Shown: positions 1 through 64,000 of the stretch, piece after piece
Position numbering within the stretch: the first letter of the stretch is position 1
How the letters are laid out: the number at the start of each line of letters is the position of its first letter
NCBI RefSeq assembly: GCF_000336935.1
Contig: NZ_AOME01000051.1
Location: forward strand, 122,022 to 186,021
Length of the DNA: 64,000 nt
Source of the DNA: Halococcus salifodinae DSM 8989
GTDB taxonomy: Archaea > Halobacteriota > Halobacteria > Halobacteriales > Halococcaceae
Direction: 5' to 3'
The notes under the pieces: model-generated
Told to the model about the DNA's origin: nothing
The model's input: the letters and a program-made list of their open reading frames with translations, nothing else
Database searches by the model: none
Program-made: the position numbers and the translations under genes

Positions 1-390
1 GAGCTGAGCGCGGGTGAACTGCTCGGGATGTTCGACCACGATCTCGCGGCGCTCCGGAAAGACGACGACGTGCTCGCGGTCGACGAACGCGGCGAACTCG
101 GTCGGGTACCAGACTACAGGGTCGTCCTCCACGTCCGCGTGCTCGATCCAACCCGTTTCGGCCAGCTCGTCGAGAGCGTCGCTTGCCTCGGCGTGCGACC
201 AGTCGAGGGCTCGTGCCATCTCGTCTGCCGTCGCGACGGGCCGACCGAGATCTTCGAGCGCCGCCCGGAACTCCGCCGCCGTCATCGCCGATGCGGAGTC
301 GTTTGCCGTCGGTTCGGCGTCGACCGCCCGTACCGCTGGTTCGACCGCTGTCTCGCTCTCACCCGGCGAATCGTCGTTCGCGTCGGTCAC
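1..390 (-). CDS. Winged-helix DNA-binding protein, C-terminus off the window
   Basis: A GTG at 388-390 opens a frame that stays open for 130 codons to the window edge, so the 3' end is missing. The first 30 or so residues are acidic and low-complexity. Residues about 36-85 look like a winged helix: a helix (AEFRAALEDLG), a segment resembling a recognition helix (ATADEMARALDWSHAEASDALDEL) and a wing ending in WIEH. A beta-rich stretch follows (VVWYPTEFAAF, HVVVFPERREIVVEH). This resembles haloarchaeal MarR/ArsR-like transcription factors. No partner or ligand can be inferred. The start is chosen because the codon pattern is typical from here and no in-frame ATG lies further upstream. Confidence 0.6.
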   Translation of the reverse strand, partial: MTDANDDSPGESETAVEPAVRAVDAEPTANDSASAMTAAEFRAALEDLGRPVATADEMARALDWSHAEASDALDELAETGWIEHADVEDDPVVWYPTEFAAFVDREHVVVFPERREIVVEHPEQFTRAQL

Positions 391-469
391 TACTCGAAGG
401 AAGGACGACTGTGAACAAACGGTTTGCGTCTCGATCGCGCTCGCGATGGAGTCCGTTCCTCGATCGGCC

Positions 470-1786
470 TCAGTCGTTCGTGCTGGGAGTTGGCGCGTCC
501 GGCGGGGATCGATCGTCGGCCCACACACCCTCCGAAAAGTCGATCGCGTCGTTGTACTTCGCCGCGAGCGCCGTCACTGCGAGGTCACCGGTCACGTTGT
601 TCGTCGTGGCGATCCGGCCGAGAATCGGGTCGACAGCGGCGACGAACCCGACGACGGTCAGGGGGAGCCCTAGCGCATTGAGGATGATCGTGAGCATGAT
701 GAGCCCCGCACCGGGGACCCCTGCAGTGCCGATACTGACGAGGACGACCGTCGCGAGCACCGTCACCTGATCGCCGAGCCCGAGCGGAACGCCGACGACG
801 TTGGCCGCGAAGACCGCCGTGACGGCCTGCCGGATCGCCGCACCGTCCATGTTGATCGTCGCGCCGAGGGGCAGCGAGAACCCGTACACCGACTCGTCGA
901 CAGCGAGGTTGTCGCGGGCGTCGGCAATAGTCACCGGGAGCGTGCCGCTCGACGACCGGATCGAAAAGGCGGTCACCATCGCGTTTTTCGCGCCCGAGAG
1001 GAAGGCGACGGGCGACTGGCCGAGCAGCCCCACGGTGATGAGTCCGAGGTAGGTCACGCCGATGTGGATCGCGATTCCGAGCGCGACCACGCCGACGAGC
1101 GACGCGAGCGAGACGATCCCCGCGATCCCGTTGGTCGCGAGCGACGCCGCGGTCAGCGCGAACACGCCAAGAACGCCGTACTCCATCACGCCCCAGACGA
1201 TCGCGAACAGCGCCTCGGTGCCGGCGTCGACGAACTCGAAGAACGTCTCGCTCCCCGCTCGCACCCGCTCGTCGTCGGTTCGATCACGAACCCACGCGAG
1301 GCCGAGCCCGAACACCACCACGAAGAAGATGATCGAGAGGAGATCGCCCTCCGCCATCGCCCCGACCGGGTTGTCGGGCACGATCCCGAGCACGACTTCG
1401 GCGATCGAGGGCGCGCTCGCCGACTCGGCCTCGCCAGGGACGAACTCCTGGCCAGCACCCGGCTGGAGGAGGTTCGCGACCGCGAGACCGATGGTCGCCG
1501 CGATCGCGGTCGTCATGATGTAGAGACCCACGACCGTCCCGCCGACGCGGCCGAGTCGTGCGGGCGAGAGACGCTTCATGCCGGCGAGCAGTGTGAAAAC
1601 GACCAGTGGGACGACGAGCATGTTGAGCAGCGAGAGGAAGAGATCCCCGAGTGGTTGCAGGCGCGTCGCCGGTTCACCGACGACCAGCCCAACGATCGCG
1701 CCGAGAACGAACCCGGCGGCGATGCGGTAGACGATGGGGATCGATCGATACGTCTTCGCGATACGACGAAGCGGAGCCAGATTCAC
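470..1786 (-). CDS. Dicarboxylate/amino acid:cation symporter (DAACS/SLC1 family)
   Basis: Secondary transporter expected to import glutamate, aspartate or C4-dicarboxylates with Na+ or H+. With the GTG at 1784-1786 the protein has 438 residues, normal for the family. The family signatures are all present near the C-terminus: SSSGTLP (re-entrant loop 1), NMDGAAI (TM7), GTAGVPGAGLIM (re-entrant loop 2) and DPILGRIATTNNVTGD (TM8, substrate and cation ligands). The frame is open up to an ATG at 1954, but that extension is not hydrophobic, is not family-like, and overlaps the promoter, so the GTG start is preferred. A 21-codon leader ORF overlaps this GTG by four bases. The gene is divergent from the FUN14 gene. 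Confidence 0.88.
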   Translation of the reverse strand: MNLAPLRRIAKTYRSIPIVYRIAAGFVLGAIVGLVVGEPATRLQPLGDLFLSLLNMLVVPLVVFTLLAGMKRLSPARLGRVGGTVVGLYIMTTAIAATIGLAVANLLQPGAGQEFVPGEAESASAPSIAEVVLGIVPDNPVGAMAEGDLLSIIFFVVVFGLGLAWVRDRTDDERVRAGSETFFEFVDAGTEALFAIVWGVMEYGVLGVFALTAASLATNGIAGIVSLASLVGVVALGIAIHIGVTYLGLITVGLLGQSPVAFLSGAKNAMVTAFSIRSSSGTLPVTIADARDNLAVDESVYGFSLPLGATINMDGAAIRQAVTAVFAANVVGVPLGLGDQVTVLATVVLVSIGTAGVPGAGLIMLTIILNALGLPLTVVGFVAAVDPILGRIATTNNVTGDLAVTALAAKYNDAIDFSEGVWADDRSPPDAPTPSTND

Positions 1787-1848
1787 GATATCAACAGTTG
1801 TCGATCCGGGCACCAACCACTGTCGGTTTCGTCGGAATCCGCCGCCAT
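1783..1848 (-). CDS. Possible 21-residue leader ORF before the symporter
   Basis: The ATG at 1846-1848 (minus strand) opens 21 codons (begins MAADSDETDSGW) and ends in a TGA that overlaps the symporter GTG as GTGA. It lies in the presumed 5' untranslated region downstream of the shared TATA at 1936-1941. It could couple translation or attenuate. It may also be chance; there is no homology evidence. Confidence 0.3.
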   Translation of the reverse strand: MAADSDETDSGWCPDRQLLIS

Positions 1849-1869
1849 CTCTGACGCAGCGGCCCGAAT

Positions 1870-1907
1870 CGATCGAATCGACCGACTCAGTCGAGTCGAT
1901 CGTGATG
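1870..1907. repeat. Imperfect inverted repeat in the symporter leader region
   Basis: A stretch of repeated TCGA/GATC units is built around the 11-base palindrome CGACTCAGTCG at 1883-1893, with imperfect arms outside it. It sits between the shared TATA and the symporter start, so it could be an operator or form a hairpin in the leader RNA. Confidence 0.4.
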
Positions 1908-1935
1908 ACTCTCCCGTGACCTGTCGAACGACGGA

Positions 1936-1941
1936 TTATAA
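1936..1941. promoter_or_regulatory. Palindromic TATA (TTATAA) shared by divergent genes
   Basis: TTATAA reads the same on both strands. It lies about 37 nt upstream of the FUN14 ATG on the plus strand. On the minus strand it is the only AT-rich element ahead of the symporter. A single element may serve both directions. Confidence 0.45.
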
Positions 1942-1977
1942 GTGCCCCCGTCACGACGGAGGAGACGAAGACACGTG

Positions 1978-2292
1978 ATGGGGTTCGAAACCGCGCTCGG
2001 TAATCTCGGCACGGCGTTCGGCGGGAGCGCGCTCGCGGGCGGTGTCACCGGGTTCGCCGCGAAAAAGCTGGCCAAGATCGCCGTCGCGATCGTCGGGATA
2101 CAGCTGGCGGTGGTCACGTATCTCGACCACCAAGGCATGCTCGACGTCCAGTGGGCGGCGCTCGACCACGCGCTCGCGGGCGCACAGCAAAGCCTCCAGA
2201 CGGTTCCACCGTGGCTCACGGCGCTCGGCACGACGCTGCCCGTCGGAGCGGGGTTCGTCGGCGGTTTCTTCCTCGGATTCAAGCGCGCCTAA
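1978..2292 (+). CDS. FUN14 family membrane protein
   Basis: Small 104-residue integral membrane protein of the FUN14 family, which is widespread in haloarchaea and has no established archaeal function. A Gly/Ala-rich segment (GGSALAGGVTGFAAKKLAKIAVAIVGIQLAVVTYL) carries the first membrane helices. The C-terminus (LPVGAGFVGGFFLGFKRA) gives a last helix with a basic end, matching the family pattern. The ATG at 1978 is chosen because it begins the conserved region; a GGAGG lies about 16 nt upstream and a TATA at 1936-1941. The gene is divergent from the symporter. Confidence 0.75.
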   Translation: MGFETALGNLGTAFGGSALAGGVTGFAAKKLAKIAVAIVGIQLAVVTYLDHQGMLDVQWAALDHALAGAQQSLQTVPPWLTALGTTLPVGAGFVGGFFLGFKRA

Positions 2293-2445
2293 GCGACCGA
2301 AAGCCAACGTTCTGGACCTATCTCGCACACCGTTGTCCTGAGAACCCATCGGCAGTCGTCGATGTTTTCGCGAAGAACGGTCGAACCGACGAGATCGTCC
2401 AGCATCTGCCCCTCGTGTACTACCGACCGTGAATCTGTATCATCG

Positions 2446-2465
2446 AAATTCTGTCGTCAGAATTT
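2446..2465. promoter_or_regulatory. Perfect inverted repeat, candidate operator
   Basis: AAATTCTG-TCGT-CAGAATTT: two perfect 8-base arms around a 4-base spacer, in the only AT-rich patch of this intergenic region. It ends 27 nt before the ATG of the helix-turn-helix gene, where the TATA element of a leaderless transcript would be. Autoregulation by that protein is an inference. Confidence 0.55.
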
Positions 2466-2492
2466 TCTACCCGGAGCTTGAAGTCGTAATCG

Positions 2493-2996
2493 ATGGACCA
2501 CCTCGACGACATCTCGATCGAAGAACTCCAGGAAGCGCTCGACGAGGTGAACGCCGCGAAGCCGGCCCAGCGCCTCCTCGCGGCGATCGCGTACAAGAAC
2601 GGGATCACCCAGACCGAACTCGCCGAGTGGTACGGCGTCCAGCGACGGACGATCTACAGCTGGCTCAAGCGCCTCGACGACGGGCCACTCGATCAGGCCG
2701 TCGTCGACGCGCCACGCTCCGGCCGGCCGCGGAAGCTCACCACGAAGCAGCGCCAGGAGTTCGAGGCTGCCCTCCACGAGTCTCCCACCGAAGTCGGCTA
2801 CGACGAACCGGCGTGGACGCCGGCGCTCGTCGGCCGGTTCGTCCACGACGCGTTCGGCGTCGAGTACTCCGAACCGAGCTGCCGCCGACTCATGAAAGAG
2901 GCGGGCCTCGAATACCGCGTGCCGCCACGGCCGCCCGCCGGGGCAGGATCGGAGGATGAATCCGACGATCGCGGCAGCGGACAGTGGACGCCGTAG
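2493..2996 (+). CDS. Stand-alone IS630-type helix-turn-helix protein
   Basis: The 167-residue protein matches the N-terminal DNA-binding part of IS630/Tc1-type transposases. Residues about 15-60 form a helix-turn-helix (AIAYKNGITQTELAEWYGVQRRTIYSWLKRL). Residues about 75-135 are a second winged-helix-like unit (RSGRPRKLTTKQRQEFEAALHESP, then CRRLMKEAGLEYRVPP). The DDE catalytic domain that would follow is absent; the protein ends in an acidic tail and there are no terminal repeats. Similar orphan proteins are, as I recall, common in haloarchaea, so this is probably a domesticated regulator rather than a broken transposase. A perfect inverted repeat sits immediately upstream. Confidence 0.75.
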   Translation: MDHLDDISIEELQEALDEVNAAKPAQRLLAAIAYKNGITQTELAEWYGVQRRTIYSWLKRLDDGPLDQAVVDAPRSGRPRKLTTKQRQEFEAALHESPTEVGYDEPAWTPALVGRFVHDAFGVEYSEPSCRRLMKEAGLEYRVPPRPPAGAGSEDESDDRGSGQWTP

Positions 2997-3146
2997 TTCC
3001 TTTCGGCCCGACGACTGTTTGAGCGAATCGATCTCTCCACGAGGTGCGGTCGATTCGGGTGCGTGTCGCACGATGTGATTAGTTCTACCGGGCTGCATCG
3101 ATCATTACACCGTCGTTGACTTCGACCGTCGTCGAAACCCGAAGGC

Positions 3147-3154
3147 GTTATATC
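3147..3154 (+). promoter_or_regulatory. TATA element of the leader ORF / FecCD operon
   Basis: GTTATATC lies about 26 nt before the ATG at 3177, which places the transcript start essentially on that ATG (leaderless). Confidence 0.6.
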
Positions 3155-3157
3155 TGA

Positions 3158-3171
3158 TTAGGGCAGCCTAA
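3158..3171. promoter_or_regulatory. Iron-box-like operator (DtxR/IdeR/SirR type)
   Basis: TTAGGGCAGCCTAA is a perfect TTAGG-N4-CCTAA inverted repeat between the TATA and the predicted transcript start. A bound repressor would block initiation. The DtxR-family consensus is TTAGG-type half sites, and haloarchaea have DtxR-like iron regulators. The same arrangement occurs at 39323-39336. Confidence 0.7.
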
Positions 3172-3176
3172 ACCGT

Positions 3177-3260
3177 ATGATGAACGACGAGCGCTCGCGT
3201 GTCCTTCTCGGCAACGACACAGTGGGCTCGGGTGGATCGGGTGATCGGTGGTTCGTATGA
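3177..3260 (+). CDS. Possible 27-residue leader peptide of the FecCD gene
   Basis: From ATG 3177, 27 codons (starting MMNDERSRVLLGND, ending DRWFV) run to a TGA that overlaps the permease ATG as ATGA. The TATA position makes this ATG the expected first codon of a leaderless mRNA, so ribosomes may reach the permease start by termination-reinitiation. No homology is recognised. Confidence 0.45.
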   Translation: MMNDERSRVLLGNDTVGSGGSGDRWFV

Positions 3261-4369
3261 CCGAGAACACGCGTCAGGACGATCATGCGGCTGGCGATCG
3301 GCAGTGGCTGGAGTGGATCGATGGCTCGCTCGCCACGCTCATCCTCGGCAGCATCGCGATCGTCGTCGTCGCCGGGCTCGTTCAGGTCAGCTTCGGCGCG
3401 TACTCGATGACGATCGCACAGGCGTGGGGGGCCGTCTTCAACCCCGAGGTAATCTTGAATCCGGCAGCGCTCGAGGCGTTCCTGCTCGGCGGCGAGGTGC
3501 CAGAGATGGGACGACGGAGCCTGATCGTCTGGAACATCCGTCTGCCGCGGGTGCTGGTCGCGGTGCTCGTCGGGATGAACCTCGCGGTCTCTGGCGCGAT
3601 CTTCCAGGCAGTCACCCGGAACGAGCTCGCGAGCCCGTTCATTCTCGGCGTCTCGTCGGGTGCGGGGCTGATGATCCTGCTCACGCTCGTCGTGTTCAGC
3701 GGACTGTCGGCGTTTCTGCCGTTGATCGCGTCGCTCGGCGGGGCGGTCGCGTTCCTGCTCGTCTACGCCATCGCGTGGAAGGGTGGGACCTCACCGGTGC
3801 GGCTGGTGCTCGCGGGCGTGATCGTCTCGACGATGTTCGGCTCGCTCCAGACCGCGATGTTCTTCTTCGCCGACGACATCGGCGTGGTTCAGGAGGCGAT
3901 CGCGTGGACCACCGGATCGCTCACGGGCACCGACTGGGCGCAGGTTCGGATGGCGCTGCCGTGGTCGGTGGTGGCGATGGTGCTCGCGCTCGCGAGCGCA
4001 CGCCAGCTCAACGTCCTCCTGCTCGGCGAGCGGACCGCGAAATCGCTGGGCATGAGCGTCGAGAAGGTCCGCTTTGCGCTCTCGGGTGTCGCGATCCTCG
4101 CGGCGTCGGCGAGCATCGCGGTCGCAGGGATCGTCGGCTTCGTGGGGCTGATCGTTCCCCACGTCGTTCGGAACATCGTCGGCAGCGACTACAGGCGTCT
4201 CGTCGTCGGCTGTGTGTTCGCCGGTCCAGCCCTGATGGTCGCCGCCGATGTCGGGGCGCGGCTCGCGCTGAATCCGGTCCAGATCCCCGTCGGGATCGTC
4301 ACCGGCCTGGTCGGCGGCCCGTACTTCCTCTACTTGATGCGAAAACAGCAGGAACTCGGCGAGCTCTGA
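3257..4369 (+). CDS. FecCD-family metal-chelate ABC transporter permease
   Basis: A 370-residue inner-membrane permease for iron-siderophore, heme or cobalamin uptake. Family motifs: RLPRVLVAVLVG, NELASPFILGVSSGAG, then GFVGLIVPHVVRNIVG near residue 300 and PVGIVTGLVGGPYFLYLM at the C-terminus, with about nine or ten hydrophobic helices. ATG 3257 is preferred over the in-frame GTG at 3248 because it is part of the ATGA overlap with the leader ORF. No ATPase or substrate-binding protein gene lies next to it, so partners must be encoded elsewhere. The iron-box-like operator upstream supports an iron-chelate substrate. Confidence 0.9.
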   Translation: MTENTRQDDHAAGDRQWLEWIDGSLATLILGSIAIVVVAGLVQVSFGAYSMTIAQAWGAVFNPEVILNPAALEAFLLGGEVPEMGRRSLIVWNIRLPRVLVAVLVGMNLAVSGAIFQAVTRNELASPFILGVSSGAGLMILLTLVVFSGLSAFLPLIASLGGAVAFLLVYAIAWKGGTSPVRLVLAGVIVSTMFGSLQTAMFFFADDIGVVQEAIAWTTGSLTGTDWAQVRMALPWSVVAMVLALASARQLNVLLLGERTAKSLGMSVEKVRFALSGVAILAASASIAVAGIVGFVGLIVPHVVRNIVGSDYRRLVVGCVFAGPALMVAADVGARLALNPVQIPVGIVTGLVGGPYFLYLMRKQQELGEL

Positions 4370-4500
4370 CCGCAACCGAACAGTCCCGAGAACGAAATCA
4401 CGTCACCCTCGGTTGCATCCGCATCTCGTCTCAGCCCGAGATCCCCTCGTAGCCGTCGGTTCGAGAACGCTGTCCCGAGTACCCCTCGACTGGAGGCGTG

Positions 4501-6060
4501 TTAGAACGGGTACTCCCGGGGCTCGTTCTGGACGGAGATCCACTTCGATCGAGTGACCTCTTCGAGCACGTATTCGCCGTTGAACCGACCGATGCCCGAG
4601 GCCTTGTAGCCGCCGAACGGAACGTGCGGCTCGTCGTTCACCGGCTGATCGTTGACGTGAACCATTCCGGCGTCGATTCGGTCGGCGATCTGCTGGGCGC
4701 GACCGACGTCGTTTCCGTACACCGACGCGGCGAGCCCGTACTCGGTGTCGTTCGCCAGTTCGATGGCGTCGTCGGTGGCGGTGAACGGAATCACCGGTGC
4801 GACCGGTCCGAAGTGTTCGTTGCACGCTGCCGCCATCTCGTTCGTCGCTCCCGAGAGCACCGTCGGGAGCACGAACGGTCCAGTGGCGTCGCCGAGTGTG
4901 GTCTCCGCGTCGAGTTCTCCTGCCCGTGTCGTGCCCTCGATATCGTCGAGCGAAACGGCCGCACCGCCGGTTTCGAGCGTTGCACCTGCCTCGACCGTCT
5001 CCTCGATGTAGCCGAGCATCTGATCGCGCTGGCTCTCGTTGATGATCGGTCCGATGACCGTGTTTTCCACGGTGGGGTCGCCGACGGGGAGGGAGTTCGC
5101 CTTCTCGGCGAGTGCGTCGACGTAGTCATCGTAGAGCGACTCGTGGACGAGATGGCGGTTGATCGAGATGCAGATCTGCCCCTGATGGAGGAACGTGCCG
5201 AACGCGCCAGCGTCGACCGCTTTCTCGACGTCAGCGTCGTCGAGCACGACGTGTGGACCGTTCCCACCGAGCTCCATCGCGGGATACGCGAGGTGATCGA
5301 CCGCCTGCTTTGCGACCCGACGGCCGACGGCCGTCGATCCGGTGAACGCAATGACGCCAGCGGCGGGATGGCCAGCCATCCGATCGCCGATCTCCGATCC
5401 GCGTCCCGGAACGACGTTGAGGAGCCCATCGGGAAGCCCGGCTGCCTCGAAGACGCGCGCGATGAGCAAGCCGCCAGTGATCGGCGTGTCGGATGCGGGC
5501 TTGAGAACGACGCCGTTTCCGGCCGCGAGCGCCGGCGCGACCGCCCGTATCGAGAGATGCAGCGGGAAGTTCCACGGCGAGATGACCCCGACGACGCCGA
5601 CCGGCTCGCGTTTGACGAAGTTCTGCTTGCCGTCGATGTTCGATGCGCGGTGATCGCCGGAGATCCGCGTTGGAAAGCTCGCGGCCTCCTGTGTGATGCC
5701 GGCGGCGCTCTCGAACTCGCTCGCCCCCTTTATTTTCGCCGCCCCGGATTCGACGGCCAGTAGTTCGATGATGCTCTCGCGATTGTTCCGAAGTACCTCC
5801 ACCGCACGGGAGACGACGGCCGCGCGCTCGCCGGGCGACCGCTCCGCCCATTCCGCCTGAGCAGCTGTGGCGGTCTCGTAAGCCTCGTCGATGTCATCGA
5901 CGGTTCCTTTCGGCACCGTGGCGATCTGTTCGTGTGTTGCCGGGTTTTCGACCACGAGCGAATCGTGGTCGGTCGGCGAGTGTTCGCCGTCGAGATAGAG
6001 TCGATTCCACTCCGCATCGACCGAAATGTCAGACTGCTCTGCCTGTGTCGACTGCGACAT
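4501..6060 (-). CDS. Aldehyde dehydrogenase (NAD(P)+)
   Basis: A 519-residue ALDH superfamily enzyme that oxidises an aldehyde to the carboxylate. Visible residues: oxyanion Asn164 in PWNFPL, cofactor loop FTGSTAVG near 239-246, general base Glu263 in ELGGN, and catalytic Cys297 in GQICISINR. C-terminal PFGGYKASGIGRFNGEY is typical. The ELGGNGP variant and the PWNFPLHLSIRA context resemble the benzaldehyde/vanillin dehydrogenase branch, but the substrate cannot be set from sequence. The gene is convergent with the FecCD gene. Its upstream region (6061-6352) contains no gene I recognise. Confidence 0.92.
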   Translation of the reverse strand: MSQSTQAEQSDISVDAEWNRLYLDGEHSPTDHDSLVVENPATHEQIATVPKGTVDDIDEAYETATAAQAEWAERSPGERAAVVSRAVEVLRNNRESIIELLAVESGAAKIKGASEFESAAGITQEAASFPTRISGDHRASNIDGKQNFVKREPVGVVGVISPWNFPLHLSIRAVAPALAAGNGVVLKPASDTPITGGLLIARVFEAAGLPDGLLNVVPGRGSEIGDRMAGHPAAGVIAFTGSTAVGRRVAKQAVDHLAYPAMELGGNGPHVVLDDADVEKAVDAGAFGTFLHQGQICISINRHLVHESLYDDYVDALAEKANSLPVGDPTVENTVIGPIINESQRDQMLGYIEETVEAGATLETGGAAVSLDDIEGTTRAGELDAETTLGDATGPFVLPTVLSGATNEMAAACNEHFGPVAPVIPFTATDDAIELANDTEYGLAASVYGNDVGRAQQIADRIDAGMVHVNDQPVNDEPHVPFGGYKASGIGRFNGEYVLEEVTRSKWISVQNEPREYPF

Positions 6061-6352
6061 GGAATCGTCTACGGGCTTGACGTGGATGTACCGGCGGAAT
6101 GCGGTCCGTGTTGCTCGTTCCGACTCGGATCGCTGCGTCCAGCTCGAACGGAGAGCAGCGTCGCCCCCGCGACGCTAGAACTGTGCTCGCGAGTGGTGTA
6201 CGTGACTGTTCGGGCTCGTTTCCCCATCGTTGGTCGGTGCTGATTCTGTCGGGCTGAAGTGAGTGAAGATTGACGATCTGTGGCCGAGGACTTTGTATCG
6301 CGGTATAAGATTCATGAGTTGTGGCTCGAACACTCGTGGATCGAATCGGGAG

Positions 6353-6610
6353 CTACTCTGACTCTCGTTGGGACTGGTTCAGGATCGCCTGGGTGACGAA
6401 ATGACGCTTCGAGACCGGCGAGTCGAACTCGTAGTCGAGGTCGTCGAGCGTTGCCTCGACCGTGGTCGCGAGCGCGAGCGCGTCTTTGACCGCCGCCGAG
6501 CGCGAACCAGCGTGTTCGGGACCACAGTAGAGTGCATCGTCGAATTCGTCGAGAACATCGTCGTCCGACCCGATCCAGACGCCGATCGTGGTACCGTCGT
6601 TGCTCGCCAT
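6353..6610 (-). CDS. Small acidic ribbon-helix-helix-like protein
   Basis: 85 residues from the ATG at 6608-6610. The frame is open further upstream, but that part has non-haloarchaeal composition and is left out. A short beta strand (TTIGVWIG) is followed by helix DDVLDEFDDAL and a second helix with SRSAAVKDALALATTVEATLDDL. This is the order of a ribbon-helix-helix (CopG/MetJ/Arc) DNA-binding fold, common in plasmid and antitoxin regulators. No toxin-like partner is visible. It stands at the edge of an accessory-looking patch that ends in an integrase gene. Confidence 0.5.
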   Translation of the reverse strand: MASNDGTTIGVWIGSDDDVLDEFDDALYCGPEHAGSRSAAVKDALALATTVEATLDDLDYEFDSPVSKRHFVTQAILNQSQRESE

Positions 6611-7431
6611 GTCGACCGAGCGATCCACAGGGAGAAAATCCCTCCGAAGGTAGTCTCGAAGACACAGATCTGGAATCGGATCCCGACAGCCCCATTGAAT
6701 CACGGGCTCTCGGCGATCCACGTGCCAGCGGTGAACGCGACGAGCCACGGCAAGCTCACGGGCTATTTCGGGTGAACCAGTCGTATGATTGCTTCGAGTG
6801 GACGAACAATCGTGAACATCAGGTGGTGCGGCTACACCCGATGTTGTAGAGCCGTATTAGATAGTCGATCACCGCGTCGGCCGCGGGGGCAGGACTCCGC
6901 TGTGAACTTCTGGATCGGGGTGTTGTCATACGAGTGCTGCTCCAGTCAGGGATCGTAACGAGCAACTCGCCGCGATCCACAGGGCGGCACCTGGTCCCGA
7001 AACCCGAGGGAGCCCGCGAGGATGCGATGAACTCGTGAATCACTCGTTGGGACCCGTAGGAGCTCTCGAAGGTTCTCGACCTCCGTGCTGTCCAGGTAAG
7101 CTGAGAGTAATGAGAGGGCTTCGCACCCTCGATGCCAGAGACTCGCTGCCGCTCGGGAGAGTGATGTCCACTCGTGATCTCGAAACCGTGATGTATTTCC
7201 GACGATTCGTCGGAAGACCTCCAGTCACCCGAGATGACGAGAGATATCTCCGGCGTCCCTTTGATCACGATCTTCGGTCGTGTCGCTCCGTTCAACTTCT
7301 CTCGGCACGGTCCCTTCGACCAGCGCCGAGTATCCAAACGTCAGTGATTCCAAAACCGTGTGATTTAAAACACTGGATGTTCAGCATCCCGTGACTCTCC
7401 ACGACACGCCCACCGCGAATCGACACATGAT
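6611..7431. other. About 0.8 kb with no recognised gene, lower GC
   Basis: Both strands have open frames of 60-170 codons here, but none shows the acidic composition, codon pattern or any motif of the neighbouring genes. The stretch has less GC than its surroundings. Lying between a ribbon-helix-helix-like gene and an integrase operon, it may be decayed mobile DNA. I see no tRNA or terminal repeat. Confidence 0.4.
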
Positions 7432-7484
7432 CCTGCAAGCCTGCAAGGATTTGCTGCAAGGGGAATCGTTTTTGGCCTGCAAGG
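7432..7484. repeat. Four CTGCAAG repeats upstream of the integrase operon
   Basis: (C/G)CTGCAAG occurs at 7432-7439, 7440-7447, 7453-7460 and 7476-7483, all in the same orientation, the last three followed by G. Start spacings are 8, 13 and 23 nt. They could be binding sites for the adjacent recombinase or regulator. Confidence 0.55.
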
Positions 7485-7536
7485 GCGCGCGAAAATCGCT
7501 GTACTGCGGAGGGGTTGGCCATTCCACCCTCTGAGA

Positions 7537-7552
7537 GATAAGAGACTTTATC
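7537..7552. promoter_or_regulatory. TATA element inside an inverted repeat
   Basis: GATAAGAGACTTTATC has GATAA/TTATC arms and contains CTTTATC, about 25 nt before the ATG at 7573. A protein bound to the repeat would mask the TATA box. Confidence 0.5.
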
Positions 7553-7572
7553 GACTGAGCGGCGGAACATTG

Positions 7573-7998
7573 ATGGCGAAAGGATTCGTTGTTTGGCCAA
7601 TGACCGATGGCGCGGATACCGACCGGAAAGAAGTCAGAGTGAGCGTTTCGGCACACCAGAAAGCGCGGTGGCGCGAGCACGCCGATGAGTTGGGTATGAA
7701 CCAAAGCGAGTTCGTTCGGACGATGACACAGGCCGGTCGGCGTGGCTTCACCGTCAGCCCCGATGAAGCCGAACGAACGGATTCTGAGGACGAAACCCCT
7801 GGGGTTGATGGCCTCGAAGACCGGGTCTTCGACGTTCTCGACGACGACTACTGTTCGTGGGACGAGCTCGTCGAAGCGCTCACCGAGGACATCGAGGGAC
7901 GCCTCGAAACCACACTTCAGCGCCTCCAACGCGAGAATCGAGTCGAGTACAGCGGACGCCACGGTGGCTACAGCCTCACGAACACCGATGGCGACTGA
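7573..7998 (+). CDS. DUF5805-like RHH plus winged-helix DNA-binding protein
   Basis: 141 residues from ATG 7573, which the TATA at 7545-7552 makes the likely leaderless start. ATG 7600 (132 residues) is the alternative. An N-terminal ribbon-helix-helix-like unit (KEVRVSVSAHQKARWREHADELGMNQSEFVRTMTQAG) is joined by an acidic linker to a C-terminal winged helix (FDVLDDDYCSWDELVEAL, LETTLQRLQRENRVEYSGRHGGYSL). I recall haloarchaeal proteins of this build, placed next to tyrosine recombinases, under the name DUF5805. The stop overlaps the integrase start by 11 nt, so the two are co-translated. Likely role: recombination directionality or operon control. Confidence 0.7.
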   Translation: MAKGFVVWPMTDGADTDRKEVRVSVSAHQKARWREHADELGMNQSEFVRTMTQAGRRGFTVSPDEAERTDSEDETPGVDGLEDRVFDVLDDDYCSWDELVEALTEDIEGRLETTLQRLQRENRVEYSGRHGGYSLTNTDGD

Positions 7999-9034
7999 GG
8001 CTGCCGGTGTGGACGATCCGATCGGTTACTTTCTCCAGGACCTCGAGTACCACGGGCGTTCGGAACGGACACAGGAGGCCTACGAGCGTGTTCTCCGGCA
8101 GTTCGAGGGGTTTCTCGCGGATTCCGACCAGTGCCCGGGTGGTCCATTTACACCGGACGAAGCCGGACAGCGCGAGTGTATGGCCTGGGTGCACTCGATC
8201 CGCGCCGAGCACAGGCAGAGTACGATAGCGACCTACGCATCGTATCTGCATCGGTTCTACACCTACATGATACAGGTCGAGGTGTTCGAATCGAACCCGA
8301 TGGCGCTCGTCGTCGAGGAGATGGACGAAACCATCGAGAAAGACCCCCAGCGACGCGACGTGTCGGTGTCCGAAATGCGCCGATTCGTCGACGAGATCGT
8401 TCACCCACTCGATCGGACGGTGATCGTGACGTTGCTGAAAACCGGAATGCGCGTCGGTGAGCTCTGTAACCTCGATCTACGAGACCTCGCGATCGACGAC
8501 GAGGATCTCGAAGCAGTCCACACCCTCGGTGGACGAGGGCAGCTGAACGGACGGGCCGGATCGATCTACGTCGCGAGCGACGTGGGCCGCGGGGACATCA
8601 TCAACGGCGAGAGACGGCGTGCGGCGAACAAACGGCGACGCGCGACGACACTCCCGGTCGACGACGAACTCCACGGGACCCTCCGTCGGTGGCTCGCCGT
8701 TCGACCCGACGCCGTCTCGGATGCCGACCCGCTGTTTCTCAGCACGCGAGACGACTGGGGGCACCGTCTCACGCCACCGATGGTACGCTCGATCGTCTCG
8801 AAGTACGCGCGCGCGATGGACTGGTACCACACCGGCGGTGGCGCGACCGAGAACGTCACACCCCACTACTTCCGGCATTTCTTCACCACGCACCTCCGGG
8901 ATCGCACCGGCGACCGCGGCATCGTGAAATACCTCCGTGGCGACGTCGCCGACGATATCATCGACACCTATACCCACAACTGGGGCGATCGCGTTCGCGA
9001 GGTCTACGAGGAGAACATCTATCAGATCATGTGA
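7988..9034 (+). CDS. Tyrosine recombinase/integrase (XerC/D-like)
   Basis: 348 residues from ATG 7988. The N-terminal SAM-like core-binding domain (residues about 10-105: YFLQDLEYHGRSERTQEAYERVLRQF) is followed by the catalytic domain. Catalytic residues seen: Arg155 in KTGMRVGEL, His293-x-x-Arg296 in HYFRHFF, His330 in YTHNW, and likely nucleophile Tyr340 in VREVYEENIY. The enzyme therefore looks active. It overlaps the upstream DNA-binding protein gene by 11 nt. No tRNA gene or direct repeat marking an att site was found, so this may be a resident chromosomal recombinase rather than the integrase of a complete element. Confidence 0.88.
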   Translation: MATEAAGVDDPIGYFLQDLEYHGRSERTQEAYERVLRQFEGFLADSDQCPGGPFTPDEAGQRECMAWVHSIRAEHRQSTIATYASYLHRFYTYMIQVEVFESNPMALVVEEMDETIEKDPQRRDVSVSEMRRFVDEIVHPLDRTVIVTLLKTGMRVGELCNLDLRDLAIDDEDLEAVHTLGGRGQLNGRAGSIYVASDVGRGDIINGERRRAANKRRRATTLPVDDELHGTLRRWLAVRPDAVSDADPLFLSTRDDWGHRLTPPMVRSIVSKYARAMDWYHTGGGATENVTPHYFRHFFTTHLRDRTGDRGIVKYLRGDVADDIIDTYTHNWGDRVREVYEENIYQIM

Positions 9035-9179
9035 ACGAATTTCGACCTCAACGTGCCTGGCGAACAACGCATAAATTCTATACCGCTATATTGATCTAGA
9101 GGGGTGAGCTAACCATCCGCCGCTCCTGTCCACCGTAGGCCGAGACGAATGATTACTGCAGAGCATTAAATAGAGTAGT

Positions 9180-9187
9180 AAATATTA
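9180..9187 (+). promoter_or_regulatory. TATA element of the methionine synthase operon
   Basis: AAATATTA in a strongly AT-rich patch, 26-33 nt before ATG 9213, consistent with a leaderless mRNA. Confidence 0.6.
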
Positions 9188-9212
9188 AGCAGCGTCATTC
9201 CGTGGGCTGTGT

Positions 9213-10235
9213 ATGTCCGAATTTGTGGCGACGACGCCAGGCGTGTTTCCGCTGCCCGATTGGGCGAAGGATCGGCTGGGAAGCCTGAAAGGCCACCAGA
9301 AGGAGGATCTGATCGATGGCGAGGAGACCGGTGAGATCGCCGACGCCTACGACGAGGCGCGTGCGGAGGTCGCCGACTGGCAGGCGACTGCCGGCCTCGA
9401 TCGCGTGGTGGAGGGGCAGCTCCGGTGGGACGATATGCTCGCCCATCCGCTGTGTGTCCACGACGCGGTCGAGACTCGCGGGATCGTCCGGTACTACGAC
9501 AACAACAACTTCTACCGCGAGCCGGCGGTCACCGGCGAGTTGACCTTCGACGGCGACCTCGCGGACGACCTCGACCACTTCGCGGCGCTCGACGGTGTGT
9601 CCGAGTCACGCCAGGCGGTCGTTCCCGGTCCGTACACCCTCTCGGATCTCGCGACCGACGAGTTCTACGGCGACCGGGCGGCGTTTCTCGACGCGACCGC
9701 GGAGTTCCTCACCGGCGAAATCCGGGCCTTTCCCGACTGTGAGACCCTGTTCGTGCTCGAACCGTCGCTGGTCACGAACCCGCCCGCGGACGGTCTCGAC
9801 GAGCGCGCGAGCGACGCGATCGACCGGGTAGCAGGGGCGACCGACGCCGACGTGGTGGTGCAGACCTACTGGGGCGCGCTGGAGGAGAAGGTCCACGCCC
9901 ACCTGCTCGACGCCGACATCGACGCCGTGGGGTATGACTTCGTGACGAACCACGAGGAGAACCTCTACAACATCAACGAGTACGGCACGAAAGAGTCGAT
10001 CGCGCTCGGCCTCGCCGACGGCCAGAACACCAAGATCGAGGACGGCGAGACGATCACCGAGCGGATCGAGTGGGTCACCGAGAACGTCCCTGCGGCGGAG
10101 TTCGAGACGGTCTACGCCACCACGAACACCGAGCTGTTCTACCTGCCGGTGAACAAGGCGAAAGCGAAGCTCGCAGCGCTCGCCGAGGGCGCCGCACTCG
10201 CTGGCGCTGACGCCGATGAGGAGGTGAACGCATGA
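9213..10235 (+). CDS. MetE-like methionine synthase subunit lacking zinc ligands
   Basis: A 340-residue protein of the cobalamin-independent methionine synthase (MetE/UROD-like barrel) family. It keeps barrel motifs shared with its downstream partner (GPYTLSDLATDEFYG, DWQATAGLDRVVEGQLRWDDM). At the positions where the partner has HVC and SPDCG, it has QTYW and TTNTELFYLP, so the His/Cys zinc site that activates homocysteine is missing. It probably serves as a non-catalytic or methyl-donor-binding half. It overlaps the next gene by ATGA at 10232-10235, which suggests an equimolar complex. Confidence 0.82.
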   Translation: MSEFVATTPGVFPLPDWAKDRLGSLKGHQKEDLIDGEETGEIADAYDEARAEVADWQATAGLDRVVEGQLRWDDMLAHPLCVHDAVETRGIVRYYDNNNFYREPAVTGELTFDGDLADDLDHFAALDGVSESRQAVVPGPYTLSDLATDEFYGDRAAFLDATAEFLTGEIRAFPDCETLFVLEPSLVTNPPADGLDERASDAIDRVAGATDADVVVQTYWGALEEKVHAHLLDADIDAVGYDFVTNHEENLYNINEYGTKESIALGLADGQNTKIEDGETITERIEWVTENVPAAEFETVYATTNTELFYLPVNKAKAKLAALAEGAALAGADADEEVNA

Positions 10236-11302
10236 CTCGCGAGCAGTTCCGGCCCGACGACCACCCGAACGAGCAGTTCATCCTCTCGACCGTGGTCGGC
10301 AGCTATCCCAAGCCCAAGTGGCTCGACCGCGTGCGCGAGCGCTACGAAGAGTCCGACGACTTCGACGACGCGAACTGGGCGGAGGCGACCGACGATGCTT
10401 CGCGGCTCATCACCCACGAGCACGAGCGCGCGGGGCTCGACGCCGTGGTCGACGGCGAGATGCGCAGAAACGAGATGGTCGAATACTTCGCCGAGCGGAT
10501 CGAGGGCTACGAGTTCAATGGCCCGGTCAAAGTCTGGGGGCACAACTACTTCGACAAGCCCTCGGTCGTCGAGGAAGTCGAGTACGACGACTCGTGGCTG
10601 GTCGACGAGTTCGCGTTCACCGACGACGTCGCCACCAAACCAGTCAAGGTCCCGATCACCGGACCGTACACCCTCGCGAGCTGGTGTTTCAACGAGAGCT
10701 ACGACGACGACCGGGCGCTCGCGCTCGATCTCGCGGACCTCGTGAACGAGGAGATCGGGAAGCTGGTCGAGGCGGGCGCGCGCTACATCCAGATCGACGA
10801 GCCCGCGCTCGCCACCACGCCCGACGACCACGCGATCGTCGGCGACTGCCTCGATCGGATCGTCGCCGGACTGCCCGACGACGTCCGAATCGGGCTCCAC
10901 GTCTGCTATGGGGACTACTCCCGGATCTATCCCGAGATCCTCGAGTTCCCGATCGACGAGTTCGATGTCGAGCTCGCCAACGGTGACTACGAACAGCTCG
11001 ACGTGTTCAAGGAGCCGGAGTTCGACCTCGATCTCGCGCTCGGCGTCACCGACGTCCACGTCGCCGAGGTCGAGTCCGTCGAGGCGATCGAGGCGAACAT
11101 CGAGAAGGGTCTGGAGATCGTGCCACCGGAGCGTTTGACCGTGAGCCCCGACTGCGGCGTGAAGCTCCTCCCGCGCGAGGTGGCCTACGGCAAGATGGCG
11201 AACATGGTCGAGGCCACCCGGAACGTCGAGCGCAAACTCGACGACGGCGAGATCGACGCGCGGGCGCTCCGCGAGGGTGCGACCGCGAGCGCCGACGACT
11301 GA
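10232..11302 (+). CDS. metE: Core methionine synthase (MetE C-terminal type), zinc site intact
   Basis: A 356-residue catalytic MetE-type barrel that would transfer a methyl group to homocysteine. Zinc ligands are visible: His223-x-Cys225 (HVCYG) and Cys308 (SPDCGVKLL), with an acidic ligand between. Other family motifs are VVGSYPKPKW at the N-terminus, VVDGEMRRNEMVEYF, and ITGPYTLASWCFNESY. At 356 residues it corresponds to the C-terminal half of bacterial MetE, as in archaeal core enzymes. The natural methyl donor of such short forms is not necessarily methyl-folate. The gene is translationally coupled to the upstream paralog. Confidence 0.87.
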   Translation: MTREQFRPDDHPNEQFILSTVVGSYPKPKWLDRVRERYEESDDFDDANWAEATDDASRLITHEHERAGLDAVVDGEMRRNEMVEYFAERIEGYEFNGPVKVWGHNYFDKPSVVEEVEYDDSWLVDEFAFTDDVATKPVKVPITGPYTLASWCFNESYDDDRALALDLADLVNEEIGKLVEAGARYIQIDEPALATTPDDHAIVGDCLDRIVAGLPDDVRIGLHVCYGDYSRIYPEILEFPIDEFDVELANGDYEQLDVFKEPEFDLDLALGVTDVHVAEVESVEAIEANIEKGLEIVPPERLTVSPDCGVKLLPREVAYGKMANMVEATRNVERKLDDGEIDARALREGATASADD

Positions 11303-11595
11303 CCGATCAAGGATTCTGTCACCGCTGATCGGCGACTCCTGCCCTTCGCGGTTGGCGCGCGCTCGCGCTCGTGTGCGAGTGAAACGAGCACCGAGCGCGG
11401 ATCGGCGTGCGAGGGATGAGCGAGTGAGCGAAGTGAACGAGCGAGTGGGTTGGGGAGGCGTGTGGACGGTTGGGGTGCTGTGCTGTTTCTCATTGGTGTC
11501 GGCATCGCAGCGGTCACGACGACAGCGACGGCTACCGAAACAACCGCAACTGCGGCCGTGATCGGTTCGAAAGCCCCGACTGGCTCAGGTTCTGC
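11303..11595. other. Intergenic stretch, no gene seen
   Basis: It contains GC-rich imperfect repeats of GCGAG/CTCGC type (11345-11445) and no frame with haloarchaeal protein composition. It leads into the hairpin array. Confidence 0.5.
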
Positions 11596-11597
11596 TC

Positions 11598-11743
11598 GCG
11601 GGCCGTAGGCCCGCTCGCACGGCCCGAGGGAGCTTCGCTCCCTCGCTGTCGCCGGCGCGAAGCGCCGGCTGCAAGAGGTTCCGAAGGAACCTCTCTGCCC
11701 GGGACTCGCTATCGTTCGAGAGACACCTCCGACGTCTCTCGAA
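11598..11743. repeat. Array of five consecutive perfect hairpins
   Basis: Five adjacent inverted repeats: 11598-11614 (stem GCGGGCC, loop GTA), 11625-11645 (stem CGAGGGAGC, loop TTC), 11651-11669 (stem GCCGGCGC, loop GAA), 11674-11694 (stem AGAGGTTCC, loop GAA), 11715-11743 (stem TTCGAGAGAC, 9-nt loop). All stems are perfect and four loops are 3 nt. The stem sequences differ, so structure rather than sequence is repeated. A similar set lies at 36919-37142. Confidence 0.85.
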
Positions 11744-11973
11744 CCACGCCCCTCACCCCGCTCGTTGCACTCGCTCGGCTGGGGTGCTTGCCGGACGAGA
11801 CTCGCTCCCCCGTCTCGCTGGCTCCCGATCGCGTCGCTCACGGGAACGTCCTCCGGGTTTCTTGAACCAGTCGCCCCTTTCATTCCCTTCCGTGCGGTTT
11901 CTCGGTGAGCCATCGCTCATGGCCACACGGATCAAGAACGATAGCAGAGTTTCTTGCCGGATTGCCGAGAAGA

Positions 11974-11980
11974 TTTTTAA
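11974..11980 (+). promoter_or_regulatory. TATA element of the S9 peptidase gene
   Basis: TTTTTAA, 26-32 nt upstream of ATG 12006, fitting a leaderless or very short-leader transcript. Confidence 0.5.
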
Positions 11981-12005
11981 CCCAGTGGCGAAACGATAAT
12001 GAACG

Positions 12006-13898
12006 ATGACCGACCCCGACGACGTGCTCGAATCCCTCGCCAGTCTCCCGAGCTTTCACCACCCGATCGCCACCGAGGACGGCGATCAGGTCGCTTTCTA
12101 CTACGACGAATCGGGCCGGAATGAACTTCACATTCTCGACGTCGAGACTGGCGAGCATCGCCAGATCAGCGACGGTGAAGTGCCGCGCAACGCCCGATGG
12201 GGCGTCGAGTGGAGCGCCGACGGCGACCGGGTGTTCTTTCACCTCGACGAGGACGGCAACGAGCAAAACGACATCCACGCCATCGACGTGGGCGGAGCTA
12301 CTGCGGGCGAGACCGAGCCGGTCGTCGAGATGGACGGCCAGGTATCTCTCGCTGACGTTGGCGACGACGGCGACACGCTCCTCTTGGGGTCAACCCGCGA
12401 CGGCCAGATGAACCTCTATCGCCACGACCTCGCGGCCGACGAAACCGAGAAGATCACCGACTACGAGCGCGCGGCGTTCGGGGGACTCCTCTCACCCGAC
12501 TGCGAGCGGATCGCCTACGCCACCAACGAATCCGACGACTTCGACAACATGGACGCCTACGTCGCCGACGCCGACGGATCGAACCCCCGCAATTTGGGGA
12601 TCGGCGAGACCGGCGCGGAGTCCGTCCACGCCGACTGGGGGCCCGACGGCGAGTCGCTACTGGTTTCGGATAACACCGAGGACGTCGGACGGTGTGGGGT
12701 GTACGACTTCGAGAGCGAGGACGTGACATGGTACGGTGACCTCACGGCCGAGGAGTCACCGGTTTGTTTCCTGCCTGACGGCGAGCGATTCCTCGCGCTC
12801 CGGATCCGCGAGGCGGCGGTGATGCCGCTGGTGTACGACTGCGAGACCGGTGAATCGCGCGAACTCGACCTACCGGACGGCGTCGCAACCTTCCCCGGGG
12901 AAGCGGTGCTCGACGACGATCGCGTCCTCGTGGTACACACGACGTCCGACCGGCGTCCCGAACTGGTGGCCTACGACCTCAAAACGGATGCGTACGAGAC
13001 TCTCCTCGAGGGAGAGTACGGGGAGTTCGACCTCGATGGGTTCGCCGATGCGGAGTATTTCACCTTCGAGAGCGCTGGCGACACCGAATCCGGGCCGGCC
13101 GCCGCGTGGACCGGCGACAACGAGACTCTGGAGATCGGTGCGCTGCTCTATGACTCGGGCGAACGCCCCTCACCGCTGATCGTCAATCCCCACGGCGGCC
13201 CGCGCGGGGCGGACGTGAAACGCTTCAACCCCCGGACCCAGTTCCTGCTCAAACGCGGCTACAGCGTGCTCCAGGTCAACTATCGCGGCTCGGCTCACTA
13301 CGGCCGCGAGTTCGCCCAACTCCTCTACGACGACTGGGGCGGCGGCGAGCAGGCCGACATCGCGGCGGCGACTCGACTCGCATCGGAGTACGACTGGATC
13401 GACGACGACCGCGTCGCCGTCTACGGCGGCTCCTACGGCGGCTACAGCGCCTACTGTCAGATGACGATGTATCCCGACCTCTACGACGCCGGCATCGCGT
13501 CGGTCGGACTCACAGACTTGGAGGATATGTACGAGAGCACGATGCCGCACTTCCGGACCGAACTCATGGAGAAGAACCTCGGCACGCCCGAGGAGAGTCC
13601 TGAAATTTACGACGAGCGCAGCCCCGTCAACTACGCGGAGAATCTTTCGGCCCCGCTCCTGATGGTTCACGGCGTGAACGACCGCCGTGTGCCGGTCTCG
13701 CAGGCCCGCATCTTCCGGGACGCGCTCGACGACCTCGGCTTCGAGGAGGGCGAAGACGGCGAGTACGAGTACGAGGAGCTCGGCGAGGAGGGCCACGGCT
13801 CCTCGGACATCGACCAGAAGATCAGGACGTACCAACTGCTCGACGGTTTCCTCGACCGCCGGCTCGGCGGCGCGAAAGCCGAGGGAACAACGGACTGA
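12006..13898 (+). CDS. S9 family serine peptidase (prolyl oligopeptidase / acylaminoacyl peptidase type)
   Basis: A 630-residue cytoplasmic peptidase, normal length for the family. Residues about 1-370 hold WD40-like beta-propeller repeats (for example RWGVEWSADGDRVFF, HADWGPDGESLLVS). The C-terminal alpha/beta-hydrolase domain has the triad Ser476 in GGSYGGYS, Asp559 in HGVNDRRVP and His597 in EEGHGSS. The HGGPRG segment forms the oxyanion region. There is no signal peptide. It likely degrades short peptides or acyl-peptides; exact specificity cannot be read. The gene is monocistronic behind its own TATA element. Confidence 0.93.
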   Translation: MTDPDDVLESLASLPSFHHPIATEDGDQVAFYYDESGRNELHILDVETGEHRQISDGEVPRNARWGVEWSADGDRVFFHLDEDGNEQNDIHAIDVGGATAGETEPVVEMDGQVSLADVGDDGDTLLLGSTRDGQMNLYRHDLAADETEKITDYERAAFGGLLSPDCERIAYATNESDDFDNMDAYVADADGSNPRNLGIGETGAESVHADWGPDGESLLVSDNTEDVGRCGVYDFESEDVTWYGDLTAEESPVCFLPDGERFLALRIREAAVMPLVYDCETGESRELDLPDGVATFPGEAVLDDDRVLVVHTTSDRRPELVAYDLKTDAYETLLEGEYGEFDLDGFADAEYFTFESAGDTESGPAAAWTGDNETLEIGALLYDSGERPSPLIVNPHGGPRGADVKRFNPRTQFLLKRGYSVLQVNYRGSAHYGREFAQLLYDDWGGGEQADIAAATRLASEYDWIDDDRVAVYGGSYGGYSAYCQMTMYPDLYDAGIASVGLTDLEDMYESTMPHFRTELMEKNLGTPEESPEIYDERSPVNYAENLSAPLLMVHGVNDRRVPVSQARIFRDALDDLGFEEGEDGEYEYEELGEEGHGSSDIDQKIRTYQLLDGFLDRRLGGAKAEGTTD

Positions 13899-14030
13899 CG
13901 TTCGGCACTATTCGAGCAGCGATCGCACCGCACGCCGACGGCGTCCCGGTTCCTTGTGAAACCGGCCATCGAAACAAGAGGTTTATGTTGCCGCTTTCGG
14001 GCGGATGATACCGCTGCCCACGAGTGTAGT

Positions 14031-15434
14031 ATGGGCATGAGTGACGCACAACAGCCGGACGATACGACGGCGCATGCGGATCACGAAGGGCACGACACCG
14101 AAGGACCAGGCTATACGACGCCCCAGGCCGCGATCGAAGAGTCCGAACCTGAAAAGATTGCGTACGTCATGGGTTTGTACGTCGGCACGGACGTCGATGC
14201 GCCCGACTTCCTCGGCGTGGTCGACATCGATCCCGATTCGGAGACCTACACCGAGATAATCGACCGGGTCGAGATGCCCAACCGGGGCGACGAGCTCCAC
14301 CACTTCGGCTGGAACGCCTGCTCGTCGTCGTGTCACATGGACGGCCTCGAGCGCCGCCATCTCGTGATCCCCGGCCAGCGCTCCTCGCGCATCCACGTCG
14401 TCGACACGAAGGATCGACGCAACCCCGAACTCGAATCGGTGATCGAACCCGAGGAGGTGTTCGAGCACGACCTCTCCGCACCGCACACTACCCACTGCAT
14501 CCCAGATGGCCAGATCCTGATCTCGATGCTCGGGGATGCCGACGGCGACCTTCCCGGGGGGTTCCTCGCGCTCGACGAGAACTTCGAGGTCGACGGCCGG
14601 TGGGAGCCGCCGGGCGAGATCGAGATGAACTACGACTACTGGTATCAGCCCCGGCACAACGTCATGGTCTCCTCGGAGTGGGCCGCACCGAAGACCTACT
14701 ATCCGGGGTTCGACATGGACGACGTCGAGGCGGGCAACTACGGCCAGCGACTCCACGTCTGGGACTGGGAGAACAAGACTGTGGAGCAGACGATCGATCT
14801 CGGCGAGGAGGGGCTGATTCCGCTCGAAGTCCGCTTCCTCCACAGCCCCGAGGCGACCCACGGCTACGTCGGCGCAGCACTCTCATCGAACGTCTTTCAT
14901 TTCCACGACGCCGGTGAGGAGTGGCGTGCGGAGCCGGTCATCGACGTCGAGGCGCGCGAGCACGACGGCTGGGACATGCCCGTGCCTGGTCTCGTCACCG
15001 ACCTCCTCGTGTCGATGGACGATCGGTACCTGTTCTTCTCGAACTGGCTGCACGGCGACGTCCGGATGTACGACATCTCGGATCCGGCGAATCCACGGCT
15101 CGCCGATCGAATCTGGGCCGGTGGCCACTTCGGCGACCCAGCCCCAGTGCAGGATCGCGAGCTCGCTGGCGGGCCACAGATGCTCCAGCTCAGCCTCGAC
15201 GGCGAGCGCCTCTACTGGACCACCTCGCTGTTTTCGAGCTGGGACAACCAGTTCTACCCCGAGGAGGCCGAGCAGGGATCGGTGATGCTCAAAGCCGACG
15301 TCGATCCACGAAACGGCTCCATGAGCCTCGACGAGGAGTTCCTCGTGGACTTCGGCGACCTTCCGGATGGTCCGGCGCGCGCCCACGAGATCCGATGGCC
15401 AGACGGCGACTGCACGAGTGACGTCTGGCAGTAG
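14031..15434 (+). CDS. Selenium-binding protein (SBP56 / methanethiol oxidase family)
   Basis: 467 residues from ATG 14031; the frame is open upstream but without family-like sequence, and a second ATG lies at 14037. The protein carries the conserved SBP56 core: HHFGWNACSSSCHMDGLERRHLVIPGQRSSRIHVVD, LSAPHTTHCIPDG, NYDYWYQPRHNVMVSSEWAAP, and HGDVRMYDISDP, with many His residues that bind copper in characterised members. Family members oxidise methanethiol to formaldehyde, H2S and H2O2. Its stop lies 17 nt inside a ferredoxin gene, so the two are co-translated. A TATA-like TTTATG is at 13982-13987. Confidence 0.9.
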   Translation: MGMSDAQQPDDTTAHADHEGHDTEGPGYTTPQAAIEESEPEKIAYVMGLYVGTDVDAPDFLGVVDIDPDSETYTEIIDRVEMPNRGDELHHFGWNACSSSCHMDGLERRHLVIPGQRSSRIHVVDTKDRRNPELESVIEPEEVFEHDLSAPHTTHCIPDGQILISMLGDADGDLPGGFLALDENFEVDGRWEPPGEIEMNYDYWYQPRHNVMVSSEWAAPKTYYPGFDMDDVEAGNYGQRLHVWDWENKTVEQTIDLGEEGLIPLEVRFLHSPEATHGYVGAALSSNVFHFHDAGEEWRAEPVIDVEAREHDGWDMPVPGLVTDLLVSMDDRYLFFSNWLHGDVRMYDISDPANPRLADRIWAGGHFGDPAPVQDRELAGGPQMLQLSLDGERLYWTTSLFSSWDNQFYPEEAEQGSVMLKADVDPRNGSMSLDEEFLVDFGDLPDGPARAHEIRWPDGDCTSDVWQ

Positions 15435-15768
15435 CGCACACGACGTCATTCTCGTGTGGCAGGACGGCCAGGAAGGAAGTGACGAACGCGAAGAGCGGCT
15501 GTCAGTCGGTGAGGACGAGATCGTCCTCACGGCGGCTGAATGCGCTGGCGTCGCACTCCCCTTCGGCTGTCGCACCGGCGCGTGTGCGACCTGCACCGGA
15601 AAACTCCTCGACGGACGGATCGAACACGCTCGTCCGCCACGGGCGCTGAAGGAGCGCCACCGCGAGGCGGGCTACGTCCTGCTCTGCATCGCCGAACCGC
15701 GGTCGGACTGTCGGATCGTGGTCGGGAGTTCCGTCCAGGCCGAGCTGGTGTCGAACCCGTGGCAGTGA
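15418..15768 (+). CDS. [2Fe-2S] plant-type ferredoxin
   Basis: 116 residues from the GTG at 15418-15420, overlapping the upstream gene by 17 nt. The in-frame ATG at 15367 would extend into a less plausible Arg-rich segment. Cluster ligands: FGCRTGACATC (C-x4-C-x2-C) and the fourth Cys in YVLLCIAEP. The loop and spacing match plant/haloarchaeal-type ferredoxins, but the long acidic insertion typical of the main haloarchaeal ferredoxin is missing. Coupled translation suggests it carries electrons for or from the selenium-binding protein; this is inferred from gene position only. Confidence 0.88.
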   Translation: MTSGSSAHDVILVWQDGQEGSDEREERLSVGEDEIVLTAAECAGVALPFGCRTGACATCTGKLLDGRIEHARPPRALKERHREAGYVLLCIAEPRSDCRIVVGSSVQAELVSNPWQ

Positions 15769-15786
15769 ACCGTTCGGTCGTCCGCT

Positions 15787-16212
15787 TCAGCCCCGACTGC
15801 TGACGTACGCGACCGCCGCGCGCCACGGCACCAGCAGGACGAGGCCGACACCGAGCGAGACGAGGACGAACGCGATCGCGAACCCGCCAGGGAAAACCGG
15901 CGTCGCGCGGAGTGCCTGACCGATCAGCGCCGCTCCGATCCACGCGAGCGCGGTCCGGCGGACGGCGGTGCCGACCGATCGGGAGGTCGATGGTGCATAC
16001 ACACCGGCGAGGATCGAGACGAGCGCCCAGCCGAGGAAAAACGGGAGCGCGGTGCCGACAACTCGCGGCGCATCGGCCACGAGATCGTAGCCGTGCTGGA
16101 GTTCGCCGAGGACGACGAACAGCGAGATCAGGAGGAGATCGCCGACGGCGAGCGCGAGCGTTCGCGGCGAGGAGTCGGTGCGCGCGCGGAGCGACGCGAC
16201 GGCGCTGCTCAT
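15787..16212 (-). CDS. DUF3054 family membrane protein
   Basis: A 141-residue membrane protein with four predicted helices: LALAVGDLLLISLFVVLG, VVGTALPFFLGWALVSILAGVY, AVRRTALAWIGAALIGQALRATP and FAIAFVLVSLGVGLVLLVPWRAAVAYV. The pattern LGWxLxxxLxGxY plus a conserved TP matches DUF3054, whose function is unknown. The gene is convergent with the ferredoxin gene and followed on the same strand, upstream, by a methyltransferase gene. Confidence 0.8.
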   Translation of the reverse strand: MSSAVASLRARTDSSPRTLALAVGDLLLISLFVVLGELQHGYDLVADAPRVVGTALPFFLGWALVSILAGVYAPSTSRSVGTAVRRTALAWIGAALIGQALRATPVFPGGFAIAFVLVSLGVGLVLLVPWRAAVAYVSSRG

Positions 16213-16250
16213 GCATTCCGGTTCGAAGCGCGGCAGAATGTATCCGTCGA

Positions 16251-16823
16251 TCAGCGTTTGACGCCCGCGACCGTGTAGCCGAACCCGCGGGAGGGGACTG
16301 CGGCGTCGAGGCCCGCGTTCTCGACGCCCGCAGCGAGCTCCTCGGGGGTGAAGAACTCCGAATCGAACCCCACGAGATGTTCGGCCGCGACCAGCGCGCG
16401 CCCGCGTAGCGTCGCGCGGTCGAACTCCCGACAGACGAGCACGCCGCCTGGCCGGAGGACGCGCTTCGCCTCGGTGAGTGCCCCCGTCCGATCGGCGACG
16501 TGATGGAGCGCGTCGACGATGAGCACCGCATCCATCGATTCGTCGGCGAACGGGAGTGATGCGCCGTCCGCACGGACGCCGTCGAGTCCCAGCCGTCGCG
16601 CCTCGCCGAGCATTCCGTGGGCGGCGTCGACCACGATTCGTTCGGGAACGTCGATCGTGCGTACCGCCCGGCCGGTGCCGCCGCCGACATCGACGACGCG
16701 CTCGATGTCGCGCTCGGCGAGCGCGAGCCCCGCCCGGAGCGCGCGCTCGTCGGTCGAGGGCATGAACCGCTCGTAGTGGCGCGCGAACCGCTCGAAGTAC
16801 GCGACGTCGCCGGGCGTGTGCAT
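16251..16823 (-). CDS. Class I SAM-dependent methyltransferase
   Basis: 190 residues from the ATG at 16821-16823. SAM-binding motif I is VVDVGGGTGRAVRTID and the later VLIVDALHHVADRTGALTEAKRVLRPGGVLV carries the Methyltransf_11-type post-motifs. The N-terminus (AYFERFARHYERFMPSTD) is typical of ubiquinone/menaquinone-biosynthesis-like methyltransferases. The substrate is unknown. Its gene is divergent from a GNAT gene about 75 nt away. Confidence 0.85.
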   Translation of the reverse strand: MHTPGDVAYFERFARHYERFMPSTDERALRAGLALAERDIERVVDVGGGTGRAVRTIDVPERIVVDAAHGMLGEARRLGLDGVRADGASLPFADESMDAVLIVDALHHVADRTGALTEAKRVLRPGGVLVCREFDRATLRGRALVAAEHLVGFDSEFFTPEELAAGVENAGLDAAVPSRGFGYTVAGVKR

Positions 16824-16897
16824 ACCTCGTCGTAGATCCGCCGATGGCTTAAAAACCACCCCGGAGGACACATCCCTCGCGCCCGTTCAATGGCGAC

Positions 16898-17473
16898 ATG
16901 GAGTACGTCGTGTGTGGCTGGCCCGAGGACGGCCCGACGCTCCGGCTCGACTACCGGCGGTTCAGCTACGCCGGGAAGTTCGTGATGTCCTCGACTGGAA
17001 AGGCCGTTGCCCGCGAGACGGACGCAGCCGTGAACGCGGGCAGCAGCGAGTTCGACGAGTGGGTCGTTGCAGCGGTCGCGTTCAACGAGGACCGCACCGA
17101 CCCGGACACGCTGTGGTTGCGGTATATCACCGTCCGGAACGACCGTCGTGGCGAGGGGATCGGCGCACGACTCGCGGCGTTCGCCGCCGAGCGGGCCGCG
17201 GTACGCGGCTACGAGCGCCTCCGGATCGCGGTCAACAACCCATTCGCCTACGAAGCGCTCCACAAGGCCGGGTTCGGCTACACCGGCCGGGAAACCGGGA
17301 TCGCCGAGCTCGTCCTCGAACGGCCCGCCGGCCGGCCGGCCGAGCGCTCGCGCACGGCCTACCAGACAGGGCTCGATATCTACCGCGATCGCGATCTCTC
17401 GGATGGTGAGCAGCGGTTTCTGGCATCGCGGAGCGACGCCGAGCCGCCGGCAGTGATCGAACCACCCGCGTGA
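16898..17473 (+). CDS. GNAT family N-acetyltransferase
   Basis: 191 residues. The acetyl-CoA-binding motif A is seen in LRYITVRNDRRGEGIGARLAAFAAERA (residues about 70-97), followed by AVNNPFAYEALHKAGFGYTG (motif B). The N-terminal part (EYVVCGWPEDGPTLRLDYRRFSYAGKFVMSSTGKAV) and the C-terminal tail (AYQTGLDIYRDRDLSDGEQRFL) are haloarchaeal-specific. The acetyl acceptor is unknown. It stands directly before the FEN1 gene, with a gap of about 80 nt. Confidence 0.85.
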   Translation: MEYVVCGWPEDGPTLRLDYRRFSYAGKFVMSSTGKAVARETDAAVNAGSSEFDEWVVAAVAFNEDRTDPDTLWLRYITVRNDRRGEGIGARLAAFAAERAAVRGYERLRIAVNNPFAYEALHKAGFGYTGRETGIAELVLERPAGRPAERSRTAYQTGLDIYRDRDLSDGEQRFLASRSDAEPPAVIEPPA

Positions 17474-17553
17474 TCGCGCGCTCGTTTCCGCCCCCACTCG
17501 ATCGCTGACCGGCTGTCGGGGGTTTCAAGCGACCTTCACCCGTACCGACGGCA

Positions 17554-18531
17554 ATGGGAAACGCAGACCTCCGCCAGCTCGCCGCGATCGAGCCGATCGC
17601 CTTCGCGGATCTTTCGGGTGCAACGGTAGCGATCGACGCTCACAACTGGCTTTACCGGTATCTCACCACGACAGTCAAGTGGACGAGCGACGCGGTCTAT
17701 ACGACGGCCGCGGGCGAAGAGGTCGCCAATCTGATCGGCGTCGTCCAGGGCCTCCCGAAGTTCTTCGAACACGACATCACCCCGGTGTTCGTCTTCGACG
17801 GTGGCGTCACCGACCTCAAGACCGACGAGGTCGAACGCCGGCGTGAACAGCGCGAGCAGGCCGAAGAACGCGCTGCCGAAGCGCGCGAGGCGGGCGACGC
17901 GGTCGAGGCTGCCAGACTGGAAGCTCGCACCCAGCGCCTCACCGACACGATCCACGAGACCACGCGCGAACTCCTCCGCCTGCTCGACGTTCCGGTCGTG
18001 GAAGCGCCCGCCGAGGGCGAGGCCCAGGCCGCCCACATGGCTCGCTCTGGAACCGTGGACTACGCCGGCAGCGAGGACTACGACACCCTCCTGTTCGGCG
18101 CACCACACACTCTCCGGGGGCTCACGGGCAAGGGCGACCCCGAGTGTATGGAGTTCGAGGCCACCCTCAAAGAGCACGACCTCACGTGGGAGCAGCTCGT
18201 CGACGTGGGCATCCTCTGTGGCACTGACTTCAACGAGGGCGTCTCGGGCGTCGGTCCGAAGACCGCAGTCAAACTCGTCCGCGAGCACGGCGACCTCTGG
18301 GCCGCGCTGGAGGCCGAGGATAGGTACGTCGAGAACGGCGATCTGATCCGAGAGCTGTTCTTGGACCCCGACGTGACCGACGCCGCGTTCGATACCGACA
18401 TCGAACCCGACCTCGACGCGGCACGCGAGTACGTGACCGGCGAGTGGGAGATACCCGAAGACGAGGTCGAACGCGGCTTCGAGCGGATCGAGGAGAGCGT
18501 CGTGCAGTCGGGACTCGACCGCTGGACCTGA
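17554..18531 (+). CDS. fen: Flap endonuclease 1
   Basis: A 325-residue structure-specific nuclease that removes 5' flaps in Okazaki-fragment maturation and base-excision repair. N-domain: [22 protein letters not shown] with the first metal Asp, and FVFDGG. Internal domain: [11 protein letters not shown] with acidic metal ligands and [10 protein letters not shown]. Helix-hairpin-helix: [21 protein letters not shown]. The last residues QSGLDRWT resemble a PCNA-interacting box (QxxLxxWF), with Thr where an aromatic residue is usual. Length is normal for archaeal FEN1. Confidence 0.95.
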
Positions 18532-18626
18532 AACCAGCTGTGGCAAGTGCCGCCAGTCGGGCTATCGATACCGCGTGTGAGTGAGCCCGTCAGTACTCGT
18601 GAAAACCGACCACGACGAAGTGTGGT

Positions 18627-19163
18627 CTACAAATCGGCAGTGGAAACCGTCATTCGACGACGGTGCGTCTCGAAGCCGAGATTCTCGTAGAAGCCGATGG
18701 CGCGCTCGTTGTCGGCATCGACATCGAGGGCGAGCTCCGCACAGCCTGCCTCACGTGCTCGCTCCGTGGCGCGGTCGATCAGCCGTCGGCTGAGACCCGT
18801 ACCGCGGTAGGGCTCGCGGACGTAGATATCCCCGACGACCAGTCGATCCGGACGATCGAAGACCGAAGATGCTTCGTCGATCTCGGTCGTGACGAAACCG
18901 ACGAAGTCGCCGTCGGTGGTGGCGAGGTCGGCGTCGTTGCCCGCGCCGTCGGTCGGCGAGTCGTCGACGGCGACCCACGCCCGGTAGCCCGCTTCGTCGA
19001 GCCGGTCGAGTCGGAACGCCGTCTCCTCGGCGACGAGATCGACGTCCTCGGCGAGCGCGTGGCGGTCGACGATCGCTTCGAGGTCGTGGTGGAAGGGGAT
19101 CCACAGCTCCTCGACGTAGCGACGGACGGCGGGTTCGTCGGCTGGAAGCCGGCGGAGTTTCAT
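18627..19163 (-). CDS. GNAT family N-acetyltransferase
   Basis: 178 residues from the ATG at 19161-19163, which lies 26-33 nt downstream of a GTATATAC element (leaderless). The acetyl-CoA motif is VVGDIYVREPYRGTGLSRRLIDRATERAREAGCAELALDVDADNERAIGFYENLGF. The N-terminal half (MKLRRLPADEPAVRRYVEELWIPFHHDLEAIV) is typical of haloarchaeal GNAT proteins. The substrate is unknown. Confidence 0.88.
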   Translation of the reverse strand: MKLRRLPADEPAVRRYVEELWIPFHHDLEAIVDRHALAEDVDLVAEETAFRLDRLDEAGYRAWVAVDDSPTDGAGNDADLATTDGDFVGFVTTEIDEASSVFDRPDRLVVGDIYVREPYRGTGLSRRLIDRATERAREAGCAELALDVDADNERAIGFYENLGFETHRRRMTVSTADL

Positions 19164-19188
19164 GTGTACCCATCGAGCGATCGCCGAG

Positions 19189-19196
19189 GTATATAC
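19189..19196 (-). promoter_or_regulatory. TATA element of the GNAT gene at 18627-19163
   Basis: GTATATAC, a palindrome, at 26-33 nt from the ATG at 19163 on the minus strand. Confidence 0.55.
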
Positions 19197-19332
19197 GTCG
19201 TGGATCGCCAGAATCAGCGTTGTAAGCGCTCGACAGCCCCGCTTCGAACTCGTCACGAGACGTCGGTCGCCGGCAGTGATCTCGCCACGAGCGACCTGAA
19301 GCGTTTTGCCGCTGGCTCACGCCCGTTCGGAC

Positions 19333-19584
19333 ATGGACACCACCGAAGTCGAGCGACTCATCGAATCCGGGATCAAGGATGCAGACGCCACCGTCACCCA
19401 GCCACGCGGCGAGGACGACGACCATCTCGCCGCCGTCGTCGTCGCACCGGCCTTCGAGGACGAGACGCTCGTCGCACAGCACGAGCAGGTCTACGACGCG
19501 CTCGGCGAGCATATGACGACCGATATCCACGCGCTCGAACTCAAGACCTACACTCCCGAGGAGTACGCCGAACGCAGCGCCTGA
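19333..19584 (+). CDS. BolA family protein
   Basis: 83 residues from ATG 19333. The BolA fold is recognisable: MDTTEVERLIESGIKDADATVTQPRGEDDDHLAAVVVAPAFEDETLVAQHEQVYDAL, with the conserved HLAAVVVAPAFEDxxLVxQHxxVYxAL core and a C-terminal IHALELKTYTPEEY. BolA proteins work with monothiol glutaredoxins in iron-sulfur handling. No glutaredoxin gene is adjacent. It lies divergently from a GNAT gene and about 115 nt before fumarase. Confidence 0.88.
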   Translation: MDTTEVERLIESGIKDADATVTQPRGEDDDHLAAVVVAPAFEDETLVAQHEQVYDALGEHMTTDIHALELKTYTPEEYAERSA

Positions 19585-19698
19585 TCGGGACGGACTGCCG
19601 AGACGGATCCGTACCAGCGGTGACGGCAGTCGGGTGGTCACGACGAGCGCGTGACCGCTTCCCGTGAGTTTTACCAACCCCGGCGCAAAGCGGGGTGC

Positions 19699-21111
19699 AT
19701 GAGCGATCAGGACACCCGCACCGAGGCAGACAGTCTGGGCGAGATGGACGTCCCCGCGGACGCCTACTGGGGGGCACAGACCCAGCGTGCGGTCGAGAAC
19801 TTCCCGATCAGCGGGATCGGGTTCGATCGGCGGTTCGTTCGCGCGCTCGGGATCGTGAAGAAGGCCGCCGCACAGACCAACCGCGACCTCGATCTGATCG
19901 ACGACGAAACCGCAGAAGCGATCGTCGCGGCAGCCGAGGAGGTCATGGCCGGTGAGCACGACGGCCAGTTCCCGGTCGATATTTTCCAGACGGGATCGGG
20001 GACCTCCACGAACATGAACGCCAACGAGGTGATCGCGAACCGCGCGAGCGAGATCCAGGGCGACGAGGTTGGATCGCGGGCGGTCCACCCGAACGACGAC
20101 GTCAACTTCGGCCAGTCCTCGAACGACGTGATCCCGACGGCGATGCACGTCGCCACGCTCGAATCGATCGAGCGCGATCTCGTGCCCGCGCTCGAACGCC
20201 TCCGGACGGCGCTCGGCGAGAAGGAAGCCGAGTTCGACACCGTTGTCAAAACGGGGCGGACTCACCTTCAGGATGCCACCCCCGTCAGACTGGGCCAGGA
20301 GTTCGGCGGCTACCGGGCCCAGATCGACAAGGGAATCACCCGCGTGAACAAGACCACGCGCAATCTCTCGGAGCTCGCGCTCGGCGGGACCGCGGTCGGC
20401 ACGGGATTGAACACCCATCCCGAGTTCCCCGCGCGCGCGGCCGAACGCATTTCCGGAGAAACAGGATTACCGTTCGAGGAGGCCACCGACCACTTCGAGG
20501 CCCAGGCCGCCCACGACGCGATGGCGGAAGCCCACGGCGCGCTCCGCACGGTGTCGGGGTCGCTCAACAAGATCGCCAACGATCTCCGACTCTTGGCGTC
20601 GGGCCCCCGCAACGGGCTCGGCGAGATCGACCAGCCCGAGAACCAGCCCGGCTCGTCGATCATGCCCGGGAAGATCAACCCCGTCGTCGCCGAGGCCGTG
20701 AATCAAGTTCACGTCCAGGTCGTCGGCAACGACGCCGCGGTGTCGACCGGCGCGGCGAACGGCCAGATCGATCTGAACCTCTACAAACCCGTCATCGCTC
20801 ACAACACCCTCCAGTCGATCGCGCTGCTCGCGAACGCCAGCGAGACCTTCGCCGAGAAGTTCGTCGATAACCTCGAAGCCAACCGCGAGCACTGCGAGGA
20901 GCAGGTCGAGCAGAGCATGGCGCTCGCGACCGCGCTGAACGCCCACATCGGCTACGACAAGGCGAGCGAGGTGGCGAAAGAAGCACTCAAAGAGGACAAG
21001 ACCGTGCGCGAGGTCGTCGTCGAGAAGGGGTATCTCGACACCGAAGAAGCCGACGAGGTCCTCGATGCGCGCGCGATGACCGAACGCGGGATTCCGGGCC
21101 GCGAAGAGTAG
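19699..21111 (+). CDS. fumC: Fumarate hydratase class II
   Basis: A 470-residue TCA-cycle enzyme that interconverts fumarate and malate. The N-terminus has GEMDVPADAYWGAQTQRAVENFPISG. Conserved regions: FQTGSGTSTNMNANEVIANRA, GRTHLQDATPVRLGQEFGGY, and the superfamily signature GSSIMPGKINPV with Ser319-Ser320 in the catalytic loop. Length and motifs distinguish it from aspartase and argininosuccinate lyase. ATG 19699 is chosen because family sequence starts there; the upstream frame is not conserved-looking. Confidence 0.95.
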   Translation: MSDQDTRTEADSLGEMDVPADAYWGAQTQRAVENFPISGIGFDRRFVRALGIVKKAAAQTNRDLDLIDDETAEAIVAAAEEVMAGEHDGQFPVDIFQTGSGTSTNMNANEVIANRASEIQGDEVGSRAVHPNDDVNFGQSSNDVIPTAMHVATLESIERDLVPALERLRTALGEKEAEFDTVVKTGRTHLQDATPVRLGQEFGGYRAQIDKGITRVNKTTRNLSELALGGTAVGTGLNTHPEFPARAAERISGETGLPFEEATDHFEAQAAHDAMAEAHGALRTVSGSLNKIANDLRLLASGPRNGLGEIDQPENQPGSSIMPGKINPVVAEAVNQVHVQVVGNDAAVSTGAANGQIDLNLYKPVIAHNTLQSIALLANASETFAEKFVDNLEANREHCEEQVEQSMALATALNAHIGYDKASEVAKEALKEDKTVREVVVEKGYLDTEEADEVLDARAMTERGIPGREE

Positions 21112-21499
21112 CGCGCTCTCGGTTCTGTCCCCACTATCGGTTGCCGTCCGCGACCGATCCACCAGTGGCCGGTGACGAGACCCGTTCAGTATCGGCGATG
21201 ACGAGGATCGATTCCACAGCGGAGCCTCGGGACGAGCGTCCTCCTCCGGCGATGGCCGGCGATTCACCGGTATCGTTCGCTCCGCACTCCACAGAAACAC
21301 CTCGTCGACGGTAGTTTCCGTCGTCGTTCGACGAACACTGAACCACCACATCGCCGTGGAACGAGTCGTCTGCAAGCAACGCCCTTAGGTGGCAAGCGAC
21401 CTGCCATACTGTTGTCAGAGTCACTGCGGCGATGGATGGCGGAAAATCCCGGTTGCGGCGCGGACTGTAGTGCGAGCGATCGACGTTCTTGGAGAAAAC
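21112..21499. other. Intergenic stretch, no gene seen
   Basis: 388 nt between fumarase and the Nramp-like gene. Open frames exist on both strands, but none has acidic composition or a known motif. No clear TATA, hairpin or repeat was found. Confidence 0.4.
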
Positions 21500-22774
21500 A
21501 TGTCAGGTACTACTACATCGTATCGAGAGCGGGTTCGTGACACGACGTCCGGCTTCTTCCAGCAGTACGGGCTGGCGTTCGTGATGGTTGCTAGCTACTT
21601 CGGCTCCGGATCGATATTCATCGCCAGTTCGGCCGGCGTCCGGTTCGGGTATGCGTTGCTGTGGGCGGTCGTCGGTGCAGCGTTGCTCGGCTTCATGGCA
21701 CAGGACATGAGCGCCCGGCTCGGCATCTTCGGCGAGCCGCTGATGGTGTTCGTGCGGAAGAAGCTCGGCGGACGGATCGCGACCGTGCTCGCCGTCGTCC
21801 TGTCGAGCGGTTGTTTGCTCTGGGCGTTCGAGCTGACCGCTGCGGTCGGGAAAGGACTCTCGCTGCTGGTCGGTGGCGCGGTCGGCTGGATGCCGCTCGC
21901 CGTCCTCACGGGATTTGCTGCCGTCGCCGTCGGCCTGTTGAACTACGAGGGCATCGAGCAGCTGATGACTGCGATGATGATCGGACTGCTGGTCGTCTAT
22001 CTCTTCGTCACCGGCACGACCGCCCCGCCGCTATCGGCGATCGCCACCGGGTTCGTGCCGAGCGTTCCCGGTGTCGGCGCGCTCACGCTCGTGGCGTCGA
22101 TTCTCGGCACGACCGCGCTCTGGCCCAACTTCTTCCTCGAATCGAACCTCGTCGCGGAGAAAGGCTGGTCCGGACGATCGGACATCACCCCGATGCGGCG
22201 GGATCTCGGGATCGGTTACGCGGTCGGCGGGATCACCACGATCGCAATCTTGGTCCTCGCGGCCGCCGTCCTCCGGCCGGCGGGCTACACCGAACTCGAG
22301 ACGTTTCTCACCCCGGGACGCGCGCTCGGGAACGTCATTGGCGAGTGGGCGCGAACGGTGTTCCTGGTCGGCGCGGTCGCTGCGGCGTTCAACAGCATCA
22401 TCCCGATCATGTGGACGCCGTCGTATCTCTTCCAGCACGCCCGCGGAACCGAGGCCGATTCGGCCTCCCGGAGCTTCAAAGCCATCTACGCACTTCTCGT
22501 CAGTATCAGCGGCCTCTCGCCGCTGATCACGATATTCTTCGGTCTCGGCGTGATCGACATGATCATCCTCTTCCCGGCGTACAACGCCATCGTCGGGCTC
22601 CCGATCACGGCCGCACTGCTGTTCTGGGCGGTCAACGACGAGAACACGATGGGCGAGCACCGAAACACACGCTTGCTCTCGGTTCTCAACGCCGCACTCG
22701 TCGTGTTAGCGGTCGTGTCAGCGACGACCTCGCTGCCGGGCGTCGTCGACGCACTCCTCTCCGGGGGGCTTTAA
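21500..22774 (+). CDS. Nramp/APC-fold transporter, divergent, lacking canonical metal motifs
   Basis: 424 residues with about 11 hydrophobic helices and the Nramp-family layout: SYFGSGSIFIASSAGVRFGYALLW in TM1, LLGFMAQDMSARLGIFGEPL in TM2, NYEGIEQLMTAMM in TM4-5, LGTTALWPNFFLESNLVAEKGW in TM6. In canonical Mn2+/Fe2+ Nramps TM1 carries DPGN and TM6 carries MPH. Here these positions read GSGS and WPN. Metal selectivity is therefore probably changed, as in the Nramp-related Mg2+ carriers or non-metal members. Start chosen at ATG 21500, where family-like sequence begins. It is monocistronic. Confidence 0.75.
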   Translation: MSGTTTSYRERVRDTTSGFFQQYGLAFVMVASYFGSGSIFIASSAGVRFGYALLWAVVGAALLGFMAQDMSARLGIFGEPLMVFVRKKLGGRIATVLAVVLSSGCLLWAFELTAAVGKGLSLLVGGAVGWMPLAVLTGFAAVAVGLLNYEGIEQLMTAMMIGLLVVYLFVTGTTAPPLSAIATGFVPSVPGVGALTLVASILGTTALWPNFFLESNLVAEKGWSGRSDITPMRRDLGIGYAVGGITTIAILVLAAAVLRPAGYTELETFLTPGRALGNVIGEWARTVFLVGAVAAAFNSIIPIMWTPSYLFQHARGTEADSASRSFKAIYALLVSISGLSPLITIFFGLGVIDMIILFPAYNAIVGLPITAALLFWAVNDENTMGEHRNTRLLSVLNAALVVLAVVSATTSLPGVVDALLSGGL

Positions 22775-23185
22775 CCACCGCTCGCGCTCGGGTCGTGGGC
22801 GTGTCCCGGTTCGTGAGAGCTGGTATGCGGAATCGATCATGGGTGCGTCGATGCGGGCGAGCACCCGCTTGAGAACGTGCTGTGCTCTCGATTCGGTGGC
22901 GTCGGTATCGTTATTTCGATCGGCGTTAGCGACTGTTCCGTCGTGGCGGTCGGCTCCAATCATTCTCTTGGTCGACGTCCGCTGCGTACTGAGTGCGGAC
23001 ATTTGAACGTTCTGGCAGTGGGCAGCGATGGACAGTGACGGGTCGGGATTTCGGAAACAGCCTGCTATTGCTCGGTGAGAGTTACTCTGGCGGCCGGTTC
23101 AACCGATACATTCTGTTCTCGTCGGCATCGTCCCTTCCGTCCCGTCGAAACAGCGTTCCGGATGACGGCACGCTACGCCGAAGAT
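22775..23185. other. Convergent intergenic stretch, no gene seen
   Basis: 411 nt between the 3' ends of the Nramp-like and nitroreductase genes. It is less GC-rich around 22890-22930 and 23040-23110. No frame with protein-like composition, terminator hairpin or repeat is obvious. Confidence 0.4.
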
Positions 23186-23833
23186 TCAGCTCGGTGTGAA
23201 GTCGCCAGCGAAGACGATCTCGTCGAGATCCTTGCGCTGGTTCGGGTGTTCGCCGTCATCGGCGTCGCCCGGAGCGATCGCGTCCTCGTCGCGTTCGCCG
23301 ATGGCCGTCATCGCCTCGACCGCGTACTCGTCGGTGAGATCGAACAGTTCGGCGGCTGCGTCGTAGTCGAACCCCTGCATCCCGTGGACGACGAGACCAC
23401 GGCGCGCCCCCTCCAGCGCGAGATTTTCCGTTGCTGCGCCGGTGTCGAAGGAGTGGGTGGGCGCAGGCTCGCCGTTGTGGTCGAACGTGGTTTTCGAGAG
23501 CACGACGACGAGCGCCGCGGCGTCGGTCGCCCACTCGCGGTTGCCTTCGGCGAGCAGATCCACGAAATCGTCCCACGGATCGTCGTCCGGCGTCGCGTAG
23601 ACGAACCGCCAGTGTTGGTTGTTGTACGACGACGGGGCCCACCGGGCGGCCTCGAACAGCGCGAGGAGATCGTCCTCCGGCAGCGTGTCGCCGGTCATCG
23701 ACCGCGGCGACCACCGGTTGACGAACAGCGGATCGATATCGTATGCGGGATCGCGGTGTTCGTCGACCGGGTCGCGGAGGCCGTCGACGGTCGAACCGTC
23801 GAACTCGCTGTCGCTATCGCTTTGCTGTTGCAT
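23186..23833 (-). CDS. Nitroreductase family protein (FMN-dependent)
   Basis: 215 residues from the ATG at 23831-23833. Family features: NRWSPRSMTGDTLPEDDLLALFEAARWAPSSYNNQHWRFVYA (FMN phosphate and ring binding), DTGAATENLALEGARRGLVVHGMQGFD, and IGERDE near the C-terminus. Members reduce nitro compounds, quinones or flavins with NAD(P)H. The Gln/Ser/Asp-rich start (MQQQSDSDSEFD) looks like a disordered tail. Confidence 0.9.
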   Translation of the reverse strand: MQQQSDSDSEFDGSTVDGLRDPVDEHRDPAYDIDPLFVNRWSPRSMTGDTLPEDDLLALFEAARWAPSSYNNQHWRFVYATPDDDPWDDFVDLLAEGNREWATDAAALVVVLSKTTFDHNGEPAPTHSFDTGAATENLALEGARRGLVVHGMQGFDYDAAAELFDLTDEYAVEAMTAIGERDEDAIAPGDADDGEHPNQRKDLDEIVFAGDFTPS

Positions 23834-23934
23834 CGATATACGACAAGAGACGTCACACACGGACAAACCTACCGAACGGCAAATCGAGTGCTCGATGGAT
23901 GACAGCAGTTTCGCGAGACAGGACGAATCAGCGG

Positions 23935-25080
23935 TCAGCGCTGGCGGTAGATCAGGTTGCGCTGGATCGCGTTCGCGCCCTCGTAGATCACCGGGATCCG
24001 ACAGTCGCGGTAGACACGAGCGATCCGGTTTTCGGTCAGCACCGACCGACCGCCGTGGAGCTGCATCCCACGCTCGGCACATTCGACGGCAGCCTCGGTG
24101 GAGTTGGCCTTGGCGAGCGCAGCCCAGTAGCCTGCGTTGTCCTGATCTGCCACTTTGCCGGCGGCGCGCCAGTTGAGTGCGCGGGCGCGCTCGAATTCGA
24201 TGAGCATGTCCGAGAGGTCGTGCTGGACGGCTTGGAACTCGCTCACGTCCCGGCCGAACGCTTCGCGGTCGTGGACGAACTCCCACGCCTCCTCGATGGC
24301 GGCCGCAGCGAGACCCAACCCGTGGCCGCCGACGACGATCCGGCCGTGGTTGAAAAACTCCGCGAGCATGTAGAAGCCGGTGCCCTCGTTACCGACGAGG
24401 TTTTCCTCGGGGATCCGGCAGTCGTCGAGTTCGATGTGGCCCTGCTTGGAGGCGCGAAAGCCCATCTTCTCGGGGATGTGTTCGGCGTCGTAGCCGGGTG
24501 CGTCGGTCGGGACGATGAACATCGAGTAGTTCGAGTAGCGATCGTCCGAGTCGCCGGTTTTGGCGTAGAGAGTGAGCCACTCGGCCTCGACCGCGTTGCC
24601 GACCCAGTACTTCTCGCCATTCAGCACCCACTCGTCGCCGTCCTTTTCCGCGCTCGTGGTCATCCCCGCGAGGTCGCTGCCGGTCTGGGGTTCCGAGACT
24701 GCGAGTCCGGTGATCTGGTCGCACTCGGCGACCGGGCGGAGGAACTCCTCGTGCTGGTCGTCGTTGCCGTACTTCTCGACGATCTCGGCCCCGAAACTCG
24801 CGAGCTGGAGCGTGAGCGCGATCCCGGCGTCCGCACGATAGAACTCCTCGGCGATCGCGAGCATTGCTTCGAGGCCGAGATCGCGGCCGCCGAGCTCCTC
24901 GCCGATGTCCTGGGCCACGAGGCCCGCGTCCTGGCCGGCTTCGAGGATCTCCCACGGGTACTCGCCGGTTCGGAAGTACTCCTCGGCGTTGGGGGCGATG
25001 TGCTCGTCAGCGAACTCACGGGCCTCGGCTTTGACCTCGCGTGCGTGCTCGGGCACGATCGACTCGTCGAGTAGCTCCAT
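23935..25080 (-). CDS. Acyl-CoA dehydrogenase
   Basis: A 381-residue FAD enzyme for the first step of acyl-CoA beta-oxidation or amino-acid-derived acyl-CoA oxidation. N-terminal helical domain: PEHAREVKAEAREFADEHIAPNAEEY. FAD-binding middle domain: ITGLAVSEPQTGSDLAGM and WVLNGEKYWVGNA. C-terminal domain: QLHGGRSVLTENRIARVYRDCRIPVIYEGANAIQRNLI, where the Glu in IYEGANAIQ is the catalytic base. It lies on the same strand as, and about 105 nt after, an acyl-CoA ligase gene, so the pair probably activates and oxidises the same kind of acid. Confidence 0.94.
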   Translation of the reverse strand: MELLDESIVPEHAREVKAEAREFADEHIAPNAEEYFRTGEYPWEILEAGQDAGLVAQDIGEELGGRDLGLEAMLAIAEEFYRADAGIALTLQLASFGAEIVEKYGNDDQHEEFLRPVAECDQITGLAVSEPQTGSDLAGMTTSAEKDGDEWVLNGEKYWVGNAVEAEWLTLYAKTGDSDDRYSNYSMFIVPTDAPGYDAEHIPEKMGFRASKQGHIELDDCRIPEENLVGNEGTGFYMLAEFFNHGRIVVGGHGLGLAAAAIEEAWEFVHDREAFGRDVSEFQAVQHDLSDMLIEFERARALNWRAAGKVADQDNAGYWAALAKANSTEAAVECAERGMQLHGGRSVLTENRIARVYRDCRIPVIYEGANAIQRNLIYRQR

Positions 25081-25184
25081 ACCCTCGATGGGAGCGCGAC
25101 GCCCAAATAGGTCGCGTAAACCGGAAACCGTGCGCCGAGGGTTGTTCGGGTTGCTGCTCCGCTGCTCCGTCACCGCGGTGACGG

Positions 25185-26840
25185 CTACTCGTCCTCGGGA
25201 GCGGCCTCCGCGGGTGCCGCACCCTCAACCAGCGAGGCGTCGGCGTACTCCTCACGGATGTCCTTCTTCGAGAACTTCCCGGTCGCGGTTTTGGGCACCT
25301 CGTCGATGTACTCCACGTCGTCGGGAACCCACCACTTCGGGTACTCCTCGGCGATCATTCCGAGGAGTTCGTCGGCGAGTGCGTCTCTGTCGGCGTCGTC
25401 GCCAGGCACCACGAACGCGACCGGGCGCTCCTGCCAGCGTTCGTGGGGGACGCCGACGACGGCGGCTTCGGCCACGTCGTCGTGAGCCATCAGTGCGTTT
25501 TCGAGTTCGACGCTCGAAATCCACTCGCCGCCCGACTTGATGACGTCCTTCGCGCGGTCGACGATCTGGATATACCCATCAGGATCGACCGAGACCACGT
25601 CGCCGGTCTTGAGCCAGCCGTCCTCGAACTCCTCCTCGTTGGCCTCGGGACGCTCGAAGTACTCGGTGGTGACCCACGGGCCACGGACCCAGAGCTCGCC
25701 GAACTCCTCGCCGTCCCACGGCACCTCGTTGCCGTCCTCGTCGATGACTTTGAACTCGATGCCGGGCACCATCAGCCCCTGTTTGCCGCGCTTTTCGTGC
25801 CGGTCGTCGGCGTCCCACTCGTCCATGCCCGGCTTGAGCCGTGCGACCGAGCCGATCGGACTCATCTCGGTCATTCCCCACGCGTGGAGGACATCTACGC
25901 CGAGCTCGTCGAACTGACGGATGACCGACTTCGGGGCGGCGCTCCCGCCGATGACGACCTCTTCGAGCGAGGAGAGGTCGACATCGTTGTTCTGGACGTA
26001 TTCGAGCAGTCCGAGCCACACCGTGGGGACGCCAGCAGTGATCGTGACGCCCTCTTCCTCGATGAGCTTGGCGAGGTCGGCCGGATCGGGCGACGGGCCG
26101 GGGTAGACATGTTTCGCGCCGGCGGCGGTCGACGAGAAGGGCATCCCCCACGCGTTGACGTGGAACATCGGCACGACCGGCATCACGACGTCCGTATCCT
26201 CGATGCCGAGGCCCTGGGGCGTCACCGTGGCCATCGTGTGCGACCAGAGCATTCGCTGGGTGTACTCGACGCCTTTCGGCCGCCCGGTGGTGCCGGAGGT
26301 GTAACACATCCCGGCCTCGCGATCCTCCTCGATCGCGGGCCAGTCGTACTCGGTTCCCTGTTCGGCGATAAACGACTCGTAGTCCGTGACGGGATCGAGG
26401 TCGATTTCCGGAACCTCGTCGGCCATCACCACGAACTGCTCGACGCTCCCGAACGAATCGGCGTCGTACGCGCCGGCGAGCTTCTCGGCGAGCGAGGGGT
26501 CGACGAACAGGAGCTCGTCGGTCGCGTTCTCGACGATGTACTGGATGTGCTCGTCGGGCAGGAGGGGGTTGATGGTGTGGAGCTGGCGGCCCGAGTCGGG
26601 AACGCCGAAGTACGTCTCGAAGTGACGGTGGTGGTTCCAGCAGAACGTGCCGACGCGGGCCTCGTTATCGATGCCGGCGTCATCGAGCGCGTTCGCGAGA
26701 CGGGCGACGCGGTCGCCGTACTCCGAATAATCGTACCGTTCGATCCCGTCGGCGGTGCGCGAGACGATCTCGGTATCGGGGTAGAGTCGTTCCGCGCGCC
26801 AGCGGAACGGTCGCAGGGTCTGTGGTGTGCCTCGTGGCAT
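25185..26840 (-). CDS. Long-chain fatty-acid--CoA ligase (AMP-forming)
   Basis: A 551-residue acyl-adenylate/thioester enzyme. ATP-binding P-loop: YTSGTTGRPKGVEYTQ. The fatty-acyl binding region has MPVVPMFHVNAWGMPF. Motif A5 is HAWGMTEMSP. Hinge and C-terminal motifs: DGWLKTGDVVSVDPDGYIQIVDRAKDVIKSGGEWISS and the catalytic Lys in KTATGKFSKK. An acidic/Ala tail follows. Substrate length cannot be read, but the WGM(T/S)E and MPMFHVNAW context fits medium- to long-chain acyl-CoA synthetases. It is grouped with the acyl-CoA dehydrogenase. Confidence 0.93.
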   Translation of the reverse strand: MPRGTPQTLRPFRWRAERLYPDTEIVSRTADGIERYDYSEYGDRVARLANALDDAGIDNEARVGTFCWNHHRHFETYFGVPDSGRQLHTINPLLPDEHIQYIVENATDELLFVDPSLAEKLAGAYDADSFGSVEQFVVMADEVPEIDLDPVTDYESFIAEQGTEYDWPAIEEDREAGMCYTSGTTGRPKGVEYTQRMLWSHTMATVTPQGLGIEDTDVVMPVVPMFHVNAWGMPFSSTAAGAKHVYPGPSPDPADLAKLIEEEGVTITAGVPTVWLGLLEYVQNNDVDLSSLEEVVIGGSAAPKSVIRQFDELGVDVLHAWGMTEMSPIGSVARLKPGMDEWDADDRHEKRGKQGLMVPGIEFKVIDEDGNEVPWDGEEFGELWVRGPWVTTEYFERPEANEEEFEDGWLKTGDVVSVDPDGYIQIVDRAKDVIKSGGEWISSVELENALMAHDDVAEAAVVGVPHERWQERPVAFVVPGDDADRDALADELLGMIAEEYPKWWVPDDVEYIDEVPKTATGKFSKKDIREEYADASLVEGAAPAEAAPEDE

Positions 26841-26941
26841 ACAATCTCACAATGGCCGGTCCGTAATGATTCTTCCCACCAACGGCGATCGTTCACCCGT
26901 GCCTCGTCGGCATCTCAGTGTCTCGTCGTGACGGTTCGACG

Positions 26942-27610
26942 TCACTCGGTGCGGTGGCTCACGGCGATCCCCTCGCCGAGCGGGATCGCGGCGGTCTCGA
27001 AGTCGGGATCGGCGCGGACCCGTTCGAGGTACGCCGCGACGCCGCGGGTCGACTCGTTCGCGTCCTTGACCGTCTCGCCTTCGACGAGTTCGAGCACCGT
27101 CTCGAAGTCGACAGAGGTGCTCGTCATGGCGTTGTCGGCGATCACCACGCCACCGGGAGCGACTTTCTCGCGAACGGCGTCGAAAGCCTCCTCGTACCGA
27201 TCCTTCTCGTTGTCGATCAGCACGACGTCGAACGGTCCTTCGTAGTCGTCGACGGTCTCGATGGCGTCGCCGTGTTCGAACGTCGCGCGTTCGGTGAGAT
27301 CGCCGCGGTCGAAGTACTCGCGGGCGCGGTCGAGTTCGTCGGCGTCGATCTCTGTGAGGACGACTTCGCCCGTGGGCGGGAGTGCCCGTGCGAACCAGTA
27401 CGCCGAGTAGCCGAAGCCGGAGCCGAACTCGAAGACCCGCTCTGCGTCGACGAGGCGCGCGAGCGTGGCGAGCCAGCCGCCGACTGCGGGGCCCACGGTC
27501 GGAAAGCCGATCTCCTCGCCGTATTCGTCCATCTCTGTCAGAACCTCGTCGGGCTGAGGACCGACCGCGCGGACGAAGTCAGTGACGTCGTCGGAGACGA
27601 GTTCGGACAT
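26942..27610 (-). CDS. O-methyltransferase family protein (COMT-like, class I SAM)
   Basis: 222 residues. SAM motif I is VFEFGSGFGYSAYWFARALPP. Motifs follow in VVLTEIDADELDRAREYFDRGDL, FDVVLIDNEKDRYEEAFDAVREKVAPGGVVIADNAM. The DNEK(D) metal-binding acidic pair and IADNAM are typical of the Mg-dependent catechol/caffeoyl-CoA O-methyltransferase branch. No N-terminal signal. The substrate is unknown. Confidence 0.9.
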   Translation of the reverse strand: MSELVSDDVTDFVRAVGPQPDEVLTEMDEYGEEIGFPTVGPAVGGWLATLARLVDAERVFEFGSGFGYSAYWFARALPPTGEVVLTEIDADELDRAREYFDRGDLTERATFEHGDAIETVDDYEGPFDVVLIDNEKDRYEEAFDAVREKVAPGGVVIADNAMTSTSVDFETVLELVEGETVKDANESTRGVAAYLERVRADPDFETAAIPLGEGIAVSHRTE

Positions 27611-27762
27611 ACCAGCCGCCTCGTACGGGGGCGAGTAAAGGCTTCTCCCCTGCTCGATCCGGCTCAGGTCGGAGCGGTCTGCGTAGGGGTTACGGAGCGG
27701 TGTGGTTGCAGTAGCGGTGCGAAGCGGTGGCCGTGAGCGCGTCCGAGCGTGAGCGAGGGCTT

Positions 27763-28092
27763 TCAGTACTGGTAGCGCTGGACGTCGTCTTGAGCCTGGT
27801 CCGAGAGCCCGACATCGCCGGTCATTTCGTCGTACGTCATCCCCGAGAGATACTCGTCGTAGGTGACGTCGTAGCCGCTCCGGAGGTGGAAGTCGAGCCG
27901 GCCGGTCTCGACGGTGGTCTGGAAGAACTGGTGGACCGCCCGACGGAGGAGTTCGTCGGCGTCGTCGGGGTCGAACGCACTCTGGAGGAGGGCGAGTTCG
28001 TTGCGGGTTTCGCGGTCGAGACCCACGGTTGTCTCGTCGCCGAGATCGTCGTAGCGCGATTCGATTTCCTCCGTAAGGTCGTCGAGACTCAT
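27763..28092 (-). CDS. Conserved haloarchaeal protein with RHH-like N-terminus
   Basis: 109 residues from the ATG at 28090-28092; the open frame upstream is Arg/Ser-rich and not protein-like. Residues about 20-60 (ETTVGLDRETRNELALLQSAFDPDDADELLRRAVHQFFQ) resemble a ribbon-helix-helix unit: a short strand followed by two helices. The C-terminal half has repeated Tyr-Asp pairs (YDVTYDEYLSGMTYDEM). Function unknown. It is divergent from mutY, about 95 nt apart. Confidence 0.6.
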   Translation of the reverse strand: MSLDDLTEEIESRYDDLGDETTVGLDRETRNELALLQSAFDPDDADELLRRAVHQFFQTTVETGRLDFHLRSGYDVTYDEYLSGMTYDEMTGDVGLSDQAQDDVQRYQY

Positions 28093-28186
28093 GCGCCGGG
28101 ATGGGGAGCGACTCGGGAAACCGCTTTCGGCTCCTCTGCCGGCGTGGACCGCCACGCGTATGCCGAGCGCAGGATTACCTCGTTCG

Positions 28187-29104
28187 ATGAGCGAGTCCGC
28201 GTTCTCGTCCCCCGACGACCGCGCTGCCGTCCGCCGGGCGCTGGTCGAGTGGTACGAGGACGACCATCGATCGTTTCCGTGGCGTGAGACCACCGATCCC
28301 TACGAAATCCTCGTATCGGAAGTGATGAGTCAGCAAACCCAACTCGATCGCGTCGTCGACGCGTTCGCGGAGTTCGTCGAACGGTGGCCCGACGCGGCGA
28401 CGCTCGCGGCTGTCGACCGGGCCGAGGTAGTGAGTTTCTGGAGCGACCACAGCCTCGGGTACAACAACCGTGCCCGATACCTCCACGAGGCTGCCGGTCA
28501 GATCACCTCGGAGTTCGACGGCGAGTTCCCAGAGACGCCCGACGAACTCCAGGAGTTGCAGGGTGTCGGCCCCTACACCGCGAACGCGGTGGCGAGCTTC
28601 GCGTTCAACGAGGGGAATGCGGTGGTCGATACCAACGTCAAGCGAGTGCTCTACCGGGCGTTCGACGTGCCGGACGACGACGCAGCGTTCGAGGAAGCGG
28701 CCGAGGAGATGATGCCCACCGGCGAGTCGCGGGTCTGGAACAACGCGATCATGGAGCTCGGCGGGGTTGCGTGTACGAAGACACCGTCGTGCGACGAGGC
28801 CGAATGCCCCTGGCGCACGTGGTGTGACGCCTACGCGACCGGCGACTTCTCCGCTCCAGATGTTCCTACCCAGTCGCCGTTCGAGGGGAGTCGCCGGCAG
28901 TTCCGCGGGCGCGTCGTGCGCGTACTCGGGGAGTACGACGAACTCGTGCTCGATGATCTCGGGCCTCGCGTGCGCGTCGACTACACGCCGGACGGCGAGC
29001 ACGGTCGCGAGTGGCTCCGAGGACTCGTTTCGGATCTCGACGACGACGGACTGGTCGCGGTCGAGGAACGCGACAACGATACCGTCGTCCGACTGTCTCG
29101 GTGA
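28187..29104 (+). CDS. mutY: A/G-specific adenine DNA glycosylase MutY
   Basis: A 305-residue repair enzyme that removes A mispaired with 8-oxoG. Motifs: PWRETTDPYEILVSEVMSQQTQ with the catalytic Glu, the helix-hairpin-helix ELQGVGPYTANAVASFAF, and VVDTNVKRVLYR with the catalytic Asp. Four Cys near residues 200-217 (C-x5-C-x4-C-x5-C) would hold the [4Fe-4S] cluster with slightly unusual spacing. The C-terminal part (RGRVVRVLGEYDELVLDDL) is short compared with bacterial MutY, so 8-oxoG recognition may differ. ATG 28187 begins the conserved part. Confidence 0.92.
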   Translation: MSESAFSSPDDRAAVRRALVEWYEDDHRSFPWRETTDPYEILVSEVMSQQTQLDRVVDAFAEFVERWPDAATLAAVDRAEVVSFWSDHSLGYNNRARYLHEAAGQITSEFDGEFPETPDELQELQGVGPYTANAVASFAFNEGNAVVDTNVKRVLYRAFDVPDDDAAFEEAAEEMMPTGESRVWNNAIMELGGVACTKTPSCDEAECPWRTWCDAYATGDFSAPDVPTQSPFEGSRRQFRGRVVRVLGEYDELVLDDLGPRVRVDYTPDGEHGREWLRGLVSDLDDDGLVAVEERDNDTVVRLSR

Positions 29105-29152
29105 TCGTGCGCTCGCCGCCCGAATCGATCGCGCAGACTCAGCTCACGGCGG

Positions 29153-30367
29153 TCACGCCCCCTGCTGGGCCGACCGCCGGCCGGTCGGGAACCCGATCGT
29201 GAGGTGGACGGCCGTCAGGAGCGCGGCGAGCACCAACACCCCGACCGCGAACGATCGGAAGATCACGGTGTAGCCGTACCCCACATCGATCAGCGTGCCG
29301 ACGACAACGCTCCCGAGCGCGTTGAGCAGCATGATCCCCGCGCTGAACACGGCGTAGGCGCTCGCGCGGTGGGCGTCCGGCAGCGAGTCGAGCACGTAGG
29401 TGTCCATCGTGGGGAAGAGGCCGTGGATCACGAACCCGAGCGCGGCGCTCGCGGCGACGAGGCCGTAGAATCCCGAGGCGAGCGTGAGCGCGAGCAGACA
29501 GCCGGCGAACCCCCCGACGATCCCGAGCAGCAACGGGATATACGCCACCCGGTCGGCGAGGCGTCCGGCGATCGCAAAGGCGGGCACGCCAGCAGCGAAG
29601 ACCACCGTGAGCAGTTCGCGCGCAGTGCTTGCCGTGATCGGCTTCGTCGCGACGAGATACGAGACGTAGAAGTTGAACACGCCGTTCCACGCGAGGCCGG
29701 CGAGACCCGCGAGCGCGACCCCGCTCAGGATGACGGGCCACTGCCGGCGTGCCGCCCCCAGAAATTCCCGGTCGAGTTCCTCGCCGGGCGGGAAGGTCGT
29801 GGTTCGGGCGATCGCCCCGAACACGATGGTCGCCACGACTGCGAACGCGCTGATGAGACCGAACGCGAGCCGCCATCCCTCGACCGGGAGGATCGCCGAG
29901 CCCTCGATCCAGAGGACGCCGGTGATGAAAAGCGGTGCACCGGCTGCGGCGAGCTGGCTCGCGGTCCCGTGGATGCCGACGGCGCGTCCGATAGCGCCGG
30001 GAAACAGGTCGCTCAGCAGTGGCTTCGCCGCGATGAAGTAGACACCGCTTGAGATCCCCATCAGGAACGCGCTCGCCCAGAGCACCGGAAGGGAGGTGGC
30101 GGTCGCGGCGAGCAGCGGCGCGGCCGCGAGGATCGTCCCAGCGGCGAGGATCACGGCGTACCGTGGCACGAAGGTAAGCAGGTAGCCCGTCGGCAGCCGC
30201 GGCAGCGCGCTGCCGAGCCACGCGAGCGTCGCCAGCAGTCCGATCGCCGCCGCCGACGCCCCGAACGCGGATTGGATCGGTTCCAGCAGCGGTGCGAAGA
30301 CGACCCGCGCGAGGTTGACCAACAGCACCATCGTACACATCGAGCCGAACAGCTGCTGGCGTGACAC
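29153..30367 (-). CDS. MFS transporter
   Basis: A 404-residue carrier with 12 predicted helices from the GTG at 30365-30367. Family-like features: AWLGSALPRLPTGYL (loop 2-3 GxxxDR-like region) and FLMGISSGVYFIAAKPLLSDLFPGAIGRAVGIHGTASQLAAAGAPL (TM4-5). The substrate is unknown. An in-frame GTG at 30434-30436 would add 23 residues without hydrophobic content, so the later start is preferred; both GTGs sit in the same 12-base context. It is divergent from an FMN reductase gene. Confidence 0.88.
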   Translation of the reverse strand: MSRQQLFGSMCTMVLLVNLARVVFAPLLEPIQSAFGASAAAIGLLATLAWLGSALPRLPTGYLLTFVPRYAVILAAGTILAAAPLLAATATSLPVLWASAFLMGISSGVYFIAAKPLLSDLFPGAIGRAVGIHGTASQLAAAGAPLFITGVLWIEGSAILPVEGWRLAFGLISAFAVVATIVFGAIARTTTFPPGEELDREFLGAARRQWPVILSGVALAGLAGLAWNGVFNFYVSYLVATKPITASTARELLTVVFAAGVPAFAIAGRLADRVAYIPLLLGIVGGFAGCLLALTLASGFYGLVAASAALGFVIHGLFPTMDTYVLDSLPDAHRASAYAVFSAGIMLLNALGSVVVGTLIDVGYGYTVIFRSFAVGVLVLAALLTAVHLTIGFPTGRRSAQQGA

Positions 30368-30443
30368 TACCGGGCGGACGGGGCAGGGTGGGTCAAGCCT
30401 TTGCGAAGCGGCAATCCCGCGGCCGGTGGACGACACTACCGGG
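30363..30443. repeat. Direct repeat GACACTACCGGG, two copies 69 nt apart
   Basis: GACACTACCGGG at 30363-30374 and 30432-30443. On the minus strand each copy contains one of the two candidate GTG start codons of the MFS gene. Confidence 0.6.
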
Positions 30444-30504
30444 AGACCGGCGTGTTCCGGCCGGAACCGCTGGTGCTTTGGGGGTCGCTGTTCTCGAAAC
30501 GGCT

Positions 30505-31086
30505 ATGCCAGATCGACCCCACGTCGTCGCGCTCGCCGGCAGCCTGCGCGACGATAGCTACACCCGGATCGCCCTCCAGCACGCACTCGACGAGGCCGAG
30601 GAACGCGGCGCAAGCACGGACCTGATCGACCTCCGGCATCTCGACCTCTCGGTGTTCGACGCCGACGCACGCGAGGTCGGCGACGCGCTCGCACTCACGC
30701 GACGCGTCCGGCGGGCCGACAGCGTCCTTCTTGGGACGCCCTCCTATCACGGCTCGTACTCCTCGGTGCTGAAGACCGCGCTGGATTACTGCGGGTTCGA
30801 CGAGTTCGAAAACACCACCGTCGGCCTGCTGTCGGTCTCCGGCGGGGCGTTCCCGATTACCCCACTCGATCACCTCCGATCGGTCGCCCGAGCGCTCAAC
30901 GCGTGGGTCATCCCGCATCAGGCCGCCGTCCCGAAAGCGAGCGGGAAGTTCGAGGACGGAAAACTCACCGACGAGAGTTCGTGTGAGCGTGTGGCGACGC
31001 TGGGCCAGCGGGCTGTCGAGTACGCCACTATCGAACCCGATCCGCCCTGTCTCGAAAGCACCGAAAACGTCGGCGCGGACGACTGA
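30505..31086 (+). CDS. NADPH-dependent FMN reductase family protein
   Basis: A 193-residue flavodoxin-fold reductase from ATG 30505. Motifs: VVALAGSLRDDSYTRIALQHAL (FMN phosphate loop GSLRxxS), DSVLLGTPSYHGSYSSVLKTALDYC (TPxYxGSxSxxLKxALD), and VGLLSVSGGAF. These match SsuE/azoreductase-like enzymes that reduce FMN or quinones with NADPH. Partner unknown. Confidence 0.92.
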   Translation: MPDRPHVVALAGSLRDDSYTRIALQHALDEAEERGASTDLIDLRHLDLSVFDADAREVGDALALTRRVRRADSVLLGTPSYHGSYSSVLKTALDYCGFDEFENTTVGLLSVSGGAFPITPLDHLRSVARALNAWVIPHQAAVPKASGKFEDGKLTDESSCERVATLGQRAVEYATIEPDPPCLESTENVGADD

Positions 31087-31263
31087 TCGCTGGAGGGATC
31101 GCGTCGAACAGCGTCGAAGGGCCGTCTTTGCTACCGTTCAGGCTATTCGGCTAGTGTCAGTACAGTTCTCGTCAGCCCGCCGACCACGAGGGATCGTGAG
31201 ATATCTTTGGCATAGCTATCGATATGATGTTGATTGAGAAACAGGTGGTGACCGAGACGGTTG

Positions 31264-31282
31264 GTGTGTGTGTGTGTGTGTG
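31264..31282. repeat. (GT)n microsatellite, 9.5 units
   Basis: An uninterrupted run of alternating G and T over 19 nt, ending 48 nt before the GTG start of the next gene. Confidence 0.9.
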
Positions 31283-31330
31283 AATTTGAAGTATCGTCAT
31301 CAGCAACTGTTTCTATGAGGCTGGTGGCCC

Positions 31331-31828
31331 GTGTACGAAGCAACTAACGTCCATCTCGGTGATTACACCAGCGAGAGCGACAAACAGCGGATCACTTGCA
31401 CTGACGAGGAGCTCCGCCACGTCAATCGCGAACGGGCGGAACCGTCGATCGAAACGATCCTGATCGACGAAATCTCGGAGATCAGACGAGATGTCGACAA
31501 GTCTCAAGCAGGTTTCGAACGGATCGGCTACGCGTTCGCAGCGTTCGGGCTCGTGTTCTCGTTCATGATCGTTCCGTTCGTGCTGGCAGGCGTGCTCTTC
31601 ACCCCCATTGCCGGCGGATCGTTCCTTTCGGCCGGTCTCTGTTGGTACGGGTTCGTGATGTTCTACAGAATGGAGCGAGGGACGCTCGATGTCCTCGAAA
31701 TCCGGGCCAACGACGACTGGTACCGGTTCTTCACTCGGCAGGAGAGTGCTGCGTTCGACGAGATCCTGTCCCGTCTTCCCGACGACGTCGTGAACGGGTC
31801 CATCGCTCTGGATCGCGCCGGTCAGTAG
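31331..31828 (+). CDS. Predicted membrane protein of unknown function
   Basis: 165 residues from a GTG start. Residues 1-60 are soluble and charged (MYEATNVHLGDYTSESDKQRITCTDEELRHVNRERAEPS). Two membrane helices follow at about 63-86 (IGYAFAAFGLVFSFMIVPFVLAGVLF) and 91-112 (GGSFLSAGLCWYGFVMFYRM). The tail is soluble (LEIRANDDWYRFFTRQESAAFDEILSRLPDD). I do not recognise the family. A GT microsatellite lies in its promoter region. Confidence 0.65.
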   Translation: MYEATNVHLGDYTSESDKQRITCTDEELRHVNRERAEPSIETILIDEISEIRRDVDKSQAGFERIGYAFAAFGLVFSFMIVPFVLAGVLFTPIAGGSFLSAGLCWYGFVMFYRMERGTLDVLEIRANDDWYRFFTRQESAAFDEILSRLPDDVVNGSIALDRAGQ

Positions 31829-31904
31829 CTGTCACCGATCGACGGAAGCTGCCGGACACCGGCGTGTCGAAACCGAGATAGGGGCTGCTCTGCTACCGAC
31901 GACA

Positions 31905-32504
31905 GTGACGCAGTGGGTCGAGAACCCGACCGGCGGGCGCGACAGAGGACCGATAGCGCTCGCCCGCGCGTGGCTCGAAGTGTTGGTGCGTCCACGCCGG
32001 TTTTTCGCGGCGGGGGTCGCACCGGGCGATCAGGCTCCTGGACTGGTGTTCGTGATGGCCGTAGTCGCCATCGAGGAGGCGACTCGCTTCGCGCTCGTCC
32101 CCAGCGCATACCCAGTCGTCGCGGATCAGGAACTCGTCTCGGGCGTCGTGGCGCTCGTCGTCGCGACCGGGTTCGTCGCGCCGCTCGCGCTCCACTTCGC
32201 GGCCGCGATCGCGACTCTCGGACTCGTCCCGCTCGTCGAGGATCGCGCCGGTGTCAGCGAGACGGTGCAGGTGATCGCCTACGCGACCGCACCCTGCGTT
32301 CTCGCCGGCGTACCCTTCCCTCCACTCCAGGTCGTCTGCACAGCCTACGGTGCCGTGTTGCTCGTCGTCGGGATCGCCGAAGTACACGGGACGAGCCTCG
32401 TTCGCGCGGCGGTCGCAGGGGCGCTCCCCGCAGCGTTCGTCTTCGGTTACGCCTACACGTTCCGCGGATTTGCAGCCATCGAAGCGCTCGGCGTGCTCGG
32501 CTGA
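31905..32504 (+). CDS. YIP1 family membrane protein
   Basis: 199 residues from a GTG. The N-terminus has ALARAWLEVLVRPRRFFAAGVAPGDQAPGLVFVMAVV, the typical start of haloarchaeal YIP1-domain proteins, followed by about five hydrophobic helices (VSGVVALVVATGFVAPLALHFAAAI, VQVIAYATAPCVLAGVPFPPLQVVCTAYGAVLLVVGI and others). YIP1 proteins in eukaryotes act in vesicle traffic; the archaeal role is unknown. The stop codon directly abuts the stop of the convergent oxidoreductase gene (TGATCA at 32502-32507). Confidence 0.78.
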   Translation: MTQWVENPTGGRDRGPIALARAWLEVLVRPRRFFAAGVAPGDQAPGLVFVMAVVAIEEATRFALVPSAYPVVADQELVSGVVALVVATGFVAPLALHFAAAIATLGLVPLVEDRAGVSETVQVIAYATAPCVLAGVPFPPLQVVCTAYGAVLLVVGIAEVHGTSLVRAAVAGALPAAFVFGYAYTFRGFAAIEALGVLG

Positions 32505-33827
32505 TCACGCCGCGCCGTCGTCCTCGTTCGTGACTTCGACCTCGATCGCGTTCGGCAGATACGCGTTGGCGGCGTATCCACCCTCGTTCCAGGGGAACTG
32601 GCCGCTCTCGACAGCGTCGAGTCCGTCCTCCGGTGTTCCGATGGACGCCGGCTGCACCCGTCCGCGCTCGTCGGTCGCGCGCGAGGCAAGGGTGTAGGTT
32701 CCCGGCTCCGGCTCCCAGTCGTACTCGAACAGCCGCCACGCACCGGCGTAGTCGGGGCCGAACAGCTCCGCGTCGTGCCACGTCTCGCCTCCGTTAGTGG
32801 ATATCTCGACACCCGCGATCTCGTCGTCGCCCGCCCACGCGACGCCGCGCACCGTGACCCCGTCCTCGTCGTTCTCTCCGCCCTCGTGAGGCGTGACAGG
32901 CTCCTCGCCGGTCGGCCGACCGATCAGCGACATCACGGTTTCGTCGAAGGTGTAGGGGTGATCGACCGCCGAGGGTTCGAGCTGGTCCCACGTATCGGCC
33001 GTCGGAACGGTGTCGGCGTGTTCCGGGGTCGCGCCCGCGGGATGGATACGGTAGTCGTCCTGCTGCCACCGGGCGTGAGTCCCGGGCCGGTCGAGCGAGC
33101 CCTCGGTGACCATTCCATCCATCACGCGCAGTTCGGACAGCCACTTCACGCTGTTCACGCCGTACCATCCCGGTACAACGAGCCGCACCGGATGGCCGTG
33201 CTCCGTGGGGAGCGCCTCGCCGTTCATTCCGTGGGCGAGGAGGCAATCGTCGAGTGCCTTCGAGAGCGGGATCGATCGGGCGAACGTCTCCTCCTCGGTG
33301 CCGTCGTCGCCGATCGCGGTGAGCCAGCGATCCTCGTCGTTCGTCGGGTCGTTCGCCGTCCCGCTGTCCGCGTCGCCCACTGCCTCGCCCGTATCGAGAC
33401 CGGCCGCTCGCAGCACCGACCGCACCGGCGTCCCGGTCCAGACGGCGGTCCCGACTGCCTCACAGTCCCACTGGACGCTCCCCGTCTCGGGGTCGTGCTG
33501 GCCGCGGCCGTTGCCCGCACACTCCATCGTGTGTGCGACAGCGACCGTGGGAAGGTCCTCGACGATGTCGGTGAGGGAGAGTTCGGCCTCGTCTCCCGCC
33601 GTTCCGGCGACGTCGATCGTCCACGCGTCGGCGTCGCCATCGGGCATCGGGTTCCGGTGGCAGACGAAATGCTCCTCGATCGGCGTCAGCCAGTTCGCGA
33701 ACGTCTCCCGGCTCGCCGCCCCCACGACGGTGTAACGGTCGGCCTCGTCGCGGGCCTCGCTCGCGCCCGGTTTGCGGTCGAGGATCGCATCGATCTCTTC
33801 GCGTCGTCCCTCGCGTGTTTCGCTCAT
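32505..33827 (-). CDS. Sulfite oxidase-like molybdopterin oxidoreductase
   Basis: 440 residues from the ATG at 33825-33827. The Mo-binding domain (about 40-290) has the likely Mo-ligand Cys103 in HTMECAGNGR and the conserved HGHPVRLVVPGWYGVNSVKWL. The C-terminal Mo-co dimerisation domain (about 310-425) has VTVRGVAWAGDDEIAGVEISTNGGETWHDAEL and WRLFEYDWEPEPGTYTLASRATDERG. There is no Tat or Sec signal and no heme domain, so it would be cytoplasmic with an unknown electron acceptor. Candidate reactions are oxidation of sulfite or reduction of S-/N-oxides. Confidence 0.9.
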   Translation of the reverse strand: MSETREGRREEIDAILDRKPGASEARDEADRYTVVGAASRETFANWLTPIEEHFVCHRNPMPDGDADAWTIDVAGTAGDEAELSLTDIVEDLPTVAVAHTMECAGNGRGQHDPETGSVQWDCEAVGTAVWTGTPVRSVLRAAGLDTGEAVGDADSGTANDPTNDEDRWLTAIGDDGTEEETFARSIPLSKALDDCLLAHGMNGEALPTEHGHPVRLVVPGWYGVNSVKWLSELRVMDGMVTEGSLDRPGTHARWQQDDYRIHPAGATPEHADTVPTADTWDQLEPSAVDHPYTFDETVMSLIGRPTGEEPVTPHEGGENDEDGVTVRGVAWAGDDEIAGVEISTNGGETWHDAELFGPDYAGAWRLFEYDWEPEPGTYTLASRATDERGRVQPASIGTPEDGLDAVESGQFPWNEGGYAANAYLPNAIEVEVTNEDDGAA

Positions 33828-33925
33828 ACGGGCCAGTCGTGCGGATTCCGCATAACCGTTTCCCGCTCGTGTCGATACCACGGACTAGCGAACGTCATCG
33901 TCACTGACTCTCCGGCGGTCCGACG

Positions 33926-34318
33926 TCAGGGGTTCGTCTGCCCGTCCACGGCGATGACGGCTAGCTGACCGACGACGACGCTGATACCCATCGCCACCGG
34001 GAGCAGAACGATGACGACGAACAGTCCGAGCAGGAGCGTCAGGAAGGCCAGATCGATCTGGACGTCGAGCGGCAGCGACGCCGTGTTGGTCCAGACGATC
34101 ACGAGAGCGAGGCAAAGCGAGAGTAGTGTGCCGATCAGCCCCGCTGCACCGGCGTCGACGAACTCCTTTTGAAACCGATCGCTCAGCAGGGCTCCGACGA
34201 GGCCGGCGACGGCGGGTGTCGCGAGATAGAGATACGTCGGGGGCTGGATGGCGACGAGCAGAACGACGAAGACGGCCGCCTGTGCGAGACCGCCGAGTAG
34301 TGGAACGGTTCGCCCCAT
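33926..34318 (-). CDS. Four-helix membrane protein, unknown function
   Basis: 130 residues with four hydrophobic segments: LLGGLAQAAVFVVLLVAI, TYLYLATPAVAGLVGALL, AAGLIGTLLSLCLALVIVW and LLLGLFVVIVLLPVAMGISVVVGQLAVIAV. The layout is like haloarchaeal DUF5518-type proteins, but the match is weak. It is divergent from the 34472 gene and about 100 nt from the molybdopterin oxidoreductase. Confidence 0.65.
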   Translation of the reverse strand: MGRTVPLLGGLAQAAVFVVLLVAIQPPTYLYLATPAVAGLVGALLSDRFQKEFVDAGAAGLIGTLLSLCLALVIVWTNTASLPLDVQIDLAFLTLLLGLFVVIVLLPVAMGISVVVGQLAVIAVDGQTNP

Positions 34319-34436
34319 TCTCGACAGCTATACTGGCAGAACAAATAAGTGTTTCCATAGTTCACACCACGAGTGACGTTCGAGTACGTCTCGTTCGGTC
34401 GTGACAGTCGGAGGCCCCGTTCGCTGCCGCCAAGTC

Positions 34437-34452
34437 GGAGGGTTAACCCTCC
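34437..34452. promoter_or_regulatory. 16-bp perfect palindrome at the expected TATA position
   Basis: GGAGGGTTAACCCTCC lies 20-35 nt before the GTG at 34472. Its GGTTAACC centre is where a TATA element should be, so a repressor site overlapping the promoter is plausible. Confidence 0.5.
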
Positions 34453-34471
34453 GGGTGAGCGTAGCGTTGGC

Positions 34472-34735
34472 GTGCTCAACCTGAACATCGACGAGTTCAT
34501 GCTCGAACTCAAGGACGGCGCGCTCAAGAACGTGGGTCCCGCGAACAAGTCCGCGGAAGCGAAATTGTTCGATGTCGCCTCGGCGGAGGCGCGCGCGTTC
34601 GGCGACAAGCGCGTGAAGCTCGTGTTCGAAGACGACGAGGGCAACGAGGTCCAGGTCGCGCTGTTTCCCGACGATGCGAGCCAGGTTGCGCGTGATATCG
34701 AGGCACTCGAAGACGACAGTCCGGTGTTCGAGTAA
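34472..34735 (+). CDS. Small conserved acidic protein, unknown
   Basis: 87 residues from the GTG at 34472; the frame continues upstream but is Arg/Pro-rich there. The sequence (LNLNIDEFMLELKDGALKNVGPANKSAEAKLFDVASAEARAFGDKRVKLVFEDDEGNEVQVALFPDDASQVARDIEALEDD) suggests a small alpha/beta protein with a beta hairpin at VKLVFEDDEGNEVQVALF. No family recognised. It is followed about 50 nt later by the RecJ-like gene and could be in one transcript with it. Confidence 0.65.
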   Translation: MLNLNIDEFMLELKDGALKNVGPANKSAEAKLFDVASAEARAFGDKRVKLVFEDDEGNEVQVALFPDDASQVARDIEALEDDSPVFE

Positions 34736-34784
34736 GCGTCCGCGTTTCGACAACCGTTTTAGTCCCCGGCCGTTCGGTCCGGTA

Positions 34785-36875
34785 ATGGGTAGTTGTATCA
34801 TCTGCGGCACCTCCGTCGACGGCCACATCTGTGGGAGTCACGAGGAGGACGTCGTTTTCGAGTTCGAAGGATCGCGCGCAAATCAGCTCACCCCCGGTCG
34901 CTTCTACCGCGGCTCCGTCGACGGCTTCGCCGAGTTCGGCGTGTTCGTCGATGTCGGTGACAGCGTCACCGGCTTGCTCCACCGGAGCGAGCTCGACACC
35001 CGGCTCGAAAGTCTCGACTGGGATTCGGGCGAGACCGTCTACGTCCAGGTCACCGACGTTCACGACAACGGCAACGTCGATCTCGCGTGGTCGATCCGTC
35101 AGAAACCGTCGGATTTCCGCGGCGAGCTCGTCGACGACCCCGAGGGCGACCGGCTCGCTGAGGCAGAGGCCGACTCCGAATCCGGGGCGGCGGAGGCGAC
35201 CGACCCAAATGAGCGCGCGGCCGCCGAGTCGGCGGCCGAACCCGTGACCGACATCGGTACCGCGGACGAGCCCGACACGGACGAGACCACCGGAGCGCGG
35301 ACCGATGGCGACGCCTCGGTAAACGACGACGACACCCGGACGGCCGTCCCGTCCGAGGCGGGAAGCGCGTCGCTGGTCGAGTCCGAACGCGAGCGCGTCC
35401 CGATCGCGGATCTCGATTCCCGCGTCGGTGATCACGTCCGTATCGAGGGCACGGTCGTGAGCGTTCGTCAGACCGGCGGCCCGACGGTGTTCGAACTCCG
35501 CGACGAATCCGGTACGGTGGACTGTGCGGCGTTCGAGGAAGCGGGCGTCCGCGCGTACCCTGACGTCGAGACGGATGCGGTCGTCGCCATCGATGGCGAG
35601 GTCGAACGCCACCGCGACGATCTCCAGGTCGAGACTGCGGGGCTCGCAGTGCTCGACGGTGAGGAGCGGGATGCGGTCACCACCCGACTCGAAGACGCAC
35701 TCGCCGAGCAGGCTGCGCCCGACACGATCGAACCGCTGGCCGACGATCCCGCGATCGACGATCTCAGCGAAGAGATTCACGACCTCGCGGGGCTGATCCG
35801 GCGGGCGGTGCTCGAATCCCGGCCCGTCGTCGTGCGTCACGACGCGAGCGTCGACGGCTACGTCGCGGGTGCGGCGATCGAGCGCGCCACGCTGCCCTTG
35901 GTGCGCGAGGAGCACGCCCGTGACGACGCCGAGTACCACTACTTCGACCGCCGGCCGGTCGAGGACGGGATCTACGACATGGATGCCGCGACGCGCGACG
36001 TCACGTCGATGCTCGACGCCAACGAGCGCCACGACGAGAAGTTCCCGCTGTTCGTGTTCTGCGGCGTCGGGAGCGCCCAGTCGCGCGACGGCCTCTCGCT
36101 GCTCTCGATCTACGGGACCGAGCGGGCAGCGATCGGCGCTCGCGCACTCGACGCGGACGATCTCGCGGCACACGTCACGCCCGCCGACCGCGACGCCGGG
36201 ACAGCCACGACGACCGCGACCGCGCTCGCGGCGAACGTCGCGGCAGGAGTTAACGCCGACGTTCGCGACGATCTCGTTGGTCTCCCTGCGGTGAGCTACT
36301 GGGAGGACGCACCCGACGCGTACGCCGACCTCGCGAGCGAGGCGGGTGCCGACGCCGACCGGACGCGCGACGTCCGCGAGGCGATCGCACTGGTGGCGAA
36401 CTACCAGGCCTACGAGGACAAGCGCGAGCTGATCGCCGACCTGCTGTTCGACGGCAGTGAGTCGCTCGCAGAGCGCCTCGCGACTCAGTTCCGCGAGAAG
36501 CTCGACGCGGCGATCGAGACTGCCGAGGCTCATCTCGACCACCGGGAGGCCGATGGCGTCACCGTGGCGGTGCTCGACACCGACGCGTTCACCCACCGCT
36601 ACGACTTCCCGCCGACCGACCTGCTGTGTGACGAACTCCATCGCCGGACCCGCGAGGACACACCTGTGCTCCTCGGGCTCGGCGAGGACGAACTCCTGCT
36701 TCGACACACCGGCGATCTCGATCTCGATAGCGTGGCCGATGTGGTCGCCGAGCGCGCCCCCGAAGCGGGTGTGACTCCGCGAGCGGCCCGTGACGACCGG
36801 ATCGAATTCTTGCTCGGCGAGCGCGACGCCGTGCTCGATGCCGCGGTCGCAGCAGTCGGCGAGCAGTTCGGCTGA
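34785..36875 (+). CDS. S1/OB-fold plus degenerate RecJ (DHH)-like protein
   Basis: 696 residues. Domain order: N-terminal Cys/His cluster (CIICGTSVDGHICGSHEED) that may bind zinc; S1 domain at about 35-105 (RFYRGSVDGFAEFGVFVDVGDSVTGLLHRSEL); an acidic low-complexity linker at about 125-205; an OB-fold at about 210-285 (VGDHVRIEGTVVSVRQTGGPTVFELRDESGTVDCAAF); and a RecJ/DHH-like domain from about 345. RecJ motif I appears as RHDASVDGY, one residue longer than HxDxDG. The DHH signature is replaced by FCGVGSAQSRDG, so nuclease activity is doubtful. Such proteins accompany GINS/MCM or RNA-processing RecJ homologs in archaea. It is preceded by the 87-residue protein gene. Confidence 0.8.
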   Translation: MGSCIICGTSVDGHICGSHEEDVVFEFEGSRANQLTPGRFYRGSVDGFAEFGVFVDVGDSVTGLLHRSELDTRLESLDWDSGETVYVQVTDVHDNGNVDLAWSIRQKPSDFRGELVDDPEGDRLAEAEADSESGAAEATDPNERAAAESAAEPVTDIGTADEPDTDETTGARTDGDASVNDDDTRTAVPSEAGSASLVESERERVPIADLDSRVGDHVRIEGTVVSVRQTGGPTVFELRDESGTVDCAAFEEAGVRAYPDVETDAVVAIDGEVERHRDDLQVETAGLAVLDGEERDAVTTRLEDALAEQAAPDTIEPLADDPAIDDLSEEIHDLAGLIRRAVLESRPVVVRHDASVDGYVAGAAIERATLPLVREEHARDDAEYHYFDRRPVEDGIYDMDAATRDVTSMLDANERHDEKFPLFVFCGVGSAQSRDGLSLLSIYGTERAAIGARALDADDLAAHVTPADRDAGTATTTATALAANVAAGVNADVRDDLVGLPAVSYWEDAPDAYADLASEAGADADRTRDVREAIALVANYQAYEDKRELIADLLFDGSESLAERLATQFREKLDAAIETAEAHLDHREADGVTVAVLDTDAFTHRYDFPPTDLLCDELHRRTREDTPVLLGLGEDELLLRHTGDLDLDSVADVVAERAPEAGVTPRAARDDRIEFLLGERDAVLDAAVAAVGEQFG

Positions 36876-36918
36876 TTTTGCGGTTGTAGCGGTTGCTGGG
36901 CGGTGCGGTTCCTGGTGT

Positions 36919-37142
36919 CTCGACGAGCGTAGCGAGTCGAGGCTCTGGAGAGCTTTGCTCTCCTGGCGGATGAAGGGCGAGGCCCGCTCTGCGGGCCGAG
37001 GGCTTCGACGGTGCTGTGCGGTCGTGGTGCGTAGAGTGCCAGTGACCCCACCGCGAGCGAGGCCGTAGGCCGAGCGAGCGGGTGTTTTTGGTCCAGATTT
37101 TTACGAGGGGTTGAGCGCGCGAGCGGAGCGAGCGCGCGAACC
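36919..37142. repeat. Second array of hairpins, likely bidirectional terminator
   Basis: Inverted repeats at 36919-36941 (arms CTCGAC/GTCGAG), 36947-36963 (stem GGAGAGC, loop TTT), 36971-36987 (stem GGCCCGC, loop TCT), 37061-37071 (GGCC, loop GTA) and 37107-37145 (outer arms GGGGTT/AACCCC around GCGCGC arms). T-runs at 37084-37089 and 37098-37102 and an A-run at 37151-37155 flank the last one. The array separates convergent genes, so it may end transcription in both directions. Architecture matches 11598-11743. Confidence 0.75.
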
Positions 37143-37164
37143 CCCGAAGTAAAAAGGTGGGTGT

Positions 37165-37557
37165 TTAGGCGTTGCCTTCGACCGAGATGTCGGCGTGGAG
37201 CTCCTCGCGGAGCGCCGCATGGACGTGACAGATGTCCTCGCCGCGCTCGACGAGTTCGTCCTCGTCGCCAGCGATGTCGGCCTCGACGCGGATGTCGAAC
37301 CGGATGGCCGAGAGATCGTCATCGTCGTCGAGGTCGGCCTCGGCGTCGATCTCGATTTTCCCGAGGTCGTCGTAGTCGCGCTGCTGGGCCCCGACGCGGA
37401 AGGCCGGAATGTAACAGGAGGCGTAGTCGGCGACGAGCGTGGCGTTCGGGTTCGGTCCCTCTTCGTCGGTGGCGTCGACGGTGAGTTCGAAGCCGCCGAC
37501 GCGGCTTCGGGTGACGAATCCCTCCTCGGACGTGCTACTGACTTCGATATCTGCCAT
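37165..37557 (-). CDS. OsmC/Ohr family peroxide-related protein
   Basis: 130 residues from the ATG at 37555-37557. OsmC family proteins reduce organic hydroperoxides with two Cys. Cys48 (YASCYIPAFRVGAQQRDY) and Cys110 (GEDICHVHAALR) are in the expected places, and GGFELTVDATDEEGPNPNATLVADYASC is typical. The segment DADLDDDDD is unusually acidic. Substrate unknown; osmotic or oxidative stress defence is the likely role. Confidence 0.88.
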   Translation of the reverse strand: MADIEVSSTSEEGFVTRSRVGGFELTVDATDEEGPNPNATLVADYASCYIPAFRVGAQQRDYDDLGKIEIDAEADLDDDDDLSAIRFDIRVEADIAGDEDELVERGEDICHVHAALREELHADISVEGNA

Positions 37558-37676
37558 TGCGATCGGATCGACGACCGCCACGCCCCTAAGCATTGCCCAC
37601 TCGTGTGTCGAGGCTGCCATCGCGGTCGAGTGCTCGCCGGAACGATCGACAACGAGTCGTCGTTTCGGTCCCGATC

Positions 37677-38384
37677 TCAGAGCTCGAAGGAACCGTCGTC
37701 GTCGAGCACGTGAACCTCGGAGTCGGGTGCGCGCTCGCCGACCGCATCGACGAACTCCTGGGGATCGGCTTCGAGCGGCGGCATCGTGTCGTAGTGCATC
37801 GGGAAGACGTGATCCGCATCGAGCCACTCGGCCGCGATCGAGGCCTGCCAGATGCCCATCGTGTAGTGATCGCCGATCGGGAGCGCGACCGCGTCGGGCT
37901 GGAGGTACGGCGCGATCACGTCTTTCATCTCCGACATCAGTCCGGTGTCGCCAGCGTGGTAGAACGCGGTGCCGGTGCCGTCGGGGCCCGGCTGCTCGTC
38001 GCTCACGACGAATCCCGCAGGATTGCCGAGTTCGTACTCGTAGTCGAGATCGACGCCGCTGGTGTGGTCGGCCCGATGCATCGTGACGTGGGCGTCACCG
38101 CACTCGACCGTACCGCCGATGTTCATGCCGACGGTGTCATCCGCGCCCATCTCGTTTTCCACATAGGCCGCGACCTCGACCGGCGCGACGATCGTCGAAT
38201 CGGTGAACTCGCCCGCGTGGGCGATGTGATCCGAGTGGGCGTGGGTCAGAAGGACGTAGTCGGGCGTCTCGATGTCCGCGGGCTCCATCGAGGTGTGCGG
38301 ATTATCGAAAAACGGGTCGATCAGCAGGCTGGTGTCGCCGACTTCAACGAACCACGTCGAGTGACCGTGCCAGGTGAGTTCCAT
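37677..38384 (-). CDS. Metallo-beta-lactamase fold hydrolase (UPF0173 type)
   Basis: 235 residues from the ATG at 38382-38384. Metal-binding motif [10 protein letters not shown] (HxHxDH), then [27 protein letters not shown] and [11 protein letters not shown] supply the remaining ligands. The beginning [14 protein letters not shown] is characteristic of UPF0173/YtkL-like hydrolases with unknown substrates. It is divergent from the FAA hydrolase gene. Confidence 0.92.
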
Positions 38385-38464
38385 TGCATCTCGTCGTACT
38401 CGCGTCGCGTACTTAGTTGTGTAGGCGGCCGTGCGAAAGAGAGGCAATAGCGCGTTCGTGTACG

Positions 38465-38470
38465 TTTATC
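38465..38470 (+). promoter_or_regulatory. TATA element of the FAA hydrolase gene
   Basis: TTTATC, 24-29 nt upstream of ATG 38494, as for a leaderless transcript. Confidence 0.5.
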
Positions 38471-38493
38471 CGACGTGGCGACGACACCCGAGC

Positions 38494-39261
38494 ATGCACC
38501 GCGTACGATTCCGTGATCCGGACGGCGAGCTCCGTACTGGCGAGTGGCTTGCGGACGAAGCGACGATCAGCGCGAACGCCGGGCCGACAGGGCGCGTCGC
38601 GTTCCCCGACGACACGTTCTCGCCCGAGGAAGTCGACGTGCTCGCGCCAGCGGAGCCAACGAAGATCGTTTGTGTGGGATTGAACTACGAGGACCACGCT
38701 GCCGAACAAGGAAAGGAGCTCCCCGACCGTCCGCTGCTCTTCCTGAAGGGACCAAACACCGTCGCGAGCCACGAACAGACGGTAGAACTGCTTGCCGGGA
38801 AGGAACGTATCGAGTACGAAGCCGAGCTCGGCGTCGTGATCGGTCGGGAGTGCCGGGGCGTCGATGTCGACGACGCGATGGACGTCGTTGCTGGGTTCAC
38901 CTGCGTGAACGATCTCTCGAACCGCGACGACCAGCGGATCGAGCAGAACTGGGTCCGTGGGAAGGCGTTCGACGGGGCCGCGCCGATGGGACCCGTGCTC
39001 GCGACGCCCGACGAAGTTCCCGCCGACGCCGCGATCGAACTCCGCCTGAATGGCGAGACGAAACAGCGCTCCTCGCGCGAGAAGTTCATCTTCTCGGTGC
39101 CCGAACTGATCGCGGAGATCACGACGTACATGACCCTCGAACCCGGCGACGTGATCTCGACTGGCACGCCCGCTGGCGTCGGCCCGCTCGCCGACGGTGA
39201 CGAGATCGAAGTCGAGATCGAAGGGATCGGCACGCTCTCGCACTCGGTCACGATCCCCTGA
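38494..39261 (+). CDS. Fumarylacetoacetate hydrolase family protein
   Basis: 255 residues from ATG 38494. Motifs: IVCVGLNYEDHAAEQGKELPDRPLLFLKGPNTV, EYEAELGVVIGRECRGVD with the metal-binding Glu pair, GFTCVNDLSNRDDQ, KAFDGAAPMGPVL and GDVISTGTPAGVGPL. The family cleaves C-C bonds in 2-oxo acids, decarboxylates oxaloacetate or hydrolyses acylpyruvates; specificity is not readable. It precedes an iron-box-controlled pair but has its own promoter. Confidence 0.93.
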   Translation: MHRVRFRDPDGELRTGEWLADEATISANAGPTGRVAFPDDTFSPEEVDVLAPAEPTKIVCVGLNYEDHAAEQGKELPDRPLLFLKGPNTVASHEQTVELLAGKERIEYEAELGVVIGRECRGVDVDDAMDVVAGFTCVNDLSNRDDQRIEQNWVRGKAFDGAAPMGPVLATPDEVPADAAIELRLNGETKQRSSREKFIFSVPELIAEITTYMTLEPGDVISTGTPAGVGPLADGDEIEVEIEGIGTLSHSVTIP

Positions 39262-39322
39262 GCCACGCCGACGATCCAGAGTCGGCCACGAACTCGGTCG
39301 GTGCGGATGCCAATCCCTAAGA

Positions 39323-39336
39323 TTAGGCTTGCCTAA
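39323..39336. promoter_or_regulatory. Iron-box-like operator (DtxR/IdeR/SirR type)
   Basis: TTAGGCTTGCCTAA is a perfect TTAGG-N4-CCTAA inverted repeat, 12 nt before ATG 39349. It has the same half-sites and spacer length as 3158-3171. Confidence 0.72.
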
Positions 39337-39348
39337 CGCGCGCCGTAC

Positions 39349-39918
39349 ATGGAACTCACGCGCCGGGACGCGCTCGCGGCGCTCGCCGGCGGCAGCGTCG
39401 TCGGTGGCGGTGGAGCGGCGGCGATCGGACGGAACGGAGAAGCGACGAGTGGGGCGCAAACGGAGACGGACGACGGATCGTCGAACGTGGCGGATGCGTC
39501 GTTTTCGGCGGTGCGTGACCCTCTCGTCGCGGTCGCGCACGTCGTCTACCCCGACGAGATCACGGGGATCGAGACGTTCGTCGAAACCTACGCACTCGGG
39601 CGTATCGAGGAGCGAGCTGAGTATCGAAACGGTGTCGAACGGGCGGTCGCCGCGATGGACGACCGCGCGGAATCGTGGTACGGCGGGCGATACGCGAGCC
39701 TCGACGCCGAGACTCGGGACGCGGTGCTGCGCGAGATGGGGACCGACACCGCCGATCCCGTTCCTGATGGGTCGGCCGCCGAACGGGTGCGGTACTACGT
39801 GGTGAACGAGCTGCTATACGCGCTCTACACCTCGCCCGCGGGCGGGGAGCTCGTCGGGATCGAGAACCCTCAGGGCCATCCCGGCGGGCACGAGAGCTAC
39901 CAGCACGGACCACGATGA
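39349..39918 (+). CDS. Gluconate 2-dehydrogenase subunit 3-like, Tat-exported
   Basis: 189 residues. The N-terminus MELTRRDALAALAGGSVVGGGGAAA is a twin-arginine signal. The mature part (LVAVAHVVYPDEITGIETFVETYALGRIEERAEYRNGVERAVAAMDD, then NELLYALYTSPAGGELVGIENPQGHPGG) matches gluconate-2-dehydrogenase subunit 3 / small-subunit proteins that chaperone and co-export the GMC catalytic subunit. It overlaps that subunit's gene by ATGA at 39915-39918. A perfect iron box is immediately upstream. Confidence 0.88.
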   Translation: MELTRRDALAALAGGSVVGGGGAAAIGRNGEATSGAQTETDDGSSNVADASFSAVRDPLVAVAHVVYPDEITGIETFVETYALGRIEERAEYRNGVERAVAAMDDRAESWYGGRYASLDAETRDAVLREMGTDTADPVPDGSAAERVRYYVVNELLYALYTSPAGGELVGIENPQGHPGGHESYQHGPR

Positions 39919-41501
39919 GCGATGCGGACCGGACGCCCTCGGACGCGCCCGACGTCTGCGTGATCGGGGCGGGCCCCGCGGGCGCGCTCTGCGCTCATCG
40001 ACTTGCCGAGCGCGGTCACGACGTCGTGATCCTCGAAGCGGGGCCCCGCTTTTCGTTCGAAGATCGCCCCGAGCGAATGGAGCGCGCGATCCGGCCTGGC
40101 GACGACGACCGGAGCGTCTGGGACATGGGCGGCGAGCGCGACGCCTACGCCTCGACCGGCCCGCGGTCGTACCCGCTGAACCGTTCGCGGGTGAAGGGCG
40201 TCGGCGGGACGAGCCTCCACTGGCAGGGGATGGTGATGCGCCTCCACGAGGCCGACTTCGAGCGACGGAGCCGCGACGGCGTCGCCGCGGACTGGCCCAT
40301 CGACTACGCCGACCTCCGGCCGTACTACGCGGCCGCCGAGCGCGCGTTCGGCGTGGCGGGGGCCGTCGACAACCCGTTCGCGCCGCCGCGCGAGGAGCCG
40401 TACCCCCTCCCGGCGTTCCCGCCCTCCTACAGCGACTCGATCTTCGCCGAGGCGTGTGAGGAGCTCGAAATCACCACCCACTCGGTACCGAACGCACGCA
40501 ACTCCGAGCCCTACGACGGCCGGTCGGCCTGTGTCGGCTACGGCACCTGTAAACCCGTCTGCGCCTCGGGGGCGAAGTACGACGCGACCGTCCACATCCG
40601 GAAGGCCGAGGCGGCGGGTGTGCGCGTCATCGACCGTGCTCCGGTCCAGCGCCTCGAAACGGACGGCAAGGGACGAGTGACGCGCGCGGTGTACGCGACG
40701 CCCGACGGCGAACACAGCCAGGAGGCACGCCGGTTCGTGATCGCCTGCGGCGGCGTCGAGACGCCTCGCCTCCTCCTGCTCTCTGATTCCTCGGACCATC
40801 CCGATGGACTCGCCAATTCGAGCGGTCTCGTGGGCCGGTACTTCACCGAACACTGCTTCGCGGGCGTCGGCGGCCGGCTCGATCGGGCGACCCGCCAGAA
40901 GCACGTCGGGTTCAACACCACCGAGAGCCACCAGTTCTACGACGCCGAGGGAACGAACCCGATCAAGCTCGAGTTCTTCAACTACGCCGGCCCGTCGCCC
41001 GTCGAGACGGCGCTCTCGGGGGACGAATGGGGCGACGCGCTCCTCGACTCGCTCCGGGACGCCTACGGAACCCACGTCACCGTCGGCGGGCTGATCGGCC
41101 AAGTGCCACGAAAGGAAAACCGCGTGACGCTCGATCGCACGAAAACCGACGATCACGGCAATCCGGTGCCCGACGTCCGGTGGTCGATCGGCGACCGTAC
41201 GAAAAAAAGCATCCGGCGGGCGAACTGTATCCAGCGATCGATCCTCGACGAACTCGGGGCCGAAATCGAGTGGACCGTCGGCCCCGAGAACACCGGGCCG
41301 GCGTTCCATCACATGGGCACCACACGGATGGGGACCGATCCGGCATCGAGCGTCGTAGACCCGGAACTACGGACCCACGACGTCGAGAATCTCCACGTCG
41401 CCTCCAGCAGCGTGTTCGTCACCGGCGGCGCGATGAACCCCACGCTCACCATCGCCGCACTCGCGCTGAAGGCGGCCGACCACGTCGATGTGGCGCTCTG
41501 A
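39915..41501 (+). CDS. GMC oxidoreductase, FAD plus probable iron-sulfur cluster
   Basis: A 528-residue flavoprotein dehydrogenase. FAD-binding VCVIGAGPAGALCAHRLAERGHDVVILEAGP is at residues about 15-46. Cys206, Cys212 and Cys216 (CVGYGTCKPVC, C-x5-C-x3-C) have the spacing I recall for the [3Fe-4S] ligands of bacterial FAD glucose dehydrogenase. The catalytic His is in HHMGTTRMG, and NPTLT supplies the partner Asn. It has no signal of its own; export would be as a passenger of the Tat-targeted small subunit. No cytochrome subunit gene follows, so the electron acceptor is unknown. Likely substrate: a sugar or sugar acid outside the membrane. Confidence 0.9.
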   Translation: MSDADRTPSDAPDVCVIGAGPAGALCAHRLAERGHDVVILEAGPRFSFEDRPERMERAIRPGDDDRSVWDMGGERDAYASTGPRSYPLNRSRVKGVGGTSLHWQGMVMRLHEADFERRSRDGVAADWPIDYADLRPYYAAAERAFGVAGAVDNPFAPPREEPYPLPAFPPSYSDSIFAEACEELEITTHSVPNARNSEPYDGRSACVGYGTCKPVCASGAKYDATVHIRKAEAAGVRVIDRAPVQRLETDGKGRVTRAVYATPDGEHSQEARRFVIACGGVETPRLLLLSDSSDHPDGLANSSGLVGRYFTEHCFAGVGGRLDRATRQKHVGFNTTESHQFYDAEGTNPIKLEFFNYAGPSPVETALSGDEWGDALLDSLRDAYGTHVTVGGLIGQVPRKENRVTLDRTKTDDHGNPVPDVRWSIGDRTKKSIRRANCIQRSILDELGAEIEWTVGPENTGPAFHHMGTTRMGTDPASSVVDPELRTHDVENLHVASSSVFVTGGAMNPTLTIAALALKAADHVDVAL

Positions 41502-41735
41502 GGTGCGGTTGCGGTGGCGCGGCGGTCGACAGTGGCTTCGGGACAACGCTTTTGTCCCTGGTTCGTGAGAGTGCTAACAGAGGTCGACCGATGACCACCC
41601 AATTCGTTTTCTGACCGGGCCGCCGCTTCCCGACCTGTCGTTGGTTCGACAGCGTCGGCTGGCGGCTCCGTCATCGAGCGCTCGGTGACCGCCGAGCCGG
41701 CCGTATCGCTCATAGACGACACACCATCACTACAC

Positions 41736-43025
41736 ATGACAGACACGAACGCAATCGTTGCACAGCGCGTCGATAGCGGCACGCCCGCGACCGACGAAAT
41801 ACGAGCGCTCGCCACAGCCGCCGGCTACACGATCGTCGAGGAGGTGACGCAGGTTCGAGCCGAGGACCCCGGGACGCATCTCGGCAGCGGGAAAGTCGAA
41901 CAGCTCGCGGCCCGGGTCACCGAAACGGGGGCCGAGGTCGTCATCGTCGATGGCGAACTCACGCCATCGCAAAGTCACGGACTCCAAGAATCGCTACCGG
42001 ACGGAACCCGCGTCCACGACCGCTACCGACTGGTCCTCGACGTGTTCGGCGATCAGGCAGGCACGAGGCGGGCACAGCTCCAGGTCGAGCTGGCGCGACT
42101 CCGCTACGACCTCCCACGGATGCGGGAGACGGCCGACGCGGGCTGGTTCAACAAACGCGCCGAGAAGGGATCGCCGCTGTACGACGCCGAAGACCGGATC
42201 GATCGGCTCGAAACCAAGCTCGACGACCTCCCCGACCCCGCCGAGGAGTTCCGCAAGCGCCGGCGCGAGGAGGGGTTCGATCTCGTGACGATCGCGGGCT
42301 ACACCAACGCCGGCAAGTCGACGCTGCTCCACCGCCTCGCGGACGAGTTGACGCTCGCGGACACCGAGCCGGACCACGCGGACCGCGACGCGACGGCAAC
42401 GATCGAAAATCGGCTGTTCGAGACCCTCGAAACCACCACGCGACGGGCGACGCTCGACGGCCGTCCCGTCCTGCTGACCGACACGGTGGGGTTCGTCGCG
42501 GACCTCCCCCACTGGCTGGTCGAATCGTTCAGCGCCACGCTCTCGGAGGCTGCGGCGGCCGATCGCGTGGTGTTGGTTGCCGACGCGAGCGACCCGCCCG
42601 ACGAACTCCGCGAGAAGCTCCGTGTCTCGCTCGACGTGCTCGATGCGCAGGACGTTCCGCGCGAGGCGATCGTGACCGCTCTCAACAAGATCGATCTGCT
42701 CGACGCCGAGGAGCGCGAGGAGCGGCTGGCGGCCGCGGCCGACGTTGCCCCGTCACCGCTGCCGATCAGCGTCCAAGAGGGCACGAACCTCGATCGACTG
42801 GTAGGACGGATCGAGGACGGACTGCCGACCGAACGCACCACGGTCGCAATGGCGAACGTCGACGAGGCAATGAGCGTCGTGTCGTGGCTCTACGATCACG
42901 CGAACGTCGCCGACGTGAGCTACGGGGCGGCGGGTGATCGGGTTACGGTCGCGTTCGCGGCGCGGCCGTCGGTCGTCGAGCGGGCGCGAGCGAAGGCGGC
43001 GGCCGTCGGCGGTGTCGATGACTGA
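41736..43025 (+). CDS. hflX: GTPase HflX, paralog 1
   Basis: 429 residues from ATG 41736. The N-terminal glycine-rich domain has HLGSGKVEQLAARVTETGAEVVIVDGELTPSQSHGLQE. The G domain has G1 AGYTNAGKST, G2 TTTRRA, G3 DTVGFVADLPHWLVESF and G4 NKID. HflX binds the 50S subunit and splits or rescues stalled ribosomes. A second paralog lies at 56105-57394. Between the two domains this copy has the shorter segment RMRETADAGWFNKRAEKGSPLYDAEDR. Upstream (41591-41614) a seven-codon frame, MTTQFVF, is seen but does not overlap the gene. Confidence 0.92.
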   Translation: MTDTNAIVAQRVDSGTPATDEIRALATAAGYTIVEEVTQVRAEDPGTHLGSGKVEQLAARVTETGAEVVIVDGELTPSQSHGLQESLPDGTRVHDRYRLVLDVFGDQAGTRRAQLQVELARLRYDLPRMRETADAGWFNKRAEKGSPLYDAEDRIDRLETKLDDLPDPAEEFRKRRREEGFDLVTIAGYTNAGKSTLLHRLADELTLADTEPDHADRDATATIENRLFETLETTTRRATLDGRPVLLTDTVGFVADLPHWLVESFSATLSEAAAADRVVLVADASDPPDELREKLRVSLDVLDAQDVPREAIVTALNKIDLLDAEEREERLAAAADVAPSPLPISVQEGTNLDRLVGRIEDGLPTERTTVAMANVDEAMSVVSWLYDHANVADVSYGAAGDRVTVAFAARPSVVERARAKAAAVGGVDD

Positions 43026-43128
43026 TTGGGGGTCGATCGACATCGAAAGCACGTGATCGAAGAGAGCGCGTGAGTCGGCGAGAGTGCGCGAATCGGCGAC
43101 GGAGACCGGGAGTCAGGCGGTCGGGGTG

Positions 43129-44100
43129 CTACTGGAACGCGCCCGCGACGAGCAGCGGGAAGACGAGCGTCGCCTCGGCCTCGACCTGGGTGTAGTTGGT
43201 GTCGGCCTCCTTGATCTTCCCCCACGACACCGCCTCGTCGGGGGGCGCACCCGAGAGCGAGCCGTCGCCCTCCATCCCCGTCGAGATGTAGACCGCGTAG
43301 TCGGCTCCGCCCCGGAAGAGGTTGGTCATGATCGCGTGGTGTTTGGGGACGCCGTCGCCGACCGCGATCAGCCCGGTCGTGTCGGCGGCCAGTCCGCCGT
43401 CGATGAGGCGCTCGTAGTCGTCGAGCAGCGTGATATCGATGTCGGCGTCGTGCTGCTGGCGATAGAAGTAGAGGAAGTTGCCCACCTCGGCGTCGGTCAG
43501 CGCCGGGCAGTAGACGGGAACGTCGTTGTCGGCGGCCTGTTTCAACACCGAGTTCTCGTCGTCGAGGGTCGCCCCGAGCTCGCGCGCGAACGCCGTCGGC
43601 GTCCGCAGCGACTCGTCGGCGAAGAAGTCCTCAAAGAAGTCATACAGGTACTCCTCCAGCCAGACGTACCGATCGGAGGGTACGAAGATGTTGCCGAGTC
43701 GGTTGATCCCGCGCTCGCGGAGTGCGGCCTCGTCGGCGTCCCACTCGCCCATTTTGAACGGTTTGGCCGTCTTGATGACGTCCTCGGTCAGCCCGCCGGA
43801 GGTGGTGATGAGCACGTCGACGTGACCCTCGCGGACGAGCGCCGCGACGACCTCGCGCAGCCCCGAGGAGATGATGTTCGACGTGCAGGTGAGGTAGATC
43901 GTCGCGTCGGCCGCTCGCATCTGCTCGGCGATGTCAATGGCCTCGGCGAGCTGGCTCGCCTGAAACCCCGTCGTGGCGTACGACTCCAACAGCTCCCCGA
44001 AATCGAACCCGTCGCGGAACTCGTAGCCGTGTACGTCCGGCGTCGAAAGCTCCTCGTCGCTGCCGGGAACGACGTTCTCGTGTGAATCTGCCTCGTCCAT
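43129..44100 (-). CDS. dys: Deoxyhypusine synthase
   Basis: 323 residues from the ATG at 44098-44100. It transfers the butylamine of spermidine to a Lys of aIF5A, the first step of hypusine formation; some archaeal forms use agmatine. Motifs: TCTSNIISSGLREVVAALVREGHVDVLITTSGGLTEDVIK (NAD-binding), GDGVPKHHAIMTNLFRGGADYAVYISTGMEGDGSLSGAPPDEAVSWGKIK with the catalytic Lys in WGKIK. Length is normal for the archaeal enzyme. Confidence 0.95.
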   Translation of the reverse strand: MDEADSHENVVPGSDEELSTPDVHGYEFRDGFDFGELLESYATTGFQASQLAEAIDIAEQMRAADATIYLTCTSNIISSGLREVVAALVREGHVDVLITTSGGLTEDVIKTAKPFKMGEWDADEAALRERGINRLGNIFVPSDRYVWLEEYLYDFFEDFFADESLRTPTAFARELGATLDDENSVLKQAADNDVPVYCPALTDAEVGNFLYFYRQQHDADIDITLLDDYERLIDGGLAADTTGLIAVGDGVPKHHAIMTNLFRGGADYAVYISTGMEGDGSLSGAPPDEAVSWGKIKEADTNYTQVEAEATLVFPLLVAGAFQ

Positions 44101-44215
44101 ACCACCGATAGACCGAGGCGGGGTTTGAATCGCTCGAAACGGACGCTCGCGGCGTCGGCTGGGTGTTCGCGAATCGAGTTCACCCTCGCTTGGACTGGCG
44201 GTGTCGCGGTAGCGG

Positions 44216-45475
44216 CTACGCGCCGCCGTAGACAGGGAAGAGTTCAAATAGGACGAACGAGGCGGCCGCCGACAGCGACGGGGTCATGATCCAGAGCATG
44301 ATCACGCGTCCCGTCGTCGCGGGGTCGAACAAGTCGTTGGCAGAGAGTTCGTCGGGTTCTTCCTCACCGATGCCCGGTACGCTCTCCGTGCCGGCGACGC
44401 CACCGTTCGCGGTATCGTCGGTGGCGTCACCAGCCACGTCGCCGGCAGCGGTCTCGGCAGGTGCGTCGGCGGCGAGCGCGTTCGTCGAGATGGTCGTCGT
44501 TTCCTCGCTACCCTGGATGGCGGCCGTCGCCGCGGTGGCGACGGTGGTCGTGCGGGTCGCCCGTCCCCAGCCGAGACCGACGATACACATCGTCGCGCTG
44601 ACCGCGAGACTCGCCGGAATCCCGAGTTCGGAGAGCACGGTGATGATCGTGGCGCTCACGATGGCGACCACGAGGGACGCGAGCAGCGGGAGATCGGTGA
44701 GATCGTTGCCGACGGTGTCGAGGGTGCGTCGCGCGATCGTGAACGAGCCGAGACCGATGGCCACCGCCGCGAGGACGACACCTTGAGTGATACTGATCGC
44801 GCCACCGCCGACGAGCGGCGCGACCGCGTTCGCGGTGTTCGACGCACCCGCGCTAAAGGCCATGTAGCAGCTGATCGCGAGTACGACCGCGCTCCAGAAC
44901 CCCTCCTTTCGGGTGGTGTCCTCGGCCAGGCGCGGGAGCGGAATCGAACCTGAGCGATCGATCACGAACAGCGCGCCGTCGGAACGATCGATCCCGAACC
45001 ACGCGTCGAGATAGGGGTAGAGGTAGCGGCCGACGACCGCACAGATCCAAAAGGCGAGCACCGGGGCGACGATCCACGCGGAGACGATCTCGAACATCAC
45101 GGCGTAATCGAGGCTCCCGCTCGCCACGCCGAGCCCCGCGATCGCGCCGACCGCGGTCATCGAGGTCGAGGCAGGAACTCCAAAGAGGTTCGAGATCAAC
45201 AGCGCGAGCCCGACGAAAAAGAGCACGCCGACGCTCGCCGCGAGCGTGAACTGATCGGCGGGGACGATCCGACCACCCATCGTCTCGATGACCTCCGTGC
45301 CGACCGTCGCCCCGCCGAGCAGCGCAAATCCCGTAAACAGCGCGGCAGCGCCGGTCTTCGAGACGAGTCGACTCCCCACCGCGGGGCCGAACGCGACCCC
45401 CGTCGAGGAGCCGCCGATGTTGAACCCGACGAAGACCGCGACCGCAAGCCCAATGATAAGAACGGCAGCAACCAT
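44216..45475 (-). CDS. Inorganic phosphate transporter, PiT family
   Basis: A 419-residue membrane carrier. The two inverted family repeats are seen as GFNIGGSSTGVAFGPAVGSR (N-terminal, with the usual GANDxAN changed to GFNIGGS) and GASNTANAVAPLVGGGAI (C-terminal, intact). An acidic and Ala-rich loop of about 60 residues (about 325-385, including ETAAGDVAGDATDDTANGG) is inserted before the last helices. It probably moves Pi with Na+ or H+. The TATA on the minus strand (45501-45507) gives a leaderless start. It is divergent from hisC. Confidence 0.9.
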   Translation of the reverse strand: MVAAVLIIGLAVAVFVGFNIGGSSTGVAFGPAVGSRLVSKTGAAALFTGFALLGGATVGTEVIETMGGRIVPADQFTLAASVGVLFFVGLALLISNLFGVPASTSMTAVGAIAGLGVASGSLDYAVMFEIVSAWIVAPVLAFWICAVVGRYLYPYLDAWFGIDRSDGALFVIDRSGSIPLPRLAEDTTRKEGFWSAVVLAISCYMAFSAGASNTANAVAPLVGGGAISITQGVVLAAVAIGLGSFTIARRTLDTVGNDLTDLPLLASLVVAIVSATIITVLSELGIPASLAVSATMCIVGLGWGRATRTTTVATAATAAIQGSEETTTISTNALAADAPAETAAGDVAGDATDDTANGGVAGTESVPGIGEEEPDELSANDLFDPATTGRVIMLWIMTPSLSAAASFVLFELFPVYGGA

Positions 45476-45500
45476 GAATAACTTATTGAGCCCTTCAGAC

Positions 45501-45507
45501 TAAATAG
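45501..45507 (-). promoter_or_regulatory. TATA element of the Pi transporter gene
   Basis: TAAATAG on the plus strand (CTATTTA on the minus), 26-32 nt from the ATG at 45475. Confidence 0.55.
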
Positions 45508-45644
45508 TGCCGCTTTCGACTCACGCCCGCACCCGCCTCCACGGTCGTCAACGTCCGCCGCGGTCGTCGCGTCACCCGAACACAGTCGACCGCGGGCTGT
45601 GGCCGTGTGAGCACGCTTAAGCCCCGGCGACCGTTCGTCCCGGT

Positions 45645-46736
45645 ATGCAGACACGCGATCTCTCCGAGCACGCCGTCTACAGGGCCGGCGAGGGGAGTGA
45701 GGAGGTCGCACGCGAGCTGGGACTCGATCCCGACGACCTCGTGAAGCTCTCCTCGAACGAGAACCCGCACGGTCCGAGTCCGGCAGCGATGACGGCGATC
45801 AGTGAGGCCGCAAGCGAGGTCCACGTCTATCCCAAATCGGCCCACTCCGATCTCGTCGCCGCGATCGCCGACCAGTGGGAGGTCGCGCCGGCCCAGGTGT
45901 GGCTCGCCAACGGTGGCGACGGCGCGCTGGATTACCTCTCACGCGCGCTGCTCGATCCCGGCGCGGCGGTGCTCGTTCCCGAGCCCGGTTTCGCCTACTA
46001 CGGGATGAGCGCGCGCTATCACCACGGCCAGGTTCGCAGCTATTCGCTTCGGACCGAGGACGGGTTCACCCAGAGCGCCGACGCGGTGCTCGATGTCTAC
46101 GACGGCGAGCGGATCGTCTACCTCACCAGCCCGCACAACCCGACCGGCACGACGGTGGACCTCGCGGCCGTCGAACGGATCGCCGCGGAAACGAACGAGG
46201 ACACGCTCGTGGTCGTCGACGAGGCCTACGGCGAGTTCGCCGAAACCCCCAGTGCCGTCCGATTGGTCGAAGGACGTGAGGGATGGGACGCCCGCGAGGA
46301 TATCGCGGTGCTTCGCACCTTCTCGAAGGCCTACGGTCTCGCGGGGCTCCGACTCGGCTACGCCGTCGTGCCCGAACCCTGGGCCGACGCCTACACACGG
46401 GTGAACACGCCGTTCGCAGCGAGCACGGTCGCCTGTCGCGCCGGCCTCGCCGCGCTCGACGACCGCGAGCACGTCGAGCGCACCGTCGAGTCGGCGGTGT
46501 GGGCGCGCGAGTATCTCGACAGCGAACTGGATGCCCGAACCCACGCGAGCGAGGGCAACTTCGTACTCGCTGAGGTGGGGGATGCGAGCGCGGTTGCGAG
46601 CGCAGCCCAACGCCGTGGCGTGATCGTCCGGGACTGTACGAGTTTCGGCCTCCCCGAGTGTATCCGAATCTCGTGTGGAACCCGCGCCGAGACCGAGCGC
46701 GCGGTCTCCGTGCTGAACGAGGTGCTCGCGGGGTGA
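45645..46736 (+). CDS. hisC: Histidinol-phosphate aminotransferase
   Basis: A 363-residue PLP enzyme of histidine synthesis. Motifs: VKLSSNENPHGPSPAAM at the N-terminus, NGGDGALDYLSRALLDPG, TSPHNPTGTTVD, VVDEAYGEF, and the PLP Lys228 in RTFSKAYGLAGLRLGY. The C-terminal IRISCGT binds the substrate phosphate. It is the first gene of a run in which the kinase gene starts inside its stop codon (GTGA). Confidence 0.94.
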   Translation: MQTRDLSEHAVYRAGEGSEEVARELGLDPDDLVKLSSNENPHGPSPAAMTAISEAASEVHVYPKSAHSDLVAAIADQWEVAPAQVWLANGGDGALDYLSRALLDPGAAVLVPEPGFAYYGMSARYHHGQVRSYSLRTEDGFTQSADAVLDVYDGERIVYLTSPHNPTGTTVDLAAVERIAAETNEDTLVVVDEAYGEFAETPSAVRLVEGREGWDAREDIAVLRTFSKAYGLAGLRLGYAVVPEPWADAYTRVNTPFAASTVACRAGLAALDDREHVERTVESAVWAREYLDSELDARTHASEGNFVLAEVGDASAVASAAQRRGVIVRDCTSFGLPECIRISCGTRAETERAVSVLNEVLAG

Positions 46737-47302
46737 GAGTCGCCGTCACCGGAACGCCGGGCACCGGCAAGACGACCGCGACCGACCGGCTCGTCGGGGA
46801 CGGCGGAGACGCCGACAGCGCCCCTGAGAGTTCTGGCGGTGTCGAGGGGACTCTCGATGTCGTCCACCTGAACGAGGTGATCCGCGAAGAGGGACTGTCG
46901 ACTGGCACCGACACCGATCGCGACAGTCTCGTGGCGGACCTCGACGGCGTCGAGGACTGGCTCGACGATCGTCCGACGAGCGCCGAAGTCACCCTCGTCG
47001 AATCCCACCTCGCCCACCGGCTCGACGCCGATCGCGTGGTCGTCCTCCGATGTCACCCCGAAGAACTCGAAGACCGGCTCGCCGCCCGCGGAGAGTCCGA
47101 CGCCAGCGTGGCTGAAAATGCCGAGAGCGAAGCGCTCGACGTGATCCTCGCCGAGGCGGTCGAGCGCCACGGCCGCGACGCGGTGTACGAGATCGACGCA
47201 ACCGATCGCACGCCCGAGGGCGTCGCCGGCGCGATTCGGGCGGTCGTCGCCGGCGAGCGCGAGCCGAGCGCCGGAACCGTCTCGTTCGTCGAGTACCTCT
47301 GA
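46733..47302 (+). CDS. Adenylate kinase-like P-loop kinase (Fap7/AK6 type)
   Basis: 189 residues from the GTG at 46733, which overlaps the hisC stop as GTGA. Walker A is VTGTPGTGKTTATDRL. LDVVHLNEVIREEGL and TLVESHLAHRLDADRVVVLRCHPEELEDRL match the archaeal AK6/Fap7 group, which combines NMP kinase activity with a role in small-subunit ribosome maturation in eukaryotes. A Ser/Gly/Asp-rich insertion follows the P-loop (about 21-42). Confidence 0.88.
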   Translation: MRVAVTGTPGTGKTTATDRLVGDGGDADSAPESSGGVEGTLDVVHLNEVIREEGLSTGTDTDRDSLVADLDGVEDWLDDRPTSAEVTLVESHLAHRLDADRVVVLRCHPEELEDRLAARGESDASVAENAESEALDVILAEAVERHGRDAVYEIDATDRTPEGVAGAIRAVVAGEREPSAGTVSFVEYL

Positions 47303-47321
47303 CCATGTATCCCGATCAGCC

Positions 47322-47939
47322 ATGACACTTGATGGGTACCGCTCGACCGCGGACCGGCTGCTGGAGCCGTTCGTCGGCTTCGCGGCTCGGGCGGGGCTGA
47401 CGCCGAACGTCGTGAGCGTCGTCGCGTTCGTGTTCGCGGTCGCGGCGGGGGTGGCGTACGTCCTCGCGGGCGGCGAGGCGCTGTGGTATCTCGCCGGTGC
47501 GGTCTGTGTGGGACTCAACGGCTCGCTCGATCTGCTCGACGGCGCGCTCGCGCGCCGGCTCGACACCGCCTCGCGCGCGGGCGACCTGCTGGATCACGTT
47601 CTCGATCGGTACGCCGACGTCCTGCTGGTGGTCGGCCTCGCGCTCGGGATCGATCGCCCGACGCTCGGTCTCGCCGCCGTGACGGGCGTGCTGCTGACCT
47701 CGTATCTGGGCACGCAGGCCCAGGCCGTCGACCTCGATCGGGTGTACGGTGGCCTGCTCGGACGGGCCGACCGGCTCGCGCTGATCGGCATCGTGACCGG
47801 GATCGCGGCGTTCGTCCGGCCCGCGGTCGCGGGGCTGGGGCCCGTCGGCTGGCTGCTGGTCGTTTTTGCGGTCGTCGGCCATCTGACCGCACTCCAGCGA
47901 CTCTACTACGCACTCCAGGCGCTCGCCGCCGAGGAGTGA
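47322..47939 (+). CDS. CDP-alcohol phosphatidyltransferase family protein
   Basis: A 205-residue membrane enzyme that joins CDP-archaeol (or another CDP-lipid) to an alcohol headgroup. The family signature is complete: DGALARRLDTASRAGDLLDHVLD (D-G-x2-A-R-x8-G-x3-D-x3-D). About six helices and the polar loop GRADRLALIGIV agree. Haloarchaeal homologs next to hisC and the kinase are annotated as archaetidylinositol-phosphate-synthase-like, as I recall; the headgroup is not proven. Confidence 0.88.
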   Translation: MTLDGYRSTADRLLEPFVGFAARAGLTPNVVSVVAFVFAVAAGVAYVLAGGEALWYLAGAVCVGLNGSLDLLDGALARRLDTASRAGDLLDHVLDRYADVLLVVGLALGIDRPTLGLAAVTGVLLTSYLGTQAQAVDLDRVYGGLLGRADRLALIGIVTGIAAFVRPAVAGLGPVGWLLVVFAVVGHLTALQRLYYALQALAAEE

Positions 47940-47954
47940 GGCGGGTGGCGGACG

Positions 47955-47962
47955 TTTTATAC
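47955..47962 (+). promoter_or_regulatory. TATA element of the MBF1 gene
   Basis: TTTTATAC, 24-31 nt upstream of ATG 47986 (leaderless). Confidence 0.6.
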
Positions 47963-47985
47963 GCAGGGACGGCCTTCGCTGCGAT

Positions 47986-48513
47986 ATGGTCCAGTGTGAG
48001 ATGTGCGGTGCGGAGACCGATTCTCCGACGACGGTGAAGATCGAAGGCGCGGAGATCGACGTCTGTGACGACTGCGCCGAGTTCGGGACCGAAGTCCGCC
48101 AGCCCGCGTCCGAGAGCACGTCCACGAAGTACTCGACGGACTCCTCGGAGGACGGGGCGAGTGCGTCGTCCGGTGGGAGCGGATCGAGCGGTGGTGGCTC
48201 GACCTCGCGCGGACCGGACATGTTCGACGACATGGAGGAGGTCGTCCAGGACTACGACGAGCGCATCCGGAGCGCGCGCGAGGCGACCGACATGAGCCAA
48301 GAAGATCTCGCAAAGGAACTGAACGAGAAGGCGAGCCTCATCCGGAAGCTCGAACACGGCTCGATGCTGCCGAGCGACAGCGTCCAGAGCAAACTCGAAC
48401 GCCGGCTCGACATCACGCTCACCGAGGGCGGCGTCGATGACACCGAGTGGGAGGGTGGCTCCGCGAGCGGCGAGTACACCCTCGGCGACGTGGTGCAGCG
48501 AAAGGACTCCTGA
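47986..48513 (+). CDS. Archaeal multiprotein bridging factor 1 (aMBF1)
   Basis: 175 residues. An N-terminal zinc ribbon (CEMCGAETDSPTTVKIEGAEIDVCDDC, two CxxC pairs) is followed by a Ser/Gly linker at about 45-70 and an XRE-type helix-turn-helix at about 95-150 (MSQEDLAKELNEKASLIRKLEHGSMLPSDSVQSKLERRLDITL). This is the standard aMBF1 order. In archaea the protein has been linked to ribosomes and translation. It has its own leaderless promoter. Confidence 0.94.
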   Translation: MVQCEMCGAETDSPTTVKIEGAEIDVCDDCAEFGTEVRQPASESTSTKYSTDSSEDGASASSGGSGSSGGGSTSRGPDMFDDMEEVVQDYDERIRSAREATDMSQEDLAKELNEKASLIRKLEHGSMLPSDSVQSKLERRLDITLTEGGVDDTEWEGGSASGEYTLGDVVQRKDS

Positions 48514-48609
48514 CTCCGCATTCGGCGCGGACATCGCGAACGACCGCGGCTCGCGAACGGCGAACGTTCTGGATGGAGACCATCAACACCGGAAGCGACG
48601 ATGCGATCC

Positions 48610-48978
48610 TCACGCGGCACGACGATAGAGTAACACGAGGACGACGATCAACACGGCCTGGATGGCCTTGTCGACGTACCCGAGCGTGCCGAAATCGGGG
48701 GCGTTCACGACGTACCACACGACGATCTGTCCGACGACGAAGAGGATTCCGAGCACGTAGAGGAGGGTGCGGCGATAGCCGTAGAGCACCCCGACGATGC
48801 CGACCGCGAACCCCGCTGCTGCGACGAGGAAGCTCCACCCGAGCGGGGAATCGATGAAGCTCACACCGAGATAGAGGTGGATGACGCCGGTGATCGCCGC
48901 GAGAACGATCCCGACCGACCGAAGCGGAGCGCCGGCAAGCGAGCCGATCCCAGTATCCGTATCGGTGCTCGTTCCCAT
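48610..48978 (-). CDS. DUF7475-like four-helix membrane protein
   Basis: 122 residues with four hydrophobic helices: SVGIVLAAITGVIHLYLGVSF, WSFLVAAAGFAVGIVGVLYGY, LLYVLGILFVVGQIVVWYVV and DKAIQAVLIVVLVLLYRRAA. The VIHLYLG and VLYGYRR motifs recur in a haloarchaeal family of unknown function that I recall as DUF7475. It is divergent from the fusion oxidoreductase gene. Confidence 0.7.
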   Translation of the reverse strand: MGTSTDTDTGIGSLAGAPLRSVGIVLAAITGVIHLYLGVSFIDSPLGWSFLVAAAGFAVGIVGVLYGYRRTLLYVLGILFVVGQIVVWYVVNAPDFGTLGYVDKAIQAVLIVVLVLLYRRAA

Positions 48979-49142
48979 AGTACATGCTGTGGCCTCCGGC
49001 CCGTAAACCTATCCTTCGCTCGGGCAACGATGTCCACCGTCGTGTGGGTTCCACGAGCCTCGCCGTGGACAGAAAAGAACGTGCTGGCGGCGGTTTTCGT
49101 GGACGGCGAACGGTTTTTGTCGACACATCACTCCATACTATC

Positions 49143-51251
49143 ATGAAGTGTTCGCTCGTGGGCGCGGGCTCGGTCGCGGGGGAGTACCTCGCGGGTATCG
49201 ACGACACGTCGCTGTCGCTCGCCGCCGTCTGCGACCACGACCGCGACCGTGCCGCAGCGGTCGCCGATGCCCACGACGCGACCGCCTACGGCGACGTGGC
49301 AACGCTGCTCGACCGTGAGCCGAGCCCGCTGATCGTGAACCTGACGAGCCACGCGGCCCACGCCAGCGTGACCCGGGCCGCCCTCGACGCCGGCCGCCAC
49401 GTCTTCAGCGAGAAACCGCTGGCGACCGACGCCGCGGTCGCGGCCGACCTCGTCGCGCTGGCCGAACGGCGCGGTCTCGGCCTCGCCTGCGCCCCGATCA
49501 ACCACCGGTGTGGCGCACAGCGGCGGGCCGCCACCATGCTGGCCGACGGGCGGACGGGGCCAGTGCGGATGGCGTCTGCCCACGCCCACGTCGGCCGGGT
49601 GACCGACTGGCACGACCGTCCGCAGTCGTTTTTCGACGTGGGACCGCTGTACGACGGCGCGGTGTACCCACTCTCGCTGCTCGTCGCGTGGTTCGGCCCC
49701 GTCGAGCGTGTTCGGAGCGCCGACGCCGCCGCGCCGTGGCCGGATCGCTCGGAAGCGGAACCCCAGAAACCGACCCACGTCGAGGCGACGCTCTCGTTCG
49801 CGGCGGGACCGTTGGTCCGACTCACCGCGAGCCTTTACGTCCCACACCGGAGTCGCGAGTTCTACGGGCTCGAACTCCACGGCGACGACGGCTCGGTGTA
49901 CCTCCGGGACGCCGGTGCCCTCGTCGACGGCGACGAGGGTGTGGCGTTCGGCCGGGTCGGACGCGGGTACACGGCTGTCCCGCCACAGTCCCCCGCGGCG
50001 GACAGGAGCCACATCGACGGGCCGGCTCGGCTCGCGGCGGCCATCCGTGAGGGATGCACGCCGCGGGAAAGCGCCCGCCGGGGCGCACATGTCGTCGCCG
50101 CCTGCAACGCCATCGAGGATGTGGCCGGGGGTGCTGGAGCCGGCAGAACTGTGATCGAACCTTCCGCCGAAGCGGTGACCGGGACAGCCGCCGGAGCAGT
50201 GGTCGGGACACCTGCCGATCGGGACGAGACGATCGAGGTCGACGGCGGCGGGAGGGCCGCCCGTCGGGACGACCCGGCCGGCGGTCCGGATTTCGGAGCC
50301 GCGACGACTCGTCGGCGCGCGCCCGTCGTCCGGCCGGATCGCGCACGGACGGACGCGGCGATACGGCTGCCTTCCATCGGGTTCGGCTGTTCGCGCTACC
50401 GCGGCGACGAGTACGTCGACCGGCGGGAGTCGATCGCGACGGCGCTCGATGCGGGCTATCGGCTGCTCGACTCGGCCGAACTCTACGGGAACGAGGCGCG
50501 GATCGGCGACCTCCTCGCCGCGCCTGGCGCGCCGGATCGGTCGTCGCTCCACGTCACGAGCAAGGTGTGGAACACGAACCACGGCCACGTCGCGGAGGCC
50601 TGCGAAACGACGCTCGACGCGCTCGGTCTCGACGCGCTCGATTCGTACCTGCTCCACTGGCCCGAGGCGTGGGCGTACCAAGGGCCCCTCGAAAACCTCG
50701 CCGATCGTTCGATCGAGGCCCAAGAGAAAGCGACGTTCCCCCGCGACGCCGACGGCGAGATCGAGACCGTGGCCGTCACGCTCGAAGAGGCGTGGCGGAG
50801 TCTCGAACGTCTCGTGGATCGCGGTCTCACGCGGACGATCGGGATCTGTAACGTCTCGATGGAGCAGCTCGAATCGGTGTGTTCGCTCGCCCGCGTTCCG
50901 CCCGCGCTCGTCCAGATCGAACACCATCCACACACGCCCCGCGAGGACCTCGTGGCGTTCTGTCACCGCCGCGGCATCAGGGTTGTCGCCCACTCGCCAC
51001 TCCCGGCGTCGGTGCTCACCGAGCCGGTCGTCGAGGAGATCGCCGACGAGCGCGGGCTGTCGCCGGCCCAGGTCGTGCTCGCGTGGAACGTCGGGGACGG
51101 GGTCGTTCCCATCCCGTCCAGCACGGAACCGGCGCACATCGTGGAGAACGCCGCGGCTGCCGCCGTCCGGCTCTCGCAAGCGGAGTACGACCGTCTCGAC
51201 GCGCTGTCCGGGGACGGAAGCGGGGACGAGCTGGCCGGGGACGAACGGTGA
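49143..51251 (+). CDS. Fusion: Gfo/Idh/MocA dehydrogenase plus aldo/keto reductase
   Basis: 702 residues from ATG 49143. The N-terminal half (about 1-330) has the Rossmann start MKCSLVGAGSVAGEYLAGI and FSEKPLATD (the EKP motif of Gfo/Idh/MocA enzymes). A low-complexity Gly/Ala/Asp-rich linker spans about 335-410. The C-terminal half (about 415-690) is an aldo/keto reductase: GFGCSRYRGDEY, DAGYRLLDSAELYGNEARIG with catalytic Asp and Tyr, TSKVWNTNHGH with the Lys, LLHWPEAW with the His, and VPIPSSTEPAHIVEN for the cofactor. Two NAD(P)-dependent polyol/sugar oxidoreductases in one chain is unusual. It overlaps a CDP-alcohol transferase gene by GTGA. Confidence 0.88.
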   Translation: MKCSLVGAGSVAGEYLAGIDDTSLSLAAVCDHDRDRAAAVADAHDATAYGDVATLLDREPSPLIVNLTSHAAHASVTRAALDAGRHVFSEKPLATDAAVAADLVALAERRGLGLACAPINHRCGAQRRAATMLADGRTGPVRMASAHAHVGRVTDWHDRPQSFFDVGPLYDGAVYPLSLLVAWFGPVERVRSADAAAPWPDRSEAEPQKPTHVEATLSFAAGPLVRLTASLYVPHRSREFYGLELHGDDGSVYLRDAGALVDGDEGVAFGRVGRGYTAVPPQSPAADRSHIDGPARLAAAIREGCTPRESARRGAHVVAACNAIEDVAGGAGAGRTVIEPSAEAVTGTAAGAVVGTPADRDETIEVDGGGRAARRDDPAGGPDFGAATTRRRAPVVRPDRARTDAAIRLPSIGFGCSRYRGDEYVDRRESIATALDAGYRLLDSAELYGNEARIGDLLAAPGAPDRSSLHVTSKVWNTNHGHVAEACETTLDALGLDALDSYLLHWPEAWAYQGPLENLADRSIEAQEKATFPRDADGEIETVAVTLEEAWRSLERLVDRGLTRTIGICNVSMEQLESVCSLARVPPALVQIEHHPHTPREDLVAFCHRRGIRVVAHSPLPASVLTEPVVEEIADERGLSPAQVVLAWNVGDGVVPIPSSTEPAHIVENAAAAAVRLSQAEYDRLDALSGDGSGDELAGDER

Positions 51252-52027
51252 GCGAAGGCAGCGGCACGCTCGGGCCGACCGTCCGACTCCGGCGGCAGTG
51301 GCTCCTGGCCGCAGTCTGTGCCGCGGTCGGGGTCGTGCTCGGCTGGGACGCGCTCCGCGAGTTCGACATGGCGATCGCCCGTCAGTGGGTGCTGCCGACG
51401 ACGGCGGTGCTCGGGTTCGAACTGTGGTTTCTGACGCGTCACCTCGACCGCAACCGCACCGCAGAGGGGCGGCTCTGTGAGACGCTCGGTCCTGCGAACG
51501 CCGTGACGCTGGTGCGGGGCGGGCTGTACGCGGCGGTCGCGGGGTTCGTGTTCGTTCCGCCAACGCCGGCGGTCGCGTGGCTGCCCGGCGTCTGTTACGG
51601 CGTGGGGGCGGCGCTCGATTGGATCGACGGCCGGATCGCCACGACGATCGGACGGGTGACGCGGCTCGGGGCGACGCTCGATCACGCATTCGACACGCTC
51701 GGGTTCCTCGTCGCCCCGCTCGTGGGCGTCGTCTGGGGACGGCTTCCCGTGTGGTATCTCGCGCTCTCGTTCGCACGGTACGTCTTCAAGGCGGCACGGG
51801 CCGGGCGGCGACACCGAGGACGGCCGGTGTACGACCTCCCCGAGAGTCGGGCTCGCCGCCCGCTCGCGGCAGGCCAGATGGCGTTCATCACGCTGGCGCT
51901 GCTCCCCGTGCTCCCCGCGCCGACGGTCCACGTTGCGGCCACGCTCGCCCTCGTCCCGTCGCTCGCGGTGTTCGCCCGGGATTATCTCGTCGTCTCCGGC
52001 CGGCTTCGGACGGACGGCTCCCCGTGA
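51248..52027 (+). CDS. CDP-alcohol phosphatidyltransferase family, variant motif
   Basis: 259 residues from the GTG at 51248 (GTGA overlap with the fusion gene). About seven helices. The signature is DGRIATTIGRVTRLGATLDHAFD: all four Asp and both Gly are in register, but the usual Arg after Ala is Thr. The reaction would attach a hydroxylated headgroup to a CDP-activated lipid. Genetic coupling to a sugar/polyol oxidoreductase fusion suggests that enzyme makes the headgroup. This is inference from position. Confidence 0.82.
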   Translation: MSEGSGTLGPTVRLRRQWLLAAVCAAVGVVLGWDALREFDMAIARQWVLPTTAVLGFELWFLTRHLDRNRTAEGRLCETLGPANAVTLVRGGLYAAVAGFVFVPPTPAVAWLPGVCYGVGAALDWIDGRIATTIGRVTRLGATLDHAFDTLGFLVAPLVGVVWGRLPVWYLALSFARYVFKAARAGRRHRGRPVYDLPESRARRPLAAGQMAFITLALLPVLPAPTVHVAATLALVPSLAVFARDYLVVSGRLRTDGSP

Positions 52028-52098
52028 TCGGCGTCGGCGCGACGTACGCGCTGGTCAGAAAACGGCTGCCGCCGTACGTCGCCCGCCTCGTCGGGTAG
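52024..52098 (+). CDS. Possible 24-residue ORF after the CDP-alcohol transferase
   Basis: A GTG at 52024 overlaps the previous stop (GTGA) and opens 24 codons (MIGVGATYALVRKRLPPYVA and four more residues), ending 53 nt before the triosephosphate isomerase start. Amphipathic and basic in the middle. No homology is claimed; it may be chance. Confidence 0.25.
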   Translation: MIGVGATYALVRKRLPPYVARLVG

Positions 52099-52151
52099 CG
52101 TCGGCCCGGTAGTCTCGCAACCTATTTGTCCGCGGCGAGCGCCAACCGGGT

Positions 52152-52799
52152 ATGTTCGTTCTCGTCAACCTGAAGGCGTACCCGTCCGATCCGGTCGAGA
52201 TCGCCACCGTGGCGCGCGACGTCGCCGACGAGTCGGGCGTTCGGATCGCCGTTTCGCCCCAGGCCGCAGACATCGGACGAGTGGCCGAGACGGGCGTCGA
52301 GACGTGGGCCCAACACGTTTCGCCCGTCGAACACGGCAGCCACACCGGAAGCACGCTCGCCGAGGCGGTCGCGGACGCGGGCGCGGTCGGCACACTCCTG
52401 AACCACTCCGAGCGCCGGCTGCGGCTCGCCGACATCGACGGCGCGCTCGATGCGGCCGACCGCGCCGGGCTCGAAACCATCGTCTGTGCGAACAACCCCG
52501 ACCAGATCGGCGCGGCGGCGGCGCTCGGGCCCGATGGCGTGGCTGTCGAACCACCCGCACTCATCGGCGGCGACGTTTCGGTGAGTCAGGCCGATCCCGG
52601 GATCGTGGAGAACGCGGTCGCGGCCGCCGCGGCAGTCGACGATTCCGTGGACGTGCTCTGTGGCGCAGGCATCTCCGCGGGCGAGGACCTCGCGGCCGCC
52701 GGTGACCTCGGCGCGTCCGGCGTTCTGCTCGCGAGCGGCGTGGCGAAGGCCGACGATCCGCGGGCGGCACTCACCGATCTGGTCGAACCGCTCGCATAG
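52152..52799 (+). CDS. tpiA: Triosephosphate isomerase
   Basis: A 215-residue TIM barrel, the short archaeal form. Catalytic residues: Asn6 and Lys8 in VNLKAY, His85 in LLNHSERR, and Glu133 in [10 protein letters not shown], with the phosphate loop [11 protein letters not shown] and [14 protein letters not shown]. It interconverts dihydroxyacetone phosphate and glyceraldehyde 3-phosphate. It is about 125 nt after the CDP-alcohol transferase gene and may share its transcript; dihydroxyacetone phosphate is also the entry to the archaeal lipid backbone. Confidence 0.95.
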
Positions 52800-52871
52800 G
52801 GTTCGCCGTCTACTCCTCGATCGTACGGCGTGTCCTCCGAGTAACAACATGATTGATAACGTTGGTGTGCG

Positions 52872-54596
52872 ATGGTGCTGCACATGGCAGCACACAACCT
52901 GCCCGATTACGAGGCCGCGCGCGAGGAGTTCGCGTGGGGCGACATCTACGCTGAGGCCGACTGGGACGCACCCGACGAACTGAACGTCGGCCACGAGGTC
53001 TGCGACCGATACGCCGACGGTACTGGGCGAGTTGCACTCCAGTACGCCGGCACCGACGGCGAGCGCGAGACGGTGACGTTCGACGAACTCGCGGAGCGGT
53101 CGAACCGGTTCGCGAACGTGCTCGAAAACGAGGGCGTCGAGCGGGGCGATCGGGTGTTCACGTACATGCCCCGAATTCCCGCCCACTACGTCGCGCTGAT
53201 CGGCACCCTGAAGCACGGGGCGGTGTTCGGCGGCGTCAACGAGCGCTTCGGTCCCGACGGTATCGCCTACCGGCTCGACGACTGCGACGCGACCGCCGTG
53301 CTGACGACCGCAGCCAACCGCGACACCGTCGAGCGCGCGCTCGACGACGCCCCCTCCGTGGCGACGGTCATCACGGTCGATCGGGACGACGGCGAGGGAG
53401 ACGGCAGTGCTGGTGGGAACGAAGACGCCATCGCCGACGGCGACGTAGGGTACGCCGACGCAATGGCCGCCGCGAGCGCGGAGTACGAGACGGTCCGAAC
53501 GAACGGGGAGGACGACGCGCTGCTCTACTACACCAGCGGCACCACGGGCCCCGCGAAGGGCGTCCGCCACAAACACCGGTGGGTCGCCGGGGTCGCGGCC
53601 ACCCAGCGGTTCGCGGTCGATCTCACCGACGACGACCTGTACTGGTCGACCGCCGATCTCGGCTGGCTGACCGGCCCGATCAACGTCCTCGGGGCGTGGT
53701 TCTGGGGTACGAGCCAGTTCACCTACGAGGGCGAGTTCGATCCCGAGGAGTGGGCCACCCTGCTCGACGAGTTCCCGATCTCCGTCCTTTTCAGCGTGCC
53801 GACGGCCTACCGAATGCTCCGGACGAACGAGGGCCTGCTCGACGGCGTGGATCTCGACCTCCGCCACGCGCTCTCGATCGGCGAACCACTCTCCGCTGGC
53901 GTGGTCGAGTGGGGCGAGGACGCCCTCGGCGTCACGATCCTCGACACCTACGGCCAGACTGAAACGGGGAACATGGTCATCAACAACTACCCGACGATGG
54001 AGCTCCGGCCGGGGAGCATGGGCAAACCCCTGCCGGGCGTCGAGTCGACCATCGTCGATCCTGAGACCGGCGAGGTGCTTTCACCTGGTGAGACTGGCGA
54101 GATCGCCCATCGCGGCGAGTTCCCGTGCTTTTTCGCGGGCTACTGGGAGAACCAGCAGAAAACCGACGCGTGTTTCGTCGACGGATCGGATGGCGAGTGG
54201 TATCTCTCGGGCGATCTCGCGCACATGGACGAGGACGGCTACTTCTGGTTCGAGGGCCGGGCCGACGACGTGATCCTCTCGTCGGGCTACCGGATCGGTC
54301 CCTTCGAGGTCGAGTCATCGCTGGGCGAACACCCCGCAGTGACCGAGGCCGCGGTCGTCCCGAAACCCCACCGGGAGCGCGGCAACATCGTCAAGGCGTA
54401 CGTCGTGCTCACCGACGACCACGACGCCAGCGACGAACTCGCCGAGGAGATGAAGACCCACGTCCGCGAGGAGCTCTCGGCCCACGAGTACCCGCGGGAA
54501 GTGGAGTTCGTCGACGATCTCCCGAAGACCGTCACGGGAAAGATCCGCCGGACCGAGCTCCGCGATCAAACTGTCGACCCAACCGCGGGCGACTGA
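52872..54596 (+). CDS. Acyl-CoA synthetase, AMP-forming (acetyl/propionyl-CoA synthetase-like)
   Basis: 574 residues from ATG 52872; ATG 52884 is an equal alternative. ATP-binding loop YYTSGTTGPAKGVRHKH, motif DTYGQTETGNMVINN, and GEWYLSGDLAHMDEDGYFWFEGRADDVILSSGYRIGPFEVESSL, with the catalytic Lys in KTVTGKIRRTEL. The STADLGWLTG segment (ACS-type W near the acyl pocket) suggests short- to medium-chain acids. A hydrophilic insertion GDGSAGGNEDAIADG lies at about 178-192. Monocistronic. Confidence 0.92.
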   Translation: MVLHMAAHNLPDYEAAREEFAWGDIYAEADWDAPDELNVGHEVCDRYADGTGRVALQYAGTDGERETVTFDELAERSNRFANVLENEGVERGDRVFTYMPRIPAHYVALIGTLKHGAVFGGVNERFGPDGIAYRLDDCDATAVLTTAANRDTVERALDDAPSVATVITVDRDDGEGDGSAGGNEDAIADGDVGYADAMAAASAEYETVRTNGEDDALLYYTSGTTGPAKGVRHKHRWVAGVAATQRFAVDLTDDDLYWSTADLGWLTGPINVLGAWFWGTSQFTYEGEFDPEEWATLLDEFPISVLFSVPTAYRMLRTNEGLLDGVDLDLRHALSIGEPLSAGVVEWGEDALGVTILDTYGQTETGNMVINNYPTMELRPGSMGKPLPGVESTIVDPETGEVLSPGETGEIAHRGEFPCFFAGYWENQQKTDACFVDGSDGEWYLSGDLAHMDEDGYFWFEGRADDVILSSGYRIGPFEVESSLGEHPAVTEAAVVPKPHRERGNIVKAYVVLTDDHDASDELAEEMKTHVREELSAHEYPREVEFVDDLPKTVTGKIRRTELRDQTVDPTAGD

Positions 54597-54651
54597 TCGC
54601 CGCTCGCCGTCGGGGAGAAACGACTTGTAGCTCCGGCCCCCACGGCCGGGC

Positions 54652-55377
54652 ATGATATCGCTTGACGAGGCGGTGACGGCGCGTCTCGAATCCCACGGCG
54701 CGCGCTTCGAGGTCCTGATCGATCCCGACGCCGCGCTCGAGATCAAACGCGACGAGTTCGAGGGCGATCTGGAGGACGTGATCGCCGCCGAGGACGTCTT
54801 CGAGAACGCTTCCCGCGGGGATCGTCCTGCAGAGTCCGATGTCGAGGAGGTGTTCGGGACGACCGAACCTCTAGAGATCATCCCCGAGGTGATTCAGGAG
54901 GGTGAGATTCAGATCACCGCCGAGCAGCGCCGCGAGATGCAAGAACAGAAGCGACGACAGCTCATCAACACCATCGCGCGCAACGCCGTCAACCCACAGA
55001 TGGACGGCGCGCCTCATCCGCCGGACCGGATCGAGTCCGCGCTAGAGGAGACCGACTTCCGGATCGATCCGATGGACACAGTAGAGAACCAGATCGACGA
55101 GGCGCTCGACGCGCTTCGTCCTGTGATCCCGATCCGGTTCGAGGAGGTCACGATGGCCGCCCAGATCCCCGCCGACCACGCCGGCAGCGCCCAAGCCCAG
55201 ATCCGGCAGTTCGGCGACCTCGTTCGTGAGGAGTGGCAGAACGACGGCTCGTGGATCGGGGTGGTGGAGTTCCCGGCGGGCCTCCAGAACGACTTCTACG
55301 AACTCGTCAGCGAGCAGTCCAGCGGCGAGGGCGAGACCAAGAAAGTCAGGGACGAGGAGGACATCCGGACGCGGTAG
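54652..55377 (+). CDS. Ribosome maturation factor SBDS
   Basis: 241 residues. The N-terminal FYSH domain (ARLESHGARFEVLIDPDAALEIKRDEFEGDLEDVIAAEDVFENASRGDRPAESDVEEVFGT) is followed by the helical middle domain (EIQITAEQRREMQEQKRRQLINTIARNAVNPQMDGAPHPPDRIESALEE) and a ferredoxin-like C-domain. SBDS acts with EF-2-like GTPases to release aIF6 from the large ribosomal subunit. An HflX gene lies one gene away. Confidence 0.95.
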   Translation: MISLDEAVTARLESHGARFEVLIDPDAALEIKRDEFEGDLEDVIAAEDVFENASRGDRPAESDVEEVFGTTEPLEIIPEVIQEGEIQITAEQRREMQEQKRRQLINTIARNAVNPQMDGAPHPPDRIESALEETDFRIDPMDTVENQIDEALDALRPVIPIRFEEVTMAAQIPADHAGSAQAQIRQFGDLVREEWQNDGSWIGVVEFPAGLQNDFYELVSEQSSGEGETKKVRDEEDIRTR

Positions 55378-55488
55378 CCGGCGGTGTGTTGCTTTCGACG
55401 CGAGTGTGTTGTGGATCTCTTCTCGTGGTCCCCGAAGTAATCGATGTGACGGACACGGAGCGTATGGTGAACAGTTCCTGTAACGTTG

Positions 55489-55932
55489 CTACGACGCGTC
55501 CGCTGTCCATCGCGTGGCGACCCTCTTCGCCGTCCAGCCACCGACGCGGCCGCACACTAACCCGAAAACGGGCGCAAGACACAGTATTACGGCACTAGCC
55601 CCGACGAAAAACACCATTTCGGCCGTCGTCGGCCATGCCAACACAGCATTCTCGATGGCGGTACCAGCAGCTGCTGCTATGGGTGCAAGTATTCCGACAG
55701 CTCCAGCGAGAACACCAGTACGGAATCCGGCGGCATCCGGTTCTGCCGAGCGTGTTGGGGCAATGAGTCCCGCGATGAACGCGCCGAAAATCATGATACC
55801 GCCCGCGAAATCCCCTTCGGAGTACGGAAACCAGTTCACGACGACTGCGAGGGGAAGTGACGCGAGTGCGCCGATCACTGCGTACCGCCATGCCGGTGGG
55901 AGAGTGTGGGTGCGAACGAGCGACGAGGACAT
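55489..55932 (-). CDS. DUF5518-like membrane protein
   Basis: 147 residues from the ATG at 55930-55932; the frame is open upstream but not hydrophobic. Four helices: WRYAVIGALASLPLAVVVNWF, GGIMIFGAFIAGLIA, AGFRTGVLAGAVGILAPIAAAAGTAIE and VFFVGASAVILCLAPVFGLVCGRVGGW. The GGIMIFGAFIAG...GFRTGVLAGAVG pattern is like haloarchaeal DUF5518 proteins. Function unknown. It lies divergently from hflX. Confidence 0.7.
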   Translation of the reverse strand: MSSSLVRTHTLPPAWRYAVIGALASLPLAVVVNWFPYSEGDFAGGIMIFGAFIAGLIAPTRSAEPDAAGFRTGVLAGAVGILAPIAAAAGTAIENAVLAWPTTAEMVFFVGASAVILCLAPVFGLVCGRVGGWTAKRVATRWTADAS

Positions 55933-56104
55933 TCGTGCTCGATAATTGGTCGAGAATCGACATATAACTGTCGACGGCTCATCCACGACGGCGACCGCAT
56001 CCGATCGTGGAACGCGGAGCGTTGCCTCGAAACGGAGGCCGGGATTGAAGACGGTCGGCGGCGTACTGCAGGACGATCGACGCGATAGCGCGTCGAGCCA
56101 CCAC

Positions 56105-57394
56105 ATGAAGGCCATCATCGCAAAACGGGTCGATGCGGGCACCGCCGACACGGGGGAGATCACCGATCTCGCGCGAGCGGCCGACCACGAGGTCGTCGGG
56201 ACGATCACCCAGACGAGGACCGAGGACGCTGGGCTCCACTTCGGTGAAGGGAAGGTCGACGAGCTCGCGGCGCTCGTCGCCGAAACCGGCGCGGAGACCG
56301 TGATCTTCGACAACCGGCTCGGACCCTATCAAACCTACAATCTCGGCGGGCGACTCCCCGACGACACCACGGTGATCGATCGCTTTCGGCTGATCCTCGA
56401 GATCTTCGGCCAGCGCGCGCGCACCCGGAAAGCCCAGCTCCAGGTCGAGCTCGCGGAGCTCCGATACGAACTCCCGCGGGCTGAGACGAAGACCAGCCTC
56501 GCCCAACGTGACGAGCGCCCGGGGTTCATGGGACTCGGCGAGTACGAGGAGTCGCGCGAACAGGACATCAAGGCCCAGATCAGCGCGATCCGCGAGGAGC
56601 TCGACGGCATCGAGGAGACCGAACAGCACCGACGAGAGCAGCGCCGAGAGTCGGGGTTCGATCTCGTGGCGCTCGCGGGCTACACCAACGCCGGGAAATC
56701 GACGCTCCTCCGGCAGGTCGCCACCGACGTCGACGTCGACGAGAACGAGGAGCTCCATCCGGATCTCGAACCCACCGCCGAATCCGAGAACCGACTGTTC
56801 ACGACGCTCGGAACCACGACACGCCGGGCGGCGATGGACAGACCCGTTTTGATGACCGACACGGTGGGATTCATCGCGGATCTGCCACACTGGCTGGTCG
56901 AGTCGTTCAAATCCACGCTGGATTCGGTGTATCGTGCAGACCTCGTCCTGCTGGTGGTGGATGCGAGCGAGCCCGTCGAGGAGATGCGCGAGAAGCTCGT
57001 CACCGCCCACGACACGCTCTACGAGCGCAACGAGGCCCCGATCGTCACGGTGTTGAACAAGACGGATCTCGTGCATCCCGACGAACTCGTCGAAAAACGC
57101 GAGGCGCTCTCGTCGCTCGCGCCGAACCCCATCACTGTGAGCGCCGCCGAGGCCGACGGGATCGAGTCTCTCCTCGAACGCATCGAGGGCGAACTCCCCG
57201 ATTACGAGCGCGAGCGCCTCGTGCTCCCGATGACCGACGAGACGATGAGCCTCGTCTCGTGGATCCACGACCACGCCCGGGTCGAGGACGTCTCCTACGG
57301 CGATCAAGCCACCATTGCATTCGAGGCCCGCCCCGCCGTGATCGAGCGCGCACGCGACAAGGCGAACGATCTCCCGCTCCCGGAGTCGGCCTGA
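56105..57394 (+). CDS. hflX: GTPase HflX, paralog 2
   Basis: 429 residues from ATG 56105. N-domain HFGEGKVDELAALVAETGAETVIFDNRLGPYQTYNLGGRL is closer to the usual HflX form (GPxQxxNL) than paralog 1. A helical linker (RAETKTSLAQRDERPGFMGLGEYEESREQDIKAQISAIREELDGIEE) precedes the G domain: G1 AGYTNAGKST, G3 DTVGFIADLPHWLVESF, G4 NKTD. Likely the canonical ribosome-splitting factor; paralog 1 looks more specialised. It is near the SBDS gene. Confidence 0.93.
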   Translation: MKAIIAKRVDAGTADTGEITDLARAADHEVVGTITQTRTEDAGLHFGEGKVDELAALVAETGAETVIFDNRLGPYQTYNLGGRLPDDTTVIDRFRLILEIFGQRARTRKAQLQVELAELRYELPRAETKTSLAQRDERPGFMGLGEYEESREQDIKAQISAIREELDGIEETEQHRREQRRESGFDLVALAGYTNAGKSTLLRQVATDVDVDENEELHPDLEPTAESENRLFTTLGTTTRRAAMDRPVLMTDTVGFIADLPHWLVESFKSTLDSVYRADLVLLVVDASEPVEEMREKLVTAHDTLYERNEAPIVTVLNKTDLVHPDELVEKREALSSLAPNPITVSAAEADGIESLLERIEGELPDYERERLVLPMTDETMSLVSWIHDHARVEDVSYGDQATIAFEARPAVIERARDKANDLPLPESA

Positions 57395-57478
57395 CCGGCC
57401 TGGACGTGGATCGAGACGGTCCGGTGGACGACGATCGGCCGCGATCGTCTACCCGCTATCGAAACATTTGTACAAAAC

Positions 57479-57484
57479 GTTTAT
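57479..57484 (+). promoter_or_regulatory. TATA element of the zinc-finger gene
   Basis: GTTTAT in an AT-rich patch, about 20 nt before the mini-ORF ATG at 57501 and 37-42 nt before ATG 57521. Confidence 0.5.
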
Positions 57485-57500
57485 GCTGTTTTGCCACGGG

Positions 57501-57524
57501 ATGATGTACGAGTACGTGACATGA
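57501..57524 (+). CDS. Seven-codon mini-ORF overlapping the zinc-finger gene start
   Basis: ATG ATG TAC GAG TAC GTG ACA TGA encodes MMYEYVT; its TGA overlaps the next ATG as ATGA. It resembles the leader ORF of the FecCD gene in arrangement. It may be chance. Confidence 0.3.
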   Translation: MMYEYVT

Positions 57525-57691
57525 GCGAGGACGGACGTTCCGTGGCGGGGATCGACCCGGACGAGATTCGGCGGTGTCGGGTGCATGGGTTGCTGTTCGA
57601 TCGATCGATCACCGACACGTGCCCGCTCTGTGAGTACGAGCGCACGGACCGAGTCGCGAAGTCCCATCACGACGGATACAGGTCCGGGTGA
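57521..57691 (+). CDS. Small zinc-finger-like protein
   Basis: 56 residues. One C-x2-H ... C-x2-C unit (CRVHGLLFDRSITDTCPLC) could bind zinc. The remainder is charged and unstructured-looking. Small zinc-finger proteins are common in haloarchaea and some regulate other genes, but no role can be assigned. A frame extending to 57491 is possible but contains the mini-ORF region. Confidence 0.6.
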   Translation: MSEDGRSVAGIDPDEIRRCRVHGLLFDRSITDTCPLCEYERTDRVAKSHHDGYRSG

Positions 57692-57828
57692 TAGCGACCG
57701 GCGTGGATCGTCGAGAATGCCCGACGGCCACGGATGCTCTTCGCCCGTCGTCCCACGGGACGGCGGAGGACTGGGGCTTGCTTTCGCAGGGCGATGGCTG
57801 AACAAGATAGCGATACGTCGGAACCACA

Positions 57829-60321
57829 ATGAGCGACGCGGCTGCCGACGACGCCAGCGAGGTCTCGACCGAACTCGATCGGAGCATCGGGCTCCTCGGC
57901 GCGCTCGCGATCGGGATCGGGACGATGATCGCCGCGGGTATCTTCGTGCTCTCGGGGCTCGCGGTCTCGAACGTCGGCACGGTCGCAATCGTCTCGTTCG
58001 TGATCGCGGCGCTGATCGCCGCCCTCACCGCCGCGGCGTACGCCGAGTTCTCCTCGATCTACTTCGAGAGCGGTGGCGGATACATGTACGTCAGTGAAAC
58101 GTTCGACGCCGACTGGACGTACATCATGGGCTGGACGATGATCGTGGGCTATCCCGCGAGTGCGGCCTTCTATCTCGCGAGTTTCTCGGATTGGTTCTAC
58201 CGGTTCATCTACCCGCTGATCGGGATCCCACAGTCGGTGCCCTTCTGGCTTCCGGGGATCGGGGTGCTCGGCCTGCTGGTCTACATCAACAGCCAGGGCA
58301 GCGAGGAGTCGAGCCAGTTCCAGATCGCCGTCACCGCGGCGAAGATCGCGCTCCTGATCCTGTTTCTCTACGGCGGGCTGCAGGCGTTCAGCGCGGACGT
58401 GGTTGTGGACTCCTTCTACGAGAACATCGGGAGCTTCGTCGAGATCGCCTCGACGGGTGCGTTGGTGTTCATCACCTTCATCGGGTTCTCGGCGATCGCC
58501 ACCAACGCCGACGAGATCAAAGACCCCGGCAACACCATCCCGAAGGCCATCTACATCTCGATGGGGTTCGTGACGTTCCTCTACGCGCTCGTGGTGTTGG
58601 TGATCGTGATCGGGATCAACGACCAGCAGTTCCTCTCCTTCCTCACGGGGAACGTGAATCTCGGTGATCTCTCCCCGACGCAGTACGTCGCCGCAAACGG
58701 CGAGGTCTCGATGGCGTACGCCGCCCAGTACTACCTCGGCAACGTCGGCTTCTACGTCATCATCGTGGGCGCGCTGTTCTCGATGCTCAGCGCGGCGAAC
58801 GCCACAGTGTTAGCGGGTTCGCGGGTCAAGCTCGCGCTGGCGCGTCGCAACCATCTCCCCGAACGGTTCGAGGAGCTCCATCCCGAGCACGGAACGCCGT
58901 ACAACGCGGTGTTGCTCACCGGCGGCTTCATCCTCACGTTCATCCTGATATTCACCGTGCTCTTCGGGGAGATTCCCGGCAGTGCCGAGTCGAGCTTCGT
59001 CCACAGCCTGCTCGGGCTCCCCCTCTTCGGCGTCCATCTCGGTCTCGAAAGCGTCACCGGCGTCGCCAACGTCCTGCTGTTGGGTGGGTTTGCCGTCGTC
59101 AACGTCGCCCTCATCGCGTCACGCCGCAAGTTTCCCGATCTCGATCGGGGATTCCAGGTCCCCCTCGTCCCCTACGTGCCGGCACTCGCGGTGGTCTTGA
59201 ACGTCCTCCTGATCGCGAGTCTCGGCCTCCGGACCGTCGTCCTCGGACTCGTCGCGGAGGCGATCGGGATCGCCTTCTGGTTCGCGTGGAAAGGCCGCGC
59301 CCCCTCGACCGACGAGATCGAACGCGAGACCCCGACGGTGATCTCCCAGCGGACTCCGACCGATCGCGACGAGCGGATCGTCGTGCCGATCGCGAACCCC
59401 GACAACGTCGATCAGCTCCTCCGGACGGCCGCCGACATCGCCGCCGATCGGGGCGCGGAGGTGCTCGCGATAAGCGTCGTCACGATCCCGAGCCAGACAC
59501 CGCTCTCGCGCGGCGAGGAGTACATCGACGACGAGCGCGAGATCCTCCGCCGCGTCGTCTCGGCCAGAGCCGACGGCGGCACGCCGGAGGCGGATCCGGC
59601 GGTGGAGATCGACACTGAGGACAACGTGGGGACCGACACCGAGAACGTCCACGGCACGCTCGACGTTCACGACATCGAGGTGCCGATCAGCGCGACGATC
59701 CGCATCAGCCATCGCGTCGACACGGCCATCCTCAACACGATCGAGCAGTACGACGCGGACGCCGTGCTGATGGGGTGGGGTGCGCGCGGGTCGCGCCGCC
59801 GCGAGATCGTCTTCGGCAGCGTGGTCGATACGATCGCCACCGAGGCCGACTGTGACGTGCTGGTCGAACGGCTCGGCCCGGACGCGACCGGCACCGTCGA
59901 CTCGGTGCTCCTGCCGACGGCCGGCGGCCCGCACACCGAACTCGCTGCGGAGATCTGCCGTGCGGTCTGTCTGGCGACGGATGCGCGAGCCGAAGTGCTG
60001 AGCGTCGCGGACGGGAGTGGCGCGGACGAGTCCGAGGCACGGGAGCGAGTCACGGAGACCGCGGAGCGCCTCCGTGAGGTGGGCATCGATGTCGAAACCA
60101 CGGTCGCCGACGGCGATGTCGTCGAACGGATCGTCGAGCGTTCGGCCGAGCACGACTTGACCCTGGTCGGTTCAACCCGAGAGGGTGTCCTCCAACAGTT
60201 CGTGTTCGGAGCGATCCCCGAGGAAGTCGCGCGTGAGGCGGACGACACGGTGCTCGTGGCGAAACGAAACGTCGACCTGCCCTCACAGCTACTTCGCTCG
60301 ATCCGGCAATGGCTGCGGTGA
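57829..60321 (+). CDS. APC-family amino acid permease fused to two USP domains
   Basis: 830 residues. About 12 helices in residues 20-495, starting with GLLGALAIGIGTMIAAGIFVLSGLA (APC TM1 unwinding motif GIGxxIxxGIFVL). Two cytoplasmic universal-stress-protein domains follow, about 513-660 (DERIVVPIANPDNVDQLLRTAADIAADRGAEVLAISVV) and 688-820 (TVDSVLLPTAGGPHTELAAEICRAVCLATDARAEVLSVADG, LVGSTREGVLQQFVFGAIPEEVAREADDTVLVAKR). The second carries the GSTREG nucleotide-binding pattern. The fusion suggests ATP- or nucleotide-sensed transport. The substrate is an amino acid or cationic compound; it cannot be settled by eye. Confidence 0.92.
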   Translation: MSDAAADDASEVSTELDRSIGLLGALAIGIGTMIAAGIFVLSGLAVSNVGTVAIVSFVIAALIAALTAAAYAEFSSIYFESGGGYMYVSETFDADWTYIMGWTMIVGYPASAAFYLASFSDWFYRFIYPLIGIPQSVPFWLPGIGVLGLLVYINSQGSEESSQFQIAVTAAKIALLILFLYGGLQAFSADVVVDSFYENIGSFVEIASTGALVFITFIGFSAIATNADEIKDPGNTIPKAIYISMGFVTFLYALVVLVIVIGINDQQFLSFLTGNVNLGDLSPTQYVAANGEVSMAYAAQYYLGNVGFYVIIVGALFSMLSAANATVLAGSRVKLALARRNHLPERFEELHPEHGTPYNAVLLTGGFILTFILIFTVLFGEIPGSAESSFVHSLLGLPLFGVHLGLESVTGVANVLLLGGFAVVNVALIASRRKFPDLDRGFQVPLVPYVPALAVVLNVLLIASLGLRTVVLGLVAEAIGIAFWFAWKGRAPSTDEIERETPTVISQRTPTDRDERIVVPIANPDNVDQLLRTAADIAADRGAEVLAISVVTIPSQTPLSRGEEYIDDEREILRRVVSARADGGTPEADPAVEIDTEDNVGTDTENVHGTLDVHDIEVPISATIRISHRVDTAILNTIEQYDADAVLMGWGARGSRRREIVFGSVVDTIATEADCDVLVERLGPDATGTVDSVLLPTAGGPHTELAAEICRAVCLATDARAEVLSVADGSGADESEARERVTETAERLREVGIDVETTVADGDVVERIVERSAEHDLTLVGSTREGVLQQFVFGAIPEEVAREADDTVLVAKRNVDLPSQLLRSIRQWLR

Positions 60322-60396
60322 ACGTGCCGAAAACGCTGCGTCAGTGTCTCGACGTCCCGGCCGCCTCCGCGGTCCGGTCACTACGCCGCCGGGCGG

Positions 60397-60912
60397 TTAC
60401 CCGTCGCCGAACGGGTTCGCGAAATCGTTGCGGATGAAGTAGCGCACGAAGTTCCCCTGTGTCCGATCCCCGGGGTGGTCGGCGATCTGTTCGTAGCGCA
60501 CGGTGCCGTCGGTGTCGATCACGTACGTCGCGGCGATGCCCGTGAGGCCGTGACTGGTCTGTTCGGTGCCGCTGTAGCGGTCCGCGACCGACCCGTCGGG
60601 ATCGGCGAGCAGCTGAACGTCGAGATCGTACCGGTCGCGCATCTCGGTCAGCTTGCCGACCCGATCGGTGACGACCGGGAGGATATCGACGTTGTCGTGG
60701 AACCAGAGGTCGTAGGCGACCTCGCTGAACGTCTGGAGCTGTTCGGCACAGAAGCTACACCAGTGGCCGCGGTTGACGAGCACGATCGTCGGCCCGTCGT
60801 CGAGTGTTTCGGAGAGCGTGACTTCCTCACCGGCGGTGCTATCGAGCGTGAAATCGGGCGCTTGCGATTCGTCGAGGCTCACGATGCTACCAACGACCCG
60901 CCGACGGGTCAT
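60397..60912 (-). CDS. Peroxiredoxin/redoxin family protein
   Basis: 171 residues from ATG 60912; the GTG at 60880-60882 is a shorter alternative that starts closer to the conserved domain. APDFTLDSTAGEEVTLSETL, then IVLVNRGHWCSFCAEQLQTF with a C-x2-C pair, matches the AhpC/TSA-thioredoxin superfamily (BCP/peroxiredoxin-like branch with CxxC). Likely a peroxide or disulfide reductase in the cytoplasm. It lies between the APC-USP permease and the DUF3179 lipoprotein genes. Confidence 0.87.
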   Translation of the reverse strand: MTRRRVVGSIVSLDESQAPDFTLDSTAGEEVTLSETLDDGPTIVLVNRGHWCSFCAEQLQTFSEVAYDLWFHDNVDILPVVTDRVGKLTEMRDRYDLDVQLLADPDGSVADRYSGTEQTSHGLTGIAATYVIDTDGTVRYEQIADHPGDRTQGNFVRYFIRNDFANPFGDG

Positions 60913-61136
60913 CCTTTCGCGGCTGTGCTTTTTGGAAGCATATCCGGGTTGGTATCACTATCCACGACTCGTTATCCCACGGAAGCCTCGATGACTCCCC
61001 GACTCCACTCACAGCGGACGAGTCGGCAGCGTCCATCATCCGGTCGACGATCGACCACGGGGGTAACCCATTTCGCATGGGTGGCAACCACACACAGACG
61101 CTACAACGGTAAGCCCGGCCAGCCAGTACGATCGGT

Positions 61137-62378
61137 ATGAACGACCGCGTTACCAGACGTGGGTTCGTCGCGACCGTCGGTGCGATCGCCATCGCGGGCT
61201 GTAGCGGCGTCACTGGCGATCGATCGTCGGATCGCTCGACGGCTATGGACGATTCCGCCACGTCGGCAGCGACCACGTCGACGGCGAGCGGAGAGGGGTC
61301 GTTGCCACCCCTCGCGGATCGTTCGCTCGTGCTGCCGATGGAGCCGCCGCAACTCCGCGAGGCGGCAGTGTCCGGGGGAGTGTCGAAGGACGGCATCCCT
61401 GCGATCGACCAGCCGCGGTTCGAGGCTGCCGGTCAGGTGGGCGGCCGTCTTGCTCCGGGAGATGTGGTTTTCGGGATTGCACGGAACGGCGTCGCCAAGG
61501 CGTACCCGCAGTCGATCCTCGTCCACCACGAGGTGTGCAACGACACTCTCGATGGCACCCCGATCGGCGTCACGTACTGTCCGCTGACAGGGACCGCAGT
61601 CGGGTTCGAGCGCGGCGAGACGACGTTCGGGGTGTCGGGGCGGCTCGTCAACGACAACCTCATCATGTACGATCGAGCCACCGAGCACTGGTGGCCGCAG
61701 GTCCTCGCGACGGCGATCCCCGGCTGGAACGCGGACGGCGACGCGAGCGGCACCGACGGCGGAAGGACGAACGGAGCCGGGAGCGTGCAGTCGAACACAT
61801 CCGGAAGTGCGACATCGAACACATCCAGAGACGGGACGCCGAACGCCACGATCGGGCGGTCGCTCCGGGAGTTCCGCGTCGTCTGGACGACGTGGCAACG
61901 GTGGCGAGACCAGTTCCCGGACACCCGCGTGCTCACCGAGGACACCGGGTACATTCGGGATTACGGACAGGACCCGTACGGTTCGTACAGCCCACCGAGC
62001 GGCTACTACGAACCCGAAAGCGAGCCGCTGTTCCCGCCGCTCGACACCGACGACCGATACCCGACGAAGGCGGTCGTCGTGGGAGCGCGAACGACCGACG
62101 GCGCGATCGCCTTCCACAAGCGCTCGCTCCGGCGCGAGGGAGTTATCACAGGCTCGCTTGACGGGACGCCACACGTCGGCGTCCACGACGACCGCCTCGA
62201 TACAGCGTACGTCTACCGCAACGCCGACGGGGCGTCGGTCACGACCACGCCCGACGGTGTCCGGGTCGCGGACACCGTCCATCCGCCGGACGAACTCCCG
62301 CTGGAACGAGTCCACGCGTTCGATGCCATGTGGTTCGCGTGGCACGGGTTCTATCCGGCAACGAGCGTCTATGGCTGA
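61137..62378 (+). CDS. DUF3179 protein, Tat lipoprotein
   Basis: 413 residues. The N-terminus NDRVTRRGFVATVGAIAIAGCSG has a twin-arginine motif and a lipobox-like AGCSG, so the mature protein is likely lipid-anchored outside the cell. A Ser/Thr/Asp-rich spacer (about 25-55) precedes the DUF3179 domain: GVAKAYPQSILVHHEVCNDTLDGTPIGVTYCPLTGTAVGFERGETTFGVSGRLVNDNLIMYDR. Its Cys and His pattern (VHHEVCN, YCPLTG) resembles a metal or redox site. It overlaps the next gene by 8 nt. Function unknown. Confidence 0.88.
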   Translation: MNDRVTRRGFVATVGAIAIAGCSGVTGDRSSDRSTAMDDSATSAATTSTASGEGSLPPLADRSLVLPMEPPQLREAAVSGGVSKDGIPAIDQPRFEAAGQVGGRLAPGDVVFGIARNGVAKAYPQSILVHHEVCNDTLDGTPIGVTYCPLTGTAVGFERGETTFGVSGRLVNDNLIMYDRATEHWWPQVLATAIPGWNADGDASGTDGGRTNGAGSVQSNTSGSATSNTSRDGTPNATIGRSLREFRVVWTTWQRWRDQFPDTRVLTEDTGYIRDYGQDPYGSYSPPSGYYEPESEPLFPPLDTDDRYPTKAVVVGARTTDGAIAFHKRSLRREGVITGSLDGTPHVGVHDDRLDTAYVYRNADGASVTTTPDGVRVADTVHPPDELPLERVHAFDAMWFAWHGFYPATSVYG

Positions 62379-62937
62379 GTCGATCCGTCGAACGCTTCGA
62401 ACTCTCCGCATCGTCGCCAGCCGCTGGGACGCGCGGGCGATCCTCACCCTCACCGGGCTCGCGTACCTGATCGGTTACTCGTTCGCGGTCGGCGATCTCG
62501 CGCTCACCGGCCGTGGCGGTATCTCGCTACTCGTCGTCGACGCACCGCTCGATCGGGCGTTCCAGTCGACCGGCTATCTCTCGTTCGAACCGATCGCCGC
62601 GGTCGAAGCCGGCCCGCTCACGTACCTCTTCTCGCCGATCGACGCCGGCCTCGCACTCGTGCTCGCAGCCCTCGTCGGCATCAACGTCGCGCTGACGTAT
62701 CTGGGGCTGGTGCAGCCGCGTGCCTGCGGGATGGAATCCTCGGTCGGGCTGCTGGCGGCGGTTCCCGCCCTGTTTTCGGGGGCGGCCTGCTGTGGTCCGG
62801 TCGTCCTGATCGCGATCGGCGTGCAGGCGACGGGGGCGGTGATCGCCGGGTTCCAGTTGCTCCTCCCGATCGCGGTGGGACTGCTGGCGCTCAGCGTGGT
62901 ACTCGTCGGACGACGGATCGACCCGACGCTCGCGTAA
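62371..62937 (+). CDS. Membrane protein with CCGP motif, coupled to DUF3179 lipoprotein
   Basis: 188 residues from ATG 62371, inside the last codons of the DUF3179 gene (8-nt overlap). About five helices: ILTLTGLAYLIGYSFAVGDLAL, PLTYLFSPIDAGLALVLAALVGINVALTYLGL, SVGLLAAVPALFSGAACCGPVVLIAIGVQATGA, and FQLLLPIAVGLLALSVVLVG. Vicinal Cys140-Cys141 in GAACCGP resemble the paired Cys of membrane metal carriers (MerT-like) or redox proteins. Function unknown. Confidence 0.78.
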   Translation: MAESIRRTLRTLRIVASRWDARAILTLTGLAYLIGYSFAVGDLALTGRGGISLLVVDAPLDRAFQSTGYLSFEPIAAVEAGPLTYLFSPIDAGLALVLAALVGINVALTYLGLVQPRACGMESSVGLLAAVPALFSGAACCGPVVLIAIGVQATGAVIAGFQLLLPIAVGLLALSVVLVGRRIDPTLA

Positions 62938-63017
62938 CCCGCCAGCTACCCTGCTGTCGCCGATGGTCGCGCGATCGATCCGGTGTCGAGCGCCCGGTCG
63001 CGGACGGCCACACGAGA

Positions 63018-63986
63018 TCAGCCGTCGAAGAAGGCCTCGGGACCGTGGTCGTCCTGCCACGCGAATGCGAACAGGCGTCGGGTCGGCAAGCGTTCGAGCT
63101 GTCTCCCGTCGGCCCCACGGCCCGTCTCGACGTCCCATTCGGTGCCGTCGGCCCGGACGGTCTGGGAGTCGTCGGTGGATTCGAACGCATGGCCTGGCTG
63201 CTTGAAGGCGTGGATGGTGTCGGCAGTCGCGAACACCACGACGTCGGTCTCGCCGACGGTCGTCTCGACCACGCCGCCCGCCTCGCGGACGCGCTCCAGC
63301 GGGAATCCGCACGCCTCGCCGTCGCGCTCAACGCCCAGCACCACCGCTTTCGGCGCGAGATCCGTCCGATCCCACGTCCGCGTCGCCCCGCCGTCGCTGT
63401 CGCGGTGGGCGTCGAGGCCGAACCCCTCGCCTGTGAAGTACGAGTCGTACGGTTCGACGTCGTACCGGATCGTCGCCGGCGCATCGTCGTCGCTCGCCGC
63501 CTCGCTCTCCCCGCCGGGTGGCTGGAGCACCACGCCATCGGGATACTCCGCGGCGAACCCCTCATAGGAGTAGGTTCCGGCCGGGAGCACCGAGAGCGAT
63601 CGGCCCTCGAACGCGCCCGCGAGACACTCGCCGGTCGACTGCTTCCACTCGGCGTCGGTCTCGCGGTCGTACATCACGAGGTCGTCGTCGGCGAGCTTGC
63701 CCGAGACGCCGAAGGTTAGCACCCGCTTGTCGACAGCGGCATCGTAGACGATCGCGCTGGCACAGAGCGGACACCACGTGACCGCGATCGGTCGATCACC
63801 GGTCGCGTCGTTCACGATCTCGTGGTAGTGCAACACCCGGATCGGGTACGCCCGCGGCGGAACGGACGCGGCATCGGACTCGACGACGATCACCAGGTCG
63901 TCGGGATCGCCGAAGTAGTCGGTATCGAACGCCGGATCGTCGATGCTGGGGATCGCGTCCTTCGGGACGACCTGTCGGACGTTCAT
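63018..63986 (-). CDS. DUF3179 protein, paralog without signal peptide
   Basis: 322 residues from the ATG at 63984-63986. DUF3179 core: AYPIRVLHYHEIVNDATGDRPIAVTWCPLCASAIVYDAAVDKRVLTFGVSGKLADDDLVMYDRETDAEW, close to that of the lipoprotein at 61137. It starts directly with MNVRQVVPKDAIPSIDDPAFD and has no Tat or Sec signal, so it should be cytoplasmic. The C-terminal half is family-typical (LAPKAVVLGVERDGEACGFPL). It is convergent with the CCGP membrane protein gene. Function unknown. Confidence 0.9.
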   Translation of the reverse strand: MNVRQVVPKDAIPSIDDPAFDTDYFGDPDDLVIVVESDAASVPPRAYPIRVLHYHEIVNDATGDRPIAVTWCPLCASAIVYDAAVDKRVLTFGVSGKLADDDLVMYDRETDAEWKQSTGECLAGAFEGRSLSVLPAGTYSYEGFAAEYPDGVVLQPPGGESEAASDDDAPATIRYDVEPYDSYFTGEGFGLDAHRDSDGGATRTWDRTDLAPKAVVLGVERDGEACGFPLERVREAGGVVETTVGETDVVVFATADTIHAFKQPGHAFESTDDSQTVRADGTEWDVETGRGADGRQLERLPTRRLFAFAWQDDHGPEAFFDG

Positions 63987-64000
63987 GGACGGATCGTCGT

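Follow-up and report, generated by a model that had tools for sequence, protein, structure and literature searches.

Why should two genes resembling the core of an extracellular sugar dehydrogenase stand directly behind a predicted operator of an iron-dependent repressor, with no gene for a cytochrome subunit beside them? This question is raised by a locus of Halococcus salifodinae DSM 8989 that lies in the window, i.e. the whole 64,000-nucleotide stretch of DNA that was analysed. A perfect TTAGG-CTTG-CCTAA iron box (TTAGGCTTGCCTAA, 39323–39336, +), predicted from its sequence, its genomic copies and the orthologous loci to be the operator of a DtxR-family repressor, is followed after 12 nt by the ATG (39349) of a 189-aa small subunit (39349–39918, +). 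This protein belongs to PF13618 (Gluconate_2-dh3) and begins with the Tat-type signal MELTRRDALAAL. Its stop codon overlaps, within an ATGA (39915–39918), the start of a 528-aa catalytic subunit (39915–41501, +), a GMC oxidoreductase that has a FAD-binding N-terminus and lacks a signal peptide of its own. An earlier interpretation of the bare DNA (hereafter the sequence-only reading) had described the box, the 12-nt spacing, the overlap and the Tat-type small subunit, and all of them were found again when the sequence was re-read. RefSeq calls one product a 'gluconate 2-dehydrogenase subunit 3 family protein' and the other a 'GMC family oxidoreductase', names that give no hint of iron. The flanking genes, which encode an FAA hydrolase (upstream) and HflX (downstream), were rejected as partners because they are inconsistent neighbours and have no box.

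The window contains two perfect boxes, against 0.10 in shuffled sequences even when one mismatch is allowed, and the genome contains 11, against three for the reversed pattern. At least eight of these 11 boxes precede genes of siderophore or ferric-iron uptake. The boxed genes of this genome include those encoding a siderophore/B12-type FecCD permease (second perfect box of the window, 3158–3171, +), a FecE-type ATPase, ferrichrome-binding-like lipoproteins, a diaminobutyrate aminotransferase (siderophore synthesis), an FbpA-type ferric-iron-binding protein and an RGP-like enzyme. The box at 3158 is located 5 nt before a 27-codon ORF (MMNDERSRVLLGNDTVGSGGSGDRWFV, 3177–3260), possibly a leader peptide or a remnant, that overlaps the start of the permease gene by an ATGA. 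Another perfect box of this genome (C73:31997; L005:15998–16211) is found 8 nt before a 63-aa ORF, near a Dps-like gene.

The box is also conserved well beyond this genome. Among 104 distinct haloarchaeal loci with enough upstream sequence, 95 carry a perfect box at the equivalent place and seven of the other nine a box with one mismatch, whereas three control palindromes and a control region further downstream all gave no match (0/104). The 902 kb covered by 80 haloarchaeal loci contain 126 perfect boxes, versus 0.2 expected from base composition and one occurrence of a control palindrome. A chance palindrome in front of an unregulated housekeeping operon, in favour of which only the shortness of the motif speaks, is already refuted by this conservation and can be set aside with near certainty. 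The sequence-only reading had recognized a DtxR-type site and advised searching other haloarchaea for the operator together with the gene pair; judged by its conservation and by the iron-uptake genes that share it, the box can be regarded as a genuine iron box of this type. It is linked to one form of the enzyme: it is absent from all nine paralogous small subunit–GMC pairs or GMC genes examined (54–65% identity), versus present in 18 of 20 orthologues of the same set. Genomes bearing these paralogues mostly hold a closer GMC homologue too. The paralogous pairs (L153, L161–L167 and L118), which occur in several haloarchaea and keep the Cys spacing where checked, would represent a sister enzyme that does not belong to the iron regulon.

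The position of the box indicates the probable direction of control. It directly follows a BRE/TATA-like promoter element (CAATCCCTAAGA, 39311–39322, +) corresponding to the consensus CAA.ccatAAGT that stands immediately 5' of the box in the 95 loci. In most orthologous loci, the box is separated from the first ATG of the operon by 7–13 nt, and at most boxed uptake genes of this genome by 5–17 nt from the start codon. As the ATG follows at a distance compatible with the leaderless transcripts of haloarchaea, we infer that the operon is transcribed without a leader and that the box lies inside the core promoter, i.e. in the layout of a repressor site. Since this geometry is that of the uptake genes, the enzyme is predicted to be repressed when iron is plentiful and made when it is scarce. 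Two Fe_dep_repr_C proteins are encoded in the genome. The sequence-only reading had viewed the enzyme as iron-rationed, that is, as a common extracellular sugar dehydrogenase produced chiefly in the presence of the iron that it needs. The predicted Fe–S cluster would suit such a behaviour, and DtxR-family proteins are able to activate genes too. However, an activator would be expected to bind on the 5' side of the BRE/TATA element, and a box placed in the core promoter as at the uptake genes suits repression, so that this reversed control appears very unlikely. The locus resembles the haloarchaeal DtxR-family iron regulon (Idr1/Idr2/SirR/TroR), in which a conserved palindromic promoter box is common to siderophore and ferric-iron transport genes, and differs from those transport genes in that the box would control an oxidoreductase as well. 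Leyn and Rodionov are said to have described, in 2015, a regulon signal of fhu genes in haloarchaea. A literature search retrieved no paper tying a haloarchaeal GMC enzyme to iron; published regulon lists may already include the box.

The catalytic subunit matches both GMC_oxred_N and GMC_oxred_C, and its best matches in the PDB are the FAD-glucose dehydrogenase of B. cepacia (BcGDH; 6a2u/8grj, E 8e-87) followed by the fructose dehydrogenase of Gluconobacter (7w2j, E 2e-79). It shares with them the full-length GMC fold, the FAD site, three Cys of the [3Fe-4S] type and a His/Asn pair, as expected of the GMC subunit of a three-subunit FAD/[3Fe-4S]/cytochrome c complex. Cys206, Cys212 and Cys216 (C-x5-C-x3-C, 40530–40562, +; Cys codons at 40530, 40548 and 40560), which the sequence-only reading had proposed as ligands, align with Cys212/218/222, the [3Fe-4S] ligands of BcGDH (PMC6719666), and can be predicted to play the same role. 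In the same way, His465 and Asn508 (41307–41438, +) align with the catalytic His476/Asn519 of BcGDH and form the predicted catalytic pair. Poor conservation of the three Cys would have spoken against a cluster, but no substitution of them occurs in any of 110 homologues, and His465 and Cys181 are equally constant; Asn508 is found in at least 108. BcGDH Cys213 has no equivalent here. At one locus (L160, G254), the GMC gene is in two frames behind an intact box, possibly as a pseudogene or through an assembly error.

The small subunit matches PF13618 with 29.9 bits (cut-off 23.4). Its N-terminus shows a twin-arginine motif followed by a hydrophobic stretch, and R5, R6 and D7 are invariant in 42 of 42 homologues, in agreement with the Tat-type signal put forward earlier and with a predicted export. 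Like the reference operons of Pantoea and Caballeronia, the locus encodes a Tat-type small subunit directly upstream of the GMC protein, and it shows the arrangement of PF13618–GMC pairs, with the PF13618 gene directly 5' of the GMC gene. The small subunits of the cytochrome-bearing reference operons, however, belong to PF12318. Comparison by hhalign revealed no homology to PF12318-type references beyond the signal, and a Foldseek search of the PDB with the AF2 model, which has a confident helical core, found no match and in particular no solved hitch-hiker protein. A hitch-hiker of the BcGDH type is thus ruled out at the family level. As the small subunit is of PF13618 and not of PF12318, the three-subunit enzyme is a relative with a different complex. 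Of the likeness to three-subunit dehydrogenases drawn earlier, the part concerning the Cys set and the His/Asn pair of the GMC protein stands, and the part concerning the rest of the complex does not, the small subunit being of another Pfam family than in BcGDH or fructose dehydrogenase-type complexes and the cytochrome being absent.

Unlike BcGDH and fructose dehydrogenase, the enzyme is indeed encoded without a multihaem cytochrome c subunit, such as that found in the Pantoea reference operon. No cytochrome c gene adjoins the pair in the 64-kb window, none belongs to the recurrent neighbours of haloarchaeal pairs, and a Pfam search found no PF13442 cytochrome domain in the genome, which rules out a partner of this kind encoded elsewhere. 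The sequence-only reading was therefore right about the absence but not about its being special to this operon: haloarchaea use halocyanin as a one-electron carrier (PMC8305020), and a pair on plasmid pPHRS4 of Paraburkholderia caledonica (L178) also has no adjoining cytochrome gene. Haloarchaea in general lack cytochrome c, and its absence is ordinary for this enzyme. The Paraburkholderia pair shares the PF13618 small subunit, the C-x5-C-x3-C motif and the His/Asn pair, but shows only 34% identity, sits among carbohydrate genes (GH15, SDR) and has a small subunit whose profile similarity to that of the window is weak (E 0.0015, probability 17%). No acceptor gene is linked to the small subunit–GMC pair.

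The nature of the acceptor bears on a first serious alternative, according to which the place of the enzyme in the regulon would reflect energy metabolism and not uptake: with only three Fe, it would feed electrons from sugar directly to halocyanin or menaquinone when the iron-rich respiratory complexes are reduced. When starved of iron, Haloferax volcanii indeed reduces the levels of Nuo subunits and of further Fe proteins (PMC11349517), halocyanin is available as a carrier, and 13 cupredoxin-domain matches were found in the genome studied here. Such iron-sparing respiration nevertheless seems unlikely, as the conserved neighbours of the pair encode a ferric-iron importer and glycosyltransferases, not respiratory proteins or halocyanins.

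These neighbours, iron import and glycosylation genes, together with the iron box, distinguish the pair from BcGDH and fructose dehydrogenase. Across haloarchaea, the recurrent ones encode, besides an FbpA-type substrate-binding protein (SBP) and an RGP-like enzyme, a dolichyl-phosphate hexose transferase (DPhHexT, NF041391) and a membrane protein of the GT39/PMT-like type that contains DUF7846. An FbpA-like gene is located within 5 kb of the pair in 31 of 80 loci, and the FbpA-type copy of the present genome matches ferric-iron-binding proteins at 5.6e-50. The most complete picture is given by plasmid pJOR178 of Salarchaeum, where a single array comprises RGP, SBP-permease-ATPase-GT39, small subunit-GMC and DPhHexT, four units that are each preceded by a perfect box. 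Plasmids of Halobaculum harbour a similar array, boxed before small subunit-GMC and before RGP; in two of them (L169:16730–19168 and L171:13744–16182), a hypothetical protein of ~812 aa is encoded between GMC and RGP. In the genome studied here, the rest of the module (DPhHexT, GT39, ATPase, permease, SBP and RGP) is carried by contig C73, with boxes before SBP and RGP and a one-mismatch box before DPhHexT. DPhHexT and RGP genes are often boxed across haloarchaeal loci.

In a group including Haloarculaceae and others, the small subunit gene lies away from the GMC gene, which itself directly follows a box. Loss of the small subunit from Haloarculaceae could be ruled out: the PF13618 model is too insensitive for these proteins, and a lineage profile used in its place found them in 15 of 15 genomes searched. 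In all 10 regions examined from genomes with this split, the small subunit gene ends an SBP-permease-ATPase-GT39 run and shares its strand. Perfect boxes precede RGP and/or SBP in these regions (the sole box of L190 is before RGP), and the unlinked small subunit, which has no box of its own, is thus not outside the iron regulon but closes a boxed importer cluster. Given this gene order, the importer run and the small subunit are probably one transcript. As the GMC gene is itself boxed, both subunits appear iron-controlled in two different arrangements. The small subunit–GMC pair thus seems to be part of a conserved iron-boxed module with an FbpA-type importer, GT39, DPhHexT and an RGP-type enzyme. 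The pair and an FbpABC-type ferric-iron ABC importer have boxes, cluster or operon, and genomes in common, and we know of no description of Fbp importers associated with an exported dehydrogenase and glycosyltransferases. This link to the importer goes beyond what the single sequence available to the sequence-only reading could show.

A GMC homologue is encoded by 301 of 394 haloarchaeal genomes and is absent from 93, including six of the nine belonging to the genus of the window; the enzyme is therefore not essential for iron uptake. Its orthologues occur in several Haloferax species and in Halobacterium salinarum. GMC and GT39/DUF7846 are both present in 297 genomes and both missing in 82, only 15 being discordant (Fisher p 7e-67, a statistic that ignores kinship). 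Four genera (g13, g19, g28 and g31) each mix double-positive and double-negative genomes, i.e. show double losses, and the co-occurrence therefore does not reflect one old split. In the genus of the window (g1), GT39 is found in seven of nine genomes and GMC in only three of these, which provides a natural set on the cost of losing the enzyme.

The co-occurrence with GT39 is near-perfect, the two genes are at most 15 kb apart in 42 of the 70 genomes for which both places are listed, and the frequent boxes before DPhHexT and RGP point the same way. This would fit a second serious alternative, in which the GMC enzyme oxidizes a hexose that DPhHexT and GT39 attach to a protein or lipid of the cell surface. 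The envelope would then be remodelled under iron regulation, with a connection to iron that may be indirect. However, the FbpA-type importer is found within the same units, no glycan target is known, and GT39 occurs without GMC in 11 genomes. A purely envelope-directed role thus appears as improbable as iron-sparing respiration.

As the enzyme travels with a ferric-iron importer across haloarchaea, it probably helps to obtain scarce iron. On balance, we favour, with some reserve, the view that this FAD/[3Fe-4S] dehydrogenase is exported, belongs to the iron-scarcity regulon of haloarchaea and serves ferric-iron acquisition with the FbpA-type importer. Taken as a whole, its functioning could be viewed as follows. 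When Fe(II) is plentiful, a DtxR-family repressor would bind the box, which occupies the core promoter immediately downstream of the TATA-like element, and thereby prevent transcription. When iron becomes scarce, both subunits would be produced, and the Tat pathway would export the FAD/[3Fe-4S] enzyme in its folded state, with the small subunit as carrier. Outside the cell, the enzyme would oxidize a sugar or another alcohol and hand the electrons over, via its [3Fe-4S] cluster, to an acceptor other than a cytochrome, working with the FbpA-type Fe(III) ABC importer, GT39, DPhHexT and the RGP-type enzyme. Two chemistries can be proposed: the electrons may mobilize Fe(III), or a sugar, either free or the hexose added by DPhHexT/GT39, may be oxidized into an Fe(III)-binding product. 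Most likely, the enzyme would supply Fe(III)-mobilizing electrons or make such an Fe(III)-binding oxidized sugar. More tentatively, the scarcity-made exported enzyme, the dolichyl-hexose/GT39 glycosylation and the FbpA-type importer may form one system, in which oxidation of a sugar, either secreted or at the cell surface, would serve the importer by yielding a ligand of Fe(III) or electrons that release it. Several points speak against these proposals: an Fe–S enzyme made under iron scarcity costs iron, the pair has no linked acceptor gene, the small subunit resembles no solved hitch-hiker protein in its fold, 93 haloarchaeal genomes do without the enzyme, GT39 is more widespread than GMC in the genus of the window, and the study of the H. 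volcanii iron-starvation proteome (PMC11349517) lists no GMC enzyme among its proteins changed more than 10-fold.

Iron acquisition by haloarchaea is poorly understood. In H. volcanii, a strain without a strongly induced candidate siderophore exporter grows the same under iron scarcity, which led the authors to suggest alternative mechanisms (PMC11349517). The module described here offers a definite candidate that lends itself to testing. Present in some three quarters of haloarchaeal genomes, it would place a predicted exported dehydrogenase and a ferric-iron importer under a common switch, and it gives an iron context to orphan genes such as those of GT39/DUF7846, DPhHexT and the RGP-like 'alpha-1,4-glucan-protein synthase'. 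If the enzyme, the glycosylation proteins and the importer do act as one system, they would constitute an iron-acquisition route distinct from both siderophores and classical ferric reductases.
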